Part shown: piece after piece, positions 1-64,000 of the stretch
Layout of the letters: each line of letters opens with the position of its first letter
Position numbering within the stretch: position 1 is the stretch's first letter
Origin: Nitrospira sp.
GTDB lineage: Bacteria > Nitrospirota > Nitrospiria > Nitrospirales > Nitrospiraceae
Assembly: GCA_029194535.1 (NCBI GenBank)
Contig: JARFXR010000001.1
Location: 2,178,721-2,242,720, forward strand
DNA length: 64,000 nucleotides
Direction: 5' to 3'
Notes under the pieces: model-generated
What the model was told of the DNA's origin: nothing
The model's input: only the letters and a program-made list of their open reading frames with translations
The model's database searches: none
Made by a program: the position numbers and the translations under genes

Positions 1-1484
1 CGCTCGAGCGTGTCGGCCTGACCCCGTTCGTCGAACGCCATGACCACGACGGCGGCCCCGTATCGGCGAACCAACGTCCCCTGGTCCACGAACTTCTGCT
101 CGCCCTCCTTCAGACTGATGCTGTTGACCACCGCCTTGCCCTGGATATTCCGCAAGCCTGTCTCGAGCACCTCCCATTTGGAGCTGTCGACCATGATCGG
201 GACGCGCGCGATGTCGGGCTCGGAAGCGATCAGTCGAAGAAATTTCTCCATGGCGGCGACGGAATCGAGCATGCCCTCGTCCATGTTGATGTCGATGATC
301 TGGGCGCCGCCGTCCACTTGCTGGCGCGCCACGGACAAGGCCGCCTCGTAGTCGCCTGCGAGAATCAGTCTGGCGAACGCCGGCGAGCCGGTGACGTTCG
401 TGCGCTCGCCGACATTCGTAAAATTGGAATCGGGACGGAGCGTCAGCGCTTCGAGTCCGCTCAGCCTGGTATAGGGCTGCACATCCGGAATTCTTCTGGG
501 CGCAATGCCGCGAGTCGCTTCCGCAATGAGCTTAATGTGAGCCGGCGTCGTTCCGCAGCAGCCGCCGACGATGTTCAGCCAGCCGTTCTTGGCCCAGTCG
601 CGCAATTGCGGCGCCAAGGTTTCGGGCGTCTCAGGAAAACCGGTGGGGAGCAGCGGATTGGGCAAGCCTGCGTTCGGATGCGCGCTGACATACACCGGAG
701 CGATCTGCGACAGCTCTTCGATGAGCGGCCGCATTTCCTTGGGTCCGAGGGCGCAATTGATGCCGACGCTCAGCAAGGGGACATGCGAGATGGAGTTCCA
801 GAAGGCCTCCACGGTTTGGCCGGTTACGCCGCGATTGCTGCCGGCTTGAATAAACGTAACGGACGCCATGATCGGCACGCGTCGTCCCTCCGAGGAGAAC
901 ACCTGCTGGATGGCAAAGAAGGCCGCTTTGGCGTTGAGTGTGTCAAAGATGGTCTCGACGAGCAGGAGATCCGTTCCCCCGTCCAGGAGACCGCGAACCT
1001 GTTCGCCGTAGGCGCGAACGAGTTCCTGGTAGGTCGTGCCGCGCGCGGCGGGATTGTTGACATCCGTGGAGATGGACGACGTCTTGGTGGTCGGCCCGAT
1101 CGCGCCGGCGACGAAACACCGCCGTTTCGGATCGGCCGATTGGACGGTTTCCACGGCGCGTTTGGCGCAGACGGCCCCGGCCCGCGAGAGCTCGTACCCC
1201 AAGGTGTCCATATGGTAATCGGACAGCGAAACTGCCTGGGAGTTGAACGTGTTGGTTTCGATGATGTCCGCTCCGGCCTCGAGATACTGCCGATGAATGT
1301 CTTCGACCAAGGCCGGTTGCGTCAGATTCAGCAGATCATTGTGGCCCTTCAGGTCTTTTTCCCAATCTTTGAAGCGTTCGCCGCGAAACGCGGCCTCGTC
1401 CAGCTTGCGTTGCTGGATCATGGTGCCCATCGCCCCGTCGAGAATGAGGATGCGCTCGCGAAGAAGCGTTTCGATGTCGCTCAT
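1..1484 (-). CDS. metH: Cobalamin-dependent methionine synthase, N-terminal part (cut by window edge)
   Basis: The enzyme transfers a methyl group from methyltetrahydrofolate through cobalamin to homocysteine, giving methionine in the cytoplasm. Translating the minus strand from the ATG at 1484 gives an open frame to base 1. It starts MSDIETLLRERILILDGAMG and continues through the homocysteine-binding barrel. The expected zinc-ligand cysteines are visible in GINCALGP and GGCCGTTP. A later NVGERTNVTGS opens the pterin-binding domain. About 494 residues are present; the cobalamin and activation domains lie left of the window. A gagg Shine-Dalgarno lies about 10 nt before the ATG, and a good promoter lies at 1558-1530. 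The homocysteine substrate may come from the sulfur-carrier operon at 17.8-23 kb (inference). Confidence 0.95.
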   Translation of the reverse strand, partial: MSDIETLLRERILILDGAMGTMIQQRKLDEAAFRGERFKDWEKDLKGHNDLLNLTQPALVEDIHRQYLEAGADIIETNTFNSQAVSLSDYHMDTLGYELSRAGAVCAKRAVETVQSADPKRRCFVAGAIGPTTKTSSISTDVNNPAARGTTYQELVRAYGEQVRGLLDGGTDLLLVETIFDTLNAKAAFFAIQQVFSSEGRRVPIMASVTFIQAGSNRGVTGQTVEAFWNSISHVPLLSVGINCALGPKEMRPLIEELSQIAPVYVSAHPNAGLPNPLLPTGFPETPETLAPQLRDWAKNGWLNIVGGCCGTTPAHIKLIAEATRGIAPRRIPDVQPYTRLSGLEALTLRPDSNFTNVGERTNVTGSPAFARLILAGDYEAALSVARQQVDGGAQIIDINMDEGMLDSVAAMEKFLRLIASEPDIARVPIMVDSSKWEVLETGLRNIQGKAVVNSISLKEGEQKFVDQGTLVRRYGAAVVVMAFDERGQADTLE

Positions 1485-1529
1485 CTGTATCTGCCCTCTG
1501 TCATAAGAAACGAGGAGGATGGCGCCATC

Positions 1530-1558
1530 ATAATACTGAGAACCTGGGAAACCGGCAA
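1530..1558 (-). promoter_or_regulatory. Sigma70-type promoter for metH
   Basis: On the minus strand, TTGCCG (1558-1553), a 17-nt spacer and TATTAT (1535-1530) precede the metH ATG, with a predicted leader of about 40 nt. It is back to back with the promoter of the next gene. I see no riboswitch in this short leader. Confidence 0.55.
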
Positions 1559-1571
1559 CCAAAACACGAGC

Positions 1572-1600
1572 TTGACTTCATCAGGTGCCGCCGATACGAT
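1572..1600 (+). promoter_or_regulatory. Sigma70-type promoter for the secreted BamE-like gene
   Basis: TTGACT (1572-1577), 17-nt spacer, TACGAT (1595-1600). The predicted transcript starts only about 16 nt before the TTG start codon at 1623. It diverges from the metH promoter. Confidence 0.5.
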
Positions 1601-1622
1601 GACTGAAAGCCGGAGATGAACC

Positions 1623-2414
1623 TTGCTCCAGCATCGGCCTCACCCCTGCCTACCGTATCTTCTGCTCTTGTTTGCACTGGTCCTGGGTGTGTGTGCACCG
1701 GCACGCGCGTCGGCAACGGCCTATTTCGAAGACGGATTTCTCGGTCTGACCCAAGCGGAATTGCACGAAAAACTCGGTATGCCGCAGGCGGTGCGAGACC
1801 GAAAATCGGCCTTGCGAGTCTTCACCTATTACGCCATTTCGGATTGGGAGAAGTATTTCCGCAAGCTGGTCGCTCCGGAAAACGGGGAAGATGTCTACAT
1901 TTTTAAGCGGGACGGGGTCGAAGTGCGGTATTCCTTCAGTTACGCGGTCGACCCCAACGATCAGAGTGAGAATCGCACCCTGTACGTGAGGCTGGTCGAC
2001 ATCGAGTTCACCCCGTCCGTTTCCATTGCCCAGTTGCCGGCTCTGGTTCCGGAGTTTCATCCCTCTGATGATCCGTCCGCGCCGTCCTTTCGTTCGAACA
2101 TCTGGCTGTTGTTGTTCAAGGGAGTTCCTTCGCCTCAGGCGCGGTTCATCGTCAAGGAGGCGGCTAAGGACCAGCTGGAGTGGACCCTCGCCTACCAGTT
2201 GTTTTCACTCCAAGGATTGCCGGACCCGCTGACCACCAAATCGATGGTGGATCGGTTGGAGATCGGCACGCAAAGCATCGAGCTCGTGAAGCGGAGGCAA
2301 CGCCATACTCATGAGCCGATCATGAACCCCTATTCCAAGGAATTCTTTCAGCAGCCGGTCCCGCCGCGACAGACTCAGGTCAAGAAGATCCCGGTTCCCC
2401 AGTACGCCGACTGA
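1623..2414 (+). CDS. Secreted protein with a BamE/SmpA-like segment, function unknown
   Basis: 263 residues, not recognised as a named family. The N-terminus (LLLLFALVLGVCAPARA) is a signal peptide, so the protein is exported. Residues about 38-55 (GFLGLTQAELHEKLGMPQ) resemble the G-x-T-x-x-x-V/L-x-x-x-LG-x-P turn of BamE/SmpA-like domains, where one face binds partner proteins. The start is the TTG at 1623, chosen because ggaga lies a few bases upstream and the signal peptide begins there. The gene downstream (2518) carries a similar GMSKEQVLQAWGGP motif, so the two may be related in function. Role unknown. Confidence 0.75.
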   Translation: MLQHRPHPCLPYLLLLFALVLGVCAPARASATAYFEDGFLGLTQAELHEKLGMPQAVRDRKSALRVFTYYAISDWEKYFRKLVAPENGEDVYIFKRDGVEVRYSFSYAVDPNDQSENRTLYVRLVDIEFTPSVSIAQLPALVPEFHPSDDPSAPSFRSNIWLLLFKGVPSPQARFIVKEAAKDQLEWTLAYQLFSLQGLPDPLTTKSMVDRLEIGTQSIELVKRRQRHTHEPIMNPYSKEFFQQPVPPRQTQVKKIPVPQYAD

Positions 2415-2517
2415 CGCGAAAATCTGCGCGCCGCGTACCTTGACGCCTTCCGCGGGTGATTGCTAGGATTCCCGCGCGCGTTTTACGCGCTGCCGAGCAT
2501 CTTGTGACTGAAGACAC

Positions 2518-2943
2518 ATGTCGTCCGCGGATATCAATGTTTCCGAACCGGTTTCCTTCATCCGACAGCGCCCGGTGCGCATCACCATCTATGCCGGCCT
2601 CATCCTGTTCGTCGTGCTGATGGTCGTTTGGCCGCTCATCGTCCAGATGAGAGATCCGGACTTTCAGAGGCATATCGCCGAGCACCGCGTCATGGTCGGG
2701 ATGTCGAAGGAGCAAGTCCTGCAAGCCTGGGGCGGACCACAGACGATCAACACGACCTTTACCAAGGATGGAATCCGGCAGGAAGAATGGATCTTCGAGG
2801 ACTGGGAAAGCACGGCGATCGTGAAGCACCGCTATCTCTACTTCGAAGAAGGCACGTTGATCGGCGGCTGGTTCCAAGGATCGGGCGAGCGTCTTCCCTC
2901 GCAGGCGCCCTCGAATCCTCATACGCCCAAACCGTCGGGTTAA
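2518..2943 (+). CDS. Membrane-anchored small protein with BamE-like motif
   Basis: 141 residues. A cytoplasmic N-terminus is followed by one transmembrane helix (about residues 23-43, ITIYAGLILFVVLMVVWPLI) and a periplasmic domain. This domain contains VGMSKEQVLQAWGGPQTIN, the typical short helix-turn of SmpA/BamE-like proteins, and then aromatic strands (EEWIFEDW, HRYLYFEEG). The stop overlaps the end of the convergent gene by 4 nt. Function unknown; probably an envelope protein. Confidence 0.75.
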   Translation: MSSADINVSEPVSFIRQRPVRITIYAGLILFVVLMVVWPLIVQMRDPDFQRHIAEHRVMVGMSKEQVLQAWGGPQTINTTFTKDGIRQEEWIFEDWESTAIVKHRYLYFEEGTLIGGWFQGSGERLPSQAPSNPHTPKPSG

Positions 2944-3188
2944 CCGTTGTCCGGCGTCGTCTGAGGCACCTCGCGAAGCTCCGATCTGAGGCGACTCAGC
3001 AAATGCTCCGCACGGGGGACATCCCGTTCGTCGACGAACACCTGGGATGTCAGCGCGGGGATGCCCGGGTACAGACTGCTCACGTTCGCATGGCGGAGTA
3101 CATACTCGATACCGCTTCCGTCTAACAAACTCTGCAGCATCACCAACTCGCCGGGCGTGAATGGTTCCGCGATCCGCACGAGGTTCAT
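2940..3188 (-). CDS. DUF2007-like small protein
   Basis: 82 residues. The pattern of an early FTPGELVMLQSLLDGSGIEY, then a loop, then QVFVDERDVPRAEHLLSRL matches DUF2007, a ferredoxin-like fold described as a putative signal-transducing domain. The start is the internal ATG at 3188 because ggcggag lies just upstream. No partner is evident. It converges with the membrane protein before it (4-nt overlap). Confidence 0.7.
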   Translation of the reverse strand: MNLVRIAEPFTPGELVMLQSLLDGSGIEYVLRHANVSSLYPGIPALTSQVFVDERDVPRAEHLLSRLRSELREVPQTTPDNG

Positions 3189-3280
3189 TCGTCGATCTCC
3201 GCCGGGCCCGCCGCCCACGGTAAGACTTCTCCGATTCGTTGCTTTTTCAATCGCCTCACCGTAGACTCAGCTCAATCCGG

Positions 3281-3565
3281 CTAAGGAGTTTCCGTAATCT
3301 GGACGCGGCGCGTTTTGCCGGGTCCGCCTGAAACGGTCAGGACCCGTTTCCACTCGCGCACTTGATAGACGGCCCACGCCGGCGATTGACCCTTGAAATA
3401 GGCTTCCGGGTCCTCCCCGCTTGCGTTGAAGTAAATCGGCTCCGTAAAACCTTCGTCCAAGACGTAATCCAGGAGACAGTCGGTGACGAATCCGGTTCCC
3501 CGAAGCGACACGTCGGCAAGCAACGAGAGAATTTCCTCGGGATTTTGAACGGTGACCGGCTGCAT
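3281..3565 (-). CDS. Small protein of unknown function
   Basis: 94 residues, with no signal peptide, no transmembrane segment and no motif I recognise. It is rich in acidic and aromatic residues (EDPEAYFKGQSPAWAVYQVREW). Codon use resembles the neighbours. It is divergent from the CADD-like gene, with only 56 nt between the start codons. Confidence 0.6.
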   Translation of the reverse strand: MQPVTVQNPEEILSLLADVSLRGTGFVTDCLLDYVLDEGFTEPIYFNASGEDPEAYFKGQSPAWAVYQVREWKRVLTVSGGPGKTRRVQITETP

Positions 3566-3621
3566 CTCGCTCCTACTCCGTGGCGAATTGTAATGAGTCG
3601 GTGGTCAGGAAGGCAACCAGC

Positions 3622-4377
3622 ATGTCGAAGCGTATGACCAAAGCCCGTTTCCAAGAAGAAATCCTCTGCATCATGGATCGCAAGGATCACTGGGCTTGGC
3701 CGTTTTTTGCCGAGGGGACGATTCCCCTAGACCGTCTCAAGCGACACTTTCAACAGGAGTATGAGGTGTACGTCCGGGATTTTCCCGTGTTCCTCGCCCA
3801 AATCCATGGACACAATCCCCCGCCGGCCGTCAGACGGATGTTGGCTGAGAATATCTATGAAGAGGATACCGGCGGCCTCTCATTGGGCAAATCGCACCCT
3901 GATCTGTTTCTCAGCATGATGAACGGCCTCGGCTATGCGGGACGGGATTTCGACCGGGTTCAACTCCTTCCGGCAGCCGGACGTTACCGGGCGTGGCTGG
4001 AACAGGCGTCGGACCACCGCCATTGGGTGGTCGGGGCGGCGGCCATGACGGTATTTGTGGAGGGCAGCGTCAAGGACCGGAGGGAACTCGCGGAGCCGTC
4101 GAAACCCAAGACCGCGGAGGAAGTGGAAGCCGTCATCGGTGAGCATCCTCTGGTCAAGCACTATGGTCTCTCGCCCGATTGCATGGATCTGATCCGCGCC
4201 CATCAGATGGTGGAAGCGGGGCATCGGCACGATGCCTATGATATGGTAGTGAATTACGCCGTAACAGGCATTCAACAGCAGACGATTCTTTCCTGCCTCA
4301 AGAAATGTTTGGCGCTCTGGCTTGCCTATCGCGACGCAGTGGCCCGTGCGTGCGGCCTGACCAAGACGGGCGCGTGA
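3622..4377 (+). CDS. CADD/PqqC-like haem-oxygenase-fold protein
   Basis: 251 residues of the TenA/PqqC/CADD helical-bundle superfamily (HDO-type metal oxygenases; CADD of Chlamydia makes p-aminobenzoate for folate). Supporting segments are DHWAWPFFAEGTIPLDRLKR, FQQEYEVYVRDFP, NIYEEDTGG, FVEGS and EAGHRHDAYDMV, which provide a set of Glu/His/Asp residues that could bind iron. The start at 3622 follows an aggaagg site; upstream codons of the open frame are not needed. The next gene starts inside its stop codon (GTGA), so the two are translationally coupled. The exact reaction cannot be read from sequence; PqqC itself is unlikely because no other pqq genes are here. Confidence 0.75.
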   Translation: MSKRMTKARFQEEILCIMDRKDHWAWPFFAEGTIPLDRLKRHFQQEYEVYVRDFPVFLAQIHGHNPPPAVRRMLAENIYEEDTGGLSLGKSHPDLFLSMMNGLGYAGRDFDRVQLLPAAGRYRAWLEQASDHRHWVVGAAAMTVFVEGSVKDRRELAEPSKPKTAEEVEAVIGEHPLVKHYGLSPDCMDLIRAHQMVEAGHRHDAYDMVVNYAVTGIQQQTILSCLKKCLALWLAYRDAVARACGLTKTGA

Positions 4378-5255
4378 TCCTTTCTCGTCGCGTTGCTCCC
4401 CTTCTGCTGGCCGTACTCCTGTCTTGTCCCTGTGTCGTCTTCTCTGCTCCACCGCCGATGGTGTTGGTTCCGGCCGGAGAATTTCCGATGGGCTCGCCGT
4501 CCGGCGGCGACGGCCTGCCGGACGAGCAGCCGCAGCGGCTGATATATGTCAGCGGCTTCTACATCGATGTATACGAAGTCACGAACGAAGCCTATGAACG
4601 ATTCGTCGATTCAACGGGGCATCCGATGCCCGAGAATTCCAACCCGCGCGCCACTCTTTGGAACAATCGTCATCCCTTAGCGGGTACCGAGCGCCATCCG
4701 GTCGTCAACGTCAGCTGGCTCGATGCGGCGGCATTCTGTCGGTGGGCAGGAAAGCGGTTGCCGACCGAAGCCGAATGGGAAAAGGCCGCACGCGGTTCAG
4801 ACGGCCGTCTCTATCCCTGGGGCAACGTGTGGAACCCATCCTGGGCGAACAGTGCCAGCTATTGGGCCGGCCGGAGGATCGATTTCGCCAACTCGACGGA
4901 ATGGGAAGCATTCTGGATCCACGGAGAGGGAGCGCAGCTTGCCAAGGCCAAGGGGCTCAAGGGTGAAGTGCTGACCTTGCCGGTCGGCAGTTTTCCCCAG
5001 GGAATCAGTTCCTACGGGCTCCATGACATGGCAGGCAATGCGGCCGAATGGGTCCAGGACTGGTACGATCCCAATTATTACCGGTCGGCCCCTCTCACGG
5101 ACCCCAGCGGTCCTGAGCGAGGCGCGATCAAATCCATGCGTGGAGGATCGTGGTTGAAGCCGGCCGTCAGCCTTCGAACGAGCGACCGTGACTGGGGCAC
5201 GATGGACAGTCGTCCGAGCGGCACGGGCTTCCGCTGTGCGAAAGATGCGTTTTGA
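4374..5255 (+). CDS. Secreted formylglycine-generating-enzyme-like (SUMF1/FGE-sulfatase) protein
   Basis: 293 residues. A signal peptide (LLLAVLLSCPCVVFSA) precedes an FGE-sulfatase domain: MVLVPAGEFPMGSPSG, YEVTNEAYERFV, HPVVNVSWLDAAAFCRWAGK, RLPTEAEWEKAARG, LHDMAGNAAEWVQDW and the closing GFRCA. True formylglycine generators need two cysteines near the C-terminus. Only the one in GFRCA is seen; the other position reads TSDRDW. The protein is therefore probably not a sulfatase activator but one of the many related proteins of unknown substrate. The GTG at 4374 is chosen because it overlaps the preceding stop (GTGA) and directly starts the signal peptide. Confidence 0.85.
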   Translation: MILSRRVAPLLLAVLLSCPCVVFSAPPPMVLVPAGEFPMGSPSGGDGLPDEQPQRLIYVSGFYIDVYEVTNEAYERFVDSTGHPMPENSNPRATLWNNRHPLAGTERHPVVNVSWLDAAAFCRWAGKRLPTEAEWEKAARGSDGRLYPWGNVWNPSWANSASYWAGRRIDFANSTEWEAFWIHGEGAQLAKAKGLKGEVLTLPVGSFPQGISSYGLHDMAGNAAEWVQDWYDPNYYRSAPLTDPSGPERGAIKSMRGGSWLKPAVSLRTSDRDWGTMDSRPSGTGFRCAKDAF

Positions 5256-5296
5256 CGGTGGCGATCTCCAACCCCATGCGGGTGTCATAGTTATGA

Positions 5297-5977
5297 CTAT
5301 CGCATCAGCACATAATGAATCTGCTCCAGGCGGACAAACGGCATGATGAGTCCCACCCCTTCTTGGTCATGCGAAAAGTCGTACACGAGGGATTCGTCCG
5401 GCAGCAACCGGCCGGTCATGAGCACGTCGATGTTCCGCGGGAACGGGTGATCCGATCTCGGGTCCAGAATCTTGGCCGACGCCTCGTCGGCGACCACGAC
5501 GAGATTCCCCGGCGGCTCCTCGGCTTTGAAGCGGACGATCCCCCACCGGGTCTGAATGAATTTCGGACCGACGGCGACGGGAAATCCGCCGACCTGTGGA
5601 TCGAAGGGTGAAAGCTCGCCGATCCAGGCGAATGTGACGAGCCATGACAGCGCGGGATTTCCCTCACGTTGCGCATCGCGCTCGCGATTGAGGGAAAACA
5701 GCCGGTCGTCGTGCCCGGGATCGTGATGGCCGTGTCCATAGACCACCGGCCAGTCGGGCGGTCGCCCATCGAGTTGGTCCAAGAGCCGTTCGATCGGCAC
5801 TGGCTCGAGCATCAGGTGCGTGGAGAGCGGCAGAAACTCGCTGAGCTGCGCGGGGTCGGAGACGATATGCAACGGGCCGCGCCCGTTCACATCTTGGGCG
5901 GCGGCATTCGGCGCGGAGAGGAGCGCAGTGAGACAAAAAGTCGCGAGCCACGCACGCCGTACGGTGGAGTTAGTCAT
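5297..5977 (-). CDS. Secreted protein of unknown function
   Basis: 226 residues with a clear signal peptide (WLATFCLTALLSAPNAAAQ) and a mature domain rich in Pro, Asp and His (VVYGHGHHDPGHDDRLF). No known domain recognised. The Asp/His-rich segment at about residues 79-91 might bind metal, but this is only composition. Its start overlaps the end of the upstream gene by 8 nt, so the two are probably co-transcribed. Confidence 0.65.
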   Translation of the reverse strand: MTNSTVRRAWLATFCLTALLSAPNAAAQDVNGRGPLHIVSDPAQLSEFLPLSTHLMLEPVPIERLLDQLDGRPPDWPVVYGHGHHDPGHDDRLFSLNRERDAQREGNPALSWLVTFAWIGELSPFDPQVGGFPVAVGPKFIQTRWGIVRFKAEEPPGNLVVVADEASAKILDPRSDHPFPRNIDVLMTGRLLPDESLVYDFSHDQEGVGLIMPFVRLEQIHYVLMR

Positions 5978-6290
5978 TCGCCCGCGCGAGGGCCTGTTCG
6001 AAATCCGCCACGAGGGCTGTGACGGACGGATGGGCGGAGGTCACGATGCCTAACTCGATCAAGAGAGCCAATCGCGGCTCCGGATCGATCCGCCTGAGAG
6101 CCTGCTTCGTCAGTCCCTCGGCCGCAACGGCCTTCCGGTACGTCGTCAGCCATGATTCCGTCACAGCCGCCAGTCCGGGATCCGTGGACTTCATCCGACC
6201 CGTCTTGACCTGCTGAAGCAGCTTGACCAAGGGGTCGGACTGCGCGATCGCGGTGATGGCCTGCTGCAAGGCCTGCTCTTCAGCCTCCAT
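5970..6290 (-). CDS. Small helical protein of unknown function
   Basis: 106 residues, predicted mostly helical (LQQAITAIAQSDPLVKLLQQV) with no signal peptide. The ATG follows immediately after the upstream FmdB-like gene, and the end overlaps the secreted protein downstream. The three genes 6518-5297 form a likely operon. Not recognised. Confidence 0.65.
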   Translation of the reverse strand: MEAEEQALQQAITAIAQSDPLVKLLQQVKTGRMKSTDPGLAAVTESWLTTYRKAVAAEGLTKQALRRIDPEPRLALLIELGIVTSAHPSVTALVADFEQALARAND

Positions 6291-6293
6291 AAG

Positions 6294-6518
6294 TCAATTC
6301 ATGGAGCAGGCCCCGGGACCTCGCGGATCACCGCAACTCCCGCACGCACCTCCTCCCACAGACGTCGCCGACGATTCAGTCGCACCGACACCGAAGGCGG
6401 AGAACTGCTTCTCCGCCTTGACCGACCGGCAGTGGGGGCAGGCGGCCTGCATCGATCCCTGAATCAGCAGCTCGAATCGATGATTGCAATCGCGACAAAC
6501 ATATTCGAAGATAGGCAT
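6294..6518 (-). CDS. FmdB-family zinc-ribbon protein
   Basis: 74 residues. It starts MPIFEYVCRDCNHRFE and has a second pair in CPHC, the CxxC...CxxC zinc ribbon typical of FmdB/YgiT-like regulators. The tail is rich in Gly/Ser/Cys (GGGACGSCGDPRGPGACS), as is common in this family. The start at 6518 is fixed by the conserved MPIYEY-like opening. Such proteins are small putative regulators; the target is unknown. Confidence 0.85.
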   Translation of the reverse strand: MPIFEYVCRDCNHRFELLIQGSMQAACPHCRSVKAEKQFSAFGVGATESSATSVGGGACGSCGDPRGPGACSMN

Positions 6519-6587
6519 GGTTAGGCTCCTTTGTCGGAGCGTCATTATAGAATCGTCTATTCGGCCTTGCAATCCGTCAGGAGACCA

Positions 6588-6860
6588 ATGCATCGAGAAG
6601 AAAAGACCTTTCGCCTCCGCTTCAGCTTGGAGGTGTCATTTCCCGAGGATTATGAAGGTGAGGAAGACGAATTTGCCTGGGTCCACGATTGGGAAGCACG
6701 GATCAAGCCGCAACTGTTGAAGAGTGTGTTCGACTCGCTCCGGCAACATCCGGCTTGGAGCGCGCACATCCGCAATCGCGGGATCTCTCCGGTCGACGAG
6801 ATCGAGGTCGTGGTGTCACGGGACTATTCCGATCCACAGCCCTTCCGCATTCGATCATGA
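6588..6860 (+). CDS. Small acidic protein of unknown function
   Basis: 90 residues. The ATG at 6588 is preceded by caggaga at good spacing. Segments are FRLRFSLEVSFPEDYEGEED and a basic/aromatic helix (WEARIKPQLLKSVFDSLRQ). It overlaps the radical SAM gene by 4 nt (ATGA), so it is probably co-translated with it. Not recognised. Confidence 0.7.
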   Translation: MHREEKTFRLRFSLEVSFPEDYEGEEDEFAWVHDWEARIKPQLLKSVFDSLRQHPAWSAHIRNRGISPVDEIEVVVSRDYSDPQPFRIRS

Positions 6861-7990
6861 GCCAGCCTCTCGGTCTGTATGTCCACATTCCATTCTGTCG
6901 GCGCCGGTGCGACTTCTGCTCGTTCTATCTGGAAGTCCATCATCAGGCTGCGGCCGACAGGTTTCTGGCTGCACTGCACACCGAGATGGCGCTCCATGCG
7001 CGGCAGGACGATGTGCGGAGACGGCCGCTGAGTTCGGTGTATTTCGGCGGTGGAACCCCCACGGCCTTGGAGACGTCGGACCTGATCGGTATTCTCGACG
7101 GGATCCGAGGGCATTTTGAATTGTCGGTCGATTGCGAAGTCACGATCGAAGCGCATCCCGCCACTGTGGTCATGAAGGATCTCTCGGCGCTTGCGGGCGC
7201 CGGATTCACCCGAATGAGTTTCGGGGCCGAATCGATGGAGGACCGCGAACTCGCCGGCATCGGGCGCGCTGCGCTTGCCGGTGAAACGGTTGTCGCCGTG
7301 CAGCAAGCCCGCAAGGCCGGCTTCACGAATATCAATCTTGACGTGATGTACGGGCTTCCAGGCCAATCGATGGCCAGTTGGATCTCGACGCTGGAGCGGT
7401 GTCTCGACCTGAGTCCCGTACACCTCTCGTGCTACGCCCTGACCGTCGAACCCGGGACGGCGCTGGCCGGGGATATCGAAGCCCGCCGTTGTTCGCCTCC
7501 GGATGAAGCGCTACAGGTCGCCATGGACGAGGCGGCTCACGCTCTGTTGAGCGCGGCCGGATACGAGCGATACGAGATATCGAACTACGCCAAACCTGGG
7601 CACATGTGTCGCCACAATCTTCTGTATTGGACGCATGGCGCTTACTTGGGGCTCGGCCCGAGCGCGCAATCTTTTCTGAACGGCGCTCGGTTCGGCAAGA
7701 CGGCGAGCTTGAATGCCTATCGAACGGATTTGGCCGCACAGCGGCTGCCACTGTCGGATTATGCCGTCTTGTCCGACCAGGAACGCCTCAGGGATTCCGT
7801 GATCTTCGGGCTCAGGTTGAGCCGGGGAGTCCCGACGGCCAGCCTCTCCGCCCACGGCACGAATTACGGCCATGGCCGCACGATCAGACGCTTACGCGAC
7901 GGACATCTCATCGAAGAAGTGGATCGGTATACCAGATTGACGGCCAGGGGACGTCTCTATGCGGACCACGTTGCGGAACAGCTGTACTGA
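6857..7990 (+). CDS. hemW: HemW-like radical SAM protein (coproporphyrinogen oxidase-like)
   Basis: 377 residues, the usual HemW length. The 4Fe-4S/AdoMet motif C14-x3-C18-x2-C21 lies in IPFCRRRCDFCSF. It is followed by VYFGGGTPTALE, MSFGAESM, NLDVMYGLPGQ and YERYEISNYAKPGHMCRHNL, the family hallmarks. HemW binds haem and is linked to haem insertion; the similar HemN makes protoporphyrinogen. The length and the CxxxCxxCSF variant favour HemW. The start overlaps the previous stop (ATGA). Confidence 0.88.
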   Translation: MSQPLGLYVHIPFCRRRCDFCSFYLEVHHQAAADRFLAALHTEMALHARQDDVRRRPLSSVYFGGGTPTALETSDLIGILDGIRGHFELSVDCEVTIEAHPATVVMKDLSALAGAGFTRMSFGAESMEDRELAGIGRAALAGETVVAVQQARKAGFTNINLDVMYGLPGQSMASWISTLERCLDLSPVHLSCYALTVEPGTALAGDIEARRCSPPDEALQVAMDEAAHALLSAAGYERYEISNYAKPGHMCRHNLLYWTHGAYLGLGPSAQSFLNGARFGKTASLNAYRTDLAAQRLPLSDYAVLSDQERLRDSVIFGLRLSRGVPTASLSAHGTNYGHGRTIRRLRDGHLIEEVDRYTRLTARGRLYADHVAEQLY

Positions 7991-8063
7991 TGTCTCGACC
8001 GCAAGATTGACTTTTCCTTTCCCGGCGGAGGAAACTGGACGAAAGGCTCGGGAGGAAACACAC

Positions 8064-8273
8064 GTGCCGGTGAACATGGATCCAGCCAAGAAGCGTCGAC
8101 GGGCGCATTCGCCGGCAGCGACGCCCACTACTCAACCCGACCTTGCCGCCAAGCCGACGTCGCCTGGCCAGTATGGCGAGGAGACGGAAGAGGATCGACT
8201 GAAGGCCCTGGCGGATGCCGAGAGCAAGAATCTGTGGGACGCCACGGAAGTCATCGACATGGATCGGTTCTAG
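8064..8273 (+). CDS. Small basic-acidic protein of unknown function
   Basis: 69 residues from the GTG at 8064, which has a strong ggagg 8 nt upstream; an in-frame ATG lies 12 nt later. It has a basic N-terminus ([13 protein letters not shown]) and an acidic end ([21 protein letters not shown]). No signal peptide or domain. The stop overlaps the convergent antiporter gene by 4 nt. Confidence 0.55.
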
Positions 8274-9343
8274 GCAGGCAGGAAAAAAAACGCCACCGCC
8301 AGCATTGCGTAGACTCCCACCAGCATGACTCCTTCCATCCAGTGTGATTCGCCGTCCATGGCGACGAAACCGACGATCAGCACGGACATGGTGACGGCGG
8401 CGACCTCGAAGGGCGTGAAGATCAAGTCGAGCGGCCTGCCGAAAAGATAACTGGCGAACACGAGGACCGGCGCGACCAAGAGCGCGATCTGAAGGCTGGA
8501 GCCCACCGCGATTCCGAGTGCCAGATCCATCTTGTTCTTCACCGCCACCATGACGGCGGTCGAATGTTCGGCGGCGTTGCCTACCAAGGCCACAAGCACC
8601 ACGCCGACGAAGAGTTGCGTCATACCGAGGCGGTGGGCCGCCGGCTCCAAGGCTCCCACGAGCGTCTCGCTCATGACGGCAATAAGCACGGTGGTCACAC
8701 TCAGGACCACGGTTGACTTGGCCTGGCTCCATTGGATTTCGCCGAGGTCGGCAGGGCCATGTCCCTCGCCGGCATAGACATGACGGTGTGTCTTCAAGGA
8801 AAACACGAGACTCAACACGTAAATGGCGAATAATACAATGGCGATCTCGAGACTCAGCTCTCGTTCGACCGCTGCGCCTTGCGAGGCGGCCGTCAGATGA
8901 AAGACTGCGGGGATAATCAAGCCGACGGCGGCCAGAAGCAGCAAGCTGGCCCCCATGCCGGCCGCCGTCTGGTTGAACTTCTGCCGTTCGTATTTGATGC
9001 CGCCGGCGATCATGGCGGCGCCGAGCACGAGAAGGATATTGCCCAGAATCGATCCGGTGAGCGACGCCTTGACGACGTCATGCAGGCCGTTTCGTAACGC
9101 CGCCAGCGCGATAATCAACTCCGCGGCGTTGCCGAGCGAGGCGTTGAGCAGGCCCCCGATTCCTTCTCCGACATGGGAGGACAGGTGTTCGGTCGCGCGT
9201 CCGAGGACACCGGCAAGCGGAATGATGGCCAGAGCGGAACAGACAAATACCGCGAGCGGGTCGGCGTGGAACAGCTCCAGTGCCACCGAGACCGGGACAA
9301 AAATGAGCAAGACATCGAGCCAAGATCTGAACAAATCCTTCAT
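8270..9343 (-). CDS. Calcium/proton antiporter (CaCA superfamily, Cax type)
   Basis: 357 residues with about eleven transmembrane helices. The two inverted alpha-repeats of the family are visible: [20 protein letters not shown] in the first half and [20 protein letters not shown] in the second, both with the GNAAE motif that binds the cation. Such inner-membrane proteins expel Ca2+ in exchange for protons. The ATG at 9343 (MKDLFRSW) is preferred over the longer 9373 start because it begins next to the first helix. Confidence 0.9.
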
Positions 9344-9580
9344 GGTCTGCACCCTAGCATGGGACCCCGGCATTGTCGATGAATGGTGCCAGACGGTTCT
9401 GACCGTAGCGACATGCGAGAACCGTTCGATGAACGAAGGGTGCGGATATGATGGCGGGAAAATGAGTTGCGATGCGCTCCGTCAGTCAACGACTGCGAAA
9501 GAAGCGGCTCGAGTGACTCCTAGGCTGTCTCGACCTGGATGTTCATCGCAGCGCGCAACTCTGCTAGAATTCCGGAGCCT

Positions 9581-9877
9581 ATGGCGGAATCCCCCACACC
9601 AGTCGCGACTCCCTTGGCTACGGAAACACCTTCGACCGGCGCTGGCGACGGTCTCGAGGCCCGCGTCGTCGTCTACAACTGCGACTGTCACACCTACCAA
9701 CAGGTCATCGGGCTCTTTTGCGAATGTATTCCCGGGATGACCGCGTCCAAAGCCTTCGAGTTGGCCTGGAAGATCGATCATCATGGAGAAGCCGTCGTGT
9801 TCACCGGCGACTGGAAACAGGCGGAGGAGATTGCCGGAAAGCTGGGCAACGGCGGGTTGCGGGTGGCGGTTCAATAG
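9581..9877 (+). CDS. ClpS-like adaptor protein
   Basis: 98 residues. After a variable N-terminus, VVVYNCDCHTYQQVIGLFCE, GMTASKAFELAWKIDHHGEA and VVFTGDWKQAEEIAGKL follow the ClpS fold (ClpS binds N-degron substrates and delivers them to ClpAP). In canonical ClpS the first segment reads HNDDYTPM; here the first Asp is Cys and the region is cysteine-rich, so specificity may differ. The start at 9581 has ccggag upstream. No clpA is in the window. Confidence 0.72.
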   Translation: MAESPTPVATPLATETPSTGAGDGLEARVVVYNCDCHTYQQVIGLFCECIPGMTASKAFELAWKIDHHGEAVVFTGDWKQAEEIAGKLGNGGLRVAVQ

Positions 9878-9887
9878 TCGCGACGGA

Positions 9888-10223
9888 TCACTTCTTGTGT
9901 TTCGCGGGCCGATCCTTCGCCGAGTGAGGAACGGACTTCTTCACCGGCGCAGCCTTTCCCCGTTGATGCTGGTCTTTCACGTGGGCATGCTTCGCGGCCG
10001 CGGCTCCTTTCGACTGTTTTGCGGAGGCCCCTTTGCCCTGCAGCTTGTGTGTGCCGGCCGCGCGGTTCAGTTTGTTGACCATTTCGCTGTTGTAGACACG
10101 AACTTGATACAGTTCAAAGAGTTTAGCCACGGCCTTCTGGTCGCCCTTCTTCGCGGCATTCAGAAGACGTCGCCGCTGGTTCATCTCTTCTTCTTCGGTA
10201 TGCGACGCTGCCCTACGTTCCAT
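9888..10223 (-). CDS. Lys/Ala-rich basic protein of unknown function
   Basis: 111 residues. The N-terminal half is helical (RRRLLNAAKKGDQKAVAKLF), resembling a single short ankyrin- or Sel1-like helix pair. The C-terminal half is very basic (KHAHVKDQHQRGKAAPVKK), which would suit nucleic-acid binding. The start at 10223 has ggggga upstream. It is divergent from the DUF3386 gene. Confidence 0.6.
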   Translation of the reverse strand: MERRAASHTEEEEMNQRRRLLNAAKKGDQKAVAKLFELYQVRVYNSEMVNKLNRAAGTHKLQGKGASAKQSKGAAAAKHAHVKDQHQRGKAAPVKKSVPHSAKDRPAKHKK

Positions 10224-10328
10224 CTCGCTTCCCCCGATTCTTCATCGCTGCAGCTCCCCCGCCGGGAGGGAGATCCGGAAAAATTGTCGAACTATAACAG
10301 AGTCGAAAGACATTTGAAAATGCTCCCA

Positions 10329-10358
10329 TTGAGGGTGGCTCCGGAAGATGAGTATAAT
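10329..10358 (+). promoter_or_regulatory. Strong sigma70-type promoter for the DUF3386 gene
   Basis: TTGAGG (10329-10334), 18-nt spacer, perfect TATAAT (10353-10358), about 42 nt of leader before the ATG at 10407, with ggag close to the start. Confidence 0.6.
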
Positions 10359-10406
10359 CAGTCGTCACAGGAGCTCTTATAGACCTTCACTCTTCTGGAG
10401 AACCCC

Positions 10407-11081
10407 ATGGATGCACAGACGCCAGAGCGACCGACCGTAGCCGACGATCCCCGCGCGCGCGAAGCCTTGAGAAAGGCGTTTGAAAACACAGCCCGGTGGC
10501 AGAAAAACTTCAAAGGGTTCACGGCCGATCTGGCCGTCAACGTCGACGGGGCGGAGACCGCCGGGGCGATCATGGTCAAAGGCCCCCGTGAGGTTTCGGT
10601 GCAACTGCCCGACGGTGACATTCAGAAATGGGCGCAGGAGCAACTGGGCATGATTGCCGTTCATCGCGGACCGCGCAGTTTCGAGGAGTCCGACGGAAAG
10701 TATTCGCTGACCATGGAGGAGGATGGTCATCCGCTCGGCGTCAAGCTCCACATTCACGGCTCCAACTCGTTTTATCGATTGAAGAACGACCGGATCACCC
10801 AGATCAATCGGACGATGGCCCACCCCGGCATGGCCCCGTTCGCGTTCACGATCAACGTCGAGGATAGTGCCGTCACCCAGGACGGCAAGTATCTCACGAC
10901 CAGATATACGGTCTACTACTACTCCCCCAAAGACGGCAAGCTGAACAACGTGGAGAGTTTCACCGACAGCCACGTACGGGTCGGGGACTCCGACCTGCCC
11001 GGTACAAGACGAATCATCAGCTATGAGAACGGCCGCGTGGTGGTTAAGAGCCTGACGTTTTCCAATCACCGGCTGTTGTGA
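10407..11081 (+). CDS. DUF3386 family protein
   Basis: 224 residues. The opening AFENTARWQKNFKGFTADL, the central HPLGVKLHIHG and NRTMAHPGMAPFAFTINVED follow DUF3386, a family best known from cyanobacteria and plants and without an assigned activity. No signal peptide or membrane helix. Own promoter at 10329-10358. I am confident that this is a real gene, moderately of the family, and make no functional claim. Confidence 0.75.
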   Translation: MDAQTPERPTVADDPRAREALRKAFENTARWQKNFKGFTADLAVNVDGAETAGAIMVKGPREVSVQLPDGDIQKWAQEQLGMIAVHRGPRSFEESDGKYSLTMEEDGHPLGVKLHIHGSNSFYRLKNDRITQINRTMAHPGMAPFAFTINVEDSAVTQDGKYLTTRYTVYYYSPKDGKLNNVESFTDSHVRVGDSDLPGTRRIISYENGRVVVKSLTFSNHRLL

Positions 11082-11142
11082 ATGGATGGAGCTTGGTGGG
11101 TGATCGCCTGGTTTCAGCAGCCGGCCGGACCTCGGTCGCCGG

Positions 11143-11346
11143 TTGCATTTGGACCAGGGGAATACGGCTCTCCTGCTCAAGGGGTCGAGGGCTGCGGAGG
11201 GTCTGAAACGGTTCAACATCTATCGGGATGCCGTCGCTCTTCTGCGAACAGACCTGACCAGTTGGGGCGATCCTCAGCATTTATTAGAAGAGGGACGCGT
11301 CGTCCCGCGCCGCCGGGCGACGGTATCACATCAGACTGGAGGATAG
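11143..11346 (+). CDS. Possible small protein (uncertain)
   Basis: 67 residues from a TTG at 11143, between the DUF3386 gene and a lipoprotein gene. The translation (GNTALLLKGSRAAEGLKRFN, YRDAVALLRTDLTSW) is more protein-like than the competing frame 11082-11351. There is no good ribosome site and no family I know, so this may be a remnant. Confidence 0.25.
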   Translation: MHLDQGNTALLLKGSRAAEGLKRFNIYRDAVALLRTDLTSWGDPQHLLEEGRVVPRRRATVSHQTGG

Positions 11347-11355
11347 ATTGACGCC

Positions 11356-11841
11356 ATGAGAAGAGCTTGCGGGATATTCGACGGTGGACGAGTCTGCGCG
11401 CTGGTTACCCTGGCACTCCTCTCCGCCGCATGTGAAACGCTCAATTCGGAGACTCTTGTCAAGGATGCGCTAAGCGAGGAACTGAGAAAAGAGACGACCC
11501 TTGATTCCGTACTTCCTTCCGGCTGTCCGACCTTGACGATGTCGCTCCCTGAGGGAAAGCAGAGGGTGATTGTGTCCTATCGCGAACCGTCTCAGGATGA
11601 GCATGGCATAGCATTGACCACACTCGCCTTCACGACTATTTATCTCACCGGGCCGCAATCGAAGACGACGGCGTTCCGTATCTGGACCAATGACGCCCGC
11701 GGCGGGGCGCAGGTGACGGTCAACGACATTCCGGTTTCGGACCGTGAAGTCGGCGTCTGCGTCACCGCCACCAATTGGGGTCGCAAAGAGTCGAGCCCCG
11801 GGACTGCGACGCCTGCTTCAGGCGCCGCAGCTTCCCGCTGA
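11356..11841 (+). CDS. Lipoprotein of unknown function
   Basis: 161 residues. A signal peptide ends in a lipobox (LLSAAC), so the mature protein would be lipidated on Cys26 and anchored in the envelope. The mature part has paired cysteines (SGCPTL and VGVCVTA) that could form a disulfide. Ends in a Ser/Ala/Pro tail. Family not recognised. Confidence 0.7.
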   Translation: MRRACGIFDGGRVCALVTLALLSAACETLNSETLVKDALSEELRKETTLDSVLPSGCPTLTMSLPEGKQRVIVSYREPSQDEHGIALTTLAFTTIYLTGPQSKTTAFRIWTNDARGGAQVTVNDIPVSDREVGVCVTATNWGRKESSPGTATPASGAAASR

Positions 11842-11858
11842 TGTCGTTACCCAACGCG

Positions 11859-13502
11859 TTAGTTCAAGGGCGGTACCACGCCGGCAAACCGGAGGAGGTC
11901 GGTGACTTTGAAGTCGCCGGCCGTCGCAGACGGCAAGGTCGGCTTCCAGTTCCGATCCGCCGCCAGATATGAACTGCGATCCGCCTTGAGCAGGCCGATG
12001 AACACTTCTCCCACGATCCGTCCTCCCACCGGTCCCATCCGAACTCCCTCTTCCAGGAGTTGAGCCTCCTTGAGCACGTAGTACCAAAGCGGCGTGCTTC
12101 GATCCATGTTATATGGCTGCAATTCAGTCAGCTGGGCCGGTGTGAGCACCTGCACCCCCATGAGCCGGGCGATAGCCTGCCCGGACGGCAGTCCGGAGTT
12201 GACGTGTCGCATCAGATTGCGGGACGCCAGCGATTGTTCCCCGTCCTGCGGCATGCCGGGAGCCGGACCCCGTGATCCCAGCAGGTGCATCAGCGGCGTA
12301 GACAATTTGGCGTCGATGCGCTTGTTCGAGCGGAAGTTGCCGTCTCCGAAATTAAAGAAGGTCTGCCAGTCGATGAAGCGGCGGGCGGCCCGCTTGCCTC
12401 CGCGCATGTCGGCCGGATCCGGATCGTTCGGATCGTTGCTGTCGTCGAAGATGAAGACGAACACCGGATTCCCGCCGTCCGGCCCGAAGTTGGTGCGGTA
12501 GCTCGGACGAACTTGGGAATGGCCGAATCGATAGGCCGCCACCGAGAATTCCACCGGGATCTGCGGGCTGCCGCGTAGATTTCTGAACCGCACATCGTCG
12601 CCGTTATAGAATCTCGTGCCGCGCCGTAGGATGTCGTCCACCCGATCCTGTCCGATGGTCATCGGAAGAAATTCATGGAGCACGATCCATTGATAGTGCC
12701 ACTGGACCATGCGCTGCGCCATTTGAAAAATGCGGTCCGGGGGGGCCTTTGCCAGCAGCGGCTTCGCGCGCAGATTGTCGATCACGGCGTTGTGAAAGCG
12801 CAGCATCGCCAGGTGAAATTGGCTGATGACGATGTTTTCGTCGTTTCGACTGTCGCCGATGACGGCATTGTTGTTGGCATCGCGCGGCACATCGTAGCGG
12901 ACCGCTCCTTTGCGCGATACCGCTTCCGATCCGGGTATCGCTTCGATGCGCATCTTGATGTCGCCGGAACTGCGATCGTACAGTTCCGGTGAACCCTGCG
13001 GACCCGCGCCGTACACGCTGTCGAGGTCGAAGGCGGCGGTGCGGAAATTCGTCGTGCGTCCGGGATCGCTGTTTTGCAGCAACGGCGACTTGAGATCGAG
13101 CGTCAGGTCATGGTCGATGAACTGACCGAGAAAGGTGACGCCCGCCGTCATGTTGGGATTGTCTGGATTATTCGGGCTGAACACGGCCGGGTTCGTGATT
13201 GATTGGATCGGATCGGTCAACAGATCCTTCGCATCCAGAATGCCGCCCGCCTCGCCGACCTTCTTCGCCTTGTCCCGCATTTCGTCGGTAGCGGGGGCGA
13301 AGGGTGGAAGACCCGGAAACATGCGGATGAACGAGTCATCGGAGCGCGACGGCTGTCTCGGCTCTTTCAAGAAGAGCGAGTCTGCAGACATCGCCGTGAA
13401 CGGCGCCACGGCCGCGATGGTCGAGCATCCGACCATGGTGGCCAGCAGAGCGGACACGAAATGGGATCGGTTGGCGAGATGGAATCGATTTGCAGGCGGC
13501 AT
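11859..13502 (-). CDS. Animal-type haem peroxidase (peroxidasin-like), secreted
   Basis: 547 residues. A signal peptide (about residues 1-40) precedes an An_peroxidase domain. The distal His131 and Asp lie in FLGQFIDHDLTLD. GDSRNDEN (about 217-223) supplies the distal Arg and the haem-linking Glu. ISQFHLAMLRFHN is the typical core helix, and the proximal His328 lies in VAAYRFGHSQVRPSY. These enzymes oxidise halides or organic substrates with H2O2. The start at 13502 is fixed by a near-perfect aaaggagg upstream. The family is scattered in bacteria, so the gene may have been acquired by transfer (inference). Confidence 0.92.
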   Translation of the reverse strand: MPPANRFHLANRSHFVSALLATMVGCSTIAAVAPFTAMSADSLFLKEPRQPSRSDDSFIRMFPGLPPFAPATDEMRDKAKKVGEAGGILDAKDLLTDPIQSITNPAVFSPNNPDNPNMTAGVTFLGQFIDHDLTLDLKSPLLQNSDPGRTTNFRTAAFDLDSVYGAGPQGSPELYDRSSGDIKMRIEAIPGSEAVSRKGAVRYDVPRDANNNAVIGDSRNDENIVISQFHLAMLRFHNAVIDNLRAKPLLAKAPPDRIFQMAQRMVQWHYQWIVLHEFLPMTIGQDRVDDILRRGTRFYNGDDVRFRNLRGSPQIPVEFSVAAYRFGHSQVRPSYRTNFGPDGGNPVFVFIFDDSNDPNDPDPADMRGGKRAARRFIDWQTFFNFGDGNFRSNKRIDAKLSTPLMHLLGSRGPAPGMPQDGEQSLASRNLMRHVNSGLPSGQAIARLMGVQVLTPAQLTELQPYNMDRSTPLWYYVLKEAQLLEEGVRMGPVGGRIVGEVFIGLLKADRSSYLAADRNWKPTLPSATAGDFKVTDLLRFAGVVPPLN

Positions 13503-13828
13503 GATTCCTCCTTTGGTTGTCCGGATGGTGATCGTGCCTGAATCGGGATGCGGTTCTTGGAAGTTCGGGGAGAGGGCCAAGCAAACCGCCTGCCAGACCG
13601 GTCATTCTCCGGATGGGAGGACTTCCGTGATAAATTTCAGGGCGATGAGTCGCGTGAGGCGCGGGTGAGGGGTTGAACGATTCACCGAACTGTCATGTAG
13701 AAACGTAGGAAATACCGTACGGAGGAATTGTGCTCGAAAGACAAGCACGTTGTGCCTTGATCGTCTAGATCTTCATGTGTAGGCAAATGAGGTCATGCCG
13801 CTGCGTGGCCGAGCATCGCTGGTGGCGT
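13503..13828. other. Intergenic stretch without a supported gene
   Basis: 326 nt between the peroxidase start and the end of the TPM gene, both minus strand. It holds the peroxidase leader and Shine-Dalgarno (near 13510). I found no convincing -10/-35 pair, repeat or RNA gene; open frames here are shadows. Confidence 0.5.
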
Positions 13829-14566
13829 CTAGGTATATCCCTCTCCACTCGTTCCTCCTCCGAACCCACCCCAGTTGCCGCCGAATCCGCCCTGTCCTGT
13901 TCCCCAATATTCTGCTTTCCTGATCCGTCGATACGGATGCCGAAGATCCGGCCGACTGATCCACCAGAGAAACAGCAACGCGCCGAGACTCGTCAGAATC
14001 GTGATCCAAATACCCAATTTGCGGTAATGCGTTTTGGAGAGGGCTCCGGTTCTGACCTCTTGGGAGGCGGACGCCAGCGCGACCACGGTTCGGTAGAGTC
14101 CTTCGTCAAAATGTCCCCGTTCCACAGCCGGATGGAGATACTCGCTGCCGACATGGTTCATCACAGCGGGCGTAATGACCGGCAACATCTGCCTTCCGAG
14201 TGTCATGGCCGCCTGCCGCTCGTCGACGGCCAGGAGAACGAGAATACCGTGTTCCTGCTGGGTCGAGCCGATGCCCCATTTTTCGTACAGCGCGCCGGCG
14301 TATTCGTTGGCCGAGCCGAATGGCTTGATCGTCGGAACGGTCACGACGACCATCTCCACACCGGTCTTTCGCTCGAGGTCCTGGCAGACCGATCGGATTC
14401 TCGCTTTCCAATCTGCATCCAGAATTTGGGCGTGATCGCTGACATAGCCCATCGGATCCGGCAGTTTGACCGTCGGCCGGTCATAGGGGCGGGCCGAGGT
14501 CGACCCCGAGGCCGTTCCAAGGAGCAGCATGAGCGCAGCCAGGATCAGGAGAAGCTTGTGCATCAT
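13829..14566 (-). CDS. TPM-domain (DUF477/YgcG-like) membrane protein
   Basis: 245 residues: signal peptide, TPM domain and one transmembrane helix (about 187-204, LGIWITILTSLGALLFLWWI), then a Gly-rich cytoplasmic tail (GQGGFGGNWGGFGGG). The TPM domain shows GYVSDHAQILDADWKARIR, TGVEMVVVTVPTI, EHGILVLLAVDERQAAM and YLHPAVERGHFDEGL. The domain has been described as an acid phosphatase in plant thylakoids and as a membrane-stress protein in bacteria; the activity here is unknown. It overlaps the nucleotidyltransferase gene by 4 nt. Confidence 0.85.
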   Translation of the reverse strand: MMHKLLLILAALMLLLGTASGSTSARPYDRPTVKLPDPMGYVSDHAQILDADWKARIRSVCQDLERKTGVEMVVVTVPTIKPFGSANEYAGALYEKWGIGSTQQEHGILVLLAVDERQAAMTLGRQMLPVITPAVMNHVGSEYLHPAVERGHFDEGLYRTVVALASASQEVRTGALSKTHYRKLGIWITILTSLGALLFLWWISRPDLRHPYRRIRKAEYWGTGQGGFGGNWGGFGGGTSGEGYT

Positions 14567-15306
14567 CGCAGCGTGAGCGCGGTGGCGGACAGGATCGAGA
14601 CGGCGTGGAGGTAGCGATCGAACAGGCGTGGAACTTCACTCCGCCCTGGAGTGATCTGCCCGCGTTTGAGCGCCAGGGCGTCGCGCAGTCCTTGCAAATC
14701 GATCTTGAAGTGTTCGGCCATGTCCGAGATGGCGGCGTCCGAATGTGTCGAGACCGGCCGGTTCAGCAGCCGCTGAAGTCCCCTGAGGAGCGGAATGACG
14801 GACGTCACGGACAGCGGCAACAGAATGGTCACCGCATCGTCGGCGCCGCCCGCCTCGGCAAAACGCTGGCGGAGGCGAAGCACATGGCCGACAAATCCTT
14901 GGAGAACCTGATCGCCGAGGCGGTCCCTGTTGATGTGATAGCCGACGAACGGATCGCGCCCCCCCAGCACGCGATGGCAGTCCTGAATTTCCAGAAACTC
15001 TAGGGGAAAGAGCGCCGAGAGGCCGTTCAGTTCCTGCTCCGCGAGGAACAGCGGCACGACGATTTGTTCTTTGCTCCAGCGTTTGTGCAGCGGTGCATAG
15101 GCTCGAAGCATCGCCGCGTCGTAGGAGGTCATCAGGAGCAGCATATTGAGATTTGAACGGCCAGGAAGGAATTCGCCGCGGACGGCGCTCCCGTAGATGA
15201 GCAGGCCTTCTACCCTCTCGCCGAAGGCCTGCTTGACGTCCTTGGCGTAGCTCTGCACGATCCGTTGCGTGTCGTCCGGCAGTCCCTCGATGACGCGTTC
15301 GCTCAT
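14563..15306 (-). CDS. Nucleotidyltransferase-fold protein
   Basis: 247 residues. LLIYGSAVRGEFLPGRSNLN is the GS-x10-D/N strand-helix of pol-beta-type nucleotidyltransferases; the second acidic residue is Asn here, so catalysis is doubtful. The rest is helical (DAVTILLPLSVTSVIPLLRG). The start at 15306 overlaps the FAD enzyme's stop (ATGA); the frame stays open further upstream but that part is the shadow of the FAD gene. The role could be regulatory or a degenerate small-molecule adenylyltransferase. Confidence 0.7.
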   Translation of the reverse strand: MSERVIEGLPDDTQRIVQSYAKDVKQAFGERVEGLLIYGSAVRGEFLPGRSNLNMLLLMTSYDAAMLRAYAPLHKRWSKEQIVVPLFLAEQELNGLSALFPLEFLEIQDCHRVLGGRDPFVGYHINRDRLGDQVLQGFVGHVLRLRQRFAEAGGADDAVTILLPLSVTSVIPLLRGLQRLLNRPVSTHSDAAISDMAEHFKIDLQGLRDALALKRGQITPGRSEVPRLFDRYLHAVSILSATALTLR

Positions 15307-16592
15307 GGTCCTCCGTTGTGGGGGATGGCCGGGGGATGACCAGCGCGAAAATCCGGAAGAAAACCCGCGGCGATGACGCGATCGAGGAGCGTGAACGGTT
15401 CCGTCGTCCGGAGGCCGGCGGTCGTCGAAAGAACTTGATACCGCAGGCGCGCGTTTTTGTCCAACGTCCGGAACACGCGGTCCCGCAGAAAGGCGATGGC
15501 GGGATTGCCGGTGTTCCAGTAGAAGACTTGCTGGTCGGCCAGCCGCTGCAGCATGGTGACCTGAGGTCGGCGCGCGATCTCGTAGGCGCGCAGGCGCTGC
15601 GACGAACAGTCGTCGTCGCGGAGACAATCCGGAAGCAGGTCGGCCAGGGTCATGGCGTCGACCATGGCCTGCATCCGCCCCTGCGAGGCATGCGGGTTCA
15701 TCGCATGAGCCGCATCGCCGATGAGGACGGCTCCGTTTCGGACCCAGGTCGGCGTCGTCACCCGTCCCGTCGGCATGTAGGCGGTTTGATTCCAGTCGGT
15801 CAGCCCGTTGAACAAAGCGGCAAAATTCGGGGCGATGGCGCTCCACGTCTGCTGCAACGCCGGAATCCCGCGCTGTTTCACGGCGTCGATCGACCCGCCC
15901 GGAATCATGTAAAACAGGTAAACCTTTTTGCCTGCGGCGGGAAACATGCCCAGAATTTGTCGGTGTCCGACGTAGTAGAACGAATCCGTGAGTTCCTGCT
16001 CGGTCTCGATGATGGCGATCAGATAGCCTTCGCGGTAGACATGCACCGAGGCCGGAATCGCCAGCGCCTCGCGCACTTTCGAAAACGCCCCGTCGGCGCC
16101 GACGACGACCTTCGCGCTGATGGTCCGCGCCCCGTCGGGACCTTCGCATCTCAGGCCGGTGACACGGGTATCCTTCGACAGGATGCCGGCAAAGGACGTC
16201 CGGTATCGGAGACTGACGCTGGGCTGTCGTTCGACGGCCGCGACGATGGCATGGTGCGCCACGTTCGGAAGCGTGACGATGGCGCGGTTGAAGGGCGCCG
16301 GCAAATCGCCGTAGTCGACCGTGCAGAGTCGTCGGCCGCCCGCGCGGCAGAAATGGAAATGCCGCACGGACCTGGTGGCCTCGGCCGGTAACGATTGCAG
16401 GACGCCGAGCCGGTCCAACACCGCCTGCCCGTTCGGTTGCAGGATCTCGCCCCGGAGACCCTGCGGCGGTCCCGGCGCCTGATCCACGACGACGGTGCGG
16501 ATCCCCTTCTGTGCCAGGGCCAGGGCGAGGACCGCCCCTCCCCCGCCGGCTCCCACTACGGCCACATCGGTTTCTTCAACCTGCTCGGCCAT
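15303..16592 (-). CDS. FAD-dependent monooxygenase (UbiH/PHBH family)
   Basis: 429 residues. The FAD motifs are all present: VAVVGAGGGGAVLALALAQKG (Rossmann, residues 10-30), VVGADGAFSKVREAL (about 162-176), and GDAAHAMNPHASQGRMQAMV (about 292-311). This is the class A flavoprotein hydroxylase family, which includes ubiquinone-ring hydroxylases and geranylgeranyl reductases. No substrate can be read. It is upstream of and overlaps the nucleotidyltransferase and TPM genes, so the three may form an operon. Confidence 0.88.
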   Translation of the reverse strand: MAEQVEETDVAVVGAGGGGAVLALALAQKGIRTVVVDQAPGPPQGLRGEILQPNGQAVLDRLGVLQSLPAEATRSVRHFHFCRAGGRRLCTVDYGDLPAPFNRAIVTLPNVAHHAIVAAVERQPSVSLRYRTSFAGILSKDTRVTGLRCEGPDGARTISAKVVVGADGAFSKVREALAIPASVHVYREGYLIAIIETEQELTDSFYYVGHRQILGMFPAAGKKVYLFYMIPGGSIDAVKQRGIPALQQTWSAIAPNFAALFNGLTDWNQTAYMPTGRVTTPTWVRNGAVLIGDAAHAMNPHASQGRMQAMVDAMTLADLLPDCLRDDDCSSQRLRAYEIARRPQVTMLQRLADQQVFYWNTGNPAIAFLRDRVFRTLDKNARLRYQVLSTTAGLRTTEPFTLLDRVIAAGFLPDFRAGHPPAIPHNGGP

Positions 16593-16598
16593 GGCCCG

Positions 16599-17165
16599 TC
16601 ATTCCTCAACCCAGGGTTCGAACCGTTCCCGATCGTTCCACATCGCCAGGAATTTTTCACGGGCCTTGACCGTCGTCGCGTGATCCGTGACAACGTCGAG
16701 CCGTTCGTCGTTGTATCGGTTCCCGCTCGTCGTATGATTCATGGAGCCGGACGTGTTGACGGCGTCGTCGATCACGACCTGTTTCAAATGCATCAGCCCG
16801 TCGTGTCGATTGACGCGGATGGGAATGCCCGCAAGGCGAAGGATGCGGAGCGCCCTCCGCTGCTTGACGTCGAGCGCGCGCTCCTGGTCCGTAATCAGCC
16901 GCACGTCGACTCCCCGTTTCCTGGCCGCCACCAGCCCTTCCGCCGCGCGGGGCGAGGTGAATCCGTAGACCGACACATAGATGTAGCGTCTGGCTTGGTC
17001 ATACAGCGACACGACCCTGTCGAGCGGAGCTTCTTCCGGAGCATAGTAGATCTCGATGGTGGCGCCGGCGGCCTGACCGTCGAGCGCGCCGTGCAGAACC
17101 CACAGCAGACAGACCGCAAGGACACATCTGTTCCGGTTGAGACTGGAAGCCGGGCGGCCGTTCAT
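16599..17165 (-). CDS. Secreted phospholipase-D-like protein
   Basis: 188 residues with a signal peptide (VLAVCLLWVLHGALDGQA). A single PLD-type HKD motif, HLKQVVIDD followed by TSGSMNHTTSG, sits in the second half. EIYYAPEEAPLD and YIYVSVYGFTS are typical of the single-motif group (Nuc endonuclease, MitoPLD), which act as dimers. A secreted nuclease or phospholipase is likely. The start at 17165 overlaps the stop of the previous gene (ATGA). Confidence 0.85.
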   Translation of the reverse strand: MNGRPASSLNRNRCVLAVCLLWVLHGALDGQAAGATIEIYYAPEEAPLDRVVSLYDQARRYIYVSVYGFTSPRAAEGLVAARKRGVDVRLITDQERALDVKQRRALRILRLAGIPIRVNRHDGLMHLKQVVIDDAVNTSGSMNHTTSGNRYNDERLDVVTDHATTVKAREKFLAMWNDRERFEPWVEE

Positions 17166-17539
17166 TCGTTTTCGAACAGCAGCTTGAAGTGGTCGTCGGT
17201 CGTGGCCCACGCGTGGGGAGCGTTGCTCGAGAGCCATTCCCGCAGGAATTGCTTCTGGCCCGGTGTCAACAATTGCTTGATCTGATGCGTGCGTCCCTGG
17301 AGCGGCTGCAAAAACCCGACTCGACGCTGGAAATCCAACGTCGCGGTCCTCACATACATGTTGGTGTACGCCGACGGGGCATCATCTTCGCCGTCGCCCT
17401 GAATCCAAACCGACAAAAACTTCTCTAATTGGAGACCGGCGCTGTCCATGGCCGGGTCGGTCTCATGGAACAGTTCATTCTCGGATTCCCTGAGCGGTGT
17501 TGCGTCGCTCGCCCGGAACATGAAATTGCGTTTCCACAT
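17162..17539 (-). CDS. Small protein of unknown function
   Basis: 125 residues from the ATG at 17539, with gagaggag upstream. No signal peptide. Helical C-terminus (QIKQLLTPGQKQFLREWL). Coupled to the PLD-like gene by a 4-nt overlap. No family recognised. Confidence 0.65.
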   Translation of the reverse strand: MWKRNFMFRASDATPLRESENELFHETDPAMDSAGLQLEKFLSVWIQGDGEDDAPSAYTNMYVRTATLDFQRRVGFLQPLQGRTHQIKQLLTPGQKQFLREWLSSNAPHAWATTDDHFKLLFENE

Positions 17540-17654
17540 ACCGCACTCCTCTCTCGAAGTCGTGCATAGTGGCGGTGCATCCGTGGCAATGTCAAGCAAC
17601 GGCCTTATGCCCTCGGTCGTGGGTCGGTTCGCCATCGGCAGCACCGACGTCTGT

Positions 17655-17744
17655 CCCTCCCGCGGAAGCGGGAATCCAGTCAAGGCCTACTCCTCCGCAG
17701 CGAGTCATGATCCCGCAGTGGTTGCCCGTCTGCGCAGGCATGAC
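17655..17744. repeat. REP-like palindromic repeat in the 17540-17854 intergenic gap
   Basis: A cccgcggaagcggg hairpin followed by aatccag, then about 45 nt later gcccgtctgcgcaggcatgac: the two-armed REP layout seen again at 59889-59957. The rest of this 315-nt gap holds only the promoter of the following operon. Confidence 0.55.
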
Positions 17745-17784
17745 GCAACAGGAAACCGATCCGCTACCGTGGGCTCCCGTTCCG

Positions 17785-17814
17785 TTGACTTTCGTGCTGG
17801 CAGTTTGTTAACCT
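17785..17814 (+). promoter_or_regulatory. Promoter of the sulfur-carrier operon
   Basis: TTGACT (17785-17790), 18-nt spacer, extended -10 TGTTAACCT (TAACCT 17809-17814). About 35 nt of leader, then aggag 6 nt before the ATG at 17855. No riboswitch fold was evident in the leader. Confidence 0.45.
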
Positions 17815-17854
17815 GTCTGAATTCTTTAATCCCTGGGCCAAGTTAGGAGCTTTC

Positions 17855-18055
17855 ATGCAGGTCAAGATCAACGGCAAGGTCGAAGAGATATTCGGGGGAA
17901 CGGTCTTGGACTTGCTGCAAGCCAAAAAGATTGAGCCCCAGATGGTGGCCGTAGAGGTCAACGACGCCATGATCGAGCGCGCTCAACTGGCCACGACGAT
18001 GCTGAAGGAAGGCGACCGACTCGAGTTCCTGTTCTATATGGGGGGCGGTTGCTGA
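17855..18055 (+). CDS. ThiS-like sulfur carrier with C-terminal GGGC
   Basis: 66 residues, ubiquitin-like ThiS/MoaD fold (MQVKINGKVEEIFGGTVLDL; VAVEVNDAMIERAQL; LKEGDRLEFL). ThiS normally ends in Gly-Gly, whose carboxylate is adenylated and turned into a thiocarboxylate. This protein ends YMGGGC, one residue past the glycines. Known carriers with extra C-terminal residues (QbsE, HcyS) need a JAMM protease to expose Gly-Gly, and a JAMM gene closes this operon. It may serve thiamine synthesis or amino-acid sulfur transfer; the setting favours the latter. First gene of an eight-gene operon. Confidence 0.88.
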   Translation: MQVKINGKVEEIFGGTVLDLLQAKKIEPQMVAVEVNDAMIERAQLATTMLKEGDRLEFLFYMGGGC

Positions 18056-18057
18056 TC

Positions 18058-18981
18058 ATGCCCCTGCACAAAGAGATCACCGAGGCGATCGGGCACACGC
18101 CGCTCGTGCGCCTGAACCGGCTGAGCAAGCCCGGCAGCGCGACCATCTACGGCAAGGTCGAGTTTTTCAACCCGGGCGGCAGCGTCAAGGATCGAATCTG
18201 CCTCAATATGATCAACGAGGCGGAACGGCAAGGCAAGCTCAAGCCCGGCGGTACGATCGTCGAGCCGACGAGCGGCAATACGGGCATCGGATTGGCTCTC
18301 ATCTCTGCGGTCCGGGGGTACAAGCTCATTCTCGTCATGCCGGAGAGCATGAGCATGGAGCGTGCAAGCCTGTTGTCGTCGTATGGAGCCCAGTTGGTGC
18401 TGACTCCGGCCTGGGAAGGCATGAAGGGGTCGATTCGTGAAGCGGAAAGTTTACTCGCACAGAATCCGTCGTATTTCATGCCGGATCAATTTTCGAATCC
18501 GGCGAATCCAGCCATGCATCGCATGACGACGGCTCCGGAGATTCTCGAGGCGATGGACGGAAAGATCGACGCTTTTGTCGCGGCTGTGGGGACGGGGGGC
18601 ACGATCACCGGGTGTGGAGAGGTGTTCAAGGAGCATAATCCGAACGTCCAAGTCGTCGCCGTCGAACCGGCCGGCTCCCCTGTTCTGTCCGGTGGAGAAC
18701 CGGGTCCGCATAAGATCCAAGGAATCGGAGCGGGGTTCATTCCCAAGGTGCTGAACCGGAAGGTAATCGACCGCGTCACGACGGTGACGGACGACGAAGC
18801 CTACCAAACGGCCAAGCGGATCTCCAAGCAGGAAGGGATCCTGGTCGGGATTTCGGCCGGCGCCAATGTCTTCGCCGCACAGAAGATTGCGGAAGAACTG
18901 GGACCGGGGAAGAACGTGGTGACGATTCTGTGCGACACGGGTGAGCGCTATATCAGCATTGAAAAGTACTTCAATATCTGA
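18058..18981 (+). CDS. cysK: Cysteine synthase (O-acetylserine sulfhydrylase family)
   Basis: 307 residues, fold type II PLP enzyme. Lys44 in NPGGSVKDR binds PLP, and EPTSGNTGIGLA (69-80) and VGTGGTITGCG hold the cofactor phosphate. It makes cysteine from an activated serine and sulfide or a thiocarboxylated carrier (the CysM/CysO system of Mycobacterium). It lies 2 nt behind the carrier gene, so direct use of the carrier is plausible. Start at 18058 (MPLHKEI). Whether O-acetyl- or O-phosphoserine is used cannot be told. Confidence 0.93.
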   Translation: MPLHKEITEAIGHTPLVRLNRLSKPGSATIYGKVEFFNPGGSVKDRICLNMINEAERQGKLKPGGTIVEPTSGNTGIGLALISAVRGYKLILVMPESMSMERASLLSSYGAQLVLTPAWEGMKGSIREAESLLAQNPSYFMPDQFSNPANPAMHRMTTAPEILEAMDGKIDAFVAAVGTGGTITGCGEVFKEHNPNVQVVAVEPAGSPVLSGGEPGPHKIQGIGAGFIPKVLNRKVIDRVTTVTDDEAYQTAKRISKQEGILVGISAGANVFAAQKIAEELGPGKNVVTILCDTGERYISIEKYFNI

Positions 18982-19035
18982 CGTGTGAAGCGGCTCTCGT
19001 CCGGATTCTGGCGCTTCACGCACGACGAGCGAGAC

Positions 19036-19848
19036 ATGGAATTCACCGAAGAACAAATCAACCGATACAGCCGCCACATTCTTCTGCCGGAGGTTGGCGG
19101 GAAGGGTCAGAAGAAACTCGCCAAGGCGCGGATTCTCCTGGTCGGCGCCGGCGGCCTCGGATCGCCAGCGGCCCTCTATCTGGCGGCGGCGGGAGTCGGC
19201 AGGCTGGGGCTGGTCGACAGCGACGTGGTGGACGTCACGAACCTCCAGCGCCAGATTCTGCACCATACGCCCGATATCGGACGCCCCAAGGTCCTGTCGG
19301 GAAAGGAAAAGATCCAAGGCCTCAATCCCGACGTGGCCGTGACGATGTACGAGGAGCGGTTGACGGCGGGCAATGCCGCCAAGATTTTCCAAGACTACGA
19401 CGTGGTGATCGACGGCGTGGACAACTTTACGGCGAAGTTCCTGATCAACGACGCCTGTTTCTTTGCCGATAAACCGTTGGTGCACGGGGGGATTCTGCGC
19501 TTCGATGGGCGCGTCACGACCATCGTGCCGCGAAAATCCGCCTGTTACCGTTGCGTGTTCAAGAATCCTCCGCCGCCCGGGTTGGTGGCCTCTTGCCAAG
19601 AGGCCGGCGTCATCGGCGTGCTGGCCGGCGTGATCGGTACGATTCAAGCGACGGAGGCGCTGAAACTCGTGTTGGGCATCGGTCGCCCGTTGACCGATCG
19701 CCTGCTCGATTTCGATGCGCGCAAGACGCAGTTCAGGGAGATCAAGGTGAAGCGCAATCCCGCGTGCGCCTTGTGCGGCGAGCATCCGACGATCACGGAA
19801 TTGTCCGACGAGGGGGATCCGTTCGCGGGCTGTGCGGTTCGACCGTAA
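19036..19848 (+). CDS. moeB: E1-like adenylyltransferase/sulfurtransferase (MoeB/ThiF/HesA family), copy 1
   Basis: 270 residues. FTEEQINRYSRHILLPEVGG opens the domain, VGAGGLGSPAALYLAAAG binds ATP, and CYRC and CALC are the zinc pairs. ASCQEAGVIGVLAGVIG contains the cysteine equivalent to the MoeB active-site Cys. The enzyme adenylates the C-terminal glycine of ThiS/MoaD-like carriers. The start at 19036 matches the usual family start. About 50% identical by eye to the second E1-like gene at 21674, so each may serve its own carrier. No rhodanese domain follows. Confidence 0.92.
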   Translation: MEFTEEQINRYSRHILLPEVGGKGQKKLAKARILLVGAGGLGSPAALYLAAAGVGRLGLVDSDVVDVTNLQRQILHHTPDIGRPKVLSGKEKIQGLNPDVAVTMYEERLTAGNAAKIFQDYDVVIDGVDNFTAKFLINDACFFADKPLVHGGILRFDGRVTTIVPRKSACYRCVFKNPPPPGLVASCQEAGVIGVLAGVIGTIQATEALKLVLGIGRPLTDRLLDFDARKTQFREIKVKRNPACALCGEHPTITELSDEGDPFAGCAVRP

Positions 19849-19875
19849 CCACACAATGTCGAAGGTGGTGTCACG

Positions 19876-21123
19876 ATGGCCAAGATGAAAGCGTTGACGT
19901 GCCGCGAGTGCGGCAAGGAGTATCCGACCAAAGCGATCCACGTCTGCGAGATGTGCTTCGGTCCGCTCGAAGTGAAATACAACTACGACGAGATCAAGAA
20001 GACCGTGTCGCGGCAGAAGATCGAGGCGGGACCGCGCAGCATGTGGCGTTATGCCGATTTGCTGCCGGTGGAAGGCCCCGCCTTCCTCGGGTCTCATGCG
20101 GGCTTCACGCCGTTGGTGCGGGCGAAGAATCTCGGAGCCTATCTCGGGCTGGACGAGCTGTACATCAAGAACGACACGGTGAATCACCCCACCCTGTCGT
20201 TCAAGGATCGCGTCGTCGCGGTCGCGTTGACGCGCGCGCGCGAGCTGGGCTTCGAAACCGTGGCCTGCGCGTCGACCGGCAATCTTGCAAACTCGGTGGC
20301 GGCCCATGCCGCCGCGGCCGGCATGCGTTGCTATGTCTTCATCCCCGGCGATTTGGAAGCGGCCAAGGTGCTCGGGAACCTGATCTACAAGCCGAATGTG
20401 GTCGAGATCGAGGGTAACTACGACGATGTCAACCGGCTGTGCAGCGAAATCGCCGGTGAACACGGCTGGGCCTTCGTCAACATCAACATCCGTCCGTATT
20501 ATGCGGAAGGGTCGAAAACGCTGGCCTTCGAAACGGTGGAACAGCTCGGCTGGCGCACGCCGGACCAGGTCGTGATTCCGATGGCCTCGGGCTCGCTCCT
20601 GACCAAGATTTGGAAGGGGCTCCATGAGATGAAGGCGCTCGGGCTCATCGACGAGGTCCGGACCAGGATCAACGGGGCTCAAGCGGAAGGCTGCTCGCCG
20701 ATTTCGACGGCATTCAAGGCCGGACGGGACTTTTTCAAACCGGTGAAACCCAAGACGATCGCCAAGTCGCTGGCGATCGGCAACCCGGCCGACGGCTACT
20801 ACGCCTTGAAAGCCACGGCGGAAAGCAAAGGCGCCATGGACATGGTGTCCGACGAGGAAGTGGTGGACGGCATCAAGCTGCTGGCCCAGACCGAAGGTAT
20901 TTTCGCCGAGACGGCGGGCGGCGTCACGATCGGGGTCCTGCGAAAGCTCGTCAAACAGGGCACGATCAAGAAGTCCGACGTGACGGTGGCCTATATTACC
21001 GGCAACGGTCTCAAGACCCAGGAAGCCGTGATCGACGCCGTGGGCCGGCCGGTTCGGATTTCTCCGAGTTTGGTGGCTTTTGAAAAGACGTTCAAGATGG
21101 GGAAAAATGGTGGTGACGCATGA
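19876..21123 (+). CDS. thrC: Threonine synthase-like PLP enzyme with N-terminal zinc ribbon
   Basis: 415 residues. A zinc ribbon (C9, C12, C24, C27) precedes a fold type II PLP domain with HPTLSFKDRVVAVALTRA (PLP Lys), ASTGNLANSVAAHAAAAG and PMASGSLLTK. ThrC turns O-phosphohomoserine into threonine. Its placement between two E1/carrier pairs and next to a NIL-domain gene is unusual for threonine synthesis and opens the possibility that it or a derivative makes homocysteine from the same substrate (inference). It overlaps the next gene by 4 nt (ATGA). Confidence 0.9.
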   Translation: MAKMKALTCRECGKEYPTKAIHVCEMCFGPLEVKYNYDEIKKTVSRQKIEAGPRSMWRYADLLPVEGPAFLGSHAGFTPLVRAKNLGAYLGLDELYIKNDTVNHPTLSFKDRVVAVALTRARELGFETVACASTGNLANSVAAHAAAAGMRCYVFIPGDLEAAKVLGNLIYKPNVVEIEGNYDDVNRLCSEIAGEHGWAFVNINIRPYYAEGSKTLAFETVEQLGWRTPDQVVIPMASGSLLTKIWKGLHEMKALGLIDEVRTRINGAQAEGCSPISTAFKAGRDFFKPVKPKTIAKSLAIGNPADGYYALKATAESKGAMDMVSDEEVVDGIKLLAQTEGIFAETAGGVTIGVLRKLVKQGTIKKSDVTVAYITGNGLKTQEAVIDAVGRPVRISPSLVAFEKTFKMGKNGGDA

Positions 21124-21392
21124 TTAAGGTTCGCATTCCGACTCCGCTCCGTCCGTTGACGAAGGGCAAAAGTGAGGTCGAGGCGCAGGCCGGCAACATC
21201 GCGGCCATGATCGACACGCTGAATCAGGCCCACCCGGGCCTAAAAGACCGACTCTGCGATGAAACCGGCGAGCTGCGGCGGTTCGTCAACATCTACGTCA
21301 ACGAAGAGGATATCCGGTTTCTCAAGGGGAAAGAGACGTCGCTGAACGACGGCGACGAAGTGTCCATCGTGCCCGCCATCGCGGGAGGTTGA
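21120..21392 (+). CDS. MoaD/CysO-like sulfur carrier ending in Gly-Gly
   Basis: 90 residues, the CysO/MoaD type of ubiquitin-like carrier: IKVRIPTPLRPLTKGKSEVE, RRFVNIYVNEEDIRFL, LNDGDEVSIVPAIAGG. The terminal Gly-Gly is ready for adenylation without trimming, unlike the first carrier of the operon. In Mycobacterium, CysO-COSH is used by CysM for cysteine and cut by a JAMM protease. It is coupled to thrC (4-nt overlap) and is 2 nt from the NIL gene. Confidence 0.9.
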   Translation: MIKVRIPTPLRPLTKGKSEVEAQAGNIAAMIDTLNQAHPGLKDRLCDETGELRRFVNIYVNEEDIRFLKGKETSLNDGDEVSIVPAIAGG

Positions 21393-21394
21393 CC

Positions 21395-21634
21395 ATGTCC
21401 AACATGCGCTTTCATATCCGTTTTCCGGAAGAGAAGATTAAGGAACCGGTCATCTATCAGATCGGCCGGGAGTTCAAAGTGATCACGAACGTCCGGCGCG
21501 CCGATGTCCGTGAAACGACCGGGTGGATGGACCTCGAGCTGACCGGCGAGACCGCCGAGATCGAACGCGCGGTCGACGGGCTTCGCAAAAAAGGCGTCGT
21601 CGTCGATCCGATCGAGTTGAACGTCGTGGAATGA
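21395..21634 (+). CDS. NIL-domain protein
   Basis: 79 residues forming one NIL domain (FHIRFPEEKIKEPVIYQIGR, TGWMDLELTGETAEIERAVD, GVVVDPIE). NIL domains sit at the C-terminus of MetN and in the NIL-ferredoxin proteins needed for archaeal homocysteine synthesis, and are thought to sense or bind methionine-related compounds. This points the operon towards homocysteine/methionine. The ATG at 21395 is chosen because ggagg ends 6 nt before it. Confidence 0.88.
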   Translation: MSNMRFHIRFPEEKIKEPVIYQIGREFKVITNVRRADVRETTGWMDLELTGETAEIERAVDGLRKKGVVVDPIELNVVE

Positions 21635-21673
21635 TTTCTGGCGTCACGATTCACCAGGCAGATGCGATCAATC

Positions 21674-22477
21674 ATGGAACTGACCGAACAGCAAGTCCAA
21701 CGGTATAGCCGGCATATCATTCTTCAAGAGGTCGGAGGAAAAGGGCAACTCAAGCTCGCCGGCGCCAAGGTGCTGTTGATCGGCGCCGGAGGCCTTGGCT
21801 CACCGGCCGCCCTCTATCTGGCCGCCGCCGGAATCGGGACGATCGGACTGGTGGACGGCGACGTGGTCGATCTTTCCAATCTCCAGCGACAGATCCTTCA
21901 TTCCACCGCCAGTCTCGGGCAGCCCAAAGTCGAGTCCGGCCGGAACACTTTGGCGGCGATCAATCCGGAGATCTCGATCAAGACGTATCATCAGCTCGTC
22001 GACGCCGACAACATCCTGCCGCTGATCAAGGAATACGATATCGTGCTGGACGGGTCTGATAATTTCGCGACGCGATTTTTGGTGAACGACGCCTGCTTTT
22101 TCGCCAAGAAAACGTTGATCTCCGCCAGCATGTTCCGTTTCGAGGGTCAGCTGACGACGATCAAGCCGCATGCCGGCTACCCCTGCTACCGATGTCTGTA
22201 TCCGGAACCGCCGCCCGCCGGTTTGGTGCCGAATTGTCAGGAAGCCGGGGTGCTCGGTGTCTTGGCCGGCACCATGGGCGTGCTGCAGGCGTCCGAAGCG
22301 ATCAAGGAGATCCTCGGCATCGGTGAGACCATCGCCGACCGCCTGCTGATCTATGACGCGCTTGAAATGAAATTTCGCAAGGTCGGGCGCCCCAAGGATC
22401 CGGCCTGCCGCCTCTGCGGTCCCAGCCCTTCCATTACGGATCTGAGCACGGACTACACGGTCACGTGCACGATTTAA
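21674..22477 (+). CDS. moeB: E1-like adenylyltransferase/sulfurtransferase (MoeB/ThiF/HesA family), copy 2
   Basis: 267 residues with the same layout as copy 1: ELTEQQVQRYSRHIILQEVG, IGAGGLGSPAALYLAAAG, CYRC, NCQEAGVLGVLAGTMG and CRLCG. It adenylates and possibly thiolates the C-terminus of a carrier. The start at 21674 (MELTEQQ) matches the family. It overlaps the JAMM gene by 13 nt, which argues for coordinated production of activator and protease. Confidence 0.92.
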   Translation: MELTEQQVQRYSRHIILQEVGGKGQLKLAGAKVLLIGAGGLGSPAALYLAAAGIGTIGLVDGDVVDLSNLQRQILHSTASLGQPKVESGRNTLAAINPEISIKTYHQLVDADNILPLIKEYDIVLDGSDNFATRFLVNDACFFAKKTLISASMFRFEGQLTTIKPHAGYPCYRCLYPEPPPAGLVPNCQEAGVLGVLAGTMGVLQASEAIKEILGIGETIADRLLIYDALEMKFRKVGRPKDPACRLCGPSPSITDLSTDYTVTCTI

Positions 22478-22980
22478 CCGTTCCCCAGCCTATCCTCGAC
22501 GAACTCGTGGAGCATGCGCGAACGCTGGACCCCTATGAATGCTGCGGGTTTCTGGCCGGGACGGGGAAGACCGTCAGCCGCATGTACCGCATCAAGAATG
22601 TCGTCGGCCTCGAAGGCGCCGCCGATGCCGCCGCCTTCGACGAAGCCAAAGTCCGACACCTGTCCCGGCTCTCTCCGGAAGAACGCGCCGAGATCGCCTT
22701 CATCATGGATGCGCGAGAGATGTTCCAGGCCGTCAAGGACATCAGGAACAGCGGTCTGACGCTCCAAGCGGTCTATCACTCCCATCCCCATGATCCAGCC
22801 AGGCCGTCCGTCACGGACATCAAAATCGCCGAGGACTGGGAAGAGAACTGGGCGCGCCTGAACCTCGCGCTCCCCCTGTATCTGTTGATTTCACTGCAAG
22901 ATAAGGCTCATCCGGACATCCGCGCCTATTGGATCACGCGGGGGCGCGTCACCCCGGCCGTGCTCTCCCCCTCCCCCTGA
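22465..22980 (+). CDS. JAMM/MPN+ metalloprotease (Mec/QbsD/HcyD-like)
   Basis: 171 residues. The zinc-protease signature is complete: Glu25 in YECCGFLAG, then H105-x-H107-x7-S115-x2-D118 in YHSHPHDPARPSVTDI. Known relatives cut carrier-amino-acid adducts (Mec releases cysteine from CysO-Cys) or trim carrier tails (QbsD on QbsE, HcyD on HcyS). Both jobs fit here, since the operon has one GGGC-ended and one GG-ended carrier. The GTG start at 22465 lies inside the end of the E1 gene. Confidence 0.92.
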   Translation: MHDLTVPQPILDELVEHARTLDPYECCGFLAGTGKTVSRMYRIKNVVGLEGAADAAAFDEAKVRHLSRLSPEERAEIAFIMDAREMFQAVKDIRNSGLTLQAVYHSHPHDPARPSVTDIKIAEDWEENWARLNLALPLYLLISLQDKAHPDIRAYWITRGRVTPAVLSPSP

Positions 22981-23124
22981 CGATCGTCTCAACAGGCCGG
23001 CGGCACACACCGGAGAGTCCCGGCAATCTACCGTCTCGAATCGCCGAATTTCCGGTTTCCTTCTCGAGACTCAGGTGCGATAATGCCGGCTTATCATGTC
23101 CTCTCATTGGAAGGAGCGATCGTG

Positions 23125-23451
23125 ATGCCGTTGATGCGTACGATTCATCTCGCCGGGTTTCTGATCCTCATCCTGCACGGCACCGGGCTGGCCGAGGAGA
23201 AGAGTTTCTACAGTCCGGTCATCAACCTTGAGCCCGAAAATCATCGTATCCTCATTTCGACGCTGGGGTCGGTGTTCTGGATCGAGGTGCCCGAAGCGGG
23301 ATGGCCTCACATGGAAAAGTTGCCGATCTCGGGGCTCGTCGATTTTGTGGTAGAGATGAGAGGTGACGGAAAGGCGCCGCTGATCAGGACATGGAAGGTG
23401 AAGTCCGGGGAGTCGACCTGTATGTACTTCGACGGAAAGAGCTGCAGCTAG
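23125..23451 (+). CDS. Small secreted protein of unknown function
   Basis: 108 residues from the ATG at 23125, with ggaaggag about 9 nt upstream. Signal peptide (IHLAGFLILILHGTGLAEE). The mature part ends ESTCMYFDGKSCS, with two cysteines likely to form a disulfide. Not recognised. Confidence 0.65.
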   Translation: MPLMRTIHLAGFLILILHGTGLAEEKSFYSPVINLEPENHRILISTLGSVFWIEVPEAGWPHMEKLPISGLVDFVVEMRGDGKAPLIRTWKVKSGESTCMYFDGKSCS

Positions 23452-23481
23452 CGGGCGAGTCGGCGGGAGCGTCGACTATTC

Positions 23482-23691
23482 CTATTCCGAACTTCCCAGC
23501 ATGTCGTCGATCAACGGACGATTGATGTCCGTGCAGCCCATACAGATCGTATCGAACAGGGCCTCATGGTCCGCGACGAAGTTCTTGTGATCCACCAGCC
23601 TCTCGATCAAGACCTGGCTGTGACAGCTGTCGCAGAGCATCATCAATCCCCGCGTGACTGATACGGTTTTGCGCCCGATGCTCCCTGCCAT
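23482..23691 (-). CDS. Small CxxC protein of unknown function
   Basis: 69 residues with CDSCH near residue 20 and CMGC near residue 50. The two pairs resemble a split zinc site or possibly a haem-type CxxCH, but there is no signal peptide, so zinc is more likely. Convergent with the preceding secreted protein. Confidence 0.55.
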   Translation of the reverse strand: MAGSIGRKTVSVTRGLMMLCDSCHSQVLIERLVDHKNFVADHEALFDTICMGCTDINRPLIDDMLGSSE

Positions 23692-23726
23692 CGCTTCGTG
23701 ATCCCCCTAACGGTTTCGCTTCCCCT

Positions 23727-23921
23727 TCACACCGACCCCTTCTGCATGGCCACGAAGAAATCTTCCGCTTCCAAATCGATGCCGCAGGCGGGGCATTCGT
23801 GTGGCTGGTCGACCGGTGGGATCGAAAGTTCCGTGCGGTCTACGCGCCCTCGACAGACGTGATAAAACCGCCCTCGGGCATGTTCATTATCCAGCGGATC
23901 ATTTTCGTAGATCAAGACCAT
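23727..23921 (-). CDS. Small zinc-binding protein of unknown function
   Basis: 64 residues. YENDPLDNEHARGRFYHVCR and HECPACGIDLEAEDFF suggest a small zinc-ribbon fold (Cys, His, CxxC). Minus strand, next to another tiny CxxC protein. No named family recognised. Confidence 0.55.
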   Translation of the reverse strand: MVLIYENDPLDNEHARGRFYHVCRGRVDRTELSIPPVDQPHECPACGIDLEAEDFFVAMQKGSV

Positions 23922-23950
23922 ATTTCTTCCTGTTGCGTCGGCTTGTGTCT

Positions 23951-24025
23951 GGGGACTGACACCCTTCCCCGCGTCTGCCTGTCCGCCGCATGGCTTCGGC
24001 AGGCGGGCGCGTGGTGTCTGTCCCC
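23951..24025. repeat. Long imperfect hairpin (ggggactg/gtcccc repeat)
   Basis: ggggactgacacc (23951-23963) pairs with ggtgtctgtcccc (24013-24025) with one mismatch, and the inside also folds (cgcgtctgcctg with caggcgggcgcg). It lies downstream of the ABC exporter gene, where it could end transcription. The same outer sequence recurs at 37740-37778. Confidence 0.5.
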
Positions 24026-24084
24026 GTTCAAACCGGAACGGGCACCCGTGCAGTTGCAGTAGAAGCTTTCATGAATAATACGGG

Positions 24085-25809
24085 CTACGTCTGGAACTGC
24101 GCTTCGTACAGTCCGGCGTAGACTCCGCCCTCCGCCATGAGCCGATCGTGAGTCCCCTGCTCCACAAGCCGCCCCTTCTCGATCACCAAGATCCGATCCA
24201 CGTCATGGAGGGTCGTCAGCCGATGCGCGATGATGAAGGTGGTCCGTCCCTTGGTCAATTCGTTCAAGGCTTCGCGGATCTTCACTTCTGTTTCGGTATC
24301 GATATTCGAGGTGGCCTCGTCGAAGATCACGATCGGCGGATTCTTGAGCAGCACCCTGGCGATCGACACCCGCTGTTTTTGACCGACCGAGAGCTTCACG
24401 CCTCGCTCTCCGATTCTGGTTTCGTACCCCTCTGGAAGGTCGAGGATGAAGTCATGGGCTCGCGCGGCCCGTGCCGCCGCCTCGATGCGCTCATCGGCCG
24501 CCGCCAAATCGCCGTACAGAATATTCTCCCGTACGGTGCCGTTAAAGAGGAAGGGCTCCTGCTGAACGTAGCCGATTTGGCGGCGCAGATACTCGAGCGG
24601 CACGTCCCTGACGTCCTGGTCGTCGATCAACACCGCCCCGCCTGTGACGTCGTAGAACCGCATCAGCAGCTTGAGCAAGGTGCTCTTGCCGGCGCCGCTG
24701 GGCCCGACCAACGCGATTCGTTCCCCGGCCGAGACCGAGACGGACAACCCGTCCAGAACCGGCACCTCCGGCCGGTACCGAAACTCGACGCGATCGAACC
24801 GCACCTCCCCGCGCGCCTTGCCCGCCGGAGCCGACGCACCCGGCGCATCGGCCACGTCGGGCTTCGTATCCAGCACCTCGAAGACCCGATCGCTGGCCGC
24901 CAGGGCATGCTGCAGCAGATGGTTCACGGAATGAATCTGATTGATCGGGACGTAGAATAAGCTCAGATACGAGAGGAAGAGCACCAGCTCGCCGAGGGTC
25001 AATCGTCCGGCCGAGACCTCCCCCGCTCCGTACCAGAGAATGAGCACGGCGCCGAGGCTTCCCACGAGAATCATGCCGGGCGAATAGAGAGACCATAGGT
25101 ACATCGCCTTGAGGTTGGCGCTGCTATAGGCCCGGCTCAGACGGTCGAACCGCTCTTGTTCGTGCGCCTGTCTGCCGAATCCCATGGTCTCCCGGATACC
25201 GGAGAGGGCGTCCTGAATGTATCCGCTGATCTCGGCCGCGCCTTGGCGGATATCATGGTAAAACCCGTGGACCTTCGTGGTGAATCGGCCGGCCGCCCAC
25301 ATGAGGAAGGGAATCGGCACCAGCGACAGCACCGCCAGCTTCCAGTTCAGCGCGAAGAGCATGATCGTGATGCCGATCAGCGTCAGCGAGGCCGTAAGCG
25401 CCGCTTCCACTCCGTCGATGAAGATGCGTTCCACATGCTCGGTGTCGTTCGTCACGCGCGACATGATTTCGCCGGTCGAGCGATTCTCGAAGTACGTGAG
25501 TGACAGCCGCTGGACCGCGGCGAAGACCTCACTGCGGAGTTCGTGCACGACGGTCTGTTCCAGGGTGTTGTTCAATCGGATCCGCAGGGAGGCAAACACG
25601 TTCTTGCCGATATAGGCGATTACGAGCCCGGCGAGCGCCCAGGGAAGGAGCGCTTCCTGCTTGGCCTGAATCACGTCGTCGATGACGATCTTGACGATCC
25701 ACGGAGGCACCAATTCCATGGCGGTGGCGCACAAGGCGCACAGCAGCGTGGCGGCCGCCAGGCCGCGGTGGGGCCGCAGATACTGTAAGACACGCAAGAG
25801 GGATTTCAC
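24085..25809 (-). CDS. ABC exporter half-transporter (MsbA/MDR type)
   Basis: 574 residues: six-helix ABC transmembrane domain (1-300), then an ATPase with GPSGAGKST (Walker A), QIGYVQQEPFLF (Q-loop), LSVGQKQRVS (signature), IVIFDEATSNID (Walker B) and IAHRLTT (H-loop). It works as a homodimer in the inner membrane; lipid A, peptide or drug export are all possible. The start is a GTG at 25809. Peptide deformylase lies 55 nt upstream. Confidence 0.93.
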   Translation of the reverse strand: MKSLLRVLQYLRPHRGLAAATLLCALCATAMELVPPWIVKIVIDDVIQAKQEALLPWALAGLVIAYIGKNVFASLRIRLNNTLEQTVVHELRSEVFAAVQRLSLTYFENRSTGEIMSRVTNDTEHVERIFIDGVEAALTASLTLIGITIMLFALNWKLAVLSLVPIPFLMWAAGRFTTKVHGFYHDIRQGAAEISGYIQDALSGIRETMGFGRQAHEQERFDRLSRAYSSANLKAMYLWSLYSPGMILVGSLGAVLILWYGAGEVSAGRLTLGELVLFLSYLSLFYVPINQIHSVNHLLQHALAASDRVFEVLDTKPDVADAPGASAPAGKARGEVRFDRVEFRYRPEVPVLDGLSVSVSAGERIALVGPSGAGKSTLLKLLMRFYDVTGGAVLIDDQDVRDVPLEYLRRQIGYVQQEPFLFNGTVRENILYGDLAAADERIEAAARAARAHDFILDLPEGYETRIGERGVKLSVGQKQRVSIARVLLKNPPIVIFDEATSNIDTETEVKIREALNELTKGRTTFIIAHRLTTLHDVDRILVIEKGRLVEQGTHDRLMAEGGVYAGLYEAQFQT

Positions 25810-25864
25810 AACGATTTGCCAGAGCCAAGGCCAAGACGAAGGCCAAGGGCAAGGGACGGATCGT

Positions 25865-26395
25865 TCAGATGACCGGAGTCGGTTCCTTCCGCCAGTACTT
25901 GTCGAATTCCGTCAGTTGAGTGAGCGTGGACAGGTCCGTCATCCGATCCAGGAACAGTTTGCCGATGAGATGGTCGCTTTCATGCTGGATGCAGACGGCA
26001 TACAGCCCATCCGCTTCGATGTCAACCGACTTGCCGTCGCGGTCCAAGGCTTGGACACGGATGACCGAGGGCCTGACGACTTTGCCCCGCAGACCGTCGA
26101 CGCTCAGGCAACCTTCCCAGTTTTCTGCTTGCTGCGGGCCGTAATAGACGATCTTGGGATTGATCAAGGCCGTCTCAGGAAATCCACCGTCCCCTTCGCA
26201 TCCCATTACGACCAGTTGGATCGAATGGGAAACTTGTGGCGCAGCCAAACCGATGCCGGGCTCATCCAGCATGGTCTCGAGCATGTCGTCGATCAGTTGC
26301 TGGAATTCCTTGGTGTGGATCTCGCGGACATCTACCGGAACTGCGACCTTGCGCAGGATCGGATTGCCGAGTTTTGCGATGGGAAGCACTGCCAT
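25865..26395 (-). CDS. def: Peptide deformylase
   Basis: 176 residues. All three metal-site motifs are present: GIGLAAPQV, EGCLSVDG (Cys ligand) and QHESDHLIG (two His plus catalytic Glu). It removes the formyl group from nascent proteins in the cytoplasm. The usual partner fmt is not next to it. Own promoter at 26481-26453. Confidence 0.96.
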   Translation of the reverse strand: MAVLPIAKLGNPILRKVAVPVDVREIHTKEFQQLIDDMLETMLDEPGIGLAAPQVSHSIQLVVMGCEGDGGFPETALINPKIVYYGPQQAENWEGCLSVDGLRGKVVRPSVIRVQALDRDGKSVDIEADGLYAVCIQHESDHLIGKLFLDRMTDLSTLTQLTEFDKYWRKEPTPVI

Positions 26396-26452
26396 AGGCC
26401 GGCGGACGTCCTTTCGTCACTGTACACGGAACACCACGCGTCGGATCTTCAC

Positions 26453-26481
26453 ATATAACATAGCGATTTTCGTTGTCGCAA
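26453..26481 (-). promoter_or_regulatory. Sigma70-type promoter for def
   Basis: Minus strand TTGCGA (26481-26476), 17-nt spacer, TTATAT (26458-26453), about 50 nt of leader before the def ATG at 26395. Confidence 0.5.
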
Positions 26482-26489
26482 GGCGCGTC

Positions 26490-27287
26490 TCACCCCGGTT
26501 GGGGCGCGGAACGACGCCTCGGCTCGGGAAGCTGGAACGAGTCTTTTTCAATGTTCCACCATTCGGTCCATTCCCCGGTCCATTGTGTTCGATCCTCTTT
26601 GGTCGAGGTCTCCCAGTCGTGAAATTCGGTTTCGTGGCGCGTCAGAATCCAGAGAGACTGCACGGCCGACAGCCCCACGAAGCGTTCATCGTCGGCAATC
26701 ATATCGATCAGGATCGGGATGATCGCCTTGTCCCTCACATACCGGGCCTCGAATGCGGCGGTCTTCCGAATCGACGAATTGGGGTCCTTCGACATGACCT
26801 GAACCGCTTCGGGAGTTTTGGACGGGTCCAGTCGAATCGACACGCGGAGCGCATGCTCGCGTACGCGGGGAATCTCGTTCGGATCCTTGGCGGTCGTGAT
26901 CAACGCCGGGACGGCGGCCGGCGCCTTCAGCATGGACAGGGTTTCGATCGCGTTGTATCGGATTCTGGGACCCGGCATCGTGAGCGCCTTCACGAGCACC
27001 GGCACCGCCGGCTCGCCCAGATGCACGAACTCGCCCATGGCCCAGAATTCCTGTTTTCCCTCCAGCAGCGGCAGCAAGGCTTCGGCCCGCTGCAGTTCTT
27101 CCTGGCTCAACGGCTTGGTATTTTGCGGAACGGTCTCGGCCGGCGCGTGCTGGGTCGTCGGAGGCATCTCATAGGGCATCTGCGCCGGGATCGGCGCGGG
27201 CCGGTCGAGGGCGAATGCCGCCAGCGGTGCGGTAAGACAAGCTGCTACAGTCGCTCGGGTGATGACGTTACGTACTCTGGTGCGCAC
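26490..27287 (-). CDS. Secreted HEAT-repeat protein
   Basis: 265 residues. A signal peptide (VAACLTAPLAAFA) is followed by a Pro-rich linker and then about four HEAT/PBS-type helical repeats (LGEPAVPVLVKALTMPGPRI, LKAPAAVPALITTAKDPNEI, AIIPILIDMIADDERFVG). Such repeats bind other proteins. It directly follows the efflux operon on the same strand (21 nt), so it may be co-transcribed, but no functional link is known. Confidence 0.8.
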   Translation of the reverse strand: MRTRVRNVITRATVAACLTAPLAAFALDRPAPIPAQMPYEMPPTTQHAPAETVPQNTKPLSQEELQRAEALLPLLEGKQEFWAMGEFVHLGEPAVPVLVKALTMPGPRIRYNAIETLSMLKAPAAVPALITTAKDPNEIPRVREHALRVSIRLDPSKTPEAVQVMSKDPNSSIRKTAAFEARYVRDKAIIPILIDMIADDERFVGLSAVQSLWILTRHETEFHDWETSTKEDRTQWTGEWTEWWNIEKDSFQLPEPRRRSAPQPG

Positions 27288-27308
27288 TGGTTCCCCTTTC
27301 GTCAGAGA

Positions 27309-30300
27309 TCATTCGTCCGGATCGTTCCATCGTCGATGGACCAACTCATATAATACCGGTAACACGACCAAAATCAAAAACGCCGCGGTCAGCATCCCGC
27401 CGACCACCACGCGGGCCAGCGGCTTCTGGGCCTGGGAGCCGATCCCCGTCGCCAGGGCCGCCGGCAGCAATCCGATGGCGGCTCCCAAGGTGGCCATGAG
27501 GATCGGCCGCATCTGTACGTCGGCCCCTTTGATGACCGCTTCCCGAAGACTCACGCCGGTCATGCGAAATTCCTCGATGCGTGAAATCAACAACACGCCG
27601 CCGAGGATCGCCACGCCGAGGGTGGAGATCACCCCGACGGCCGCCGAAATACTGAAGTGAGTCTGCGTCAACACCAGCGAGAGCACGCCGCCGACCAGGG
27701 CAAAGGGCACCGTCGCGAGCACCAGCAACGCATTTCTCAACGAGTCGAACGTCGTATACAGCAGGAACAGAATGATCACCAGACTGACCGGCACGATGGT
27801 CAACAGTCGTGTCTGCTCGTCTTTCAGCTGATCGTACTGTCCGGCCCATTCCATGCGATACCGCTCCGGCAGCGTCACTTCCTTCCCCAATCTCGCCTGG
27901 GCTTCTTCCACCGTGCTTTGCAAATCGCGCTCGCGTACGCTGAATTTGATGGGAATGTAGCGCTCGTTGTTTTCCCGATAGATGATGAAGGCCCCCGTCT
28001 GAGAGGTGATCGTGGCCAGTTGCTTCAACGGGATCCGCGCGCCGTCCGGTGTGCTCACAAGGATGTTGCTGATGGACTCGACGTCTTGGCGGAACTCCGG
28101 CATGAACCGCACCACCAGGTCGATCAGGCGCTCGCCTTCAAAGACCTGCGTGACCGCCTGGCCGCCGACCGCCGCCTGCACCACGGCATTGACGTCCGCC
28201 ACCTGCAGGCCGTATCGCGCGCTGGTTTCGCGGTCCACTTGGATCAAGAGGTTCGGCTGGCCGACGAGCCGGAAGATGCCGAGATCCTTCACGCCCTTGA
28301 CCTCCTTCATGACGCTCTCGATTTCCACCGCCTTGGATTCCAAGGTTTTGAGGTCGCGGCCGAAGAGCTTGATCGAGTTTTCTCCCTTGACCCCCGACAT
28401 GGCTTCTTCGACGTTGTCCTGGATGACCTGGGAAAAGTTGAAGATGACCCCCGGGATCTTGTGCAGGCGGCCTTCGATTTCCTGGATCAATCCGTCCTTG
28501 TCCAGGCCGGAGCGCCATTCCTTCTTCGGCTTCAAATTGGCCAGGAACTCCGCGTTGAAGAAGCTGGTCGGATCCGTCCCGTCGTCCGGCCGGCCCAGCT
28601 GCGAGACGACCGTCGTCACCTCCGGCGAGTCGCGAAACATTCCCCGGATGTCGCCGGCCAGGCGGGCGGCCTGTTGAAAGGAGATGTCCACCGGCATCGT
28701 CGCCCGTACCCAGAGGTTGCCTTCCTCCAGAGCCGGCATGAACTCCCCGCCGAGCGATCGTAGCGCCACAAAGGTCAGGAACAGCAGGCCCGCCGCCACG
28801 CCCAGGACCGGCAGGCGATGGTCGAGGGAGAAGCCGAGAATGCGGTGATACAGCCGCCGGACCACTCGCACGACCGCCGTATCCTCTTCGCTGAGCGGTC
28901 CCTGCAACAGAAACGAACAGAGGACGGGCGCAAGGGTAAAGGCCATGATCAAGGCCCCGACCAAGGCGAATCCATATGTCACGGACATGGGCGCGAAGAT
29001 CTTGCCGGGGACTCCCGTCATCGTGAACAGCGGAATGAAGGCCACGACGATGATCGCCGTCGAGAAGAAGATGGGCCGCCCGACCTGGCGCGCGGCGCGT
29101 ACGATCTGTTGGTTGACCGTGAGGTTCTGAGTCTTCGCATGCGCCAGATGAAAGAAGATGCTTTCGACCATGATGAGGGTCGCGTCCACGATGATGCCGA
29201 AGTCGATGGAGCCGAGCGAGATGAGATTGGCCGATTGGCCGACCAGGACCATCATGCTGAACGTGAACAGGAGCGAGAGGGGGATGGTCAGGGCGACGAT
29301 CAGGGCCGCGCGGAAATGCCCTAGGAAGACGAAGAGAATCAGGAACACCAGCACCATGCCGCTGACGAGAATATCCGTTACGGTCTCGACGGTCGTATGG
29401 ATCAGCGCCGTCCGGTCGTAAAACGTCGTGACCTTCACCCCTGCCGGCAGTTTCCAGGAATTCAAGTCCTGCACCTTGGCTCGGACGCTGTCGAGGACCG
29501 GCAGGGCTTTGTAGCCGCGTTGGAGCAGCACCACGCCTTCCACGACGTCGTCCCGATCGTCGATGCCGACTTTCCCGAGGCGCACGCGATGGCCCACGGA
29601 TACGGTGCCGAGCGATTTCACGAACACCGGCGTCCCGTCCTTGGACGTCACCATGACGTTTTCGATGTCTTTGAGATCGTCGATGAGTCCGAGGCCTCGA
29701 ATATTGTAGTTTTGTGAACCGACCGTCAGATAATTGCCTCCGACGTTGGCGTTGCTGTTGGCGAGGGCGTGCATGACCTGGGAGAGACTCACGCCGTAGG
29801 AGATCAGTTTTCCCGGATCGATGTCGATGTGGTATTCCTTCGTCGTCCCGCCGAAGGCCGTCACGTCGATCACGCCGGGGATGCGCCGGAACTCGCGGCG
29901 CACCTGCCAGTCCTGAATCGTCTTGAGATCCGTCAGCGAGGTCGCGCCCGAACCGGTCATCTCGTATCGATAGATTTCCGCGATGGCCCACCAGGGCGAC
30001 AGGCTCGGTTGCACTCCGTTCGGGAGTTGCACCGACATCAGCCGGTTCAGCACCTCCTGCCGGTCGCGGAAAATGTCCGTCCCGAAGTCGAAGTAAACCT
30101 TGATGTCGCTCAAGCCGAAGATCGAGAGGGACCGGACGTCCTTGAGACCCGGCATGCCGGTCAGCGCAACCTCGATCGGAATCGTGATCTGCCGTTCGAT
30201 TTCTTCGGCCGACCAGCCCGGATTCTGAGTGATCAGCTCGACCATGGGAGGAGACGGGTCCGGATAGGCCACGATGTCGAGAAGATGAAAGGCGTAGAGG

Positions 30301-30380
30301 CCGCCGAAGAGAAGGGCCAAGCCCAACGTGCACAGCAGGAACCGTTGGACCAGAGAGATTTCGACAATGCGGGCGATCAT
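27309..30380 (-). CDS. RND heavy-metal efflux pump, CzcA/CusA family
   Basis: 1023 residues, full length. N-terminal helix VQRFLLCTLGLALLFGGLYA; TM4 carries SLGSIDFGIIVDATLIMVES with D393, D399 and E406, the proton-relay trio of CzcA. The typical GVISTLGVAILGGVLL and MRPILMATLGAAIG are near the end. It exports divalent metal from the periplasm in exchange for protons, as a trimer with the fusion and outer-membrane proteins encoded upstream. The CzcA-like trio favours Zn/Co/Cd/Ni over Cu/Ag, but the metal is not proven. Confidence 0.92.
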   Translation of the reverse strand: MIARIVEISLVQRFLLCTLGLALLFGGLYAFHLLDIVAYPDPSPPMVELITQNPGWSAEEIERQITIPIEVALTGMPGLKDVRSLSIFGLSDIKVYFDFGTDIFRDRQEVLNRLMSVQLPNGVQPSLSPWWAIAEIYRYEMTGSGATSLTDLKTIQDWQVRREFRRIPGVIDVTAFGGTTKEYHIDIDPGKLISYGVSLSQVMHALANSNANVGGNYLTVGSQNYNIRGLGLIDDLKDIENVMVTSKDGTPVFVKSLGTVSVGHRVRLGKVGIDDRDDVVEGVVLLQRGYKALPVLDSVRAKVQDLNSWKLPAGVKVTTFYDRTALIHTTVETVTDILVSGMVLVFLILFVFLGHFRAALIVALTIPLSLLFTFSMMVLVGQSANLISLGSIDFGIIVDATLIMVESIFFHLAHAKTQNLTVNQQIVRAARQVGRPIFFSTAIIVVAFIPLFTMTGVPGKIFAPMSVTYGFALVGALIMAFTLAPVLCSFLLQGPLSEEDTAVVRVVRRLYHRILGFSLDHRLPVLGVAAGLLFLTFVALRSLGGEFMPALEEGNLWVRATMPVDISFQQAARLAGDIRGMFRDSPEVTTVVSQLGRPDDGTDPTSFFNAEFLANLKPKKEWRSGLDKDGLIQEIEGRLHKIPGVIFNFSQVIQDNVEEAMSGVKGENSIKLFGRDLKTLESKAVEIESVMKEVKGVKDLGIFRLVGQPNLLIQVDRETSARYGLQVADVNAVVQAAVGGQAVTQVFEGERLIDLVVRFMPEFRQDVESISNILVSTPDGARIPLKQLATITSQTGAFIIYRENNERYIPIKFSVRERDLQSTVEEAQARLGKEVTLPERYRMEWAGQYDQLKDEQTRLLTIVPVSLVIILFLLYTTFDSLRNALLVLATVPFALVGGVLSLVLTQTHFSISAAVGVISTLGVAILGGVLLISRIEEFRMTGVSLREAVIKGADVQMRPILMATLGAAIGLLPAALATGIGSQAQKPLARVVVGGMLTAAFLILVVLPVLYELVHRRWNDPDE

Positions 30381-30430
30381 GGGGCGGAGCGTCTGTCCGA
30401 TGAAGAGCGAGAGGCTGGCGGCAAGATCGA

Positions 30431-31642
30431 CTATCCTTTGGCTTGTTGTCCCTTGATGAGGACCGCGCCCTTGATGACGATCCGCTGCCCGGAGGTCAAA
30501 CCCTCGACGACGCGAACCTGGTCGGGCGAGATCGGCATGACGGTCACTTCCCGTTTCACGTACCGGTCGTCCCCTTCTACGAGGTAGACGAACTGCTTGC
30601 CCTCGTCCTCGAGAACCGCTTCTCTGGGAATCGTCAGGAGCGGGGTTGTGCCGCCCACGCGCAGAACCAGACGGGCGAACATTTCCGGCTTGAGTTTGTT
30701 CTCCTGGTTGTTCACCCAGGCGCGCACTTTGATGGTTCTGGTGGTCGGATCGACGACGTCGCCGATGGCCGCGACCGTAGCCGGGAAGGCGATGCCCGGA
30801 TAGGCTTCGACGATCACCTTGGCGTACTGTCCCTCCTTGACCAGAGCCAGGTCACGCTCGTAGACGTCCGCCACTACCTGCAACATGGCCAGATCGGCCA
30901 CCGTGAAGAGGACTTGGCCCGGGTCGCCGCCGACGGACTGACCCGGCGTGACGGCGCGTTCGACGACGACGCCGGCCAACGGGCTCTTCAGTTCGAACCG
31001 CGAGGTGATCTTCTGTTTGTCCAACGGCTTGTTCAGCTCTTCCTGGGGAATCTTGAGGGACAACAGGCGCTCTTTAGCTCGACGGAACTCGGCACGGGCC
31101 TTGACCAGCTGGTTCTCGCTCAGCTTGAGATCCTTCAGCGGCAGGGCCTTGTTCTCGTAGAGGTCTTTCGCCAGTTCATGCGCCCGGATCGCGTATTGAA
31201 GATCCGAATCTTCCTTGACGTATTCTGAATAGGCCTGGGCGATGTCGGGGCTGTCCACCACCAGCACGACATCTCCGGCCTTGACGTGATCCCCGAGGTG
31301 CGCGCGAACCTCGACCACCCGTCCCTGCAGCGGCGAGGAAATGCGGGAATAGCGGTCCTCCCCGTAGGCGACCTTCCCCGACAGCGTCAGGTCGTGCTCG
31401 CCGGATCCCATTTCGACGGTGCCGATTTCGACCCGTGGTCTTGAATCCGCCGGCTGCGTGACGGTTTTCGGAGTGGCGGCGTTGGAATGAGGCGGCTGGT
31501 CTGCGCGGCCGCAGGCGGACAGCAGGAAGAAGGCTAAGGTTAAGGTTGAGGTTAAGGGTAAGGACGTGCCCCTGAGGAGAGACCGGACAAGTTCCTTCGA
31601 ACTCATCCGATTCTGAACCTCAACCTGAACCTTCCGCTTCAC
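30431..31642 (-). CDS. RND efflux membrane-fusion lipoprotein (CusB/CzcB-like)
   Basis: 403 residues. The hydrophobic core ends in the lipobox LLSAC, so the protein is lipid-anchored. Then come a biotinyl-lipoyl half (GRVVEVRAHLGDHVKAGDVV), a coiled-coil hairpin (LKDLKLSENQLVKARAEFRR), the second lipoyl half (FELKSPLAGVVVERAVTPGQ) and beta-barrel domains. The GTG at 31642 has aggag 8 nt upstream and overlaps the preceding stop (GTGA); an internal ATG at 31606 is an alternative. The coding start can form a 21-bp mRNA hairpin (see findings). Confidence 0.9.
   Translation of the reverse strand: MKRKVQVEVQNRMSSKELVRSLLRGTSLPLTSTLTLAFFLLSACGRADQPPHSNAATPKTVTQPADSRPRVEIGTVEMGSGEHDLTLSGKVAYGEDRYSRISSPLQGRVVEVRAHLGDHVKAGDVVLVVDSPDIAQAYSEYVKEDSDLQYAIRAHELAKDLYENKALPLKDLKLSENQLVKARAEFRRAKERLLSLKIPQEELNKPLDKQKITSRFELKSPLAGVVVERAVTPGQSVGGDPGQVLFTVADLAMLQVVADVYERDLALVKEGQYAKVIVEAYPGIAFPATVAAIGDVVDPTTRTIKVRAWVNNQENKLKPEMFARLVLRVGGTTPLLTIPREAVLEDEGKQFVYLVEGDDRYVKREVTVMPISPDQVRVVEGLTSGQRIVIKGAVLIKGQQAKG
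31536..31633 (-). promoter_or_regulatory. Inverted repeat forming an mRNA hairpin at the start of the fusion-protein gene
   Basis: Arms 31633-31613 and 31556-31536 pair in 19 of 21 positions (mRNA AAGGUU-rich arm with CUUAAC-rich arm). The 56-nt loop contains the alternative ATG at 31606. It lies within the coding sequence right after the GTG start codon. Confidence 0.55.
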
Positions 31643-32970
31643 GAGCGGATCTCCTGACCCACCGCGCTTTCCAATTGGAACAGATTGTGTTGATAGGTAA
31701 AAAGGGCCTCGATGTAATTTTGTTGAATGGTGCGGGAGGTGCGTGCTGCATCGAGTAGATCGAGAATGGTGGCCCCTCCCCGTTCATACGCACGTTCGAC
31801 GATCGTCAAGGTCGATCGGGCGTCGTCGAGAATGCCGCCGACAAATGCTTCGACAAGCCGGCGGCTTTGAATCAAGTTTCGATAGGCGACTTCGACCTCA
31901 TTTTCCACCTGATTTACCGTTTTATTCAAGTCCGCTTCTGCGGTTTGGACTGCGACCTCCGCCTGCTGGATGCCGCCTTGATTCCGGTTGAACAGGGGAA
32001 TGGGGATCCCGAAATTCAGCACCCATTGCTGGGGATTGTCCGGACCCCGCGATCCTTGAATCTCATAGCCGGCGCCGACGGTGACATCGGGAACTCGATA
32101 GGCCTTGGCCAGTCGGAGGTCGGACTCCCGTTGCGACTGGGCGAACCGCTTGGCCTTGACGTCGGGTCGCAGGTCGATCGCGGTCACCCGGAGCTTGTTG
32201 ATGTCCGGATCGATACGCCGGAAGTCCATGTCGGTGGTCAACTCCATGGTCGTCTTCGGGGAGAGCCTCAAGAGTTGCCGCAGATCGCCGCGCGCCACCT
32301 CGGCCTCCTGCAGGGACTGGATGACCTGAGACTGAAAATCGACCATCTGCAGCCGGATCCGGATCAAGTCCACTTCCGCGATGTACCCCTTCTTGAAGCG
32401 AATCGTATTGATGTCGAGGATGCGGGCGAATCGGTCGCGGTTCTCCTCGGCCAGATTGAGCCGGCGTTGCGCCAATTGGATACGGTAGTACGTATCCTTG
32501 ACCGTGAACCCCAGCTGGCGCACAGCATCCTCGAACGCGGCTTCCGCCGATTGGGTTCCGAACGCGGCGCTCTCGATGCGATAGCCGCGTTTGCCGGCCA
32601 GCTCGAACAACTGTTGCACGATCATGGCGAGCTGCCCGCTGTTGTTCAGGTTGAATCCCTGCGTGTAGGAGCTCAGGGTGCCGATGAAGGCCACGGGGTT
32701 GGGGAAGAGCGCGGCCGTAATCTGCTGGCCCTTGTTGTAGTCGATGCCGTACTTGGTGATCAGAACGGACAGGTTCTGCTTGATGAACAGCGCGAGCGCT
32801 TCGTTGAGACTCAGCCGGATGACCGCAGGAGGCTCCGACGGCGAGGGCGGCCCTGGTAGAGATGGTGAGGCAGGCTGTGCCGCAGTGGTCGTGGAGTAAC
32901 TGATGGTCAGGAGGCTGAAACCGAGAAGAATCCAGGATAGAAACCGTCGTCGAAGAGGTGCAACGGACAC
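31639..32970 (-). CDS. Outer-membrane efflux protein (TolC/CzcC-like)
   Basis: 443 residues with a signal peptide (WILLGFSLLTISYSTTTAA) and two OEP repeats rich in long helices (LNEALALFIKQNLSVLITKY; AKAYRVPDVTVGAGYEIQGS; GIPIPLFNRNQGGIQQAEVA). It provides the outer-membrane channel of the pump encoded downstream; the three genes overlap or nearly touch. GTG start at 32970 with aggag upstream; promoter at 33079-33051. Confidence 0.92.
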   Translation of the reverse strand: MSVAPLRRRFLSWILLGFSLLTISYSTTTAAQPASPSLPGPPSPSEPPAVIRLSLNEALALFIKQNLSVLITKYGIDYNKGQQITAALFPNPVAFIGTLSSYTQGFNLNNSGQLAMIVQQLFELAGKRGYRIESAAFGTQSAEAAFEDAVRQLGFTVKDTYYRIQLAQRRLNLAEENRDRFARILDINTIRFKKGYIAEVDLIRIRLQMVDFQSQVIQSLQEAEVARGDLRQLLRLSPKTTMELTTDMDFRRIDPDINKLRVTAIDLRPDVKAKRFAQSQRESDLRLAKAYRVPDVTVGAGYEIQGSRGPDNPQQWVLNFGIPIPLFNRNQGGIQQAEVAVQTAEADLNKTVNQVENEVEVAYRNLIQSRRLVEAFVGGILDDARSTLTIVERAYERGGATILDLLDAARTSRTIQQNYIEALFTYQHNLFQLESAVGQEIRS

Positions 32971-33050
32971 GAACCGTCTCCTGGCAGGGACCCGTCAATG
33001 CAGACTATTATGATGCTCCTGGGTGCTGCTCATCCCTTGAAAAATAAGGC

Positions 33051-33079
33051 ATTATACCGTGTCCATCGCACGATGCAAA
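33051..33079 (-). promoter_or_regulatory. Promoter of the RND efflux operon
   Basis: Minus strand TTTGCA (33079-33074), 17-nt spacer, perfect TATAAT (33056-33051), leader about 75 nt. I saw no clear MerR- or Fur-type operator. Confidence 0.55.
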
Positions 33080-33193
33080 GAACCTCTGAAGAAACCGACG
33101 GTTAGACTCGGCATGGACAGACTGCTCGGCGGCCTTGAAGAGTAGAGACCTCTGTCGGATGGAGGGGGTACCGCCCCGGAACGGGGTCGGCTG

Positions 33194-33490
33194 TCATTCG
33201 TCAACGCCGGCCTTGGCATTGGCCGATCGCAGGTGTTTTCTGACTCTGACCTGTTCGTGATGCTTTCTCAGCAATTGACGGCGGATCGCATTGCGGTCTT
33301 CCGCCACGATTCGGACGAGCCGATCGACGTCTTCCGCATGATCACGCACCAGTTCCGAGAGTTTCTGCATCTGCGCTTCCAGCCGTTCCAGCCGCCAGAG
33401 CGCGTTCTGTAAGGAAGCGGCCTCCGATTGTTTGCCGCCGGCCGTCGTGGCCCGCTTTCCGAGGGATGAAATCACGACATCCTGCTTCAT
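33194..33490 (-). CDS. Small coiled-coil protein of unknown function
   Basis: 98 residues from the ATG at 33490 (aaggag upstream). The middle is a continuous helix with heptad spacing (NALWRLERLEAQMQKLSELV and on to VDRLVRIVAED), followed by a very basic end (RRQLLRKHHEQVRVRKHLR). No membrane segment. Function unknown. Confidence 0.65.
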   Translation of the reverse strand: MKQDVVISSLGKRATTAGGKQSEAASLQNALWRLERLEAQMQKLSELVRDHAEDVDRLVRIVAEDRNAIRRQLLRKHHEQVRVRKHLRSANAKAGVDE

Positions 33491-33606
33491 GTCAGCTCCT
33501 TTGCCCGATCCGCTCACGTCTTGACGAGCGGTAGTATCAACCGCTCGTGGCCGGATGTCAACGAATTCGGTTTCATCTTGGTCGAGCGTCCTGCTACAAT
33601 CGGCCC

Positions 33607-34845
33607 ATGAACAGCATCTTCACGATGGTGCTTGCCGGAGGGAAGGGAGAACGGCTGCAACCCTTGACGGAACATCGGGCCAAGCCGGCCGTCCCGTTCG
33701 GCGGGAAATATCGCATCATCGACTTCACCCTCAGCAATTGTTTGAATTCCGGCTTGCGCCGCGTCGCGGTGCTGATTCAGTACAAGTCTCATTCTCTCGA
33801 CCGCCACATTCGGATCGGATGGGATGTGCTGAACGCCGAGTTGGGCGAATACATCGCATCGATCCCGCCGCAACAGCGCATCAGCGAAGAGTGGTACCGG
33901 GGCACCGCCGACGCGGTGTATCAGAATCTCTTCCTCCTGGAAGGCGAACAGTCCGAATATGTGCTCATCTTGGCCGGCGACCACATCTATAAGATGAACT
34001 ACATGGAGATGTTTCACTGGCTGGTCGCGAAGGACGCGGACGTGGTGGTCGGAGCCATCGACATTCCTATTCAGGAGGCCGGCCGGTTCGGCGTGATGGC
34101 GGTGAACGAAGATTACCGGGTCACGCGCTTCGATGAAAAACCCACGAATCCGATTCCCATTCCGAACGATCCGAACGTGGCGTTCGGCTCGATGGGCATC
34201 TACCTGTTCCGCACCAAGAGCCTGCGTGAAGAGTTGATCGCCGACGCTAAGGAAGGCAGCGCGCACGATTTCGGGAAAAACATCATCCCCCGCATGCTTG
34301 CCAATAGAAAGGTCTATGCCTTCAAGTTTCAGGACGCCAACCGGAAGGCGGTCAAGTACTGGCGCGATATCGGAACTCTCGACGCCTATTGGGAAGCCAA
34401 CCTCGACCTGGTCGCCGTAGACCCGCTCTTCAATCTGTACGACCAGCAGTGGCCGATTCGCACCTATCAGGGTCAGTTTCCTCCGGCCAAATTCGTCTTC
34501 GCCCAGGACTACCAGGGCGGCCGCATGGGCGTGGCGCTGGACTCGGTCGTCTGCGGCGGCTGCATCATCTCCGGCGGTCGCGTTCAGAACAGCGTGCTGT
34601 CTCCGAACGTCCGGATTCAGGACCATGCCGACGTCCGCGACTCCGTGATCATGGAGAATGTCGAAATCGGTGAGCACAGCCGGATTCGTCGCGCCATCAT
34701 CGACAAGGACGTCGTCATTCCGGCGAAAACGGAGATCGGCTACGACCGCGAAGCGGACGCCCAGCGATTCACGGTCACGGAATCCGGGCTCGTCGTGATC
34801 TCCAAGGGAATGAAGCTGCATGCCTCCGTCGATTCATCCGGTTGA
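33607..34845 (+). CDS. glgC: Glucose-1-phosphate adenylyltransferase
   Basis: 412 residues. It makes ADP-glucose for glycogen. VLAGGKGERLQPLTEHRAKP (substrate loop), GKYRIIDFTLSNCLNSG, WYRGTADAVYQN, LAGDHIYKMNY, RFDEKP and GSMGIYLF are all family landmarks. The C-terminal left-handed beta-helix is present (VRIQDHADVRDSVIMENVEI). The ATG at 33607 is the family start. Its last 26 nt overlap the first half of the split helicase, so the helicase genes are translationally coupled to it. Confidence 0.95.
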   Translation: MNSIFTMVLAGGKGERLQPLTEHRAKPAVPFGGKYRIIDFTLSNCLNSGLRRVAVLIQYKSHSLDRHIRIGWDVLNAELGEYIASIPPQQRISEEWYRGTADAVYQNLFLLEGEQSEYVLILAGDHIYKMNYMEMFHWLVAKDADVVVGAIDIPIQEAGRFGVMAVNEDYRVTRFDEKPTNPIPIPNDPNVAFGSMGIYLFRTKSLREELIADAKEGSAHDFGKNIIPRMLANRKVYAFKFQDANRKAVKYWRDIGTLDAYWEANLDLVAVDPLFNLYDQQWPIRTYQGQFPPAKFVFAQDYQGGRMGVALDSVVCGGCIISGGRVQNSVLSPNVRIQDHADVRDSVIMENVEIGEHSRIRRAIIDKDVVIPAKTEIGYDREADAQRFTVTESGLVVISKGMKLHASVDSSG

Positions 34846-36679
34846 CCTCATCACGGCCCTCAGACAGAAACACCTGACGCCCGCCATCGTGTTTTTGACA
34901 TCTCGCCGCGCCTGCGACGAGGCGATGCAGGCCTTCGACCACACCGAAGCGCTCTTGCCTCCCGCCCGCCAGGACGCTATCGCCAAGGTGCTGGAACAGG
35001 TCATCACTCAATATCCCAGCATCGCGGAACACCCGTTGATCCCCACGGTACAGCGCATCGGCGTCGCGGCCCATCATGCCGGCCACCTTCCCTCGTGGAA
35101 AATTGCCGTGGAGGAGCTCATGCGACACGGTTGCCTGGACGCCGTGTTCGCCACCACGACCCTGGCGGCCGGCGTGGACTTTCCCGCCCGCACGGTGATC
35201 ATCACGCAGTCCAGCATCCGCAAGGCGCGTGACTTCACCGACCTGACGATCGGAGAGGTCCAGCAGATCGCCGGACGGGCCGGCCGCCGCGGCAAGGACC
35301 TTGTCGGGTTCGCCATCGTGACGCCGTCGCCCTACATCGACCTGGGTGTGCTCACCAAAGGGTTCACCGGTCATCCGGAGGCGATCAACAGCCAATTCGT
35401 CATCACCTATCCGATGGTCCTCAATTTGCTCAAGGCCCACCCGCTCGATCAGATGCAGTCCATCCTCGCCAAGAGCTTTGCGCAATTTCAGTTGAACCAA
35501 CGAGCCGAGGCGATCGAGCAGAAGCTGGACGACGTGCACCGGCAGATGGAGCCCTACGGCCCGCGTGTGTGCACCGATTGGATCTCCCAATGGCACATGT
35601 TCGATCAGGTCCGCCGGCAGCGGCATCATCGTCCGATGATCCAACGGCACGAGCCGCCGGAGGTGACGGCACGGTTCCACTTTCTGAGTCCCGGCCGGGT
35701 GGTGGGATTATCCAAGACTCGCGGCGTCGTCCTGCGGCAGTATCGGAGCAAGGGCCAGAAGAGCGCCATGGTCACGGTGCTCCGTCCTGACGGGGCCGTC
35801 ACGGAATGTCCCGCCGCCGTCGTCACCGACGTCTTCGACCGGGTGTTGGAATGCCGGGAGTCTCCGTCCTATCCCTGGTGCACGGCCGAGAGTTTCGATC
35901 TCCTGCTGGACAGCATGAAGGATCTCCCCGGCAGGCTGCCGATCCTGCCGATTCTCGTCTCGAAAGATGATGAGCCGATCCCCGACTCGATCGTGCAAAC
36001 GTTGGGTGACTTTTCCTGCCCGACCTGTCCTTCGCGGTCCGCCTGCCAAAAGGACTACGCGAACGCTTCCAAGTTGCGACAGGAACAGCAGCGGCACATG
36101 AAGTCGATTCAAGCGCTGCGCACGAGCCTGTGGCATCGGTTTCAGGAGCGGATCGAAGTGCTGCAGAAGTTCGGGTATCTCACCGCCACGGCGCAACTGA
36201 CGGAAGCGGGCGAATGGGCCCGCCTCATCCGCATCGACCATTCGCTCCTCATCACCGAGCTGATTCGCGCGGAGGCCTTCACCGGCGGGGATCCGCCGCT
36301 CCTGGCGGCGGTTATGTCGAGCATTGCGCACGACGACGACCGGCCCGGCCTGTTCCCGAGAATCAGCTCGGGGCTAGGCTCATTATTAGGTCAGGTTCGA
36401 AAACTCGCCGAATCCCTCGCTCCCTATGAAGAGGCGCCGCTCTTGCGCGCAGACATCGCGGCGGTGACGGAGCGGTGGATCGGCGATCCGAACCTCACAT
36501 GGATCGGCCTCTGCAAGATGACAACCATGGCCGAGGGAGACATCTACCGGCTCCTCGCCAGAACGTTGGAGTTTCTCTCGCAGCTGCACGGACTCAAGGA
36601 CACGCATCCGGAGTTGGCAGACTGCGCGTCCAAGGCGATCGCCGCGCTGCGGCGCGGCGTGCTGGAAGAATTACCGTGA
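34820..36679 (+). CDS. SKI2/Mtr4-like helicase, C-terminal half (second RecA domain plus DSHCT-like region)
   Basis: 619 residues that start right at helicase motif IV (LTPAIVFLTSRRACDEA, 19-35). They contain VAAHHAGHLP, motif V (ATTTLAAGVDFPARTVI, 111-127) and motif VI (QQIAGRAGRRGKD, 148-160). An SH3-like beta region follows, then a cysteine cluster (CPTCPSRSAC) and a DSHCT-like end (MTTMAEGDIYRLLARTLEFL). There is no Walker A or DExH; those are in the next gene, which overlaps by 4 nt (GTGA). Together they make one complete helicase, but in the wrong order. Alone this half cannot hydrolyse ATP. Confidence 0.9.
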   Translation: MPPSIHPVDLITALRQKHLTPAIVFLTSRRACDEAMQAFDHTEALLPPARQDAIAKVLEQVITQYPSIAEHPLIPTVQRIGVAAHHAGHLPSWKIAVEELMRHGCLDAVFATTTLAAGVDFPARTVIITQSSIRKARDFTDLTIGEVQQIAGRAGRRGKDLVGFAIVTPSPYIDLGVLTKGFTGHPEAINSQFVITYPMVLNLLKAHPLDQMQSILAKSFAQFQLNQRAEAIEQKLDDVHRQMEPYGPRVCTDWISQWHMFDQVRRQRHHRPMIQRHEPPEVTARFHFLSPGRVVGLSKTRGVVLRQYRSKGQKSAMVTVLRPDGAVTECPAAVVTDVFDRVLECRESPSYPWCTAESFDLLLDSMKDLPGRLPILPILVSKDDEPIPDSIVQTLGDFSCPTCPSRSACQKDYANASKLRQEQQRHMKSIQALRTSLWHRFQERIEVLQKFGYLTATAQLTEAGEWARLIRIDHSLLITELIRAEAFTGGDPPLLAAVMSSIAHDDDRPGLFPRISSGLGSLLGQVRKLAESLAPYEEAPLLRADIAAVTERWIGDPNLTWIGLCKMTTMAEGDIYRLLARTLEFLSQLHGLKDTHPELADCASKAIAALRRGVLEELP

Positions 36680-37740
36680 CGACTGACGAACTCGAAACAC
36701 TGCTCGCACAGCAACCGATGGCCCTGTTGCATCGCCTGGCCCGCGGCCGTGTTCACCGACACTTCCGCCTGGGCAAGCGCCGTCTGATCGAGCTGCTGCT
36801 TCGCCATTCGGCGGAAAACCGGGCCGGCTTCGAGTCGGACGTCATGGCCCTCATCGGCGAGCGGCCGGCGAAGCCGGCAGCCCCACCCTCACATCCGCTG
36901 CGCCATGCTTCCCAGGGGAAGAGCCACCACACGCCGCGCCACAAGCCTCCTCACCACGAGGCTGAGTCGCATGAGCCGTCTGCGTCGCTGGGAGAGTGGC
37001 TCTCCGGTATCGGCGTGCCGCCGCCGCAGCCGTTTGTGCCGGACGCGTGGCAAGTGGAAGCCGTGGAGCGGTTGCAGCAGACGGACGTGGTCGTGAGCGT
37101 GCCGACCGGAAGCGGCAAAACTTACGTGGCGGTGGAAGCGGCCAGACGCGCCATGGAGGACAACCGCACCGTCATCTACACATCGCCCCTCAAGGCCCTG
37201 TCCAATACCAAATTCACGGAATTCTCCCGTATCTTCGGAGCAGATCGAGTGGGGATTCTCACCGGAGACCGGCGGGACAACGGTCAGGCGCCCCTACTGA
37301 TCATGACGACCGAGATCCTGCGCAACCTCCTCTATGATGCGGCAGGAGGCGAGATCGACCTGCGGCTCGACACACTCGGGCTCGTCATCATGGACGAATC
37401 CCAATACATCGCCGATCCGGAGCGAGGGGTGGTGTGGGAAGAAACCATCATCTTTTGTCCATCGCAGGCGAGACTGCTGCTTCTCTCGGCCTCGATCGGC
37501 AACCCACAAGATATCGCCGATTGGCTCACGTCGATTCGTCCGGTCCCCTGCCACCTGATCAAACACAGTAAACGAACCGTACCCCTCCGGGCCGGCTACC
37601 TCCATCCCGACGGCAAGCTCGTCCCGTTGTTCCCCACGCTGGGCATTCCCCATGGCCACGCAGGCCATTGGCATCCCGAAGCCAAACGTCTTTTTGCCAG
37701 ATACGAAGAAGAAACCATGCCGTCGGGCCGCCGGCGCTGA
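36676..37740 (+). CDS. SKI2/Mtr4-like helicase, N-terminal half (ATP-binding RecA domain)
   Basis: 354 residues from the GTG at 36676, which overlaps the preceding stop. A basic/His-rich N-terminal extension (1-110; HASQGKSHHTPRHKPPHHEA) precedes the ATPase domain: VPTGSGKT (Walker A, 142-149), YTSPLKALSNTKF (Ia), LTGDRR, DESQ (motif II, 240-243) followed by YIADPERGVVWEE as in Mtr4, and SASIGN (motif III, 271-276). It stops after LFARYEEETMPSGRRR, just where the other half begins. The two chains probably assemble into one enzyme (inference). Confidence 0.9.
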   Translation: MTTDELETLLAQQPMALLHRLARGRVHRHFRLGKRRLIELLLRHSAENRAGFESDVMALIGERPAKPAAPPSHPLRHASQGKSHHTPRHKPPHHEAESHEPSASLGEWLSGIGVPPPQPFVPDAWQVEAVERLQQTDVVVSVPTGSGKTYVAVEAARRAMEDNRTVIYTSPLKALSNTKFTEFSRIFGADRVGILTGDRRDNGQAPLLIMTTEILRNLLYDAAGGEIDLRLDTLGLVIMDESQYIADPERGVVWEETIIFCPSQARLLLLSASIGNPQDIADWLTSIRPVPCHLIKHSKRTVPLRAGYLHPDGKLVPLFPTLGIPHGHAGHWHPEAKRLFARYEEETMPSGRRR

Positions 37741-37778
37741 CGGGGACTGCCACCCTTCCGGTTGACGGCTGTCCCCGT
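37740..37778. terminator. Hairpin between convergent genes (possible bidirectional terminator)
   Basis: acggggac (37740-37747) pairs perfectly with gtccccgt (37771-37778), followed by tt. It lies between the helicase gene and the oppositely oriented outer-membrane protein gene. The same ggggactg...ccccgtt sequence occurs at 23951-24025. Confidence 0.45.
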
Positions 37779-37834
37779 TTAACAACCTGATCCAACTGGG
37801 ACAGGCACGGCAAGGTATGCCGAGCCAGTCCCCG

Positions 37835-38821
37835 CTAAAATATCAGCGTGAGGCCGGCGGTCAATCCGTGCCGGAGGGATTGAAACTCGGTGAGGGGAAA
37901 AGACTGGCTTGAGTCGTTCACCGGGTAGACGGTGAGATTCCCGGTGATGAGTTGATTCCAGTAGACGCGGTACCCCACGTCGGCGGCAAAATTCTTCATG
38001 AATTGAAAGCGAAGCCCGATGTCGCCATCAGCCCCGATGCCGTAGCCGGTCATGGCGAAGCTCGGGTTCTGCTGCAAGTCGGGCCGCAGGTGATGCTGGT
38101 CCTTGTTGTCCAGATAGCTGGCGGGAATGAGGGCTGCGGTGCCGTGAACGCTGATCCGGCGGGTGAACTTATACTCGGAGGTCATGCCGATTCGAAATGA
38201 ATGCCAGGACGTTGTATTCGTGATGACGGTCTGCCCCTGGTTCGTACTCGTGCCGGGCGGTAGGCAGGTCAGGCCTGGAATCGCAGCCGGGTTGCAGGAT
38301 ATCTGCGCCACCCCGACCGCCTGATATTCCGTACGCCAATACTGATAGCCGCCGAAGACATCGAGATAGCCACGGTGGTGTGCGAACTCCGTCACGCGCC
38401 CGCCCAAATCCGCGTTCACATACCACATGTTATTGCCGTTGATGTTGCTCTGGGTACTCGAGAAGAGTTGCTGTCCTGCTCCATAATCATCGTCGGTCAA
38501 GCGACCGCCCCCGACATTGGCGAACCCGACGTTGAGCTTGGTAAAGACTTTCTGAGAGAACCAGAATTTCCCGGCCACGTCGATCACGTTCGTGCCGACG
38601 TCCTCATAATCCAGTTTCGATGTGGGATTGCCGAGGCCCGGCACCGAAGACGCATTGTGCGCCCACTTCGTCTCGCCGACGCTGATCCAGGTGCCGATGT
38701 TGATTTCAGTCGCAGGCCGCCGCGGCTCATCCGGCTCCTGGGCCTGGGCGAGCCAGGTTGAAGAGGTCAAGACGACGCCGGCGGCCAGCAGGCTTCCGAT
38801 GGCCAGGAGGCGCCTGGTCAT
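37835..38821 (-). CDS. Outer-membrane beta-barrel protein
   Basis: 328 residues with a signal peptide (LLAIGSLLAAGVVLTSSTWL). The mature chain alternates polar and hydrophobic residues and ends TAGLTLIF, the terminal aromatic typical of barrels folded by BAM. Repeated strands such as YLDVFGGYQYWRTEY and SFRIGMTSEYKF indicate a porin- or omptin-sized barrel. No specific function. The start at 38821 overlaps the upstream TM protein by 4 nt. Confidence 0.8.
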   Translation of the reverse strand: MTRRLLAIGSLLAAGVVLTSSTWLAQAQEPDEPRRPATEINIGTWISVGETKWAHNASSVPGLGNPTSKLDYEDVGTNVIDVAGKFWFSQKVFTKLNVGFANVGGGRLTDDDYGAGQQLFSSTQSNINGNNMWYVNADLGGRVTEFAHHRGYLDVFGGYQYWRTEYQAVGVAQISCNPAAIPGLTCLPPGTSTNQGQTVITNTTSWHSFRIGMTSEYKFTRRISVHGTAALIPASYLDNKDQHHLRPDLQQNPSFAMTGYGIGADGDIGLRFQFMKNFAADVGYRVYWNQLITGNLTVYPVNDSSQSFPLTEFQSLRHGLTAGLTLIF

Positions 38822-39141
38822 CGCCTCGCTCCGCCCCGCTGGATGATGACGGTATCCACACATCGCTCGACCGTGTCCGGCATGACCCTTTGACAGGCCG
38901 AACGGATATCTTCGAGGACGAAATGGCGTTGCAGGTAGGCGGTCAGCCAGACCAGCCAGCTCCCGAGCGCAAAGGCCGCCACGATGCCGACCGTCCATCG
39001 TACGATCGTACCGATCGTACCGACAGCACTGGAACCAGACTGAGTCGATTCCACGACCGGCCGATCTTCTTGAACCGATTGCTGAGGCTGTTGCTCAACC
39101 GCTTGTCCAACCACCTGCTCCACGACCTGGAGATTCGGCAT
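38818..39141 (-). CDS. Small single-pass membrane protein
   Basis: 107 residues. A Gln/Val-rich N-terminus (VVEQVVGQAVEQQPQQSVQE), one transmembrane helix (about 46-68, IVRWTVGIVAAFALGSWLVW), then a domain with two cysteines (SACQRV, ERCVDT). Coupled by a 4-nt overlap to the outer-membrane protein. Function unknown. Confidence 0.7.
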   Translation of the reverse strand: MPNLQVVEQVVGQAVEQQPQQSVQEDRPVVESTQSGSSAVGTIGTIVRWTVGIVAAFALGSWLVWLTAYLQRHFVLEDIRSACQRVMPDTVERCVDTVIIQRGGARR

Positions 39142-39409
39142 AGCCAGTCCTCACGGATGAGTTCCCTGAGCGTCAGAGCATCATCCTACTGGAGTGGTTG
39201 GATTCTGGATATAGTTTTTTCTGAATGGATCGGCAGCCCCTGCTCCCTTGACCCACCGGGGCGTGGCCCTGTATAACCGCAGACTGCCGCAGCGGCCAGT
39301 CCTGAGCCCTGAGTGCTGATTCAGATGATGGAGCCGGCTGTCTGACCTCGTCTCCAAGCCGCCTTCCGGTTGCTTCAACTCAGGACTCACAACTCAGCAC
39401 TTCTTTGAT

Positions 39410-39485
39410 GCGCCCGTAGCTCAATGGATAGAGCACCAGACTACGGATCTGGGGGTTACAGGTTCAAGTCCTGTCGGGCGCACCA
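39410..39485 (+). tRNA. tRNA-Arg (anticodon ACG)
   Basis: Full cloverleaf: acceptor gcgcccg/cgggcgc, D-arm gctc...gagc, anticodon stem ccaga/tctgg with loop ctacgga (anticodon ACG, read as ICG after deamination), T-arm acagg/cctgt with ttcaa, and encoded CCA at 39483-39485. Its last 20 nt plus flank are copied twice just downstream. Confidence 0.97.
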
Positions 39486-39490
39486 AACCG

Positions 39491-39616
39491 CTGACGGATC
39501 CGGGCCTATCGAATTCAGTCCTGTCGGGCGCACCAAACCGCACTTCGTGTGGGCCGGCGGCTCACCAGGCGCAGCCTTTCTTTGTTGCGCCGCCGGATAA
39601 ACACCTCCAGTAGTCC
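39491..39616 (+). repeat. tRNA-tail repeat unit A with nested hairpin
   Basis: 39491-39555 is a direct repeat of 39669-39733 (one mismatch seen) and includes a 24-nt copy (39518-39541) of the tRNA-Arg 3' end and flank. It continues into a hairpin with an 8-bp outer stem (39554-39561/39589-39596) and inner stem aggc/gcct (39567-39570/39574-39577), then a shared ending at ccagtagtc. Confidence 0.75.
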
Positions 39617-39668
39617 GAGTTAGATGTTTGTGTCAGCCCGCGCCTCTTCAGGAGAAGCCTCTCTTCAA

Positions 39669-39794
39669 CTGACGGATCCGGGCCTATCGAATTCCGTCCT
39701 GTCGGGCGCACCAAACCGCACTTCGTGTGGGCCGCGGGCTATTCAGGCAAAGCCTCTCCCAATTGACGCCCGCGGATAAAACCCACCAGTAGTC
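39669..39794 (+). repeat. tRNA-tail repeat unit B with nested hairpin
   Basis: Second unit, 178 nt downstream of unit A. It holds the tRNA 3' copy at 39696-39719, outer stem 39732-39739/39768-39775 and inner stem 39745-39748/39752-39755. The outer stem differs from unit A at two base pairs, both swapped on both sides. I see no gene from 39486 to 39915 apart from these repeats. Confidence 0.75.
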
Positions 39795-39915
39795 TTGTAT
39801 CTATCTTGCTCGTGCCGGCGCCCACCTCGTCCGCCTTACCTTGACACCGCTGCTAGATACTCCGACGATAGGTTGGTCTACGGAGCCTCATAACCACCGC
39901 GTTGGGAGGTACACC

Positions 39916-40155
39916 ATGGAAGCTGGTGCCAAGCGAACGATCATCGCCCGAATCATGGCAGGTTTAGGCACTCTGTGTGGAATTTTTGGTGGGCTGGCAG
40001 CAACCACGAAAGACCCGTGGTGGTTTACCCCGCGCGGCTGGGGGATCGGTGGGATACTCTTGCTCCTCATTGCCATATTCTTGCTGCTCGACGGAGTCGT
40101 CTCATTCGAGAAATCTGACTCGAGTCAGACTCCCAGACGTTCACCAGTCCACTGA
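39916..40155 (+). CDS. Small two-helix membrane protein
   Basis: 79 residues from the ATG at 39916, with gggaggt upstream. Two hydrophobic helices (IIARIMAGLGTLCGIFGGLA and GIGGILLLLIAIFLLLDGVV) separated by a Trp/Pro loop. Function unknown. Confidence 0.65.
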   Translation: MEAGAKRTIIARIMAGLGTLCGIFGGLAATTKDPWWFTPRGWGIGGILLLLIAIFLLLDGVVSFEKSDSSQTPRRSPVH

Positions 40156-40226
40156 GGTTGAACAGGTACTTCATGATTGGTGAGGAGAGTCAGTTCAATG
40201 CAGCGCACCTCGTTTTGTGTAGTCGG

Positions 40227-40256
40227 TTGGTGTACGATAATCCTGTAAAGTATGAT
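40227..40256 (+). promoter_or_regulatory. Sigma70-type promoter for the small secreted protein
   Basis: TTGGTG (40227-40232), 18-nt spacer, TATGAT (40251-40256), then a short leader with gggagg before the ATG at 40277. Confidence 0.45.
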
Positions 40257-40276
40257 TATGTGATGGGAGGACTGGA

Positions 40277-40630
40277 ATGATTCGTGTCCTCTTATTCTCT
40301 CTGCTGATTATTGTGGTGGTTGCTTCACGCGCGGAAGCTCAATCGAATGGAGGAGTGATAATCTCCCCAGGGCAGCCGAGTGTGTTCGTGTCTCCTCTGT
40401 TCGATGGCAGTGCCAATGTTTTTCGGCCAGGCCAACCGTCCTACTTATTCACCCCTCCAGGAAGCGGCAGCACAATCACTAAAGGAGGCGAGTTCGCATA
40501 CTATATTCCATTGTCGCCGCCCCCCATTTCCAGTCTCGGAAGGACGCCCTATGGGATCGTGATGCCCGGCTATCCAAGCATTCTCGATAGGCCCTTGGCT
40601 CCATATGGCATCACCCTCCCCTCTCACTGA
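40277..40630 (+). CDS. Small secreted Pro/Gly/Ser-rich protein
   Basis: 117 residues with a clean signal peptide (VLLFSLLIIVVVASRAEAQ). The mature part is low-complexity with recurring PG-x-PS segments (ISPGQPSVFVSP, FRPGQPSYLFTPPGS, VMPGYPSILDRP), probably extended or bound at the surface. Function unknown. Confidence 0.65.
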   Translation: MIRVLLFSLLIIVVVASRAEAQSNGGVIISPGQPSVFVSPLFDGSANVFRPGQPSYLFTPPGSGSTITKGGEFAYYIPLSPPPISSLGRTPYGIVMPGYPSILDRPLAPYGITLPSH

Positions 40631-41013
40631 TGGGCACCAGTTTCCCCGAGGAAGACTTGGATCTGACCCCTTCGCCTTCCGGCCGTCCACCATGGAGAAT
40701 CCCCTCCCGCTGGCTGAGACAAGAGTGAGCCAGGCCCTTCTTCTTGCGCTGATAAGCCTGCATCGTTTCTTCTCCTCATCGCTCGACGAAGATGAGAGCC
40801 GTTCCGGATAGGGATCGACCAATGGGAGCGCAGTCCCTCTTGCAAAGCGGAGATCGTTCGTATCATGCATGGTCACAGACTGCGGACCGGACAGGAGTGC
40901 CCATTGCGGCTTGCGCGGCTCGATCGCCCTCTATATGATGTCATGGCGCGATTGGCCGTCTCAGGCTGTCGCAGAAATAGGACACGTCGATGAGCGATTC
41001 AGGAGAAAGTCCG
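40631..41013. other. Intergenic stretch without a supported gene
   Basis: 383 nt. It contains the promoter of the sulfite dehydrogenase genes near its right end. The open frames on either strand have no start signal or family resemblance. Confidence 0.5.
40911..40939 (+). promoter_or_regulatory. Promoter of the sulfite dehydrogenase genes
   Basis: TTGCGC (40911-40916), 17-nt spacer, TATGAT (40934-40939), leader of about 67 nt before the ATG at 41014. Confidence 0.45.
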
Positions 41014-42291
41014 ATGAGCGCGCACCCTGAGGATCAGGCAGTGCGAGCGCCGGAGGAGTTGTTCGACGAGCATCGGCCTGAGCCGCTGGTCAACCGTCGC
41101 ACTTGGCTGGGCCGGGCGGCGGCCGTCGTGGGAGTCACGATCGCTGAGACCATGCTCAGTCCTGTGCGCGCCGAAGAGCCGGCGGCTTCGGCCGATCCGA
41201 CAAAAGTGCCAGGGTCTCCGCCCAGCCGCTACGGGCATCGCTCGGAGTTCGAGACAAGCGAGCGGGTGCCTCGCTCTTGGTGGTCCACTCTCACTCCACT
41301 CCAGGACCTTCAGGGCATCGTGACCCCCGCGTCCTTGCACTTTGAACGCCACCACAACGGCATCCCGAGCATTCATCCGGGCCGTCACCGGCTGCTTGTC
41401 CATGGCCTGGTCGAGCGACCGCTCATCTTCACGGTCGAGGAACTGAAGCGCTTTCCCTCGGTGTCGCGGCTCCTCTTCATCGAGTGTTCGGGAAATTCCG
41501 CGCCTGAATGGCGAGCCTCCGCGGGGCAGACTGCCCAGCAGACCCACGGGCTCACGAGCACCAACGAATGGACCGGTGTGCGGCTTTCGACGATCCTCAA
41601 AGAAGTCGGCGCGAAACCCGACGGCACCTGGCTACTGGCGGAAGGCAGCGACGCCGCAGCCATGACGCGCAGCCTCCCCCTCGCCGACATCCTGGACGAC
41701 GCGCTCCTCTGTTACGCGCAAAACGGCGAGGCGCTCAGGCCGGAACAGGGTTACCCGCTCAGGCTGGTGATCCCCGGGTGGGAAGGCAATACCTGTATCA
41801 AGTGGCTCAGACGTTTGAAGCTGGGAACCGCTCCCTTCATGACGCGCGAGGAGACGTCTCAATATACCGATCTCATGCCCGACGGCACAGCGCGGCAGTT
41901 CACGATGGTGATGGAAGCCAAATCCGTCATCACCAGTCCTTCGGGCGGACAGACGCTACAGCCCGGCTTCATCGAAATCCGCGGACTCGCCTGGAGTGGT
42001 CGCGGGTCGATCACCAAGGCGGAGGTCAGCACCGACGGAGGCCGTTCGTGGGAGCAGGCTCGCCTCCAAGAGCCGGTCCTCCCCAAATGCCACACGCGGT
42101 TTCGTTTGCCCTGGCGGTGGGACGGGATGGAAACCATTCTCCAGAGTCGCTGCACCGACGAAACCGGATACGTGCAACCCAGCCGCGCGGCCCTGGTCGC
42201 GGTGCGCGGGATCCATTCCGTCTACCATTACAACGCCATTCAGAGCTGGAAGATTTCGCGGGACGGGCAGGTGACCAATGTCCATGTCTAG
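41014..42291 (+). CDS. soxC: Sulfite dehydrogenase, molybdopterin subunit (SoxC/SorA-like)
   Basis: 425 residues. A twin-arginine signal (NRRTWLGRAAAVVGV) directs the folded protein to the periplasm. The molybdenum-ligand Cys lies in LLFIECSGNSAPEW, followed by GYPLRLVIPGWEGNTCIKWL and a Mo-co dimerisation domain with the typical TKAEVSTDGGRSWEQA. It oxidises sulfite (or, as SoxCD, bound sulfane sulfur) and passes electrons to the cytochrome encoded next. The start at 41014 is preferred (aggag 8 nt upstream); an ATG at 40990 is also in frame. No other sox genes are in the window, so a stand-alone sulfite dehydrogenase is likely. Confidence 0.9.
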   Translation: MSAHPEDQAVRAPEELFDEHRPEPLVNRRTWLGRAAAVVGVTIAETMLSPVRAEEPAASADPTKVPGSPPSRYGHRSEFETSERVPRSWWSTLTPLQDLQGIVTPASLHFERHHNGIPSIHPGRHRLLVHGLVERPLIFTVEELKRFPSVSRLLFIECSGNSAPEWRASAGQTAQQTHGLTSTNEWTGVRLSTILKEVGAKPDGTWLLAEGSDAAAMTRSLPLADILDDALLCYAQNGEALRPEQGYPLRLVIPGWEGNTCIKWLRRLKLGTAPFMTREETSQYTDLMPDGTARQFTMVMEAKSVITSPSGGQTLQPGFIEIRGLAWSGRGSITKAEVSTDGGRSWEQARLQEPVLPKCHTRFRLPWRWDGMETILQSRCTDETGYVQPSRAALVAVRGIHSVYHYNAIQSWKISRDGQVTNVHV

Positions 42292-42841
42292 GACTGCGGC
42301 GGCAGTGTGGGTGATCACTCTAGGATCGGCCTGGCTTGCCGGCTCGGCTCTGGCAGGAGACAACAATATACCGCTCGGCTATGGATTCGGCCGCTCACCC
42401 GCCGAGAAGGAGATACAGATCTGGGACATCGATGTCGCCCCGACCGGTGTCGGCCTGCCTCCGGGTCGTGGGACGGTTACCCAGGGGGCAGCCGTGTTTT
42501 CCGCGAAGTGCGCGGTCTGCCATGGTCCGACCGGCCAGGAAGGACCGATGGACCGGCTCGTGGGCGGACAGGGCACGCTCACCACAGGACAGCCCATCAA
42601 GACCATCGGCAGCTACTGGCCTTATGCCACAACATTGTTCGATTACGTTCGCCGCGCGATGCCGTTCCCCGCTCCGCAATCCCTGACAGCCGACGAGGTG
42701 TATGCCGTCGTTGCCTGGCTGCTGCACCAGAACGGCATCCTTCCGGCTGATGCGGCACTCGATGCGCGGACGCTCCCTGCCGTTCAGATGCCGAACCGCA
42801 CAGGCTTCACGCCTGATCCTCGACCCGATGTGTTGAAGTAG
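42278..42841 (+). CDS. soxD: Cytochrome c subunit of sulfite dehydrogenase (SoxD/SorB-like)
   Basis: 187 residues with a signal peptide (ITLGSAWLAGSALAGD) and one haem c site C78-AV-C81-H82. The distal Met is probably in RRAMPFPAPQSLTADE. GYGFGRSPAEKEIQIWDIDV is typical of SoxD N-termini. It accepts electrons from the molybdenum subunit. It overlaps the upstream gene by 14 nt, as such pairs often do. Confidence 0.9.
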   Translation: MSMSRTAAAVWVITLGSAWLAGSALAGDNNIPLGYGFGRSPAEKEIQIWDIDVAPTGVGLPPGRGTVTQGAAVFSAKCAVCHGPTGQEGPMDRLVGGQGTLTTGQPIKTIGSYWPYATTLFDYVRRAMPFPAPQSLTADEVYAVVAWLLHQNGILPADAALDARTLPAVQMPNRTGFTPDPRPDVLK

Positions 42842-42993
42842 CCGTTGCTCGTATCAAGCCGCATCCAACGGCTCACCGGCGTGGCCGCTGCCGGTGGCCG
42901 TTCACTCGCCCTCTGGAATCGAACAATGGCCCCGTTCCGCTTGGCTTGTTGGGACGACCTCATGAAGGTGGGCGTGGATTCATGGCGTCGGTT

Positions 42994-43380
42994 TCACCCC
43001 TGCAGTTGCGCCAGCATCGCGGCCGGATTCCAGTAGCCCCACATCGTATGGATTCTTCCGTCCGAGTGGATTTCAAACACATCGATGCCTTCGAAGACGA
43101 CCGATCGGCCGTTCTTCCCGATGCCGCGCCCCGTGAACTTCACGGCGGCACGGTTGCCGGACAGGAAGACATGATCTTCGGTCAAGCCGACTTTCTCGAA
43201 CGCGCCGACGACTCCGAGAAAGAATTGGCGCAATGCCGCATGGCCTTGCAGAGGAGCAGGAGCCCCCGGTTCATAACTGGTCGCCTGCTCCGCAAAGCAG
43301 GCGACCCAGGCATCGGCGTCCATCTGTCGGATCGCAGCGAAATATCGGGCCACCGCCGCCCGAACGGTCTCAGGTTCCAT
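42994..43380 (-). CDS. SnoaL/ketosteroid-isomerase-like protein
   Basis: 128 residues, NTF2-like cone fold: VRAAVARYFAAIRQMDADAW, CFAEQATSYEPG, GHAALRQFF and FEGIDVFEIHSDGRIHTMWG. Such proteins isomerise or hydrolyse small molecules or only bind them. The ATG at 43380 has aaggaga upstream. Located behind the methyltransferase gene on the same strand. Confidence 0.8.
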   Translation of the reverse strand: MEPETVRAAVARYFAAIRQMDADAWVACFAEQATSYEPGAPAPLQGHAALRQFFLGVVGAFEKVGLTEDHVFLSGNRAAVKFTGRGIGKNGRSVVFEGIDVFEIHSDGRIHTMWGYWNPAAMLAQLQG

Positions 43381-43542
43381 GTCCGGTTCTCCTTTTCTAG
43401 TCATAACCGCTTCTTGCGAGTAGCGAGCACGGCAATCTTTGGGCGACGCGCTTTCTTTCTGACCGCATGAGATATGCTCGCGAACGTCCCCGCCCTGCCA
43501 TGGAGATGCGGCGCGGCTGGCGGAGCCGGATGACGGTTTCAT

Positions 43543-44397
43543 TCACGATCCTTCGCGTACTCGGCCGGCGACCATGAAATAGCTGATCGTGCAGAACAAC
43601 TCATGAGCATCGCGTAATCGATGGATGTCGTCTTCCCACTGTTTCAGCCCCGTGGCGGTAATGACCTGATTGCTGGCCGCGGCGCGGCCGATCTCCAGAA
43701 AGTACGCGCTGAAACTCTCCGGTTCGAAGACGACGACACTGGCTTCGACTGCGACATCGACCAGTCCGCTGGACTTGAAGAGTCTCGGCAGCTCACGACC
43801 GATCCAGCCGTTCTTGGTATGGTGGTCGCAGTCGTAGTGAAGGACCTTCCGAACCAGACTTCGATCGCTCAGGTTGATCGTGACCGTCTCGAAGTCCGGC
43901 TCGATCAGGTAGACCCATCCAGCGGGCTTCGTCACACGAATCAATTCGGTCAGAGCCCGTTGCGGATCACTGAGATAGGGAAACAGGCGCTCGCTCCTCG
44001 AGACATCAAAGGCGGCGTTCGGGAACGGAAGTTGTTGCGCATCTCCCTGCCGGTACGTGATCGGAAGATCGAGGCCGGCCCCTCGTCGTTGTGCGACATC
44101 CAGAAACTTGCGACTGTAATCGAGGCCGACGACCTGACCTGATGGAGCCACAAGTCCGGCTAGTTTGACCGTCTCCAGGCCGATGCCGCACCCGCTGTCC
44201 AGTACCGACAGGCCTGGCCGGATGCGACATCGTTCGATCGCGGCTTTCTTGAGCCGTTGGATTCCCTCGAGCCTGTCGAAGACATCGAGGATATGGACAT
44301 AGTCCTGCACGTTCGCGGCCGCGTCGATTTGCTCAAAGGCTGTGACGTTGATGCGGCCGGGATCAGTGGAAGGATCGTCGGAACTGCTTCTTGACAT
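43543..44397 (-). CDS. Class I SAM-dependent methyltransferase
   Basis: 284 residues. SAM-binding motif I is VLDSGCGIGLETVKLAG; then VVGLDYSRKFLDVAQ, YRQGDAQQLPFPNAAFD and ELIRVTKPAGWVYLIEPD follow the UbiE-like layout. Methyl acceptor unknown. Upstream of the SnoaL-like gene; the two may form a small-molecule modification pair. Confidence 0.88.
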   Translation of the reverse strand: MSRSSSDDPSTDPGRINVTAFEQIDAAANVQDYVHILDVFDRLEGIQRLKKAAIERCRIRPGLSVLDSGCGIGLETVKLAGLVAPSGQVVGLDYSRKFLDVAQRRGAGLDLPITYRQGDAQQLPFPNAAFDVSRSERLFPYLSDPQRALTELIRVTKPAGWVYLIEPDFETVTINLSDRSLVRKVLHYDCDHHTKNGWIGRELPRLFKSSGLVDVAVEASVVVFEPESFSAYFLEIGRAAASNQVITATGLKQWEDDIHRLRDAHELFCTISYFMVAGRVREGS

Positions 44398-44463
44398 GGC
44401 GCGAACTATACACGGAAAGGGGTCCGACTTGATTCACGGATTCGGCGAGGGTTCGGACCGAGG

Positions 44464-44841
44464 TCACGCATTCTCCGGGGAAAGTCCTGCCGTCTCTGGA
44501 ATCTGTGAGATGCTTGGAACGTCGAGGCTCTGACCGTCTCGAGCGAGGAGCCAGTGGAGTCGGTCTTGCTGTTCGGTCTGCAGGCTGAGGAAACGGACGC
44601 CGACCTGACCCTCTTTCACCCATCGAGCCACGGCAAGATCGATACTGATGGGCAGGTCTTCGGCGGATGGAGTGAGGATCAATTGCAGATAGCTGGGCGG
44701 CTGGATCCTGGCCCTGGTTTCAATACGACAGCCTCCGGCGGCCAGATCGACGACGATCCCTTCGACCCAACCGCCCGATCCAAACGCAAAACAGCCCGAG
44801 ACTCGGACTGGAATCCTTGTGTGGCTGCGAGGATCGGCCAT
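44464..44841 (-). CDS. PilZ-domain protein
   Basis: 125 residues. HTRIPVRVSGCF and VVDLAAGGCRIETRAR reproduce the two c-di-GMP-binding motifs (RxxxR-like and D-x-[SA]-x-x-G), though Ser is Ala here and the first Arg spacing is imperfect, so binding may be weak. The RWVKEGQVGVRF strand is also typical. The start at 44841 is the likely one; an upstream start at 44952 is possible. Confidence 0.78.
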   Translation of the reverse strand: MADPRSHTRIPVRVSGCFAFGSGGWVEGIVVDLAAGGCRIETRARIQPPSYLQLILTPSAEDLPISIDLAVARWVKEGQVGVRFLSLQTEQQDRLHWLLARDGQSLDVPSISQIPETAGLSPENA

Positions 44842-45078
44842 TCCGTGGTACCTGTCGATACAGTACTTCTCATTACAGAGACGCGCACCTGGCGGTTCAG
44901 CCAGGTGGGGAACCCGAAAGCTCCGGCTGACGGTTCCCCGCCTTTCGACCAACCGGTCGAAATATCGTAATAGATAAATGATTACAATTGGTTATGAGCT
45001 TGATACCGTCAAGAAGCTTGGTCCGACACCAGAAAACGCTCCCTTTATATATAGGCCCAGTGTTGCGTCCCAGAAGTT

Positions 45079-45117
45079 CGTTCGTGGCGAGCCCTTCGAC
45101 CGGCTCAGGGTGAACGG
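45079..45117. repeat. Short dispersed palindromic repeat
   Basis: A sequence of the common bacterial type gagcccttcgaccggctcagg with arms gagcc/ggctc and outer gttcgt/gtgaac. It lies in a 328-nt region (44842-45169) with no other supported element. Confidence 0.45.
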
Positions 45118-45169
45118 ATTATTACAGGAACGTACGGGATACCACACTAGGACCGAGCAGAAGCGGGAT

Positions 45170-45322
45170 TCAGGAGCGTGACGAAGGTTCGCGGTAGCTT
45201 CGACGAGGCCAATTGGATTCCGCTTTACGGTACGGCAGCGGGCGGCGCTTGCGGGTCACCAGGCGTTTGAAGAGGACGACAAAGGTAGTGAGCGACAAGG
45301 CGGCAATCAGACGGGCGAGCAT
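45170..45322 (-). CDS. Possible 50-residue membrane peptide
   Basis: From the ATG at 45322 (aggtg upstream): one hydrophobic helix (LARLIAALSLTTFVVLFKRL) followed by a strongly basic tail (TRKRRPLPYRKAES). The topology and start signal are plausible, but no family is known. Confidence 0.4.
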   Translation of the reverse strand: MLARLIAALSLTTFVVLFKRLVTRKRRPLPYRKAESNWPRRSYREPSSRS

Positions 45323-45517
45323 ATCACACCTCACCAATCCCGAACATATCGCTGAGTGAGACACCCTGTCAAACCTCCCCACCACAACGACCGTTCAGGC
45401 GAATGGTCGGGCTTCCTACCGAAGCCGGTCATCCAGGTTGCATGCAGTTCTCTCTCACCGACACGTCTTGCAAGCCCTCCCCCGCATCGTTACCATCGAC
45501 TCACCAGCGAGGAACCT

Positions 45518-46522
45518 ATGCGCACCTGGTGGGAGAAAGCGTTGGTACTCTGTCTGCTGTTGTTCGCCCCGACAGACGGAAATGCGCAGGATCGTCCCGG
45601 AGTATTTACGGATCCCACCAACGCCGGACCGGATTTCGAAATCCAAGGCGAATACCTCGGAATGTCCCATAGTGAACTCGGCGAAGGACGCTGGGGCGCA
45701 CAAGTCACGGCTTTGGGAGAGAAGCGGTTTCATCTCGTCCTCTTTTCGGGCGGCTTGCCGGGACAGGGCGGGCATCCAGGTGATCGGAACATGACGGCCG
45801 ATGGAATCTCCGGCGAGGACGGTACGACATTTCATGTCGATTTCTGGCACGCGACCATCAAACAGGGCGTCTTGACCCTGTACGGTCGAGATCAGTCGCA
45901 AATGGGAGCCTTGACTCGCATTGAACGGAAGAGTCCCACGCAAGGAAGCGCGCCGCCGCCAGGCTCGGTCGTCCTGTTCGACGGAAGCACCGCCGACGCC
46001 TTCACGAACGGCAACATCGTCATGAAGAATCTCCTGGCCGCGGATGCAGCCAGCCGCCAGACATTCGGCGACCATCTGTTGCATCTGGAGTTCCGCGTGC
46101 CGTTCAAACCGGCGGCGAGAGGACAAGGCCGCGGCAACAGCGGCGTCTATCTGCAGAACCGATACGAACTGCAGATTCTGGATTCCTTCGGGTTCGAGGC
46201 CGGACATGACGGCTGCGGCGGCATCTATAGTATTGCCGCGCCGTCGGTCAATATGAGCTTTCCACCGCTCACCTGGCAAACCTACGATGTCGACTTCACC
46301 GCTGCACGCTTCGATCACGATGGGAAGAAGCAGCGCAACGCCCGCGTGACCGTCCGCCACAATGGCGTGGTGATTCACGACGATGTAGAATTGTCTCACG
46401 GGACCCCCGGCCGCGCGCCGGAAGGACCGCTGCCGGACGTGCTCTATCTTCAAGGTCACGGCGACCCTGTCGTGTTTCGTCACATCTGGGTCGTTCCGAA
46501 AGAGGATCACATACCGCAATAA
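45518..46522 (+). CDS. Secreted DUF1080-family (3-keto-disaccharide hydrolase-like) protein
   Basis: 334 residues: signal peptide (ALVLCLLLFAPTDGNA), an N-terminal domain of about 130 residues, then a concanavalin-like DUF1080 domain. The latter opens VVLFDGSTADAFTNGN and contains FGDHLLHLEFRVPF, RGNSGVYLQNRYELQILDSF and VLYLQGHGDPVVFRHIWV. The family binds or hydrolyses glycans and is common in Planctomycetes. The ATG at 45518 has gaggaa upstream. Confidence 0.85.
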   Translation: MRTWWEKALVLCLLLFAPTDGNAQDRPGVFTDPTNAGPDFEIQGEYLGMSHSELGEGRWGAQVTALGEKRFHLVLFSGGLPGQGGHPGDRNMTADGISGEDGTTFHVDFWHATIKQGVLTLYGRDQSQMGALTRIERKSPTQGSAPPPGSVVLFDGSTADAFTNGNIVMKNLLAADAASRQTFGDHLLHLEFRVPFKPAARGQGRGNSGVYLQNRYELQILDSFGFEAGHDGCGGIYSIAAPSVNMSFPPLTWQTYDVDFTAARFDHDGKKQRNARVTVRHNGVVIHDDVELSHGTPGRAPEGPLPDVLYLQGHGDPVVFRHIWVVPKEDHIPQ

Positions 46523-46755
46523 GCGAAGTCACGAACCGGCAGGGGCGTCGCGTCACGCTCACCTGTCTAGCAACGCGTTCACGCAGCGACAGCACGCCTA
46601 GTAATTTCCACAAGCATCGACCGGTATTCTTTCCGCCAGCGACCTAGGGGAGAGCCTAGGGCCGGTGAAAAAATATTTTATTTTTTCCTCACAGCTCTTT
46701 TCAAAGTTGATCGACACCTGGTAAAGTGAATCATTCACGATTTGGATGCTCAGTC

Positions 46756-46998
46756 ATGACACAGGCCACTCAACCGGATAGAACGGAAAGCCAAACGAAG
46801 GAGAAATCATTGCTCCCCGTCTGCTGCCTATGCGGGCTGATCCGCGTGGAGTCTGAGGGATCCTCGGCTCCGGAACGGTGGGTCACGTCGCGCATCTATG
46901 AAGCAACACACCAGATCGATCCGCGGGAATATCTCTTCACGCACACGTACTGTCCCAAGTGCTACCACAAGTTCATGAGCAAGCTCCGAGTTGCCTAG
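46756..46998 (+). CDS. Small zinc-binding protein of unknown function
   Basis: 80 residues with CCLCG near residue 24 and CPKCYHKF near residue 70, two CxxC pairs likely to share one zinc. Between them, WVTSRIYEATHQIDPREYLF. The start is uncertain (46726 GTG or 46756 ATG). A very A/T-rich tract lies about 60-90 nt upstream and may be part of its promoter. Confidence 0.6.
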   Translation: MTQATQPDRTESQTKEKSLLPVCCLCGLIRVESEGSSAPERWVTSRIYEATHQIDPREYLFTHTYCPKCYHKFMSKLRVA

Positions 46999-47263
46999 CC
47001 TGCTGCACCATTGCTCTCTTCCCCTCCGCTGATTGTTCCATTCTGTTCATTCGCAGGAGCCCAAGTCCGTCGATGGACCCCTCCTTTCGTATAGGGCGGC
47101 TCCTCTTCATTGACTTCCCGCAAGGGGTATCCCTAGACTAGCCCCCGCTTGAACCGATCAGAGCCTGCCATCGACCAAGGGAGGCATGGTTCGTCGGGCA
47201 GAGCATTCGACGATCATCTCGTCGACGTCTGTTCGGGTAGTGTGCTGGGCCGAGGAGAGCGCC

Positions 47264-50200
47264 GTGAGCGGACAGGGCAATATCCGCATCATGTGCCGAT
47301 ATTTCTTCGCCGGGCTGCTCATCTGTGGGCTCGTCGGTTTCCCCCTCGTTTCGCAGGCTCTCGAACAGGTGACCCGCCTGCTGAACGGACACAGCAACGA
47401 AGTGCTCGCCGTGGCATTCTCACCTGACGGCCGACTGGTCGCCTCGGCCGGTACCGATCAAACCATTCGCTTTTGGGAGCCGGACACCGGCAGGGATGTA
47501 CGTGTCCTGCGCGGGCATTTGGGTGCCGTGCATGCCCTGGCCTTCTCGCCGGACGGCGCGCTCCTGGCCTCGGGCAGCGCCGATACCTCGATCCGTGTCT
47601 GGGATGTGGCATCCGGGCGGGAGGTGCGCGCCGTCACCACTTCATTTGGCGCGGTCCGCGCGGTAACGTTCGCGGCGGACGGAAAGATGATCGCCTCCGG
47701 CGGCAACGACGGCAGTTTCCGCTTGTGGGATGCGGCGACCGGGAAAGAAACGAAATCCGTTCGCGGGCAATTCGGCGTGGTCTTTGCGTTGCGGTTCTCG
47801 CCGGATGGCAAGACCCTCGCGACGGCAAGCAGCGACATGCAGGTGCATCTCTGGGACCTGGCGACCGGCAGGCAACGACAGGCCCTGTCCGGACATACCG
47901 GCGCCGTGCACGGCCTCGCGTTTCACCCTAATAGTCGATGGTTGGCCAGCGCCTCCGCAGACGGCTCGATCCGCCTCTGGGACCTCGAGAGCGGCGAGGA
48001 ACACCTGACGCTCACCGGACATAAAGGCGAGGTCTATGCGATTGTGTTTTCTTCGGATGGCCGTGCCTTATTGTCGGCCGGCGCAGACGGGACCGTGCGG
48101 GTTTGGGATGTCGCTTCGGGTAACGAACGGCATACCCTCGGCGGACACAAGGGACCGGTCTGGTCACTGGCGATCTCTCCTGATGGAGCCCTCGTCGCCT
48201 CAGCCGGTCGAGACCGCATTGTCCGGTTGCAACCCCCCACGCCGCCGACGCTCAGCGCGCAGCTCTCGGAAAAGATGCAGCGGCGCGGTAATGAGATCGG
48301 CACCCCGCCGTCACCGCCCCCGCTGGCCCAAGCCGACCTGGCCATCAGACCGATGGAAGCGAAGGCCGGAGGCGAAGTGACCTTGACGCTGGCCGTCCGG
48401 AACGCAGGCAAAGGGCCGCTCTACCGGTTTCAAGCTCGTATTAAGAGCGACGATCCGGCCCTCGACGGGCATCTCTTTTATTTCGGCAAGATCGACGGGG
48501 GGCAGAGCGCCGAGGATGTCGTGACGATCAAGGTTCCTGCCGACCGACCGGACGGCAGCATTCCTGTTCGCGTGGAATTCGAGGAATATAACGGCTTCGT
48601 GCCGGAGAACCTGAATGCGGTGTTGGCGCTCAAGGGCTTGCCTCGTCCTCGGTTCGCCTACACCCTGCAGATCATCGACGACGGAAGCGGTGGCTCGGTG
48701 GGAAACGGCGATGGACGCCTCCAGCGGGGCGAAGCGGTAGACCTGCTCGTCACTGTCAAGAACGTCGGAACCGTCCAAGCTCAGAATACCTCCGTGGAGG
48801 TCTCCATCCCGTCCAACCCAAGCCTGAAACTCAGCAAGGGCCAGGTGGACCTCGGATTGCTCAAGCCCGACGAGGCCAAGCATGTCACGGTCAACCTGTT
48901 CGTCGGGCGCGATATCCGGGACGAGCAGATTCCCGTTCGCCTGTTCATCAAAGAGCGCGGCCTTCACACGACGCTGGATGACACCGTCAAGGTCGCCGTC
49001 GATCACAAGACCGCCCCGCAGATCGTCGCCACCAATAAATTGGTCGCGGTGAGCGCCCAGTCCGCGAAGATCCACAGCGGCGCCGGCCCCGAGGCATCCG
49101 TCATCGCCTCCGCCCCGAAAGATCAAGGTCTGGCCGTGACCGGTGAGCTGGGCGAGTGGTATCGCGTGCAGATTTCCCCCAAAGAAGTCGGCTGGGTTGC
49201 GAAGGCGGACGTTCGAGAATCACAGGAACCGGTGAAGGGAGACATGCCGATCCCGACGATCTCCGGGACGCCGGTCGTCAAGCTCTATCAGAACGCGCCT
49301 CCGGTCATCGCCCTGGCCAGTCCGTCAGACGGCACGGAAGTCGGCGTCGAGCGGATCCATCTGGCCGGTGCGGCGGCGAGCGAGAAGGGGGTGGCGCGCG
49401 TCGAGATCCGTCTCAACGGACAGTTGGTGACTCAGAAGGACAGCCGGGGTATTACGGTGAAACCTGAAGGGTCGGATATTCACACCAACCTCGAATTCTC
49501 CGAGCGTTTGGCGCTGCGAGAAGGCAAAAATCAAATCGTCGTGACCGCCGTCGATCGCGACAATCTCTCGGCCACCCGCACGCTCAGCGTTACGCGCCTC
49601 GCCGATCGCGGGAAAATCTGGGCCGTCGTGATCGGCATTTCCCATTACAAGGGGGTACAGCCGCTCCGCTATGCGGACAAGGACGCGCTGGCCTTCCACG
49701 ACTATCTGGCCAATCACATCGGCATCCCGAAGGAGCAGACGACCCTGTTGCTCAATGATCAGGCCACCTTGATGAACCTCAAGCGAACCCTGGGGACTGA
49801 TCTCAAGCGTAAGGCCGGTGAAAAGGATACGGTCATTGTCTACTACGCCGGTCACGGCGCGCCGGAAGCCGATGCATCGGCAGGCGACGACGATGGACTC
49901 GAAAAATACATCGTTCCCTTCGACGCAGACCCGCGAGATCTGTATACGACGGGCTTACCGATGAGGGAAATCGAGACAATCTTTCAGCGGCTCACGCCGG
50001 AGCGGATCATTTTTATCAGTGACTCATGTTACAGCGGGGCGACAGCCGGCCGGACGTTCGCCACCGCCTCCAGACGGGCGGTCGTTTCCGAGAATTTTCT
50101 GTCCCGGCTGTCCAAAGGCAAGGGACGGATCGTACTCAGCGCGAGCAAGGCCAGCGAAGTGAGCGAAGAACGGGAAGATCTCGGCCACGGAGTGTTCACC

Positions 50201-50377
50201 TACTATCTGCTGGAAGGATTGCGCGGCAAGGCCGACGCCGACAAAGACGGCATCATCACGGTCGATGAAGCGTACGGGTATGTCTCGAAGAAGGTTCCGG
50301 AGGTGACCGGTCAGAATCAGCATCCGGTCAAGAAAGGCGAGGTTGAGGGACAATTGATTCTGGGTCAGGTGCGCTGA
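47264..50377 (+). CDS. Secreted WD40-repeat/caspase-like (metacaspase-type) protein
   Basis: 1037 residues: signal peptide (FFAGLLICGLVGFPLVSQA), seven WD40 repeats (about 30-325, each with SPDG and a closing W or equivalent), two Ig/CARDB-like domains (about 350-600), an SH3b domain (LVAVSAQSAKIHSGAGPEAS) and a second Ig-like region. A peptidase C14 domain closes it, with the His in VIVYYAGHGAP and Cys in IIFISDSCYSGAT, the intact caspase dyad. It is exported, so the protease would act in the periplasm or outside. The GTG at 47264 is chosen for its gaggag; an ATG at 47291 is possible. Confidence 0.92.
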   Translation: MSGQGNIRIMCRYFFAGLLICGLVGFPLVSQALEQVTRLLNGHSNEVLAVAFSPDGRLVASAGTDQTIRFWEPDTGRDVRVLRGHLGAVHALAFSPDGALLASGSADTSIRVWDVASGREVRAVTTSFGAVRAVTFAADGKMIASGGNDGSFRLWDAATGKETKSVRGQFGVVFALRFSPDGKTLATASSDMQVHLWDLATGRQRQALSGHTGAVHGLAFHPNSRWLASASADGSIRLWDLESGEEHLTLTGHKGEVYAIVFSSDGRALLSAGADGTVRVWDVASGNERHTLGGHKGPVWSLAISPDGALVASAGRDRIVRLQPPTPPTLSAQLSEKMQRRGNEIGTPPSPPPLAQADLAIRPMEAKAGGEVTLTLAVRNAGKGPLYRFQARIKSDDPALDGHLFYFGKIDGGQSAEDVVTIKVPADRPDGSIPVRVEFEEYNGFVPENLNAVLALKGLPRPRFAYTLQIIDDGSGGSVGNGDGRLQRGEAVDLLVTVKNVGTVQAQNTSVEVSIPSNPSLKLSKGQVDLGLLKPDEAKHVTVNLFVGRDIRDEQIPVRLFIKERGLHTTLDDTVKVAVDHKTAPQIVATNKLVAVSAQSAKIHSGAGPEASVIASAPKDQGLAVTGELGEWYRVQISPKEVGWVAKADVRESQEPVKGDMPIPTISGTPVVKLYQNAPPVIALASPSDGTEVGVERIHLAGAAASEKGVARVEIRLNGQLVTQKDSRGITVKPEGSDIHTNLEFSERLALREGKNQIVVTAVDRDNLSATRTLSVTRLADRGKIWAVVIGISHYKGVQPLRYADKDALAFHDYLANHIGIPKEQTTLLLNDQATLMNLKRTLGTDLKRKAGEKDTVIVYYAGHGAPEADASAGDDDGLEKYIVPFDADPRDLYTTGLPMREIETIFQRLTPERIIFISDSCYSGATAGRTFATASRRAVVSENFLSRLSKGKGRIVLSASKASEVSEEREDLGHGVFTYYLLEGLRGKADADKDGIITVDEAYGYVSKKVPEVTGQNQHPVKKGEVEGQLILGQVR

Positions 50378-50420
50378 TCGCCCATTCCACATCATCCATC
50401 GTCATCATGGAGGCATTATC

Positions 50421-51461
50421 ATGCGTGTAGATCGATTCACTCTTCTTGCGTGTCTCGCGCTGGGGATCGCCGGTTGTGCCGGCGCATTCGAACCCGTCAA
50501 GATGGGGTCGTATGACATGGCCCCGGCCACCGCGCCGCCATCGGCGGCCGCGCTCGCTCCCGTCCCTTCCCGCATCTATGTCGCCAACGAGAGCAGTAAC
50601 GACGTCAGCGTGATCGACGCCACGAATTTTCAGTCGGTCGGAACTATCCCAGCGCTCAACCATTCGACGCACGATCTGGCGGTGAGCCGTGACGGCCGCC
50701 GCCTGTACGCCAGTAACTTGGCATCCGGGCGAGTCTCCGTCATCGACACGGCGAAACGGGAAACGATCGCCTCGATCTACACGGGCGAACGGTGTCATGT
50801 CGTCGCGCTCAGCAACGACGATGGTCAGCTCTGGGTCGCCAACATCGGCGACAACACGATCTCGATCGTCGACACCACCACCTTCAGAATCCTCGGGACG
50901 ATCCCGGTGGGCAAGGGCCCGACCGGTCTGACCTTTTCACACGATGGGCGGTTTGCGTTCGTCAGTTCTCAAGGAGAGAAAACGGTCGGCGTCATCGACA
51001 CCACGTCCCATCAGGTCGTCAAGACCATTCCCGTCGGCGCCAATCCGCATTTCCTGGTCGTGAGCCGGGACGGACATATCTGGGGCGTCAATACCGGCCA
51101 AAACGACGTGTACGTCCTGGACCCGGAGAGTCACGAAAAGATCGGCACCTTCGCCGTGGGCGACAAGCCTCAACAGATCGCCTTTGCGTATAAAGGCACG
51201 ACCGGTCCTCTGGCCTACGTCACGGTCGGCAGCCAGAACAAGGTGGTGGGACTCGGCGGCGATCTCAAGGAACTCAAAGTCATGGACGAGATCGCCGTCG
51301 GTGAAGGGCCGAACGGCATTTGGTCCAATCCGGAAGGCACGCGCCTCTTCGTCGCGCACGACAAGGGCAACGAAATCCGCGTGATCGACACGGGAACCGG
51401 TCAAACGCTCGCGACGGTGCCGGTCGGCCGCAAGCCGATCCGAGTCGTGGTGTCGCGGTAG
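50421..51461 (+). CDS. YncE-type beta-propeller lipoprotein
   Basis: 346 residues. Signal peptide with lipobox (LGIAGCAG), then a seven-bladed propeller of the YncE/surface-layer type with repeats such as IYVANESSNDVSVIDATNF, LWVANIGDNTISIVDTTTF and LFVAHDKGNEIRVIDTGTG. Such propellers bind proteins or DNA in the periplasm; no enzyme activity is implied. It follows the caspase-like gene by 43 nt. Confidence 0.88.
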   Translation: MRVDRFTLLACLALGIAGCAGAFEPVKMGSYDMAPATAPPSAAALAPVPSRIYVANESSNDVSVIDATNFQSVGTIPALNHSTHDLAVSRDGRRLYASNLASGRVSVIDTAKRETIASIYTGERCHVVALSNDDGQLWVANIGDNTISIVDTTTFRILGTIPVGKGPTGLTFSHDGRFAFVSSQGEKTVGVIDTTSHQVVKTIPVGANPHFLVVSRDGHIWGVNTGQNDVYVLDPESHEKIGTFAVGDKPQQIAFAYKGTTGPLAYVTVGSQNKVVGLGGDLKELKVMDEIAVGEGPNGIWSNPEGTRLFVAHDKGNEIRVIDTGTGQTLATVPVGRKPIRVVVSR

Positions 51462-51523
51462 TCAAGCAGGCGTATGGCTTAGAGCTGAGAGCGCAAACCG
51501 AAAAGCACGAAGGAGTCTTAACT

Positions 51524-52168
51524 ATGAGTTCAATGAAGGCGACAATGTCCGCACTACTCAACCTCAGCCTGATCTCTTTCCTCAACCTCAGCCTCTCGGC
51601 GTCTGCGCACGCTGACAATATTCCCATCGGAACAGCCGTCAACGCCATCGGCACACTGGTCATCGTCCGGACCGACGGTGTACAGCAACGATTGCTGGGC
51701 AAAGGGAATGTGCCCCTTTATGAAGGCGACGTCCTCAAGACCGACTCCGGCAGCCAGGCCCTCATCACCTTCACTGAAGGCATCGAGGTGGCGCTCAACG
51801 AGAACACGTCTTTCAAACTGTTATCCCGGTGGGAGAAGGACAAGCCGACGGTGCGGATCCTGCGCTTGAAGGAGGGGGAAGTCTGGGCAAAGACCGCCGG
51901 CGGACCGAAGCGGTTCGAGGTGGAGACGCCGGTGGCCACAGCAGCGGTCAAAGAGACGGAGTTCAACCTCAAAGTTCAGGAAGACGGGCAAAGCATTCTC
52001 ACGGTGATCGAGGGGGTCGTACAGTTCGGCACGCCGTTCGGCACCTGCCCGATCAGGACCGAAACCATCAGTTACGGCGTGCGCGGCAAGAAATGCACGA
52101 AGCCGGCCGCAACCGACGCGAAGGCCGCGAAGGCCTGGGCGGATGCGGTGCACGGCACAGTGAAATAG
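51524..52168 (+). CDS. Secreted FecR-domain protein
   Basis: 214 residues. Signal peptide (LLNLSLISFLNLSLSASAHA), then a FecR domain: GTLVIVRTDGVQQRLLGKG, LYEGDVLKTDSGSQALITFT, EGEVWAKTAGG and VETPVATAAVKETEF. In this type there is no transmembrane anchor, so it is not a classical sigma-factor regulator but a periplasmic FecR-fold protein. Start at 51524 (aaggag upstream). Part of the secreted-protein run. Confidence 0.85.
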   Translation: MSSMKATMSALLNLSLISFLNLSLSASAHADNIPIGTAVNAIGTLVIVRTDGVQQRLLGKGNVPLYEGDVLKTDSGSQALITFTEGIEVALNENTSFKLLSRWEKDKPTVRILRLKEGEVWAKTAGGPKRFEVETPVATAAVKETEFNLKVQEDGQSILTVIEGVVQFGTPFGTCPIRTETISYGVRGKKCTKPAATDAKAAKAWADAVHGTVK

Positions 52169-52302
52169 CCCATCGCAGGTTCTCAAGGATGGACAGGCGC
52201 GTCGGGGTGACAGTCGGCTTGAACCGTGACGATCGAGCGCTCGACTCACTGATGCCATAAACGAGACTCTGCAAGTTCCCTTGTCTGAGACGGGAGGGCG
52301 TC

Positions 52303-53328
52303 ATGAGACAGGTTTGGAGTTGGGGTGTGGCGCTGTGCCTTCTGTTGACCTCTTCCTGCGGCAGTCAACTGCCGATCGATGAAGGAGAGGCCTGCGTAGA
52401 ATCGGCAGCCTTACCTCAAAAGGCTCATTTCACAGACACGAAACACCAATATCTCTTCAAGGGCGAATGTCACGTGGCCAGATTGCGGGTTGACAGCCCA
52501 GGAGGAAACCCCTACTTCATCCCGATCGACGCCCCCTTTACTGCGGAGGGCTATTACGAGCCGCAGTCGCAGGTTGCGACGGAAATTTTCCGGGTGCCGG
52601 AACCGAAAATCAGCGAACCCTCCCGTCCTTGGGGAACGTTTCAATCTTCGTTCCGGTGCGAACAGGATCCCTGGTTGAACGACGTCAAATGTGAGCCGAT
52701 CACCGCCTCAGTCAATCCGCCGTCGAGCGCCTATCCGGGGCCGAGATACGAAGCGTCCCGGCTCTTGCTGAACGAGATTTTGAGCAAAATCGGGCACTTC
52801 AAAAAGCCGTACAGCGCGGCCGCCGTCCGTTACGCCAGCGGAAGCAACAAGGCCATCGCGAGCGCTTGGGCTGCATATCGCAAGCAAGAGCAACTCGCCC
52901 AAGGAGCCCGCCAATCGCCGGGTTTGTCGCACAGCGCCGGAGTGGCTCCGTCAATCCTCAGACCGGCGGCAGGGCAAGTGTTTCTGAGGGGTAATCCCAT
53001 TCCCATCAAGTTGGGTCCGCCTGTGGGATGGACCGTCACGACCTACATGGTCAAGCTCCAAGTGAAGGACGCTCGGGGCATCTGGGTCGAGAGTAGGACG
53101 ATCCCGGTCGGAGCCCTTCAAGCCCACTCTCCGGGAGGCTACACCGGATTCGGCATCGGCGGGTTTCCCACTTACCCCGGTACCTGGAGAGTCAGCGCGC
53201 AGGTGTCGGCCCCCAATCAGTCCGGCTGGAGCAACGCGGTCGAATTCAAGGTGGCCACGCCGCCTCCGACCGGCTCGCAATCAGGAAAGGCCGCAATAGG
53301 CAAGGGTTCCCTCATGAGGCCACAGTAA
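52303..53328 (+). CDS. Lipoprotein with B-type (DPWL) and Fn3-like modules
   Basis: 341 residues. The lipobox is LLTSSC. An N-terminal module carries FRCEQDPWLNDVKC, the C-x3-DPWL-x-C hallmark shared with the genes at 56833, 60085 and 62691. The C-terminal module (about 215-325) ends GTWRVSAQVSAPNQSGWSNA and resembles the beta-sandwich modules of the neighbours. Function unknown. First of six related proteins in the region. Confidence 0.75.
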   Translation: MRQVWSWGVALCLLLTSSCGSQLPIDEGEACVESAALPQKAHFTDTKHQYLFKGECHVARLRVDSPGGNPYFIPIDAPFTAEGYYEPQSQVATEIFRVPEPKISEPSRPWGTFQSSFRCEQDPWLNDVKCEPITASVNPPSSAYPGPRYEASRLLLNEILSKIGHFKKPYSAAAVRYASGSNKAIASAWAAYRKQEQLAQGARQSPGLSHSAGVAPSILRPAAGQVFLRGNPIPIKLGPPVGWTVTTYMVKLQVKDARGIWVESRTIPVGALQAHSPGGYTGFGIGGFPTYPGTWRVSAQVSAPNQSGWSNAVEFKVATPPPTGSQSGKAAIGKGSLMRPQ

Positions 53329-53536
53329 TGAACTGCGCACTCATGATGCTTCCACACCTGCTCTTATAAAGGACGAGTATCCGTATCAATGTCCGCCGAA
53401 GAAGTAGCCAGTGCAAAGTGCCGGCGTCGAGGACCACGGACACCTTCTGAGAGAGTTCCTGGTATTCACGACGGGAGACTCAACCATCCCACAGCCCAAG
53501 CGATGGAATGAGGTGAACGACGAAGGGAGATGAACG

Positions 53537-54976
53537 ATGCTGCCTCGTATGACGAAAGTTCAACGAGCGATCTGTGTTTGTTGTGTTGTGTCATTCAATT
53601 GCGTGTTCATCCTTCTCGTGTCGTCGGCTTGGGCCCTCGTGACCGAATTCGGCTCGGTCCAAATCTTTGTCACCGATCAGAACGACGTGCCGATTCCCAA
53701 CGTCAATCTCTGCCTCAACATGCCGGGGCAGAGTGCTCAGAAAACGACGGATCAAAACGGCCGTTTTTCCGCTTCTTTACCGGTGGGTTCGACCACTGTC
53801 CGTACGTCCCGTAACGGATACGCCAACACACAAACGACGATTACCATGACCAACGGCGCGAGCCTGGTGCATCAGATCGTTGTACAGCCGGGGCAAGCCA
53901 CACCGCTGCCAAGTTTTTGCGGAGGGATCGCAGGGACGGCAACGGGCGAAGATAACGCCTGTGAGAGGATTACCAGCCTTGAAGTGTCGGGTGGGTCGAA
54001 GACGACCAGCCGTACGGTCCATATTGTTGCCGTCTTCTCCGAAAAGCCGGCATTCTATCGCCTGGCCGAATTTTCCGCCGCGGAGCGCTATCCCGAATCA
54101 CAGTTCAACCCCGATGCGGCGTTTACCAAGAAGAATGTCGCGTGGGTGCCGGTGACGGCGCAGTTGACGAAGCCGGTCTTAGCGACGAGTGTTGCGCTGA
54201 CTGAACCGCACTACGGCACCCACCATCTCTACATGCAGACGAGCCTTGCATTGAACGGATGTGTGTCGCGCAGCCGCCCGATCAGCGTGGTCTTGGAGCC
54301 CGCTCGACTCGTCAACTATGAATTAACGGGACAGGCCTTGGAACGGTTCGTTGCAGCCGCGAAAAGCCGGCGCTACCAATTCAAAAGCGGGTTCAAATTC
54401 AACAAGAAGGACACGACCTATTGCTTGAACAACGCCATGGTGTTGCCTTCGGATCCCGCTCAGGATGCGCGTGTGAGTAACATAATGCTCGAAGATGTGT
54501 CCGGAAGCTTTGACGTGTTCGATGGCCCCGATCTCATGCTCTACTGGCAACTGATCGACATCGAGGGATCGTTTCCCGGTCTGGGGCCGTTGGCCCAGGG
54601 CCGTGTTCGCGCCTTCGCCAGCGGGACAGCGCCGGCAGTCGTGTACGACAAGTATTCGGAGCCGAGTTGTCCCTATTGCGGCCCGCGCGCGTTGAAGCGA
54701 ACCCTCTCCTGGCGGCGAATACTGTACGAATTCAGGCCGCCGCCTCCATCGCCCCCGCATTCTCCGATTCCGTTACCGGTCTTACCGGGCACCTACAATG
54801 CAGTACGTTGCATCGCTGTTCCCGACCTGACCCGTTCGGACCAGCAGCCATCTCTTGTCAAGCTCACGCTGAGAGGACCGGCGGGTGACGATCCCATCAA
54901 TGCGCTGCCTCCGCTTCAACCTCCTACCCTGGAGCGAATATCTCCCCTTCGCAACTCGGCGTTGGGTGGCCAATGA
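53537..54976 (+). CDS. Secreted protein with carboxypeptidase-regulatory-like domain
   Basis: 479 residues. Signal peptide, then a CarboxypepD_reg/Cna-B-type beta-sandwich (VQIFVTDQNDVPIPNVNLCL, QKTTDQNGRFSASLPVGS). The rest is unrecognised, with eight or more cysteines (CGGIAG, NACERI, CPYCG) and a Pro-rich stretch (RPPPPSPPHSPIPLP). Its last codons are partly duplicated, in degraded form, between 55020 and 55140. Function unknown; probably a surface or periplasmic protein. Confidence 0.75.
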   Translation: MLPRMTKVQRAICVCCVVSFNCVFILLVSSAWALVTEFGSVQIFVTDQNDVPIPNVNLCLNMPGQSAQKTTDQNGRFSASLPVGSTTVRTSRNGYANTQTTITMTNGASLVHQIVVQPGQATPLPSFCGGIAGTATGEDNACERITSLEVSGGSKTTSRTVHIVAVFSEKPAFYRLAEFSAAERYPESQFNPDAAFTKKNVAWVPVTAQLTKPVLATSVALTEPHYGTHHLYMQTSLALNGCVSRSRPISVVLEPARLVNYELTGQALERFVAAAKSRRYQFKSGFKFNKKDTTYCLNNAMVLPSDPAQDARVSNIMLEDVSGSFDVFDGPDLMLYWQLIDIEGSFPGLGPLAQGRVRAFASGTAPAVVYDKYSEPSCPYCGPRALKRTLSWRRILYEFRPPPPSPPHSPIPLPVLPGTYNAVRCIAVPDLTRSDQQPSLVKLTLRGPAGDDPINALPPLQPPTLERISPLRNSALGGQ

Positions 54977-55019
54977 CCTCAAGAGCAAGAAGCGCAAGGT
55001 GTCTGTGTCCTGAAAGCAA

Positions 55020-55140
55020 TTCGTTCGGCACATCGGCCTCACGTGAAGGTGACGCTCCCCCATTCTGGTTCGACCGACGCGTAGATGGCCGGCAGGCGAG
55101 GATCCCGTCGATGCGCTGCCTCCGTTTCTCGAGACAAAGG
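55020..55140 (+). pseudogene. Degraded copy of the 3' end of the preceding gene
   Basis: gtgaaggtgacgctc and then gatcccgtcgatgcgctgc repeat gtcaagctcacgctg and gatcccatcaatgcgctgc of 54856-54912, with small insertions that break the frame. It looks like the remnant of a tandem duplicate and lies over the region where the next gene's frame begins. Confidence 0.55.
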
Positions 55141-55177
55141 AAACATTCTATGGGGCGCGCTCAATCTGGCTAACCGA

Positions 55178-56806
55178 ATGTTCAAGACCGCCACAAGCAC
55201 GATGCTCCCCCTTTTGTCCCCGCGTGGTTCTGCGGTTGGCTCGGGACTGATCCGCTACCAACACCTCTTCGAGCACCGATTCACGAGGGTTGCGCTCTCA
55301 TTGCTGTCCGCGGCTCTCTTGATCTGCTCGCTGCCTGACCCCGACATCGGATGGTGTGGCTGGGTGGCACTGGTCCCGCTGATCATCGCAATCCAAGGAT
55401 TAGGCCCGCGGCGGGCCGCCGGTCTCGGCCTCTTGTTCGGAATTGCTTCAAGCTTCGGCATCTACGGCTGGCTCTTTGAAGTGCCGAGTTTCGACATGCG
55501 CCATGCCGTTGTGCTGGCCGTCTATGTCGGCGCCTACCCTGCGGCATGGTGCGCAGCCATGGCCTGGACGGCTCGCCTCGGCGTACCACTGCTTTTGGCA
55601 GGTCCCCTTCTCTGGGTGCTCAGTGACACGCTACGCGCCCATGCCGGATTTCTCGCGCTTCCCTGGGGCACCCTCGCGCAATCTCAGCATCACAACCTCG
55701 CCATCCTGCAGATCGCCAGTCTTGGCGGAGAACAAGCGGTCACCCTCCTCGTGGCCGCGGGAAATGTAGGGCTCGCCTGCCTCATCCTGCGTCGTGAACG
55801 GCAGGCCGTGCTGATGACCGGAATGCTGTTGGCAGTCGCGCATCTATGGGGCGCGGCACTCCTCTATAGCGCACCGGTAGGCCGGAGTATCGCGGTGACC
55901 GCAATCCAGCCGGATATTCGCGTGGCGGAGCGAACGACTGAGGAGGGGCGCCGTACCTCGTTGGAACGATTGGAACGGCTCACGCGTTCGGCGGCCCAAG
56001 CGCAGCCCCTGTTGATCGTTTGGCCGGAAAGCGCCGTCCCCGGCGATCTGCAGTCTGATTCAGGACTCGTCGCACGATTGGAACGCCTGACCACTGAGAT
56101 CGGCATTCCATTGATTGTCGGTGCGGCGCAGGTCGAAAAATTCGCGAAGAGCGAACCGGAGCTGACGATCGGTCGCCGAATCTTCAATACCGCATATTTG
56201 ATCGAGCCAGGCGAACCGCTCGGACGGCCCTATCGGAAACGGATCCTCGTTCCGTTTGCGGAATATCGTCCCCTTGCCGACATCATCCCCTGGCCCGAAT
56301 GGCTGGCTCCGCGCGTGCCGGAGATGACAGCGGGAGATGGCGGACAACTGCTTCGCATAGGCGAGCAGCTCTCGGTCGGCCCACTTATCTGTTGGGAAAA
56401 TCTGTTCACTGCTCTTGCCCGTGACTCGGTCCGCAACGGCGCGCAGATGCTCGTCCAGCTCACCAACGACGTGTGGTTCGGACGGAGCGCGGCTCCACGC
56501 CAGCACAACCTCATGTCCGTCATCCGGGCGGTGGAACATCGCGTGCCGATCGTGATTGCGTCGAACACGGGGCCCTCGCAAATCATCGACGCCTACGGAC
56601 GGATCGTCGGCCCCGAGTCTGAGCTCTTCATCGAAGACACGGTAACCGGCGCCATCCGCATCGGCAACGCCGGTACCTGGTATACCGAAATCGGCGATTC
56701 CTGGATGTATGGGGTCTTCCTTCTCGCGGCGGCAGGTCTGAGGCGAAGCGTTGAACCGCTGAAGCGATGCGCCGACGAACGGATTGTCAAACCAACGGCT
56801 GGGTAA
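55178..56806 (+). CDS. lnt: Apolipoprotein N-acyltransferase
   Basis: 542 residues: about eight transmembrane helices and a nitrilase domain. The catalytic triad is visible: Glu in LLIVWPESAVPG, Lys in YRKRILVPFAEYRP, and Cys in VGPLICWENLF. It adds the third acyl chain to outer-membrane lipoproteins. The start is uncertain because upstream codons of the open frame come from the degraded duplicate; 55178 or 55202 are likely. The location within a run of secreted-protein genes is unusual; lnt is normally next to corC or ybeX. Confidence 0.93.
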   Translation: MFKTATSTMLPLLSPRGSAVGSGLIRYQHLFEHRFTRVALSLLSAALLICSLPDPDIGWCGWVALVPLIIAIQGLGPRRAAGLGLLFGIASSFGIYGWLFEVPSFDMRHAVVLAVYVGAYPAAWCAAMAWTARLGVPLLLAGPLLWVLSDTLRAHAGFLALPWGTLAQSQHHNLAILQIASLGGEQAVTLLVAAGNVGLACLILRRERQAVLMTGMLLAVAHLWGAALLYSAPVGRSIAVTAIQPDIRVAERTTEEGRRTSLERLERLTRSAAQAQPLLIVWPESAVPGDLQSDSGLVARLERLTTEIGIPLIVGAAQVEKFAKSEPELTIGRRIFNTAYLIEPGEPLGRPYRKRILVPFAEYRPLADIIPWPEWLAPRVPEMTAGDGGQLLRIGEQLSVGPLICWENLFTALARDSVRNGAQMLVQLTNDVWFGRSAAPRQHNLMSVIRAVEHRVPIVIASNTGPSQIIDAYGRIVGPESELFIEDTVTGAIRIGNAGTWYTEIGDSWMYGVFLLAAAGLRRSVEPLKRCADERIVKPTAG

Positions 56807-56832
56807 AGCGCCCGCAACTCTTGGAGGAGACC

Positions 56833-58314
56833 ATGGAACAGACCCGATTTGCTGCAGAATGGGTGAATCGAGCAAGGCAGCAGATTGAGCCACGATGGGT
56901 TGCCTGGTTGATCGGCATCGTTCTCCTGCTCGGCATCCCTGCTGGGCCTGCGTCAGTTCAAGCCATGGGAGACTTACTGTTCTGTAGGAATGGCTGTCGC
57001 ACCGATACGGTCAGTCTCTCCTGCCCCGGAGCCGTGATGAAGAAAGCTGCGACATTCGCCTCGAACCCTCCCGGCTTTGCCTCCTACCCCTTTGAAGAAA
57101 AATGCCCTGTCATACTGAGAACAGGGCAGTACCACAACGGCGTCATCCATCTCTCCTTCGAAGGGAGATGGAACCCTTCAGAGACTCGTCAAGACCGCCC
57201 GAACGCAGTGGAGACGCTGTTCATTGAAAACTACGAGCAATTTTTCCCGAACCGGCAAATGAAAGGGTCAGGAGAGAGAAGAATCTTCGTGTTTTGGACG
57301 GCCCGTTGCACCGCAGATCCGTGGCTCAAAGGCGGCACCTGCCGACGCCTTGGCGAATACGTCCCGGACGACGTGCGGGAAGCCTTCCCTTCTGAGATCG
57401 ATGATAAACCGTTCCCCCTGACAAAGGACTCCCTATCGCCAACGCTGAAGCAGCAACTCATCAAACAATATCAGGAGGCAAACCAGCAGGGATCCGCCCG
57501 GATGAGCAACCAGCAGCGTATCCGAAGCATGATGACTCAGCCGCAACAGGCTCCGATCGTCAAGCAATCCCCGTCGACGCAAGCCATGGTGGTCCAGCCG
57601 CAACAGTCCCCGGTCATCACGCCATCTCAGGCTGCGCAGGCCCAGGCTGCTCAAGGCATGGAGGCTGAACCGCAAGCGGCCTTTCCAACGCTTGGCGCAT
57701 CGATGGGTGCACAGGCACGATCAGGACTTTTCGCGCGAGGCGTAGAGGAAAAGGAAGGCCAGACTTCCGGGAAGGAAGGGAAGGACCCGCCGGCAGAGGG
57801 CGTTGAAAGTACTGACCCGGGTGTCATTGAGGAAGGAACGCCTGAGGTCGCCGAACCGGTTGCGCTCACGCTCGAACAGCCGTTTCACGCCACGGATGCG
57901 AAGGGAGAGGCTGTGGAGTTCAAAGCCGGCGCCTATGAAATCGGAACCATCCTGGATCTCCAGCTCGGAGTCGCACAAGAAGGCCGGCGGACCGTGCTCT
58001 TGAATGCGAATCGGGATACCCACCAGATTCCGATCTCCCGCACGATTGCAGTCGTCATCCCGGGTCCATTGGACGATCTCCACCTGCTCTTTCTGACGGC
58101 GGATGGGAGGCGATTTGAGACGATCGGCTTTCCGTCCGGAGTGAGACCGCGCAGCATGAACACGATACCTGCAATCCCCGACAAAACCATTGAAGCGGCA
58201 GTTCTTGCGGCGTCAGTCGGTGCGAGAACCGTGTCATCTCCACCCTGTCGGCCCAATCCCAGCGACATTGGACCGCGGTGGGTGCCGGTGCCCTGCACCC
58301 TCACCTCACCGTAG
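56833..58314 (+). CDS. Secreted modular protein, B-type (B module, tail, C module)
   Basis: 493 residues. The ATG at 56833 has a strong ggaggag. After a signal peptide comes a B module (about 60-220): FEGRWNPSETRQDRPNAVET, FWTARCTADPWLKGGTC and EYVPDDVREAFPSE. A Gln-rich linker follows (QPQQAPIVKQSPSTQAMVVQ), then an FARGVEEKEG tail motif and a C module ending CRPNPSDIGPRW. The B and C modules recur in the gene at 62691. Domain functions unknown; I could not place them in a named family. Confidence 0.8.
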   Translation: MEQTRFAAEWVNRARQQIEPRWVAWLIGIVLLLGIPAGPASVQAMGDLLFCRNGCRTDTVSLSCPGAVMKKAATFASNPPGFASYPFEEKCPVILRTGQYHNGVIHLSFEGRWNPSETRQDRPNAVETLFIENYEQFFPNRQMKGSGERRIFVFWTARCTADPWLKGGTCRRLGEYVPDDVREAFPSEIDDKPFPLTKDSLSPTLKQQLIKQYQEANQQGSARMSNQQRIRSMMTQPQQAPIVKQSPSTQAMVVQPQQSPVITPSQAAQAQAAQGMEAEPQAAFPTLGASMGAQARSGLFARGVEEKEGQTSGKEGKDPPAEGVESTDPGVIEEGTPEVAEPVALTLEQPFHATDAKGEAVEFKAGAYEIGTILDLQLGVAQEGRRTVLLNANRDTHQIPISRTIAVVIPGPLDDLHLLFLTADGRRFETIGFPSGVRPRSMNTIPAIPDKTIEAAVLAASVGARTVSSPPCRPNPSDIGPRWVPVPCTLTSP

Positions 58315-58341
58315 AAGTAGGTGATGCCGTTTGCCAATGAT

Positions 58342-58425
58342 TTATTCTACTTCCCTCCGCTCAAGCAGCATGGTGGCAAGGGCCAGGACGACGAGGGAGA
58401 CCAGCATCACAGCGATGATCCACAT
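58342..58425 (-). CDS. Small single-helix membrane peptide (27 residues)
   Basis: From the ATG at 58425, preceded by aaggag at 8-nt spacing: MWIIAVMLVSLVVLALATML followed by LERREVE. One helix with a charged end, the usual shape of small bacterial membrane peptides. It is antisense to the surrounding operon. Comparative data would be needed to prove it. Confidence 0.4.
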   Translation of the reverse strand: MWIIAVMLVSLVVLALATMLLERREVE

Positions 58426-58603
58426 GGCGGCTTCTCCTTCTGAGCGACGTTGAACCGTTTTCTTATCCGGTGTGTCGAGCGCAGGGGGCCGGAGGTTCAC
58501 CTTGACGAGGCGAATCCGTCTGTTGGCGGATTTGAACCCAGTTACGTCGAATGACGACTCACGAGAAGCGAGGAGCGATCCTACGTGAACAGGAGGTGCA
58601 CTC

Positions 58604-59806
58604 ATGACGGGACATCGTCAACCATTGTTGAAACCTCCTTATGGCTGCTTGCTGTTACTGGTCGGAACGTTGGGCTGGTTCCCGGCCGGAGCTTTCGCAA
58701 CTGATACCAAGACGCAGGGATCTCTAGGAGGCGTCTACTTTAGGGCTGAGTGCCCGATCGGCTCCTTCTTGGTGGGCTTCTCCGGGCGAACGGGCGCCTG
58801 GATCGATCAAATCGCTCCGGTCTGTGAGCCCTTGTCACCGAACAAGCAGACATTCGGTAAATTCACCGTCGGCGCCACAATCGGGACGAGTACCGGAGGG
58901 ACACCGGATCATAGCCGCTGCCCGGCACATACGGTCGTACGTGTGACGAGACATTCAATGACCATCGGTGAGAACGCACAGCTCAAGTTTGTCGAATCGA
59001 TCTCCTACGACTGCTTTACGACCGCGGGCGCGTTCCGCAGCGACGGCCGCCGGATCTTCGGCCATCCCACAGAGCTTCCCGTAATCGACACGACGTCGAA
59101 GCCGCTCGATACCTTGACACAATGTCCTCAGGGCGAATTCGCCCGAGGCTTCCATGGCAGGGCCGGCCAGTTTCTCAATGCGCTCGGTCTGATCTGTGGC
59201 CCTCTTGTGCCTCGCAAATCCGGCACGGCAGTACCGTCTGACGCTCCACACACGACCGCCGCATTTCCGACCGCTCCCACGATCAACCTACCTCAAGGCT
59301 TCTTGGTCAAAGGCAAGGGCGTTTTTCAGATCACCCCCTCGAAGTATCTCACCGGGACGCAGGCCCAGATTCAATTGAAGTGGCTGAACCCGCCGGCCCA
59401 TTTCCAAGGCAAGGGCCTCGACTTTTACACCTACGAGGTGCCGATGAGTCTGATCGCCGGTCCGAGCGGCATTGCGGCGCCGGATAGTTATTTAGCTCCA
59501 GGGACATGGGAAATGCGCGTGCGCATCAATCAGCCCAAGGTGGGTGATTGGAGCCAGCCCGTGCGGTTTGAGTACTACCTCCAGAATCCGGCTGTCGCTC
59601 CGAGAGCCGAAACGCCATTGAGTGTGGAAGGGCAAAAGAAACGTTCGACCATGGGCGGCGGGACAAGCGCGTTCCGGCCGCAAACGACACCATCGGCAGG
59701 CCTCGGGAACACCACCGTGATCTTGCCGCGTGGGATAGACGAGAAAGGCGGATCAGAGAGCAACCAGACCGTGGACATGCCGGTCGAAATGGAGAAGCAG
59801 CCATGA
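58604..59806 (+). CDS. Secreted modular protein, J-type (two GRxG modules plus Fn3-like module)
   Basis: 400 residues with a signal peptide. Two copies of a short beta module: YFRAECPIGSFLVGFSGRTG then AWIDQIAPVCEPL (about 45-78), and CPQGEFARGFHGRAGQFLNA then LGLICGPL (about 172-205). The G-R-x-G-x-x-x-D/N-x-I/L pattern is reminiscent of jacalin-like repeats in bacterial surface proteins, but I do not claim sugar binding. A beta-sandwich module follows (GTWEMRVRINQPKVGDWSQP), then the tail ILPRGIDEKGG shared with neighbours. Confidence 0.78.
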   Translation: MTGHRQPLLKPPYGCLLLLVGTLGWFPAGAFATDTKTQGSLGGVYFRAECPIGSFLVGFSGRTGAWIDQIAPVCEPLSPNKQTFGKFTVGATIGTSTGGTPDHSRCPAHTVVRVTRHSMTIGENAQLKFVESISYDCFTTAGAFRSDGRRIFGHPTELPVIDTTSKPLDTLTQCPQGEFARGFHGRAGQFLNALGLICGPLVPRKSGTAVPSDAPHTTAAFPTAPTINLPQGFLVKGKGVFQITPSKYLTGTQAQIQLKWLNPPAHFQGKGLDFYTYEVPMSLIAGPSGIAAPDSYLAPGTWEMRVRINQPKVGDWSQPVRFEYYLQNPAVAPRAETPLSVEGQKKRSTMGGGTSAFRPQTTPSAGLGNTTVILPRGIDEKGGSESNQTVDMPVEMEKQP

Positions 59807-59848
59807 CGGAGGGAAGCTGACCGTTCAATGGAATGGATGAGAAGAGTA

Positions 59849-60003
59849 TAGAACCTATCTCACAATGGGTGTTCCGGTCAGAACTGGTCATGCCCGCGAG
59901 AGCGGGCATCCAGAAAGATCTGAAAATGCTGGATTCCCGCCTGCGCGGGAATGACGACAATAGATCCCCATCCCATCATGAAGGAGTTTTGAGATAGGTT
60001 CTA
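59849..60003. mobile_element. MITE-like element with 17-nt terminal inverted repeats
   Basis: tagaacctatctcacaa (59849-59865) and ttttgagataggttcta (59987-60003) are inverted copies with one mismatch, 155 nt end to end, with no coding capacity. A REP-like pair is nested inside (59889-59957). Flanks show a possible ta target duplication. Confidence 0.55.
59889..59957. repeat. REP-like palindromic pair
   Basis: catgcccgcgagagcgggca then ccag, and about 25 nt later ctggattcccgcctgcgcgg then gaatgac: two inverted hairpins of the same type as at 17655-17744. Confidence 0.6.
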
Positions 60004-60084
60004 GTTCCCGGAACCGGGGTCTTGCCCCGGAAATGATGTCGAGCGGCCTCGCGTTCACCGGCTCACAAGGAAAGGAAGGCAGCC

Positions 60085-61296
60085 ATGCGAAAACCATCAG
60101 TATCCCTTCCAGGAATTGCCGGCGTGGCAGGAGTCGCACTTCTGGTTGTGGTTCTTGCTTCGCCCCCTGCCTCCTACCCCTCAGCGTTCGGAACTACCCC
60201 CGATGAACCAGAACCAACATTGGTTCCCACAACCTGCAGTCCCCCTAGACTCACGGGACAGCCACAGTTTCTCGGCATTCCGAAAGGAACGGCAAAGTAT
60301 CCATTTAGCGGCATCTGTACAAGCCCGGACAGGCCCGGAGCTCAACTAACCTACCGATTGGAAGGATCATGGTCCCCGTCGGAGAAAGATCCGAACAAAC
60401 CCAATGCGTCCGAGGCGATCGAAATAACAGGATTTGAACCGTTCATTCCCATTCGCGAACCCGGTGGCAGCATTTTCATGTACTGGATGGCGCGATGCAA
60501 ACAAGATCCATGGTTGCAGCCAGAAGGGGCGAACTGCCGCATCAGCGGCACGTTTATCCCGGACGACCTGCGTGAAGCCGTTCCAGATTTGCTGTCGCTA
60601 AACTTTCCAAAGACCGAGAATATGATTGCCCCTGCTGATCGGCAACGCCTGTCCTCGCAATATCTACGACTCAATTCCCCCGTCGCGGGGACAAAGCGAA
60701 TCCCTGGGGTAATGGGAAAGACCAAGGACATGTTCACCATCACCAACCCCCGGTGGAATGCTGTCGTGCAGCAGGGCCAGCTCTTCATCAAGGCCGATCT
60801 GCCAGAAATCGGAGCGACTCAGGTGACGCAACTGGAATTGCAGTGGCTGGACGCGCCGCCCGATAAACCCTATCTCAACCCCTTCATTGTGGATACGACA
60901 CAATTGCTTCAAGGCTATCAGGTGGACCCGCGCGTCACCAGAGGACACGAGGGTCGTTGGGAAGTGCGCGCGCGATCCAGTGGCAAAGCGGTGCCGGGAC
61001 CATGGAGCTTCCCGGTGCAGTTTCGACTATTCCTGACGCAGCCGACTCAATCCAAGAGGCAGAGCTCTCCTGTGCAGCAAACTGCTCCGTTGCCCTCCTC
61101 GTCGGTCATGCAACCCTCGGCTGTTCCACAAGCGACTCCCCTGCCTCCTCCTTCAGTCATGCAGGCGCCGGCCCCGAGCAGCGCTCCCACGCAGATGCGG
61201 CGCTCGCCTTTCATGTCGCGGGGGGTGGACAAGAAAGGCGGAACGGAAAGGAATCAGACGGTGGATGCACCGGCTGAGACGGAGAAGAAACCGTGA
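60085..61296 (+). CDS. Secreted modular protein, hybrid (B module plus Fn3-like module)
   Basis: 403 residues with a signal peptide (VALLVVVLASPPASYPSA). The B module (about 60-195) reads LEGSWSPSEKDPNKPNASEA, YWMARCKQDPWLQPEGANC, FIPDDLREAVPD. The beta-sandwich (about 210-310) contains VTQLELQWLDAPPDKPY and GRWEVRARSSGKAVPGPWSF. A Pro/Ser-rich linker and tail (RRSPFMSRGVDKKGG) follow. The linker DNA is almost identical to that in the next gene, which points to recent duplication or gene conversion. Function unknown. Confidence 0.8.
   Translation: MRKPSVSLPGIAGVAGVALLVVVLASPPASYPSAFGTTPDEPEPTLVPTTCSPPRLTGQPQFLGIPKGTAKYPFSGICTSPDRPGAQLTYRLEGSWSPSEKDPNKPNASEAIEITGFEPFIPIREPGGSIFMYWMARCKQDPWLQPEGANCRISGTFIPDDLREAVPDLLSLNFPKTENMIAPADRQRLSSQYLRLNSPVAGTKRIPGVMGKTKDMFTITNPRWNAVVQQGQLFIKADLPEIGATQVTQLELQWLDAPPDKPYLNPFIVDTTQLLQGYQVDPRVTRGHEGRWEVRARSSGKAVPGPWSFPVQFRLFLTQPTQSKRQSSPVQQTAPLPSSSVMQPSAVPQATPLPPPSVMQAPAPSSAPTQMRRSPFMSRGVDKKGGTERNQTVDAPAETEKKP
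61087..61170 (+). repeat. 84-nt near-identical repeat, copy 1
   Basis: Matches 62405-62488 at 83 of 84 positions by direct reading; the block about 20 nt further on (61190-61229 with 62511-62550) is also nearly identical. It lies within the linker of the hybrid protein. Confidence 0.85.
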
Positions 61297-61336
61297 CGGG
61301 TCACTGCCGACTGTATCCATACGGCAGGAGGTGAGG

Positions 61337-64000: not shown

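Follow-up and report, generated by a model that had tools for sequence, protein, structure and literature searches.

A SKI2-like helicase divided between two genes is encoded in this Nitrospira and in nearly all sampled members of its order, and the division is genuine. The genes were found in the window (the whole stretch of 64,000 nucleotides that was analysed), where the gene for the C-terminal half (C-half) precedes the gene for the N-terminal half (N-half). With a probability of about 0.7, we propose that they encode the two chains of one RNA helicase of the HelY/cyanobacterial type with a composite ATP site. The features of the locus are the following.

34820-36679, plus strand: C-half gene, 619 aa, ATG start; RecA2 (motifs IV-VI), winged helix, insert and DSHCT ratchet domain.
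36676-37740, plus strand: N-half gene, 354 aa, GTG start; helical domain, disordered linker, RecA1 (motifs I, II and III) and tail helix.
36676-36679, plus strand: 4-nt overlap GTGA, read from the sequence, in which the C-half stops and the N-half starts.
36676-36855, plus strand: N-terminal helical domain of the N-half, about residues 1-60, predicted from AlphaFold2 helices at 3-60.
37672-37716, plus strand: tail helix of the N-half, residues 333-347, HPEAKRLFARYEEET, defined by conserved positions and a sequence pattern.
34820-34845, plus strand: 26 nt in which the end of glgC overlaps the C-half gene, a feature of the context outside the helicase proper.

Both genes are co-directional and lie downstream of glgC, which ends at 34845, and their ORFs are in different frames. 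In the C-half, the Pfam domain search recognised Helicase_C at residues 78-158 (27.4 bits, cut-off 23.5) and DSHCT at residues 459-615 (87.3 bits, cut-off 22.7) and found no RecA1 domain in the ORF. In the N-half, DEAD was recognised at residues 126-279, and motifs I (PTGSGKT), II (DESQ followed by ADPERGVVWEE) and III (SASI) were read. By phmmer against solved structures, the N-half maps on RecA1 of SKI2W, Dob1 and MTR4 chains (best E 8.9e-39, with Dob1) and the C-half maps after RecA1 of the same chains (best E 7.7e-35). The original prediction had described a first gene with motifs IV to VI and a DSHCT-like end lacking RecA1, which Pfam and phmmer confirmed, and a second gene with Walker A, motif II and motif III, which is borne out by the DEAD match and the motif reading; the GTGA overlap that it had reported is present as well. 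RecA1 with SKI2-type motifs I, II and III is thus carried by the N-half, and RecA2 motifs IV-VI with a C-terminal DSHCT by the C-half. The two RecA domains of a SKI2-like helicase do not lie on one chain here, a variant feature that the relatives in the order share. A search of the window's genome at E 1e-10 detected each half only once, in keeping with the pairing originally proposed, which a complete second N-half elsewhere would have called into question, and no second DSHCT match was found at E 0.1. Two other identities were rejected. As Hel308 DNA helicase, either half scored at most 75.6 bits against NCBIfam equivalog cut-offs of at least 887, and for known anti-phage defence helicases a PADLOC comparison of the two proteins alone matched only helicase-core stretches, with at most 50.9 bits. 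Elsewhere in the window, an ordinary-looking efflux cluster (RND-type pump, membrane-fusion protein and outer-membrane factor, by eye) occupies 27309-32970 on the minus strand.

Single-chain AlphaFold2 models, built on 66-row alignments, reached a mean pLDDT of 78.2 for the N-half and 83.1 for the C-half, and the best Foldseek matches of both were Mtr4/Ski2-type chains. In VIA-align, residues 119-304 of the N-half model were superposed on Mtr4 147-326 (4u4c; Z 24.2, rmsd 1.8, 178 aligned residues) and residues 1-619 of the C-half model on Mtr4 332-1070 (5ooq_A; Z 24.7, rmsd 6.7, 499 aligned residues), so that the ranges of Mtr4 covered by the two predicted models are complementary. The insert of the C-half (about residues 245-459) bears three conserved cysteines and is partly of low confidence. 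When this model was inspected for an arch or KOW domain, strands were seen at 302-331, but pLDDT falls below 50 at 277-289, 298-300 and 341-384; the Pfam MTR4-like stalk scored 14.0 bits in the C-half, below its cut-off of 24.2. The N-half alignments that reach residue 345 use distant segments of the target (to residues 605, 732 and 792 in FRH, SKI2W and Ski2, respectively), and these segments may hint at where the tail helix sits, which we treat as a lead from the models and not as evidence.

The distribution of the two genes was analysed in 61 related genomes. The C-half was present in 60 and the N-half in 59, and in 53 of 60 genomes the N-half match lay directly behind the C-half on the same strand, which is the recurrence of the split order that the original prediction had named as its support. 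In a phylum sample of 295 genomes, for each of which no more than two candidates were scored, matches were obtained in 97 of the 98 genomes from the window's order, and 93 showed two matches. A single match was observed in G093 and G249, where it begins or ends beside a contig end, in G266, where only 90 residues are visible, and in G196. The last genome is 99% complete and has a C-half, and no N-half was detected in it either genome-wide at E 1e-6 or in about 67 kb downstream. Neither half was found in G156, a 2.0 Mb genome of the window's family that is 99% complete. The C-half match of G013 runs into a contig end and no N-half was found. In G027, the complete C-half lies close to the end of one contig, and on another contig the N-half is immediately preceded by a fragment of the C-half end, so that adjacency probably holds there. 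The halves are 7.2 kb apart in G056 and about 25 kb apart in G230 (C35:18003-43281), a member of the window's family. They are never adjacent in the four genomes of the most divergent family, f4: in three of these (G039, G045, G048) they are on different contigs, and in G042 they are separated by 13.5 kb, with N-half matches at the contig end on both strands. Among the 53 adjacent pairs, the 4-nt overlap occurs in 9 and the remaining 44 have spacers of about 7 to 185 nt, so that gene spacing ranges overall from -4 to about 185 nt; an outlier of 337 nt (G022) corresponds to an N-half match in two pieces. As the halves are unlinked in f4 and about 25 kb apart in G230, the proteins would act in trans, so gene order should have no bearing on the enzyme and the word permuted describes a gene arrangement. 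In f4, G056 and G230, where the genes are not adjacent, an operon does not guarantee their co-expression.

The overlap with glgC, by which the original prediction had considered the helicase genes coupled to glgC, was found to be real and almost fixed in the window's family (f1): of the 54 genomes examined, 51 have an overlap of exactly 26 nt between glgC and the beginning of the C-half. The three exceptions are a locus with glgC in two pieces, which is not comparable (L073), one that starts at a contig end (L031) and one without a glgC match (L083). No glgC match was present in the 16 loci of f2 and f3, for which about 2 kb upstream were fetched, and only distant glgC matches (24-25% identity) lie near the f4 N-halves. 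Because the overlap is absent from the f2 and f3 loci, it is not part of the helicase system. The upstream ORFs of seven f2/f3 loci differ and, by eye, offer no clue to function. Polysaccharide-type genes were recognised by eye in the stretch read between the separated halves of G230 (L119, L228, L120), sugar and polysaccharide-type genes lie behind the C-half of G196 (L123), and the f4 N-half adjoins sugar nucleotidyltransferase genes. The helicase locus may be an insertion point for polysaccharide-type clusters.

One-chain relatives were sought in a scan of named genomes, in which 80 of 593 confirmed loci were examined. In all 80, a single ORF contains the N-half followed by the C-half; three ORFs are short (L183, L191 and L203, left out of trees and alignments). 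The relatives among these 80 loci belong mostly to Cyanobacteria and Melainabacteria, with others from Methylomirabilota, Rokubacteria, Actinomycetota, Planctomycetota and one record labelled Thermoplasmata. The split point coincides with the RecA1-RecA2 linker of the fused chains: the C-half starts with MPP(S/A)IHP, at the stretch that lies ahead of motif IV in the fused proteins. Fused relatives with a linker matching the breakpoint, the other support named beforehand, therefore exist. In the phylum sample, at least 14 of the 197 genomes outside the order match, a lower bound because at most two candidates were scored per genome; nine of these 14 matches were inspected, and eight cover RecA1 and RecA2 within a single frame, in the usual order, the ninth (G214) being a match to RecA1 only. 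The strongest match comes from G225, which belongs to the same class though not to the order; it is a one-chain protein of 718 aa (L124:2439-4595) that carries DSHCT and is 33% identical to the joined halves of the window. Judged from frame lengths and not from gene order, no split version was identified in Methylomirabilota, Cyanobacteria or Actinomycetota. In Methylomirabilota, 85 of 95 genomes match the query P0001 at E 1e-15 with frames of at least 714 aa in all but five genomes (G341, 662 aa; G397, 246; G404, 398 and 503; G418, second match, 484; G423, 594 and 706). At E 1e-20, 97 of 98 cyanobacterial genomes match with all frames of at least 727 aa, and 57 of 100 actinomycetotal genomes with all frames of at least 815 aa.

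Conservation was counted on 72 N-half and 73 C-half rows, which are distinct sequences although some may represent one gene cut at different locus ends. In the N-half, K148 of Walker A is invariant in 72/72 rows and D240, E241 and Q243 of motif II in 71/71; in the C-half, R153, R156 and R157 of motif VI and cysteines 400, 403 and 409 are invariant in 73/73. The helicase motifs are all intact, as originally stated, and the ATPase motif residues counted here are invariant across relatives. Motif II reads DExQ in the split type, against DExH in at least 90% of the aligned fused rows. Between the window and five relatives, dN/dS was 0.060-0.089 for the N-half and 0.041-0.155 for the C-half, with dS above 1 in four of the five comparisons; the sole unsaturated comparison gave 0.060 (N-half) and 0.041 (C-half). 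Two parts of the N-half are specific to the split type. The tail helix has H333, L339 and E344 invariant in 71/71 rows, and its pattern HP..[KR].L[FL]..[YF]E recurs in 67 of 72 split rows (including f4, by eye) and in none of the 80 fused ORFs (80 of 593 loci). No N-terminal helical domain was observed among the fused relatives, which match the N-half only from about residue 86 or a later position. It is also absent from the two f4 N-halves that could be read; their ORFs, of 295 and 274 aa, start near residue 65-85 of the window's N-half, and the alignments begin at 99-102. A profile search of the PDB with this domain gave a best E of 0.45, and no Pfam entry matched the region at E 1. A docking role for the tail helix or the N-terminal domain would be a guess.

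Phylogenies were computed as quick IQ-TREE runs with SH-aLRT support only, from 29 split, 78 fused and 4 Hel308-like rows for the N-half and from 29 split and 56 fused rows for the C-half, 22 near-copies and the four Hel308-like rows being left out of the latter. In both trees, a branch with support 100 separates all split rows from the others. The C tree places the split rows as sister to the cyanobacterial-type clade (support 81), and the N tree singles out no neighbour for them. The G225 helicase clusters with Methylomirabilota and Rokubacteria in both. The branches to the split clade are long (2.1 and 2.57 changes per column), which makes its placement uncertain. The trees support membership of the SKI2-like helicases by descent, despite the two chains, and nothing contradicts a putative origin of both halves from one ancestral gene.

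Tandem duplication followed by reciprocal loss, the origin first put forward for this locus, is one route to the split order. By another route, compatible with a two-chain helicase and to which we give nearly even odds, the ancestral gene underwent fission, the N-half was relocated behind the C-half and the N-terminal domain was gained later. It agrees with the position of f4, whose halves are not adjacent and which diverges first within the split clade in the N tree and belongs to a group of three lineages at the base of that clade in the C tree, and with the two readable f4 N-halves, which lack the N-terminal domain as the fused relatives do. However, the f4 state may be secondary, as the halves are also separated by about 25 kb in G230 of the window's family, and the root depends on long branches and SH-aLRT support. 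The non-adjacency and the missing domain in f4 make us lean slightly towards relocation, with the reservation that adjacency was also lost in G230 and G056.

In the two-chain helicase that we propose, the N-half would contribute RecA1 with Walker A, DExQ and the motif III residues, and the C-half RecA2 (motifs V and VI), the winged helix, the insert and the DSHCT ratchet. The chains would associate non-covalently, most likely as a heterodimer, and ATP would be bound between them at the RecA1/RecA2 interface, the RecA domains closing over it; a working enzyme would thus probably require the joining of both pieces. By analogy with its one-chain relatives, the pair may travel 3' to 5' on RNA. We infer the complex, its ATPase and helicase activity, its substrate and its direction, RNA being suggested as substrate by kinship with HelY/cyanobacterial-type helicases, to which ISE2 presumably belongs. 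RNA-activated ATPase and 3'-5' helicase activities have been reported for HelY (PMC8931766). Another paper names chloroplast ISE2 in connection with chloroplast RNA processing (PMC10226603). The complementary domains and structure matches, the breakpoint in the linker and the presence of both halves in nearly all genomes argue for the two-chain motor, as do the joint absence of the halves from G156, the invariant ATPase motifs, the low dN/dS of the unsaturated comparison and the single split branch in each tree.

Against it stand the C-half without a detected N-half in G196 and the separated halves of f4, G056 and G230, where adjacency is evidently dispensable. These observations would suit halves that no longer form one motor, the C-half acting alone (an RNA-binding scaffold, for instance) and the N-half being an ATPase in its own right or having a different partner; the long branches to the split clade mean that function could also have changed. 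We nevertheless regard separate functions as rather improbable, since the invariant motif VI arginines (73 rows) and motif I and II residues (71-72 rows) would be superfluous in a scaffold or in a RecA1 working by itself, and both halves occur together in nearly all sampled genomes. Much less credible is the idea that frameshifting or fusion yields a single permuted chain in which the C-half comes ahead of the N-half. The 4-nt overlap of the window and a 979-aa ORF across both halves in G033 (L034:1501-4440) are compatible with such a chain, but 44 of the 53 adjacent pairs have spacers rather than an overlap, and the G033 frame passes through X, i.e. N bases in the assembly. The apparent fusion was rejected as an assembly gap filled with N; it could enter automatic annotation as a real protein. 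An assembly artefact or a decaying gene, in favour of which nothing was found, is practically discounted by the same order in 53 of 60 independent genomes, by the low dN/dS and by the invariant motifs.

If the two-chain helicase is accepted, it offers a natural system for testing whether the covalent link between RecA domains matters and for studying half-motors singly, and it allows one to ask if chain assembly regulates RNA processing. That assembly of the chains, aided by the tail helix and the N-terminal domain, serves as on/off control of this order-wide RNA helicase is a tentative idea that we hold to be doubtful. For annotation, the DSHCT-type helicase of the order could appear as two truncated genes and hence be overlooked.

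In the usual description, a helicase motor is a single chain whose two linker-joined RecA domains are brought together by ATP. We know of no natural helicase that is cut between its RecA domains, and a limited literature search also gave none. The one-chain bacterial SKI2-like helicases (cyanobacterial type and actinobacterial HelY) have the same domains, motifs and fold as the window proteins, with 35-50% identity to the N-half and about 30-40% to the RecA2 region of the C-half in local alignments, but they run from N to C in one chain and mostly have DExH, and the helical domain and tail helix of the split type were not seen there. Eukaryotic Mtr4/Ski2 proteins are the best solved-structure matches, in sequence and fold, for both halves; they are single chains with a full arch, whereas the C-half insert is partly of low confidence here. 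The cited account of the reverse gyrases of Nanoarchaeum equitans and Methanopyrus kandleri describes a helicase-containing enzyme made as two polypeptides, the chains of N. equitans being the helicase and topoisomerase domains and the cut in M. kandleri not following those domains (PMC8185306). Unlike in these enzymes, the cut reported here falls between the two RecA domains of the motor. Two-polypeptide helicase enzymes are thus already known, and what appears to be new is a conserved SKI2-like motor whose RecA1-RecA2 linker is cut.
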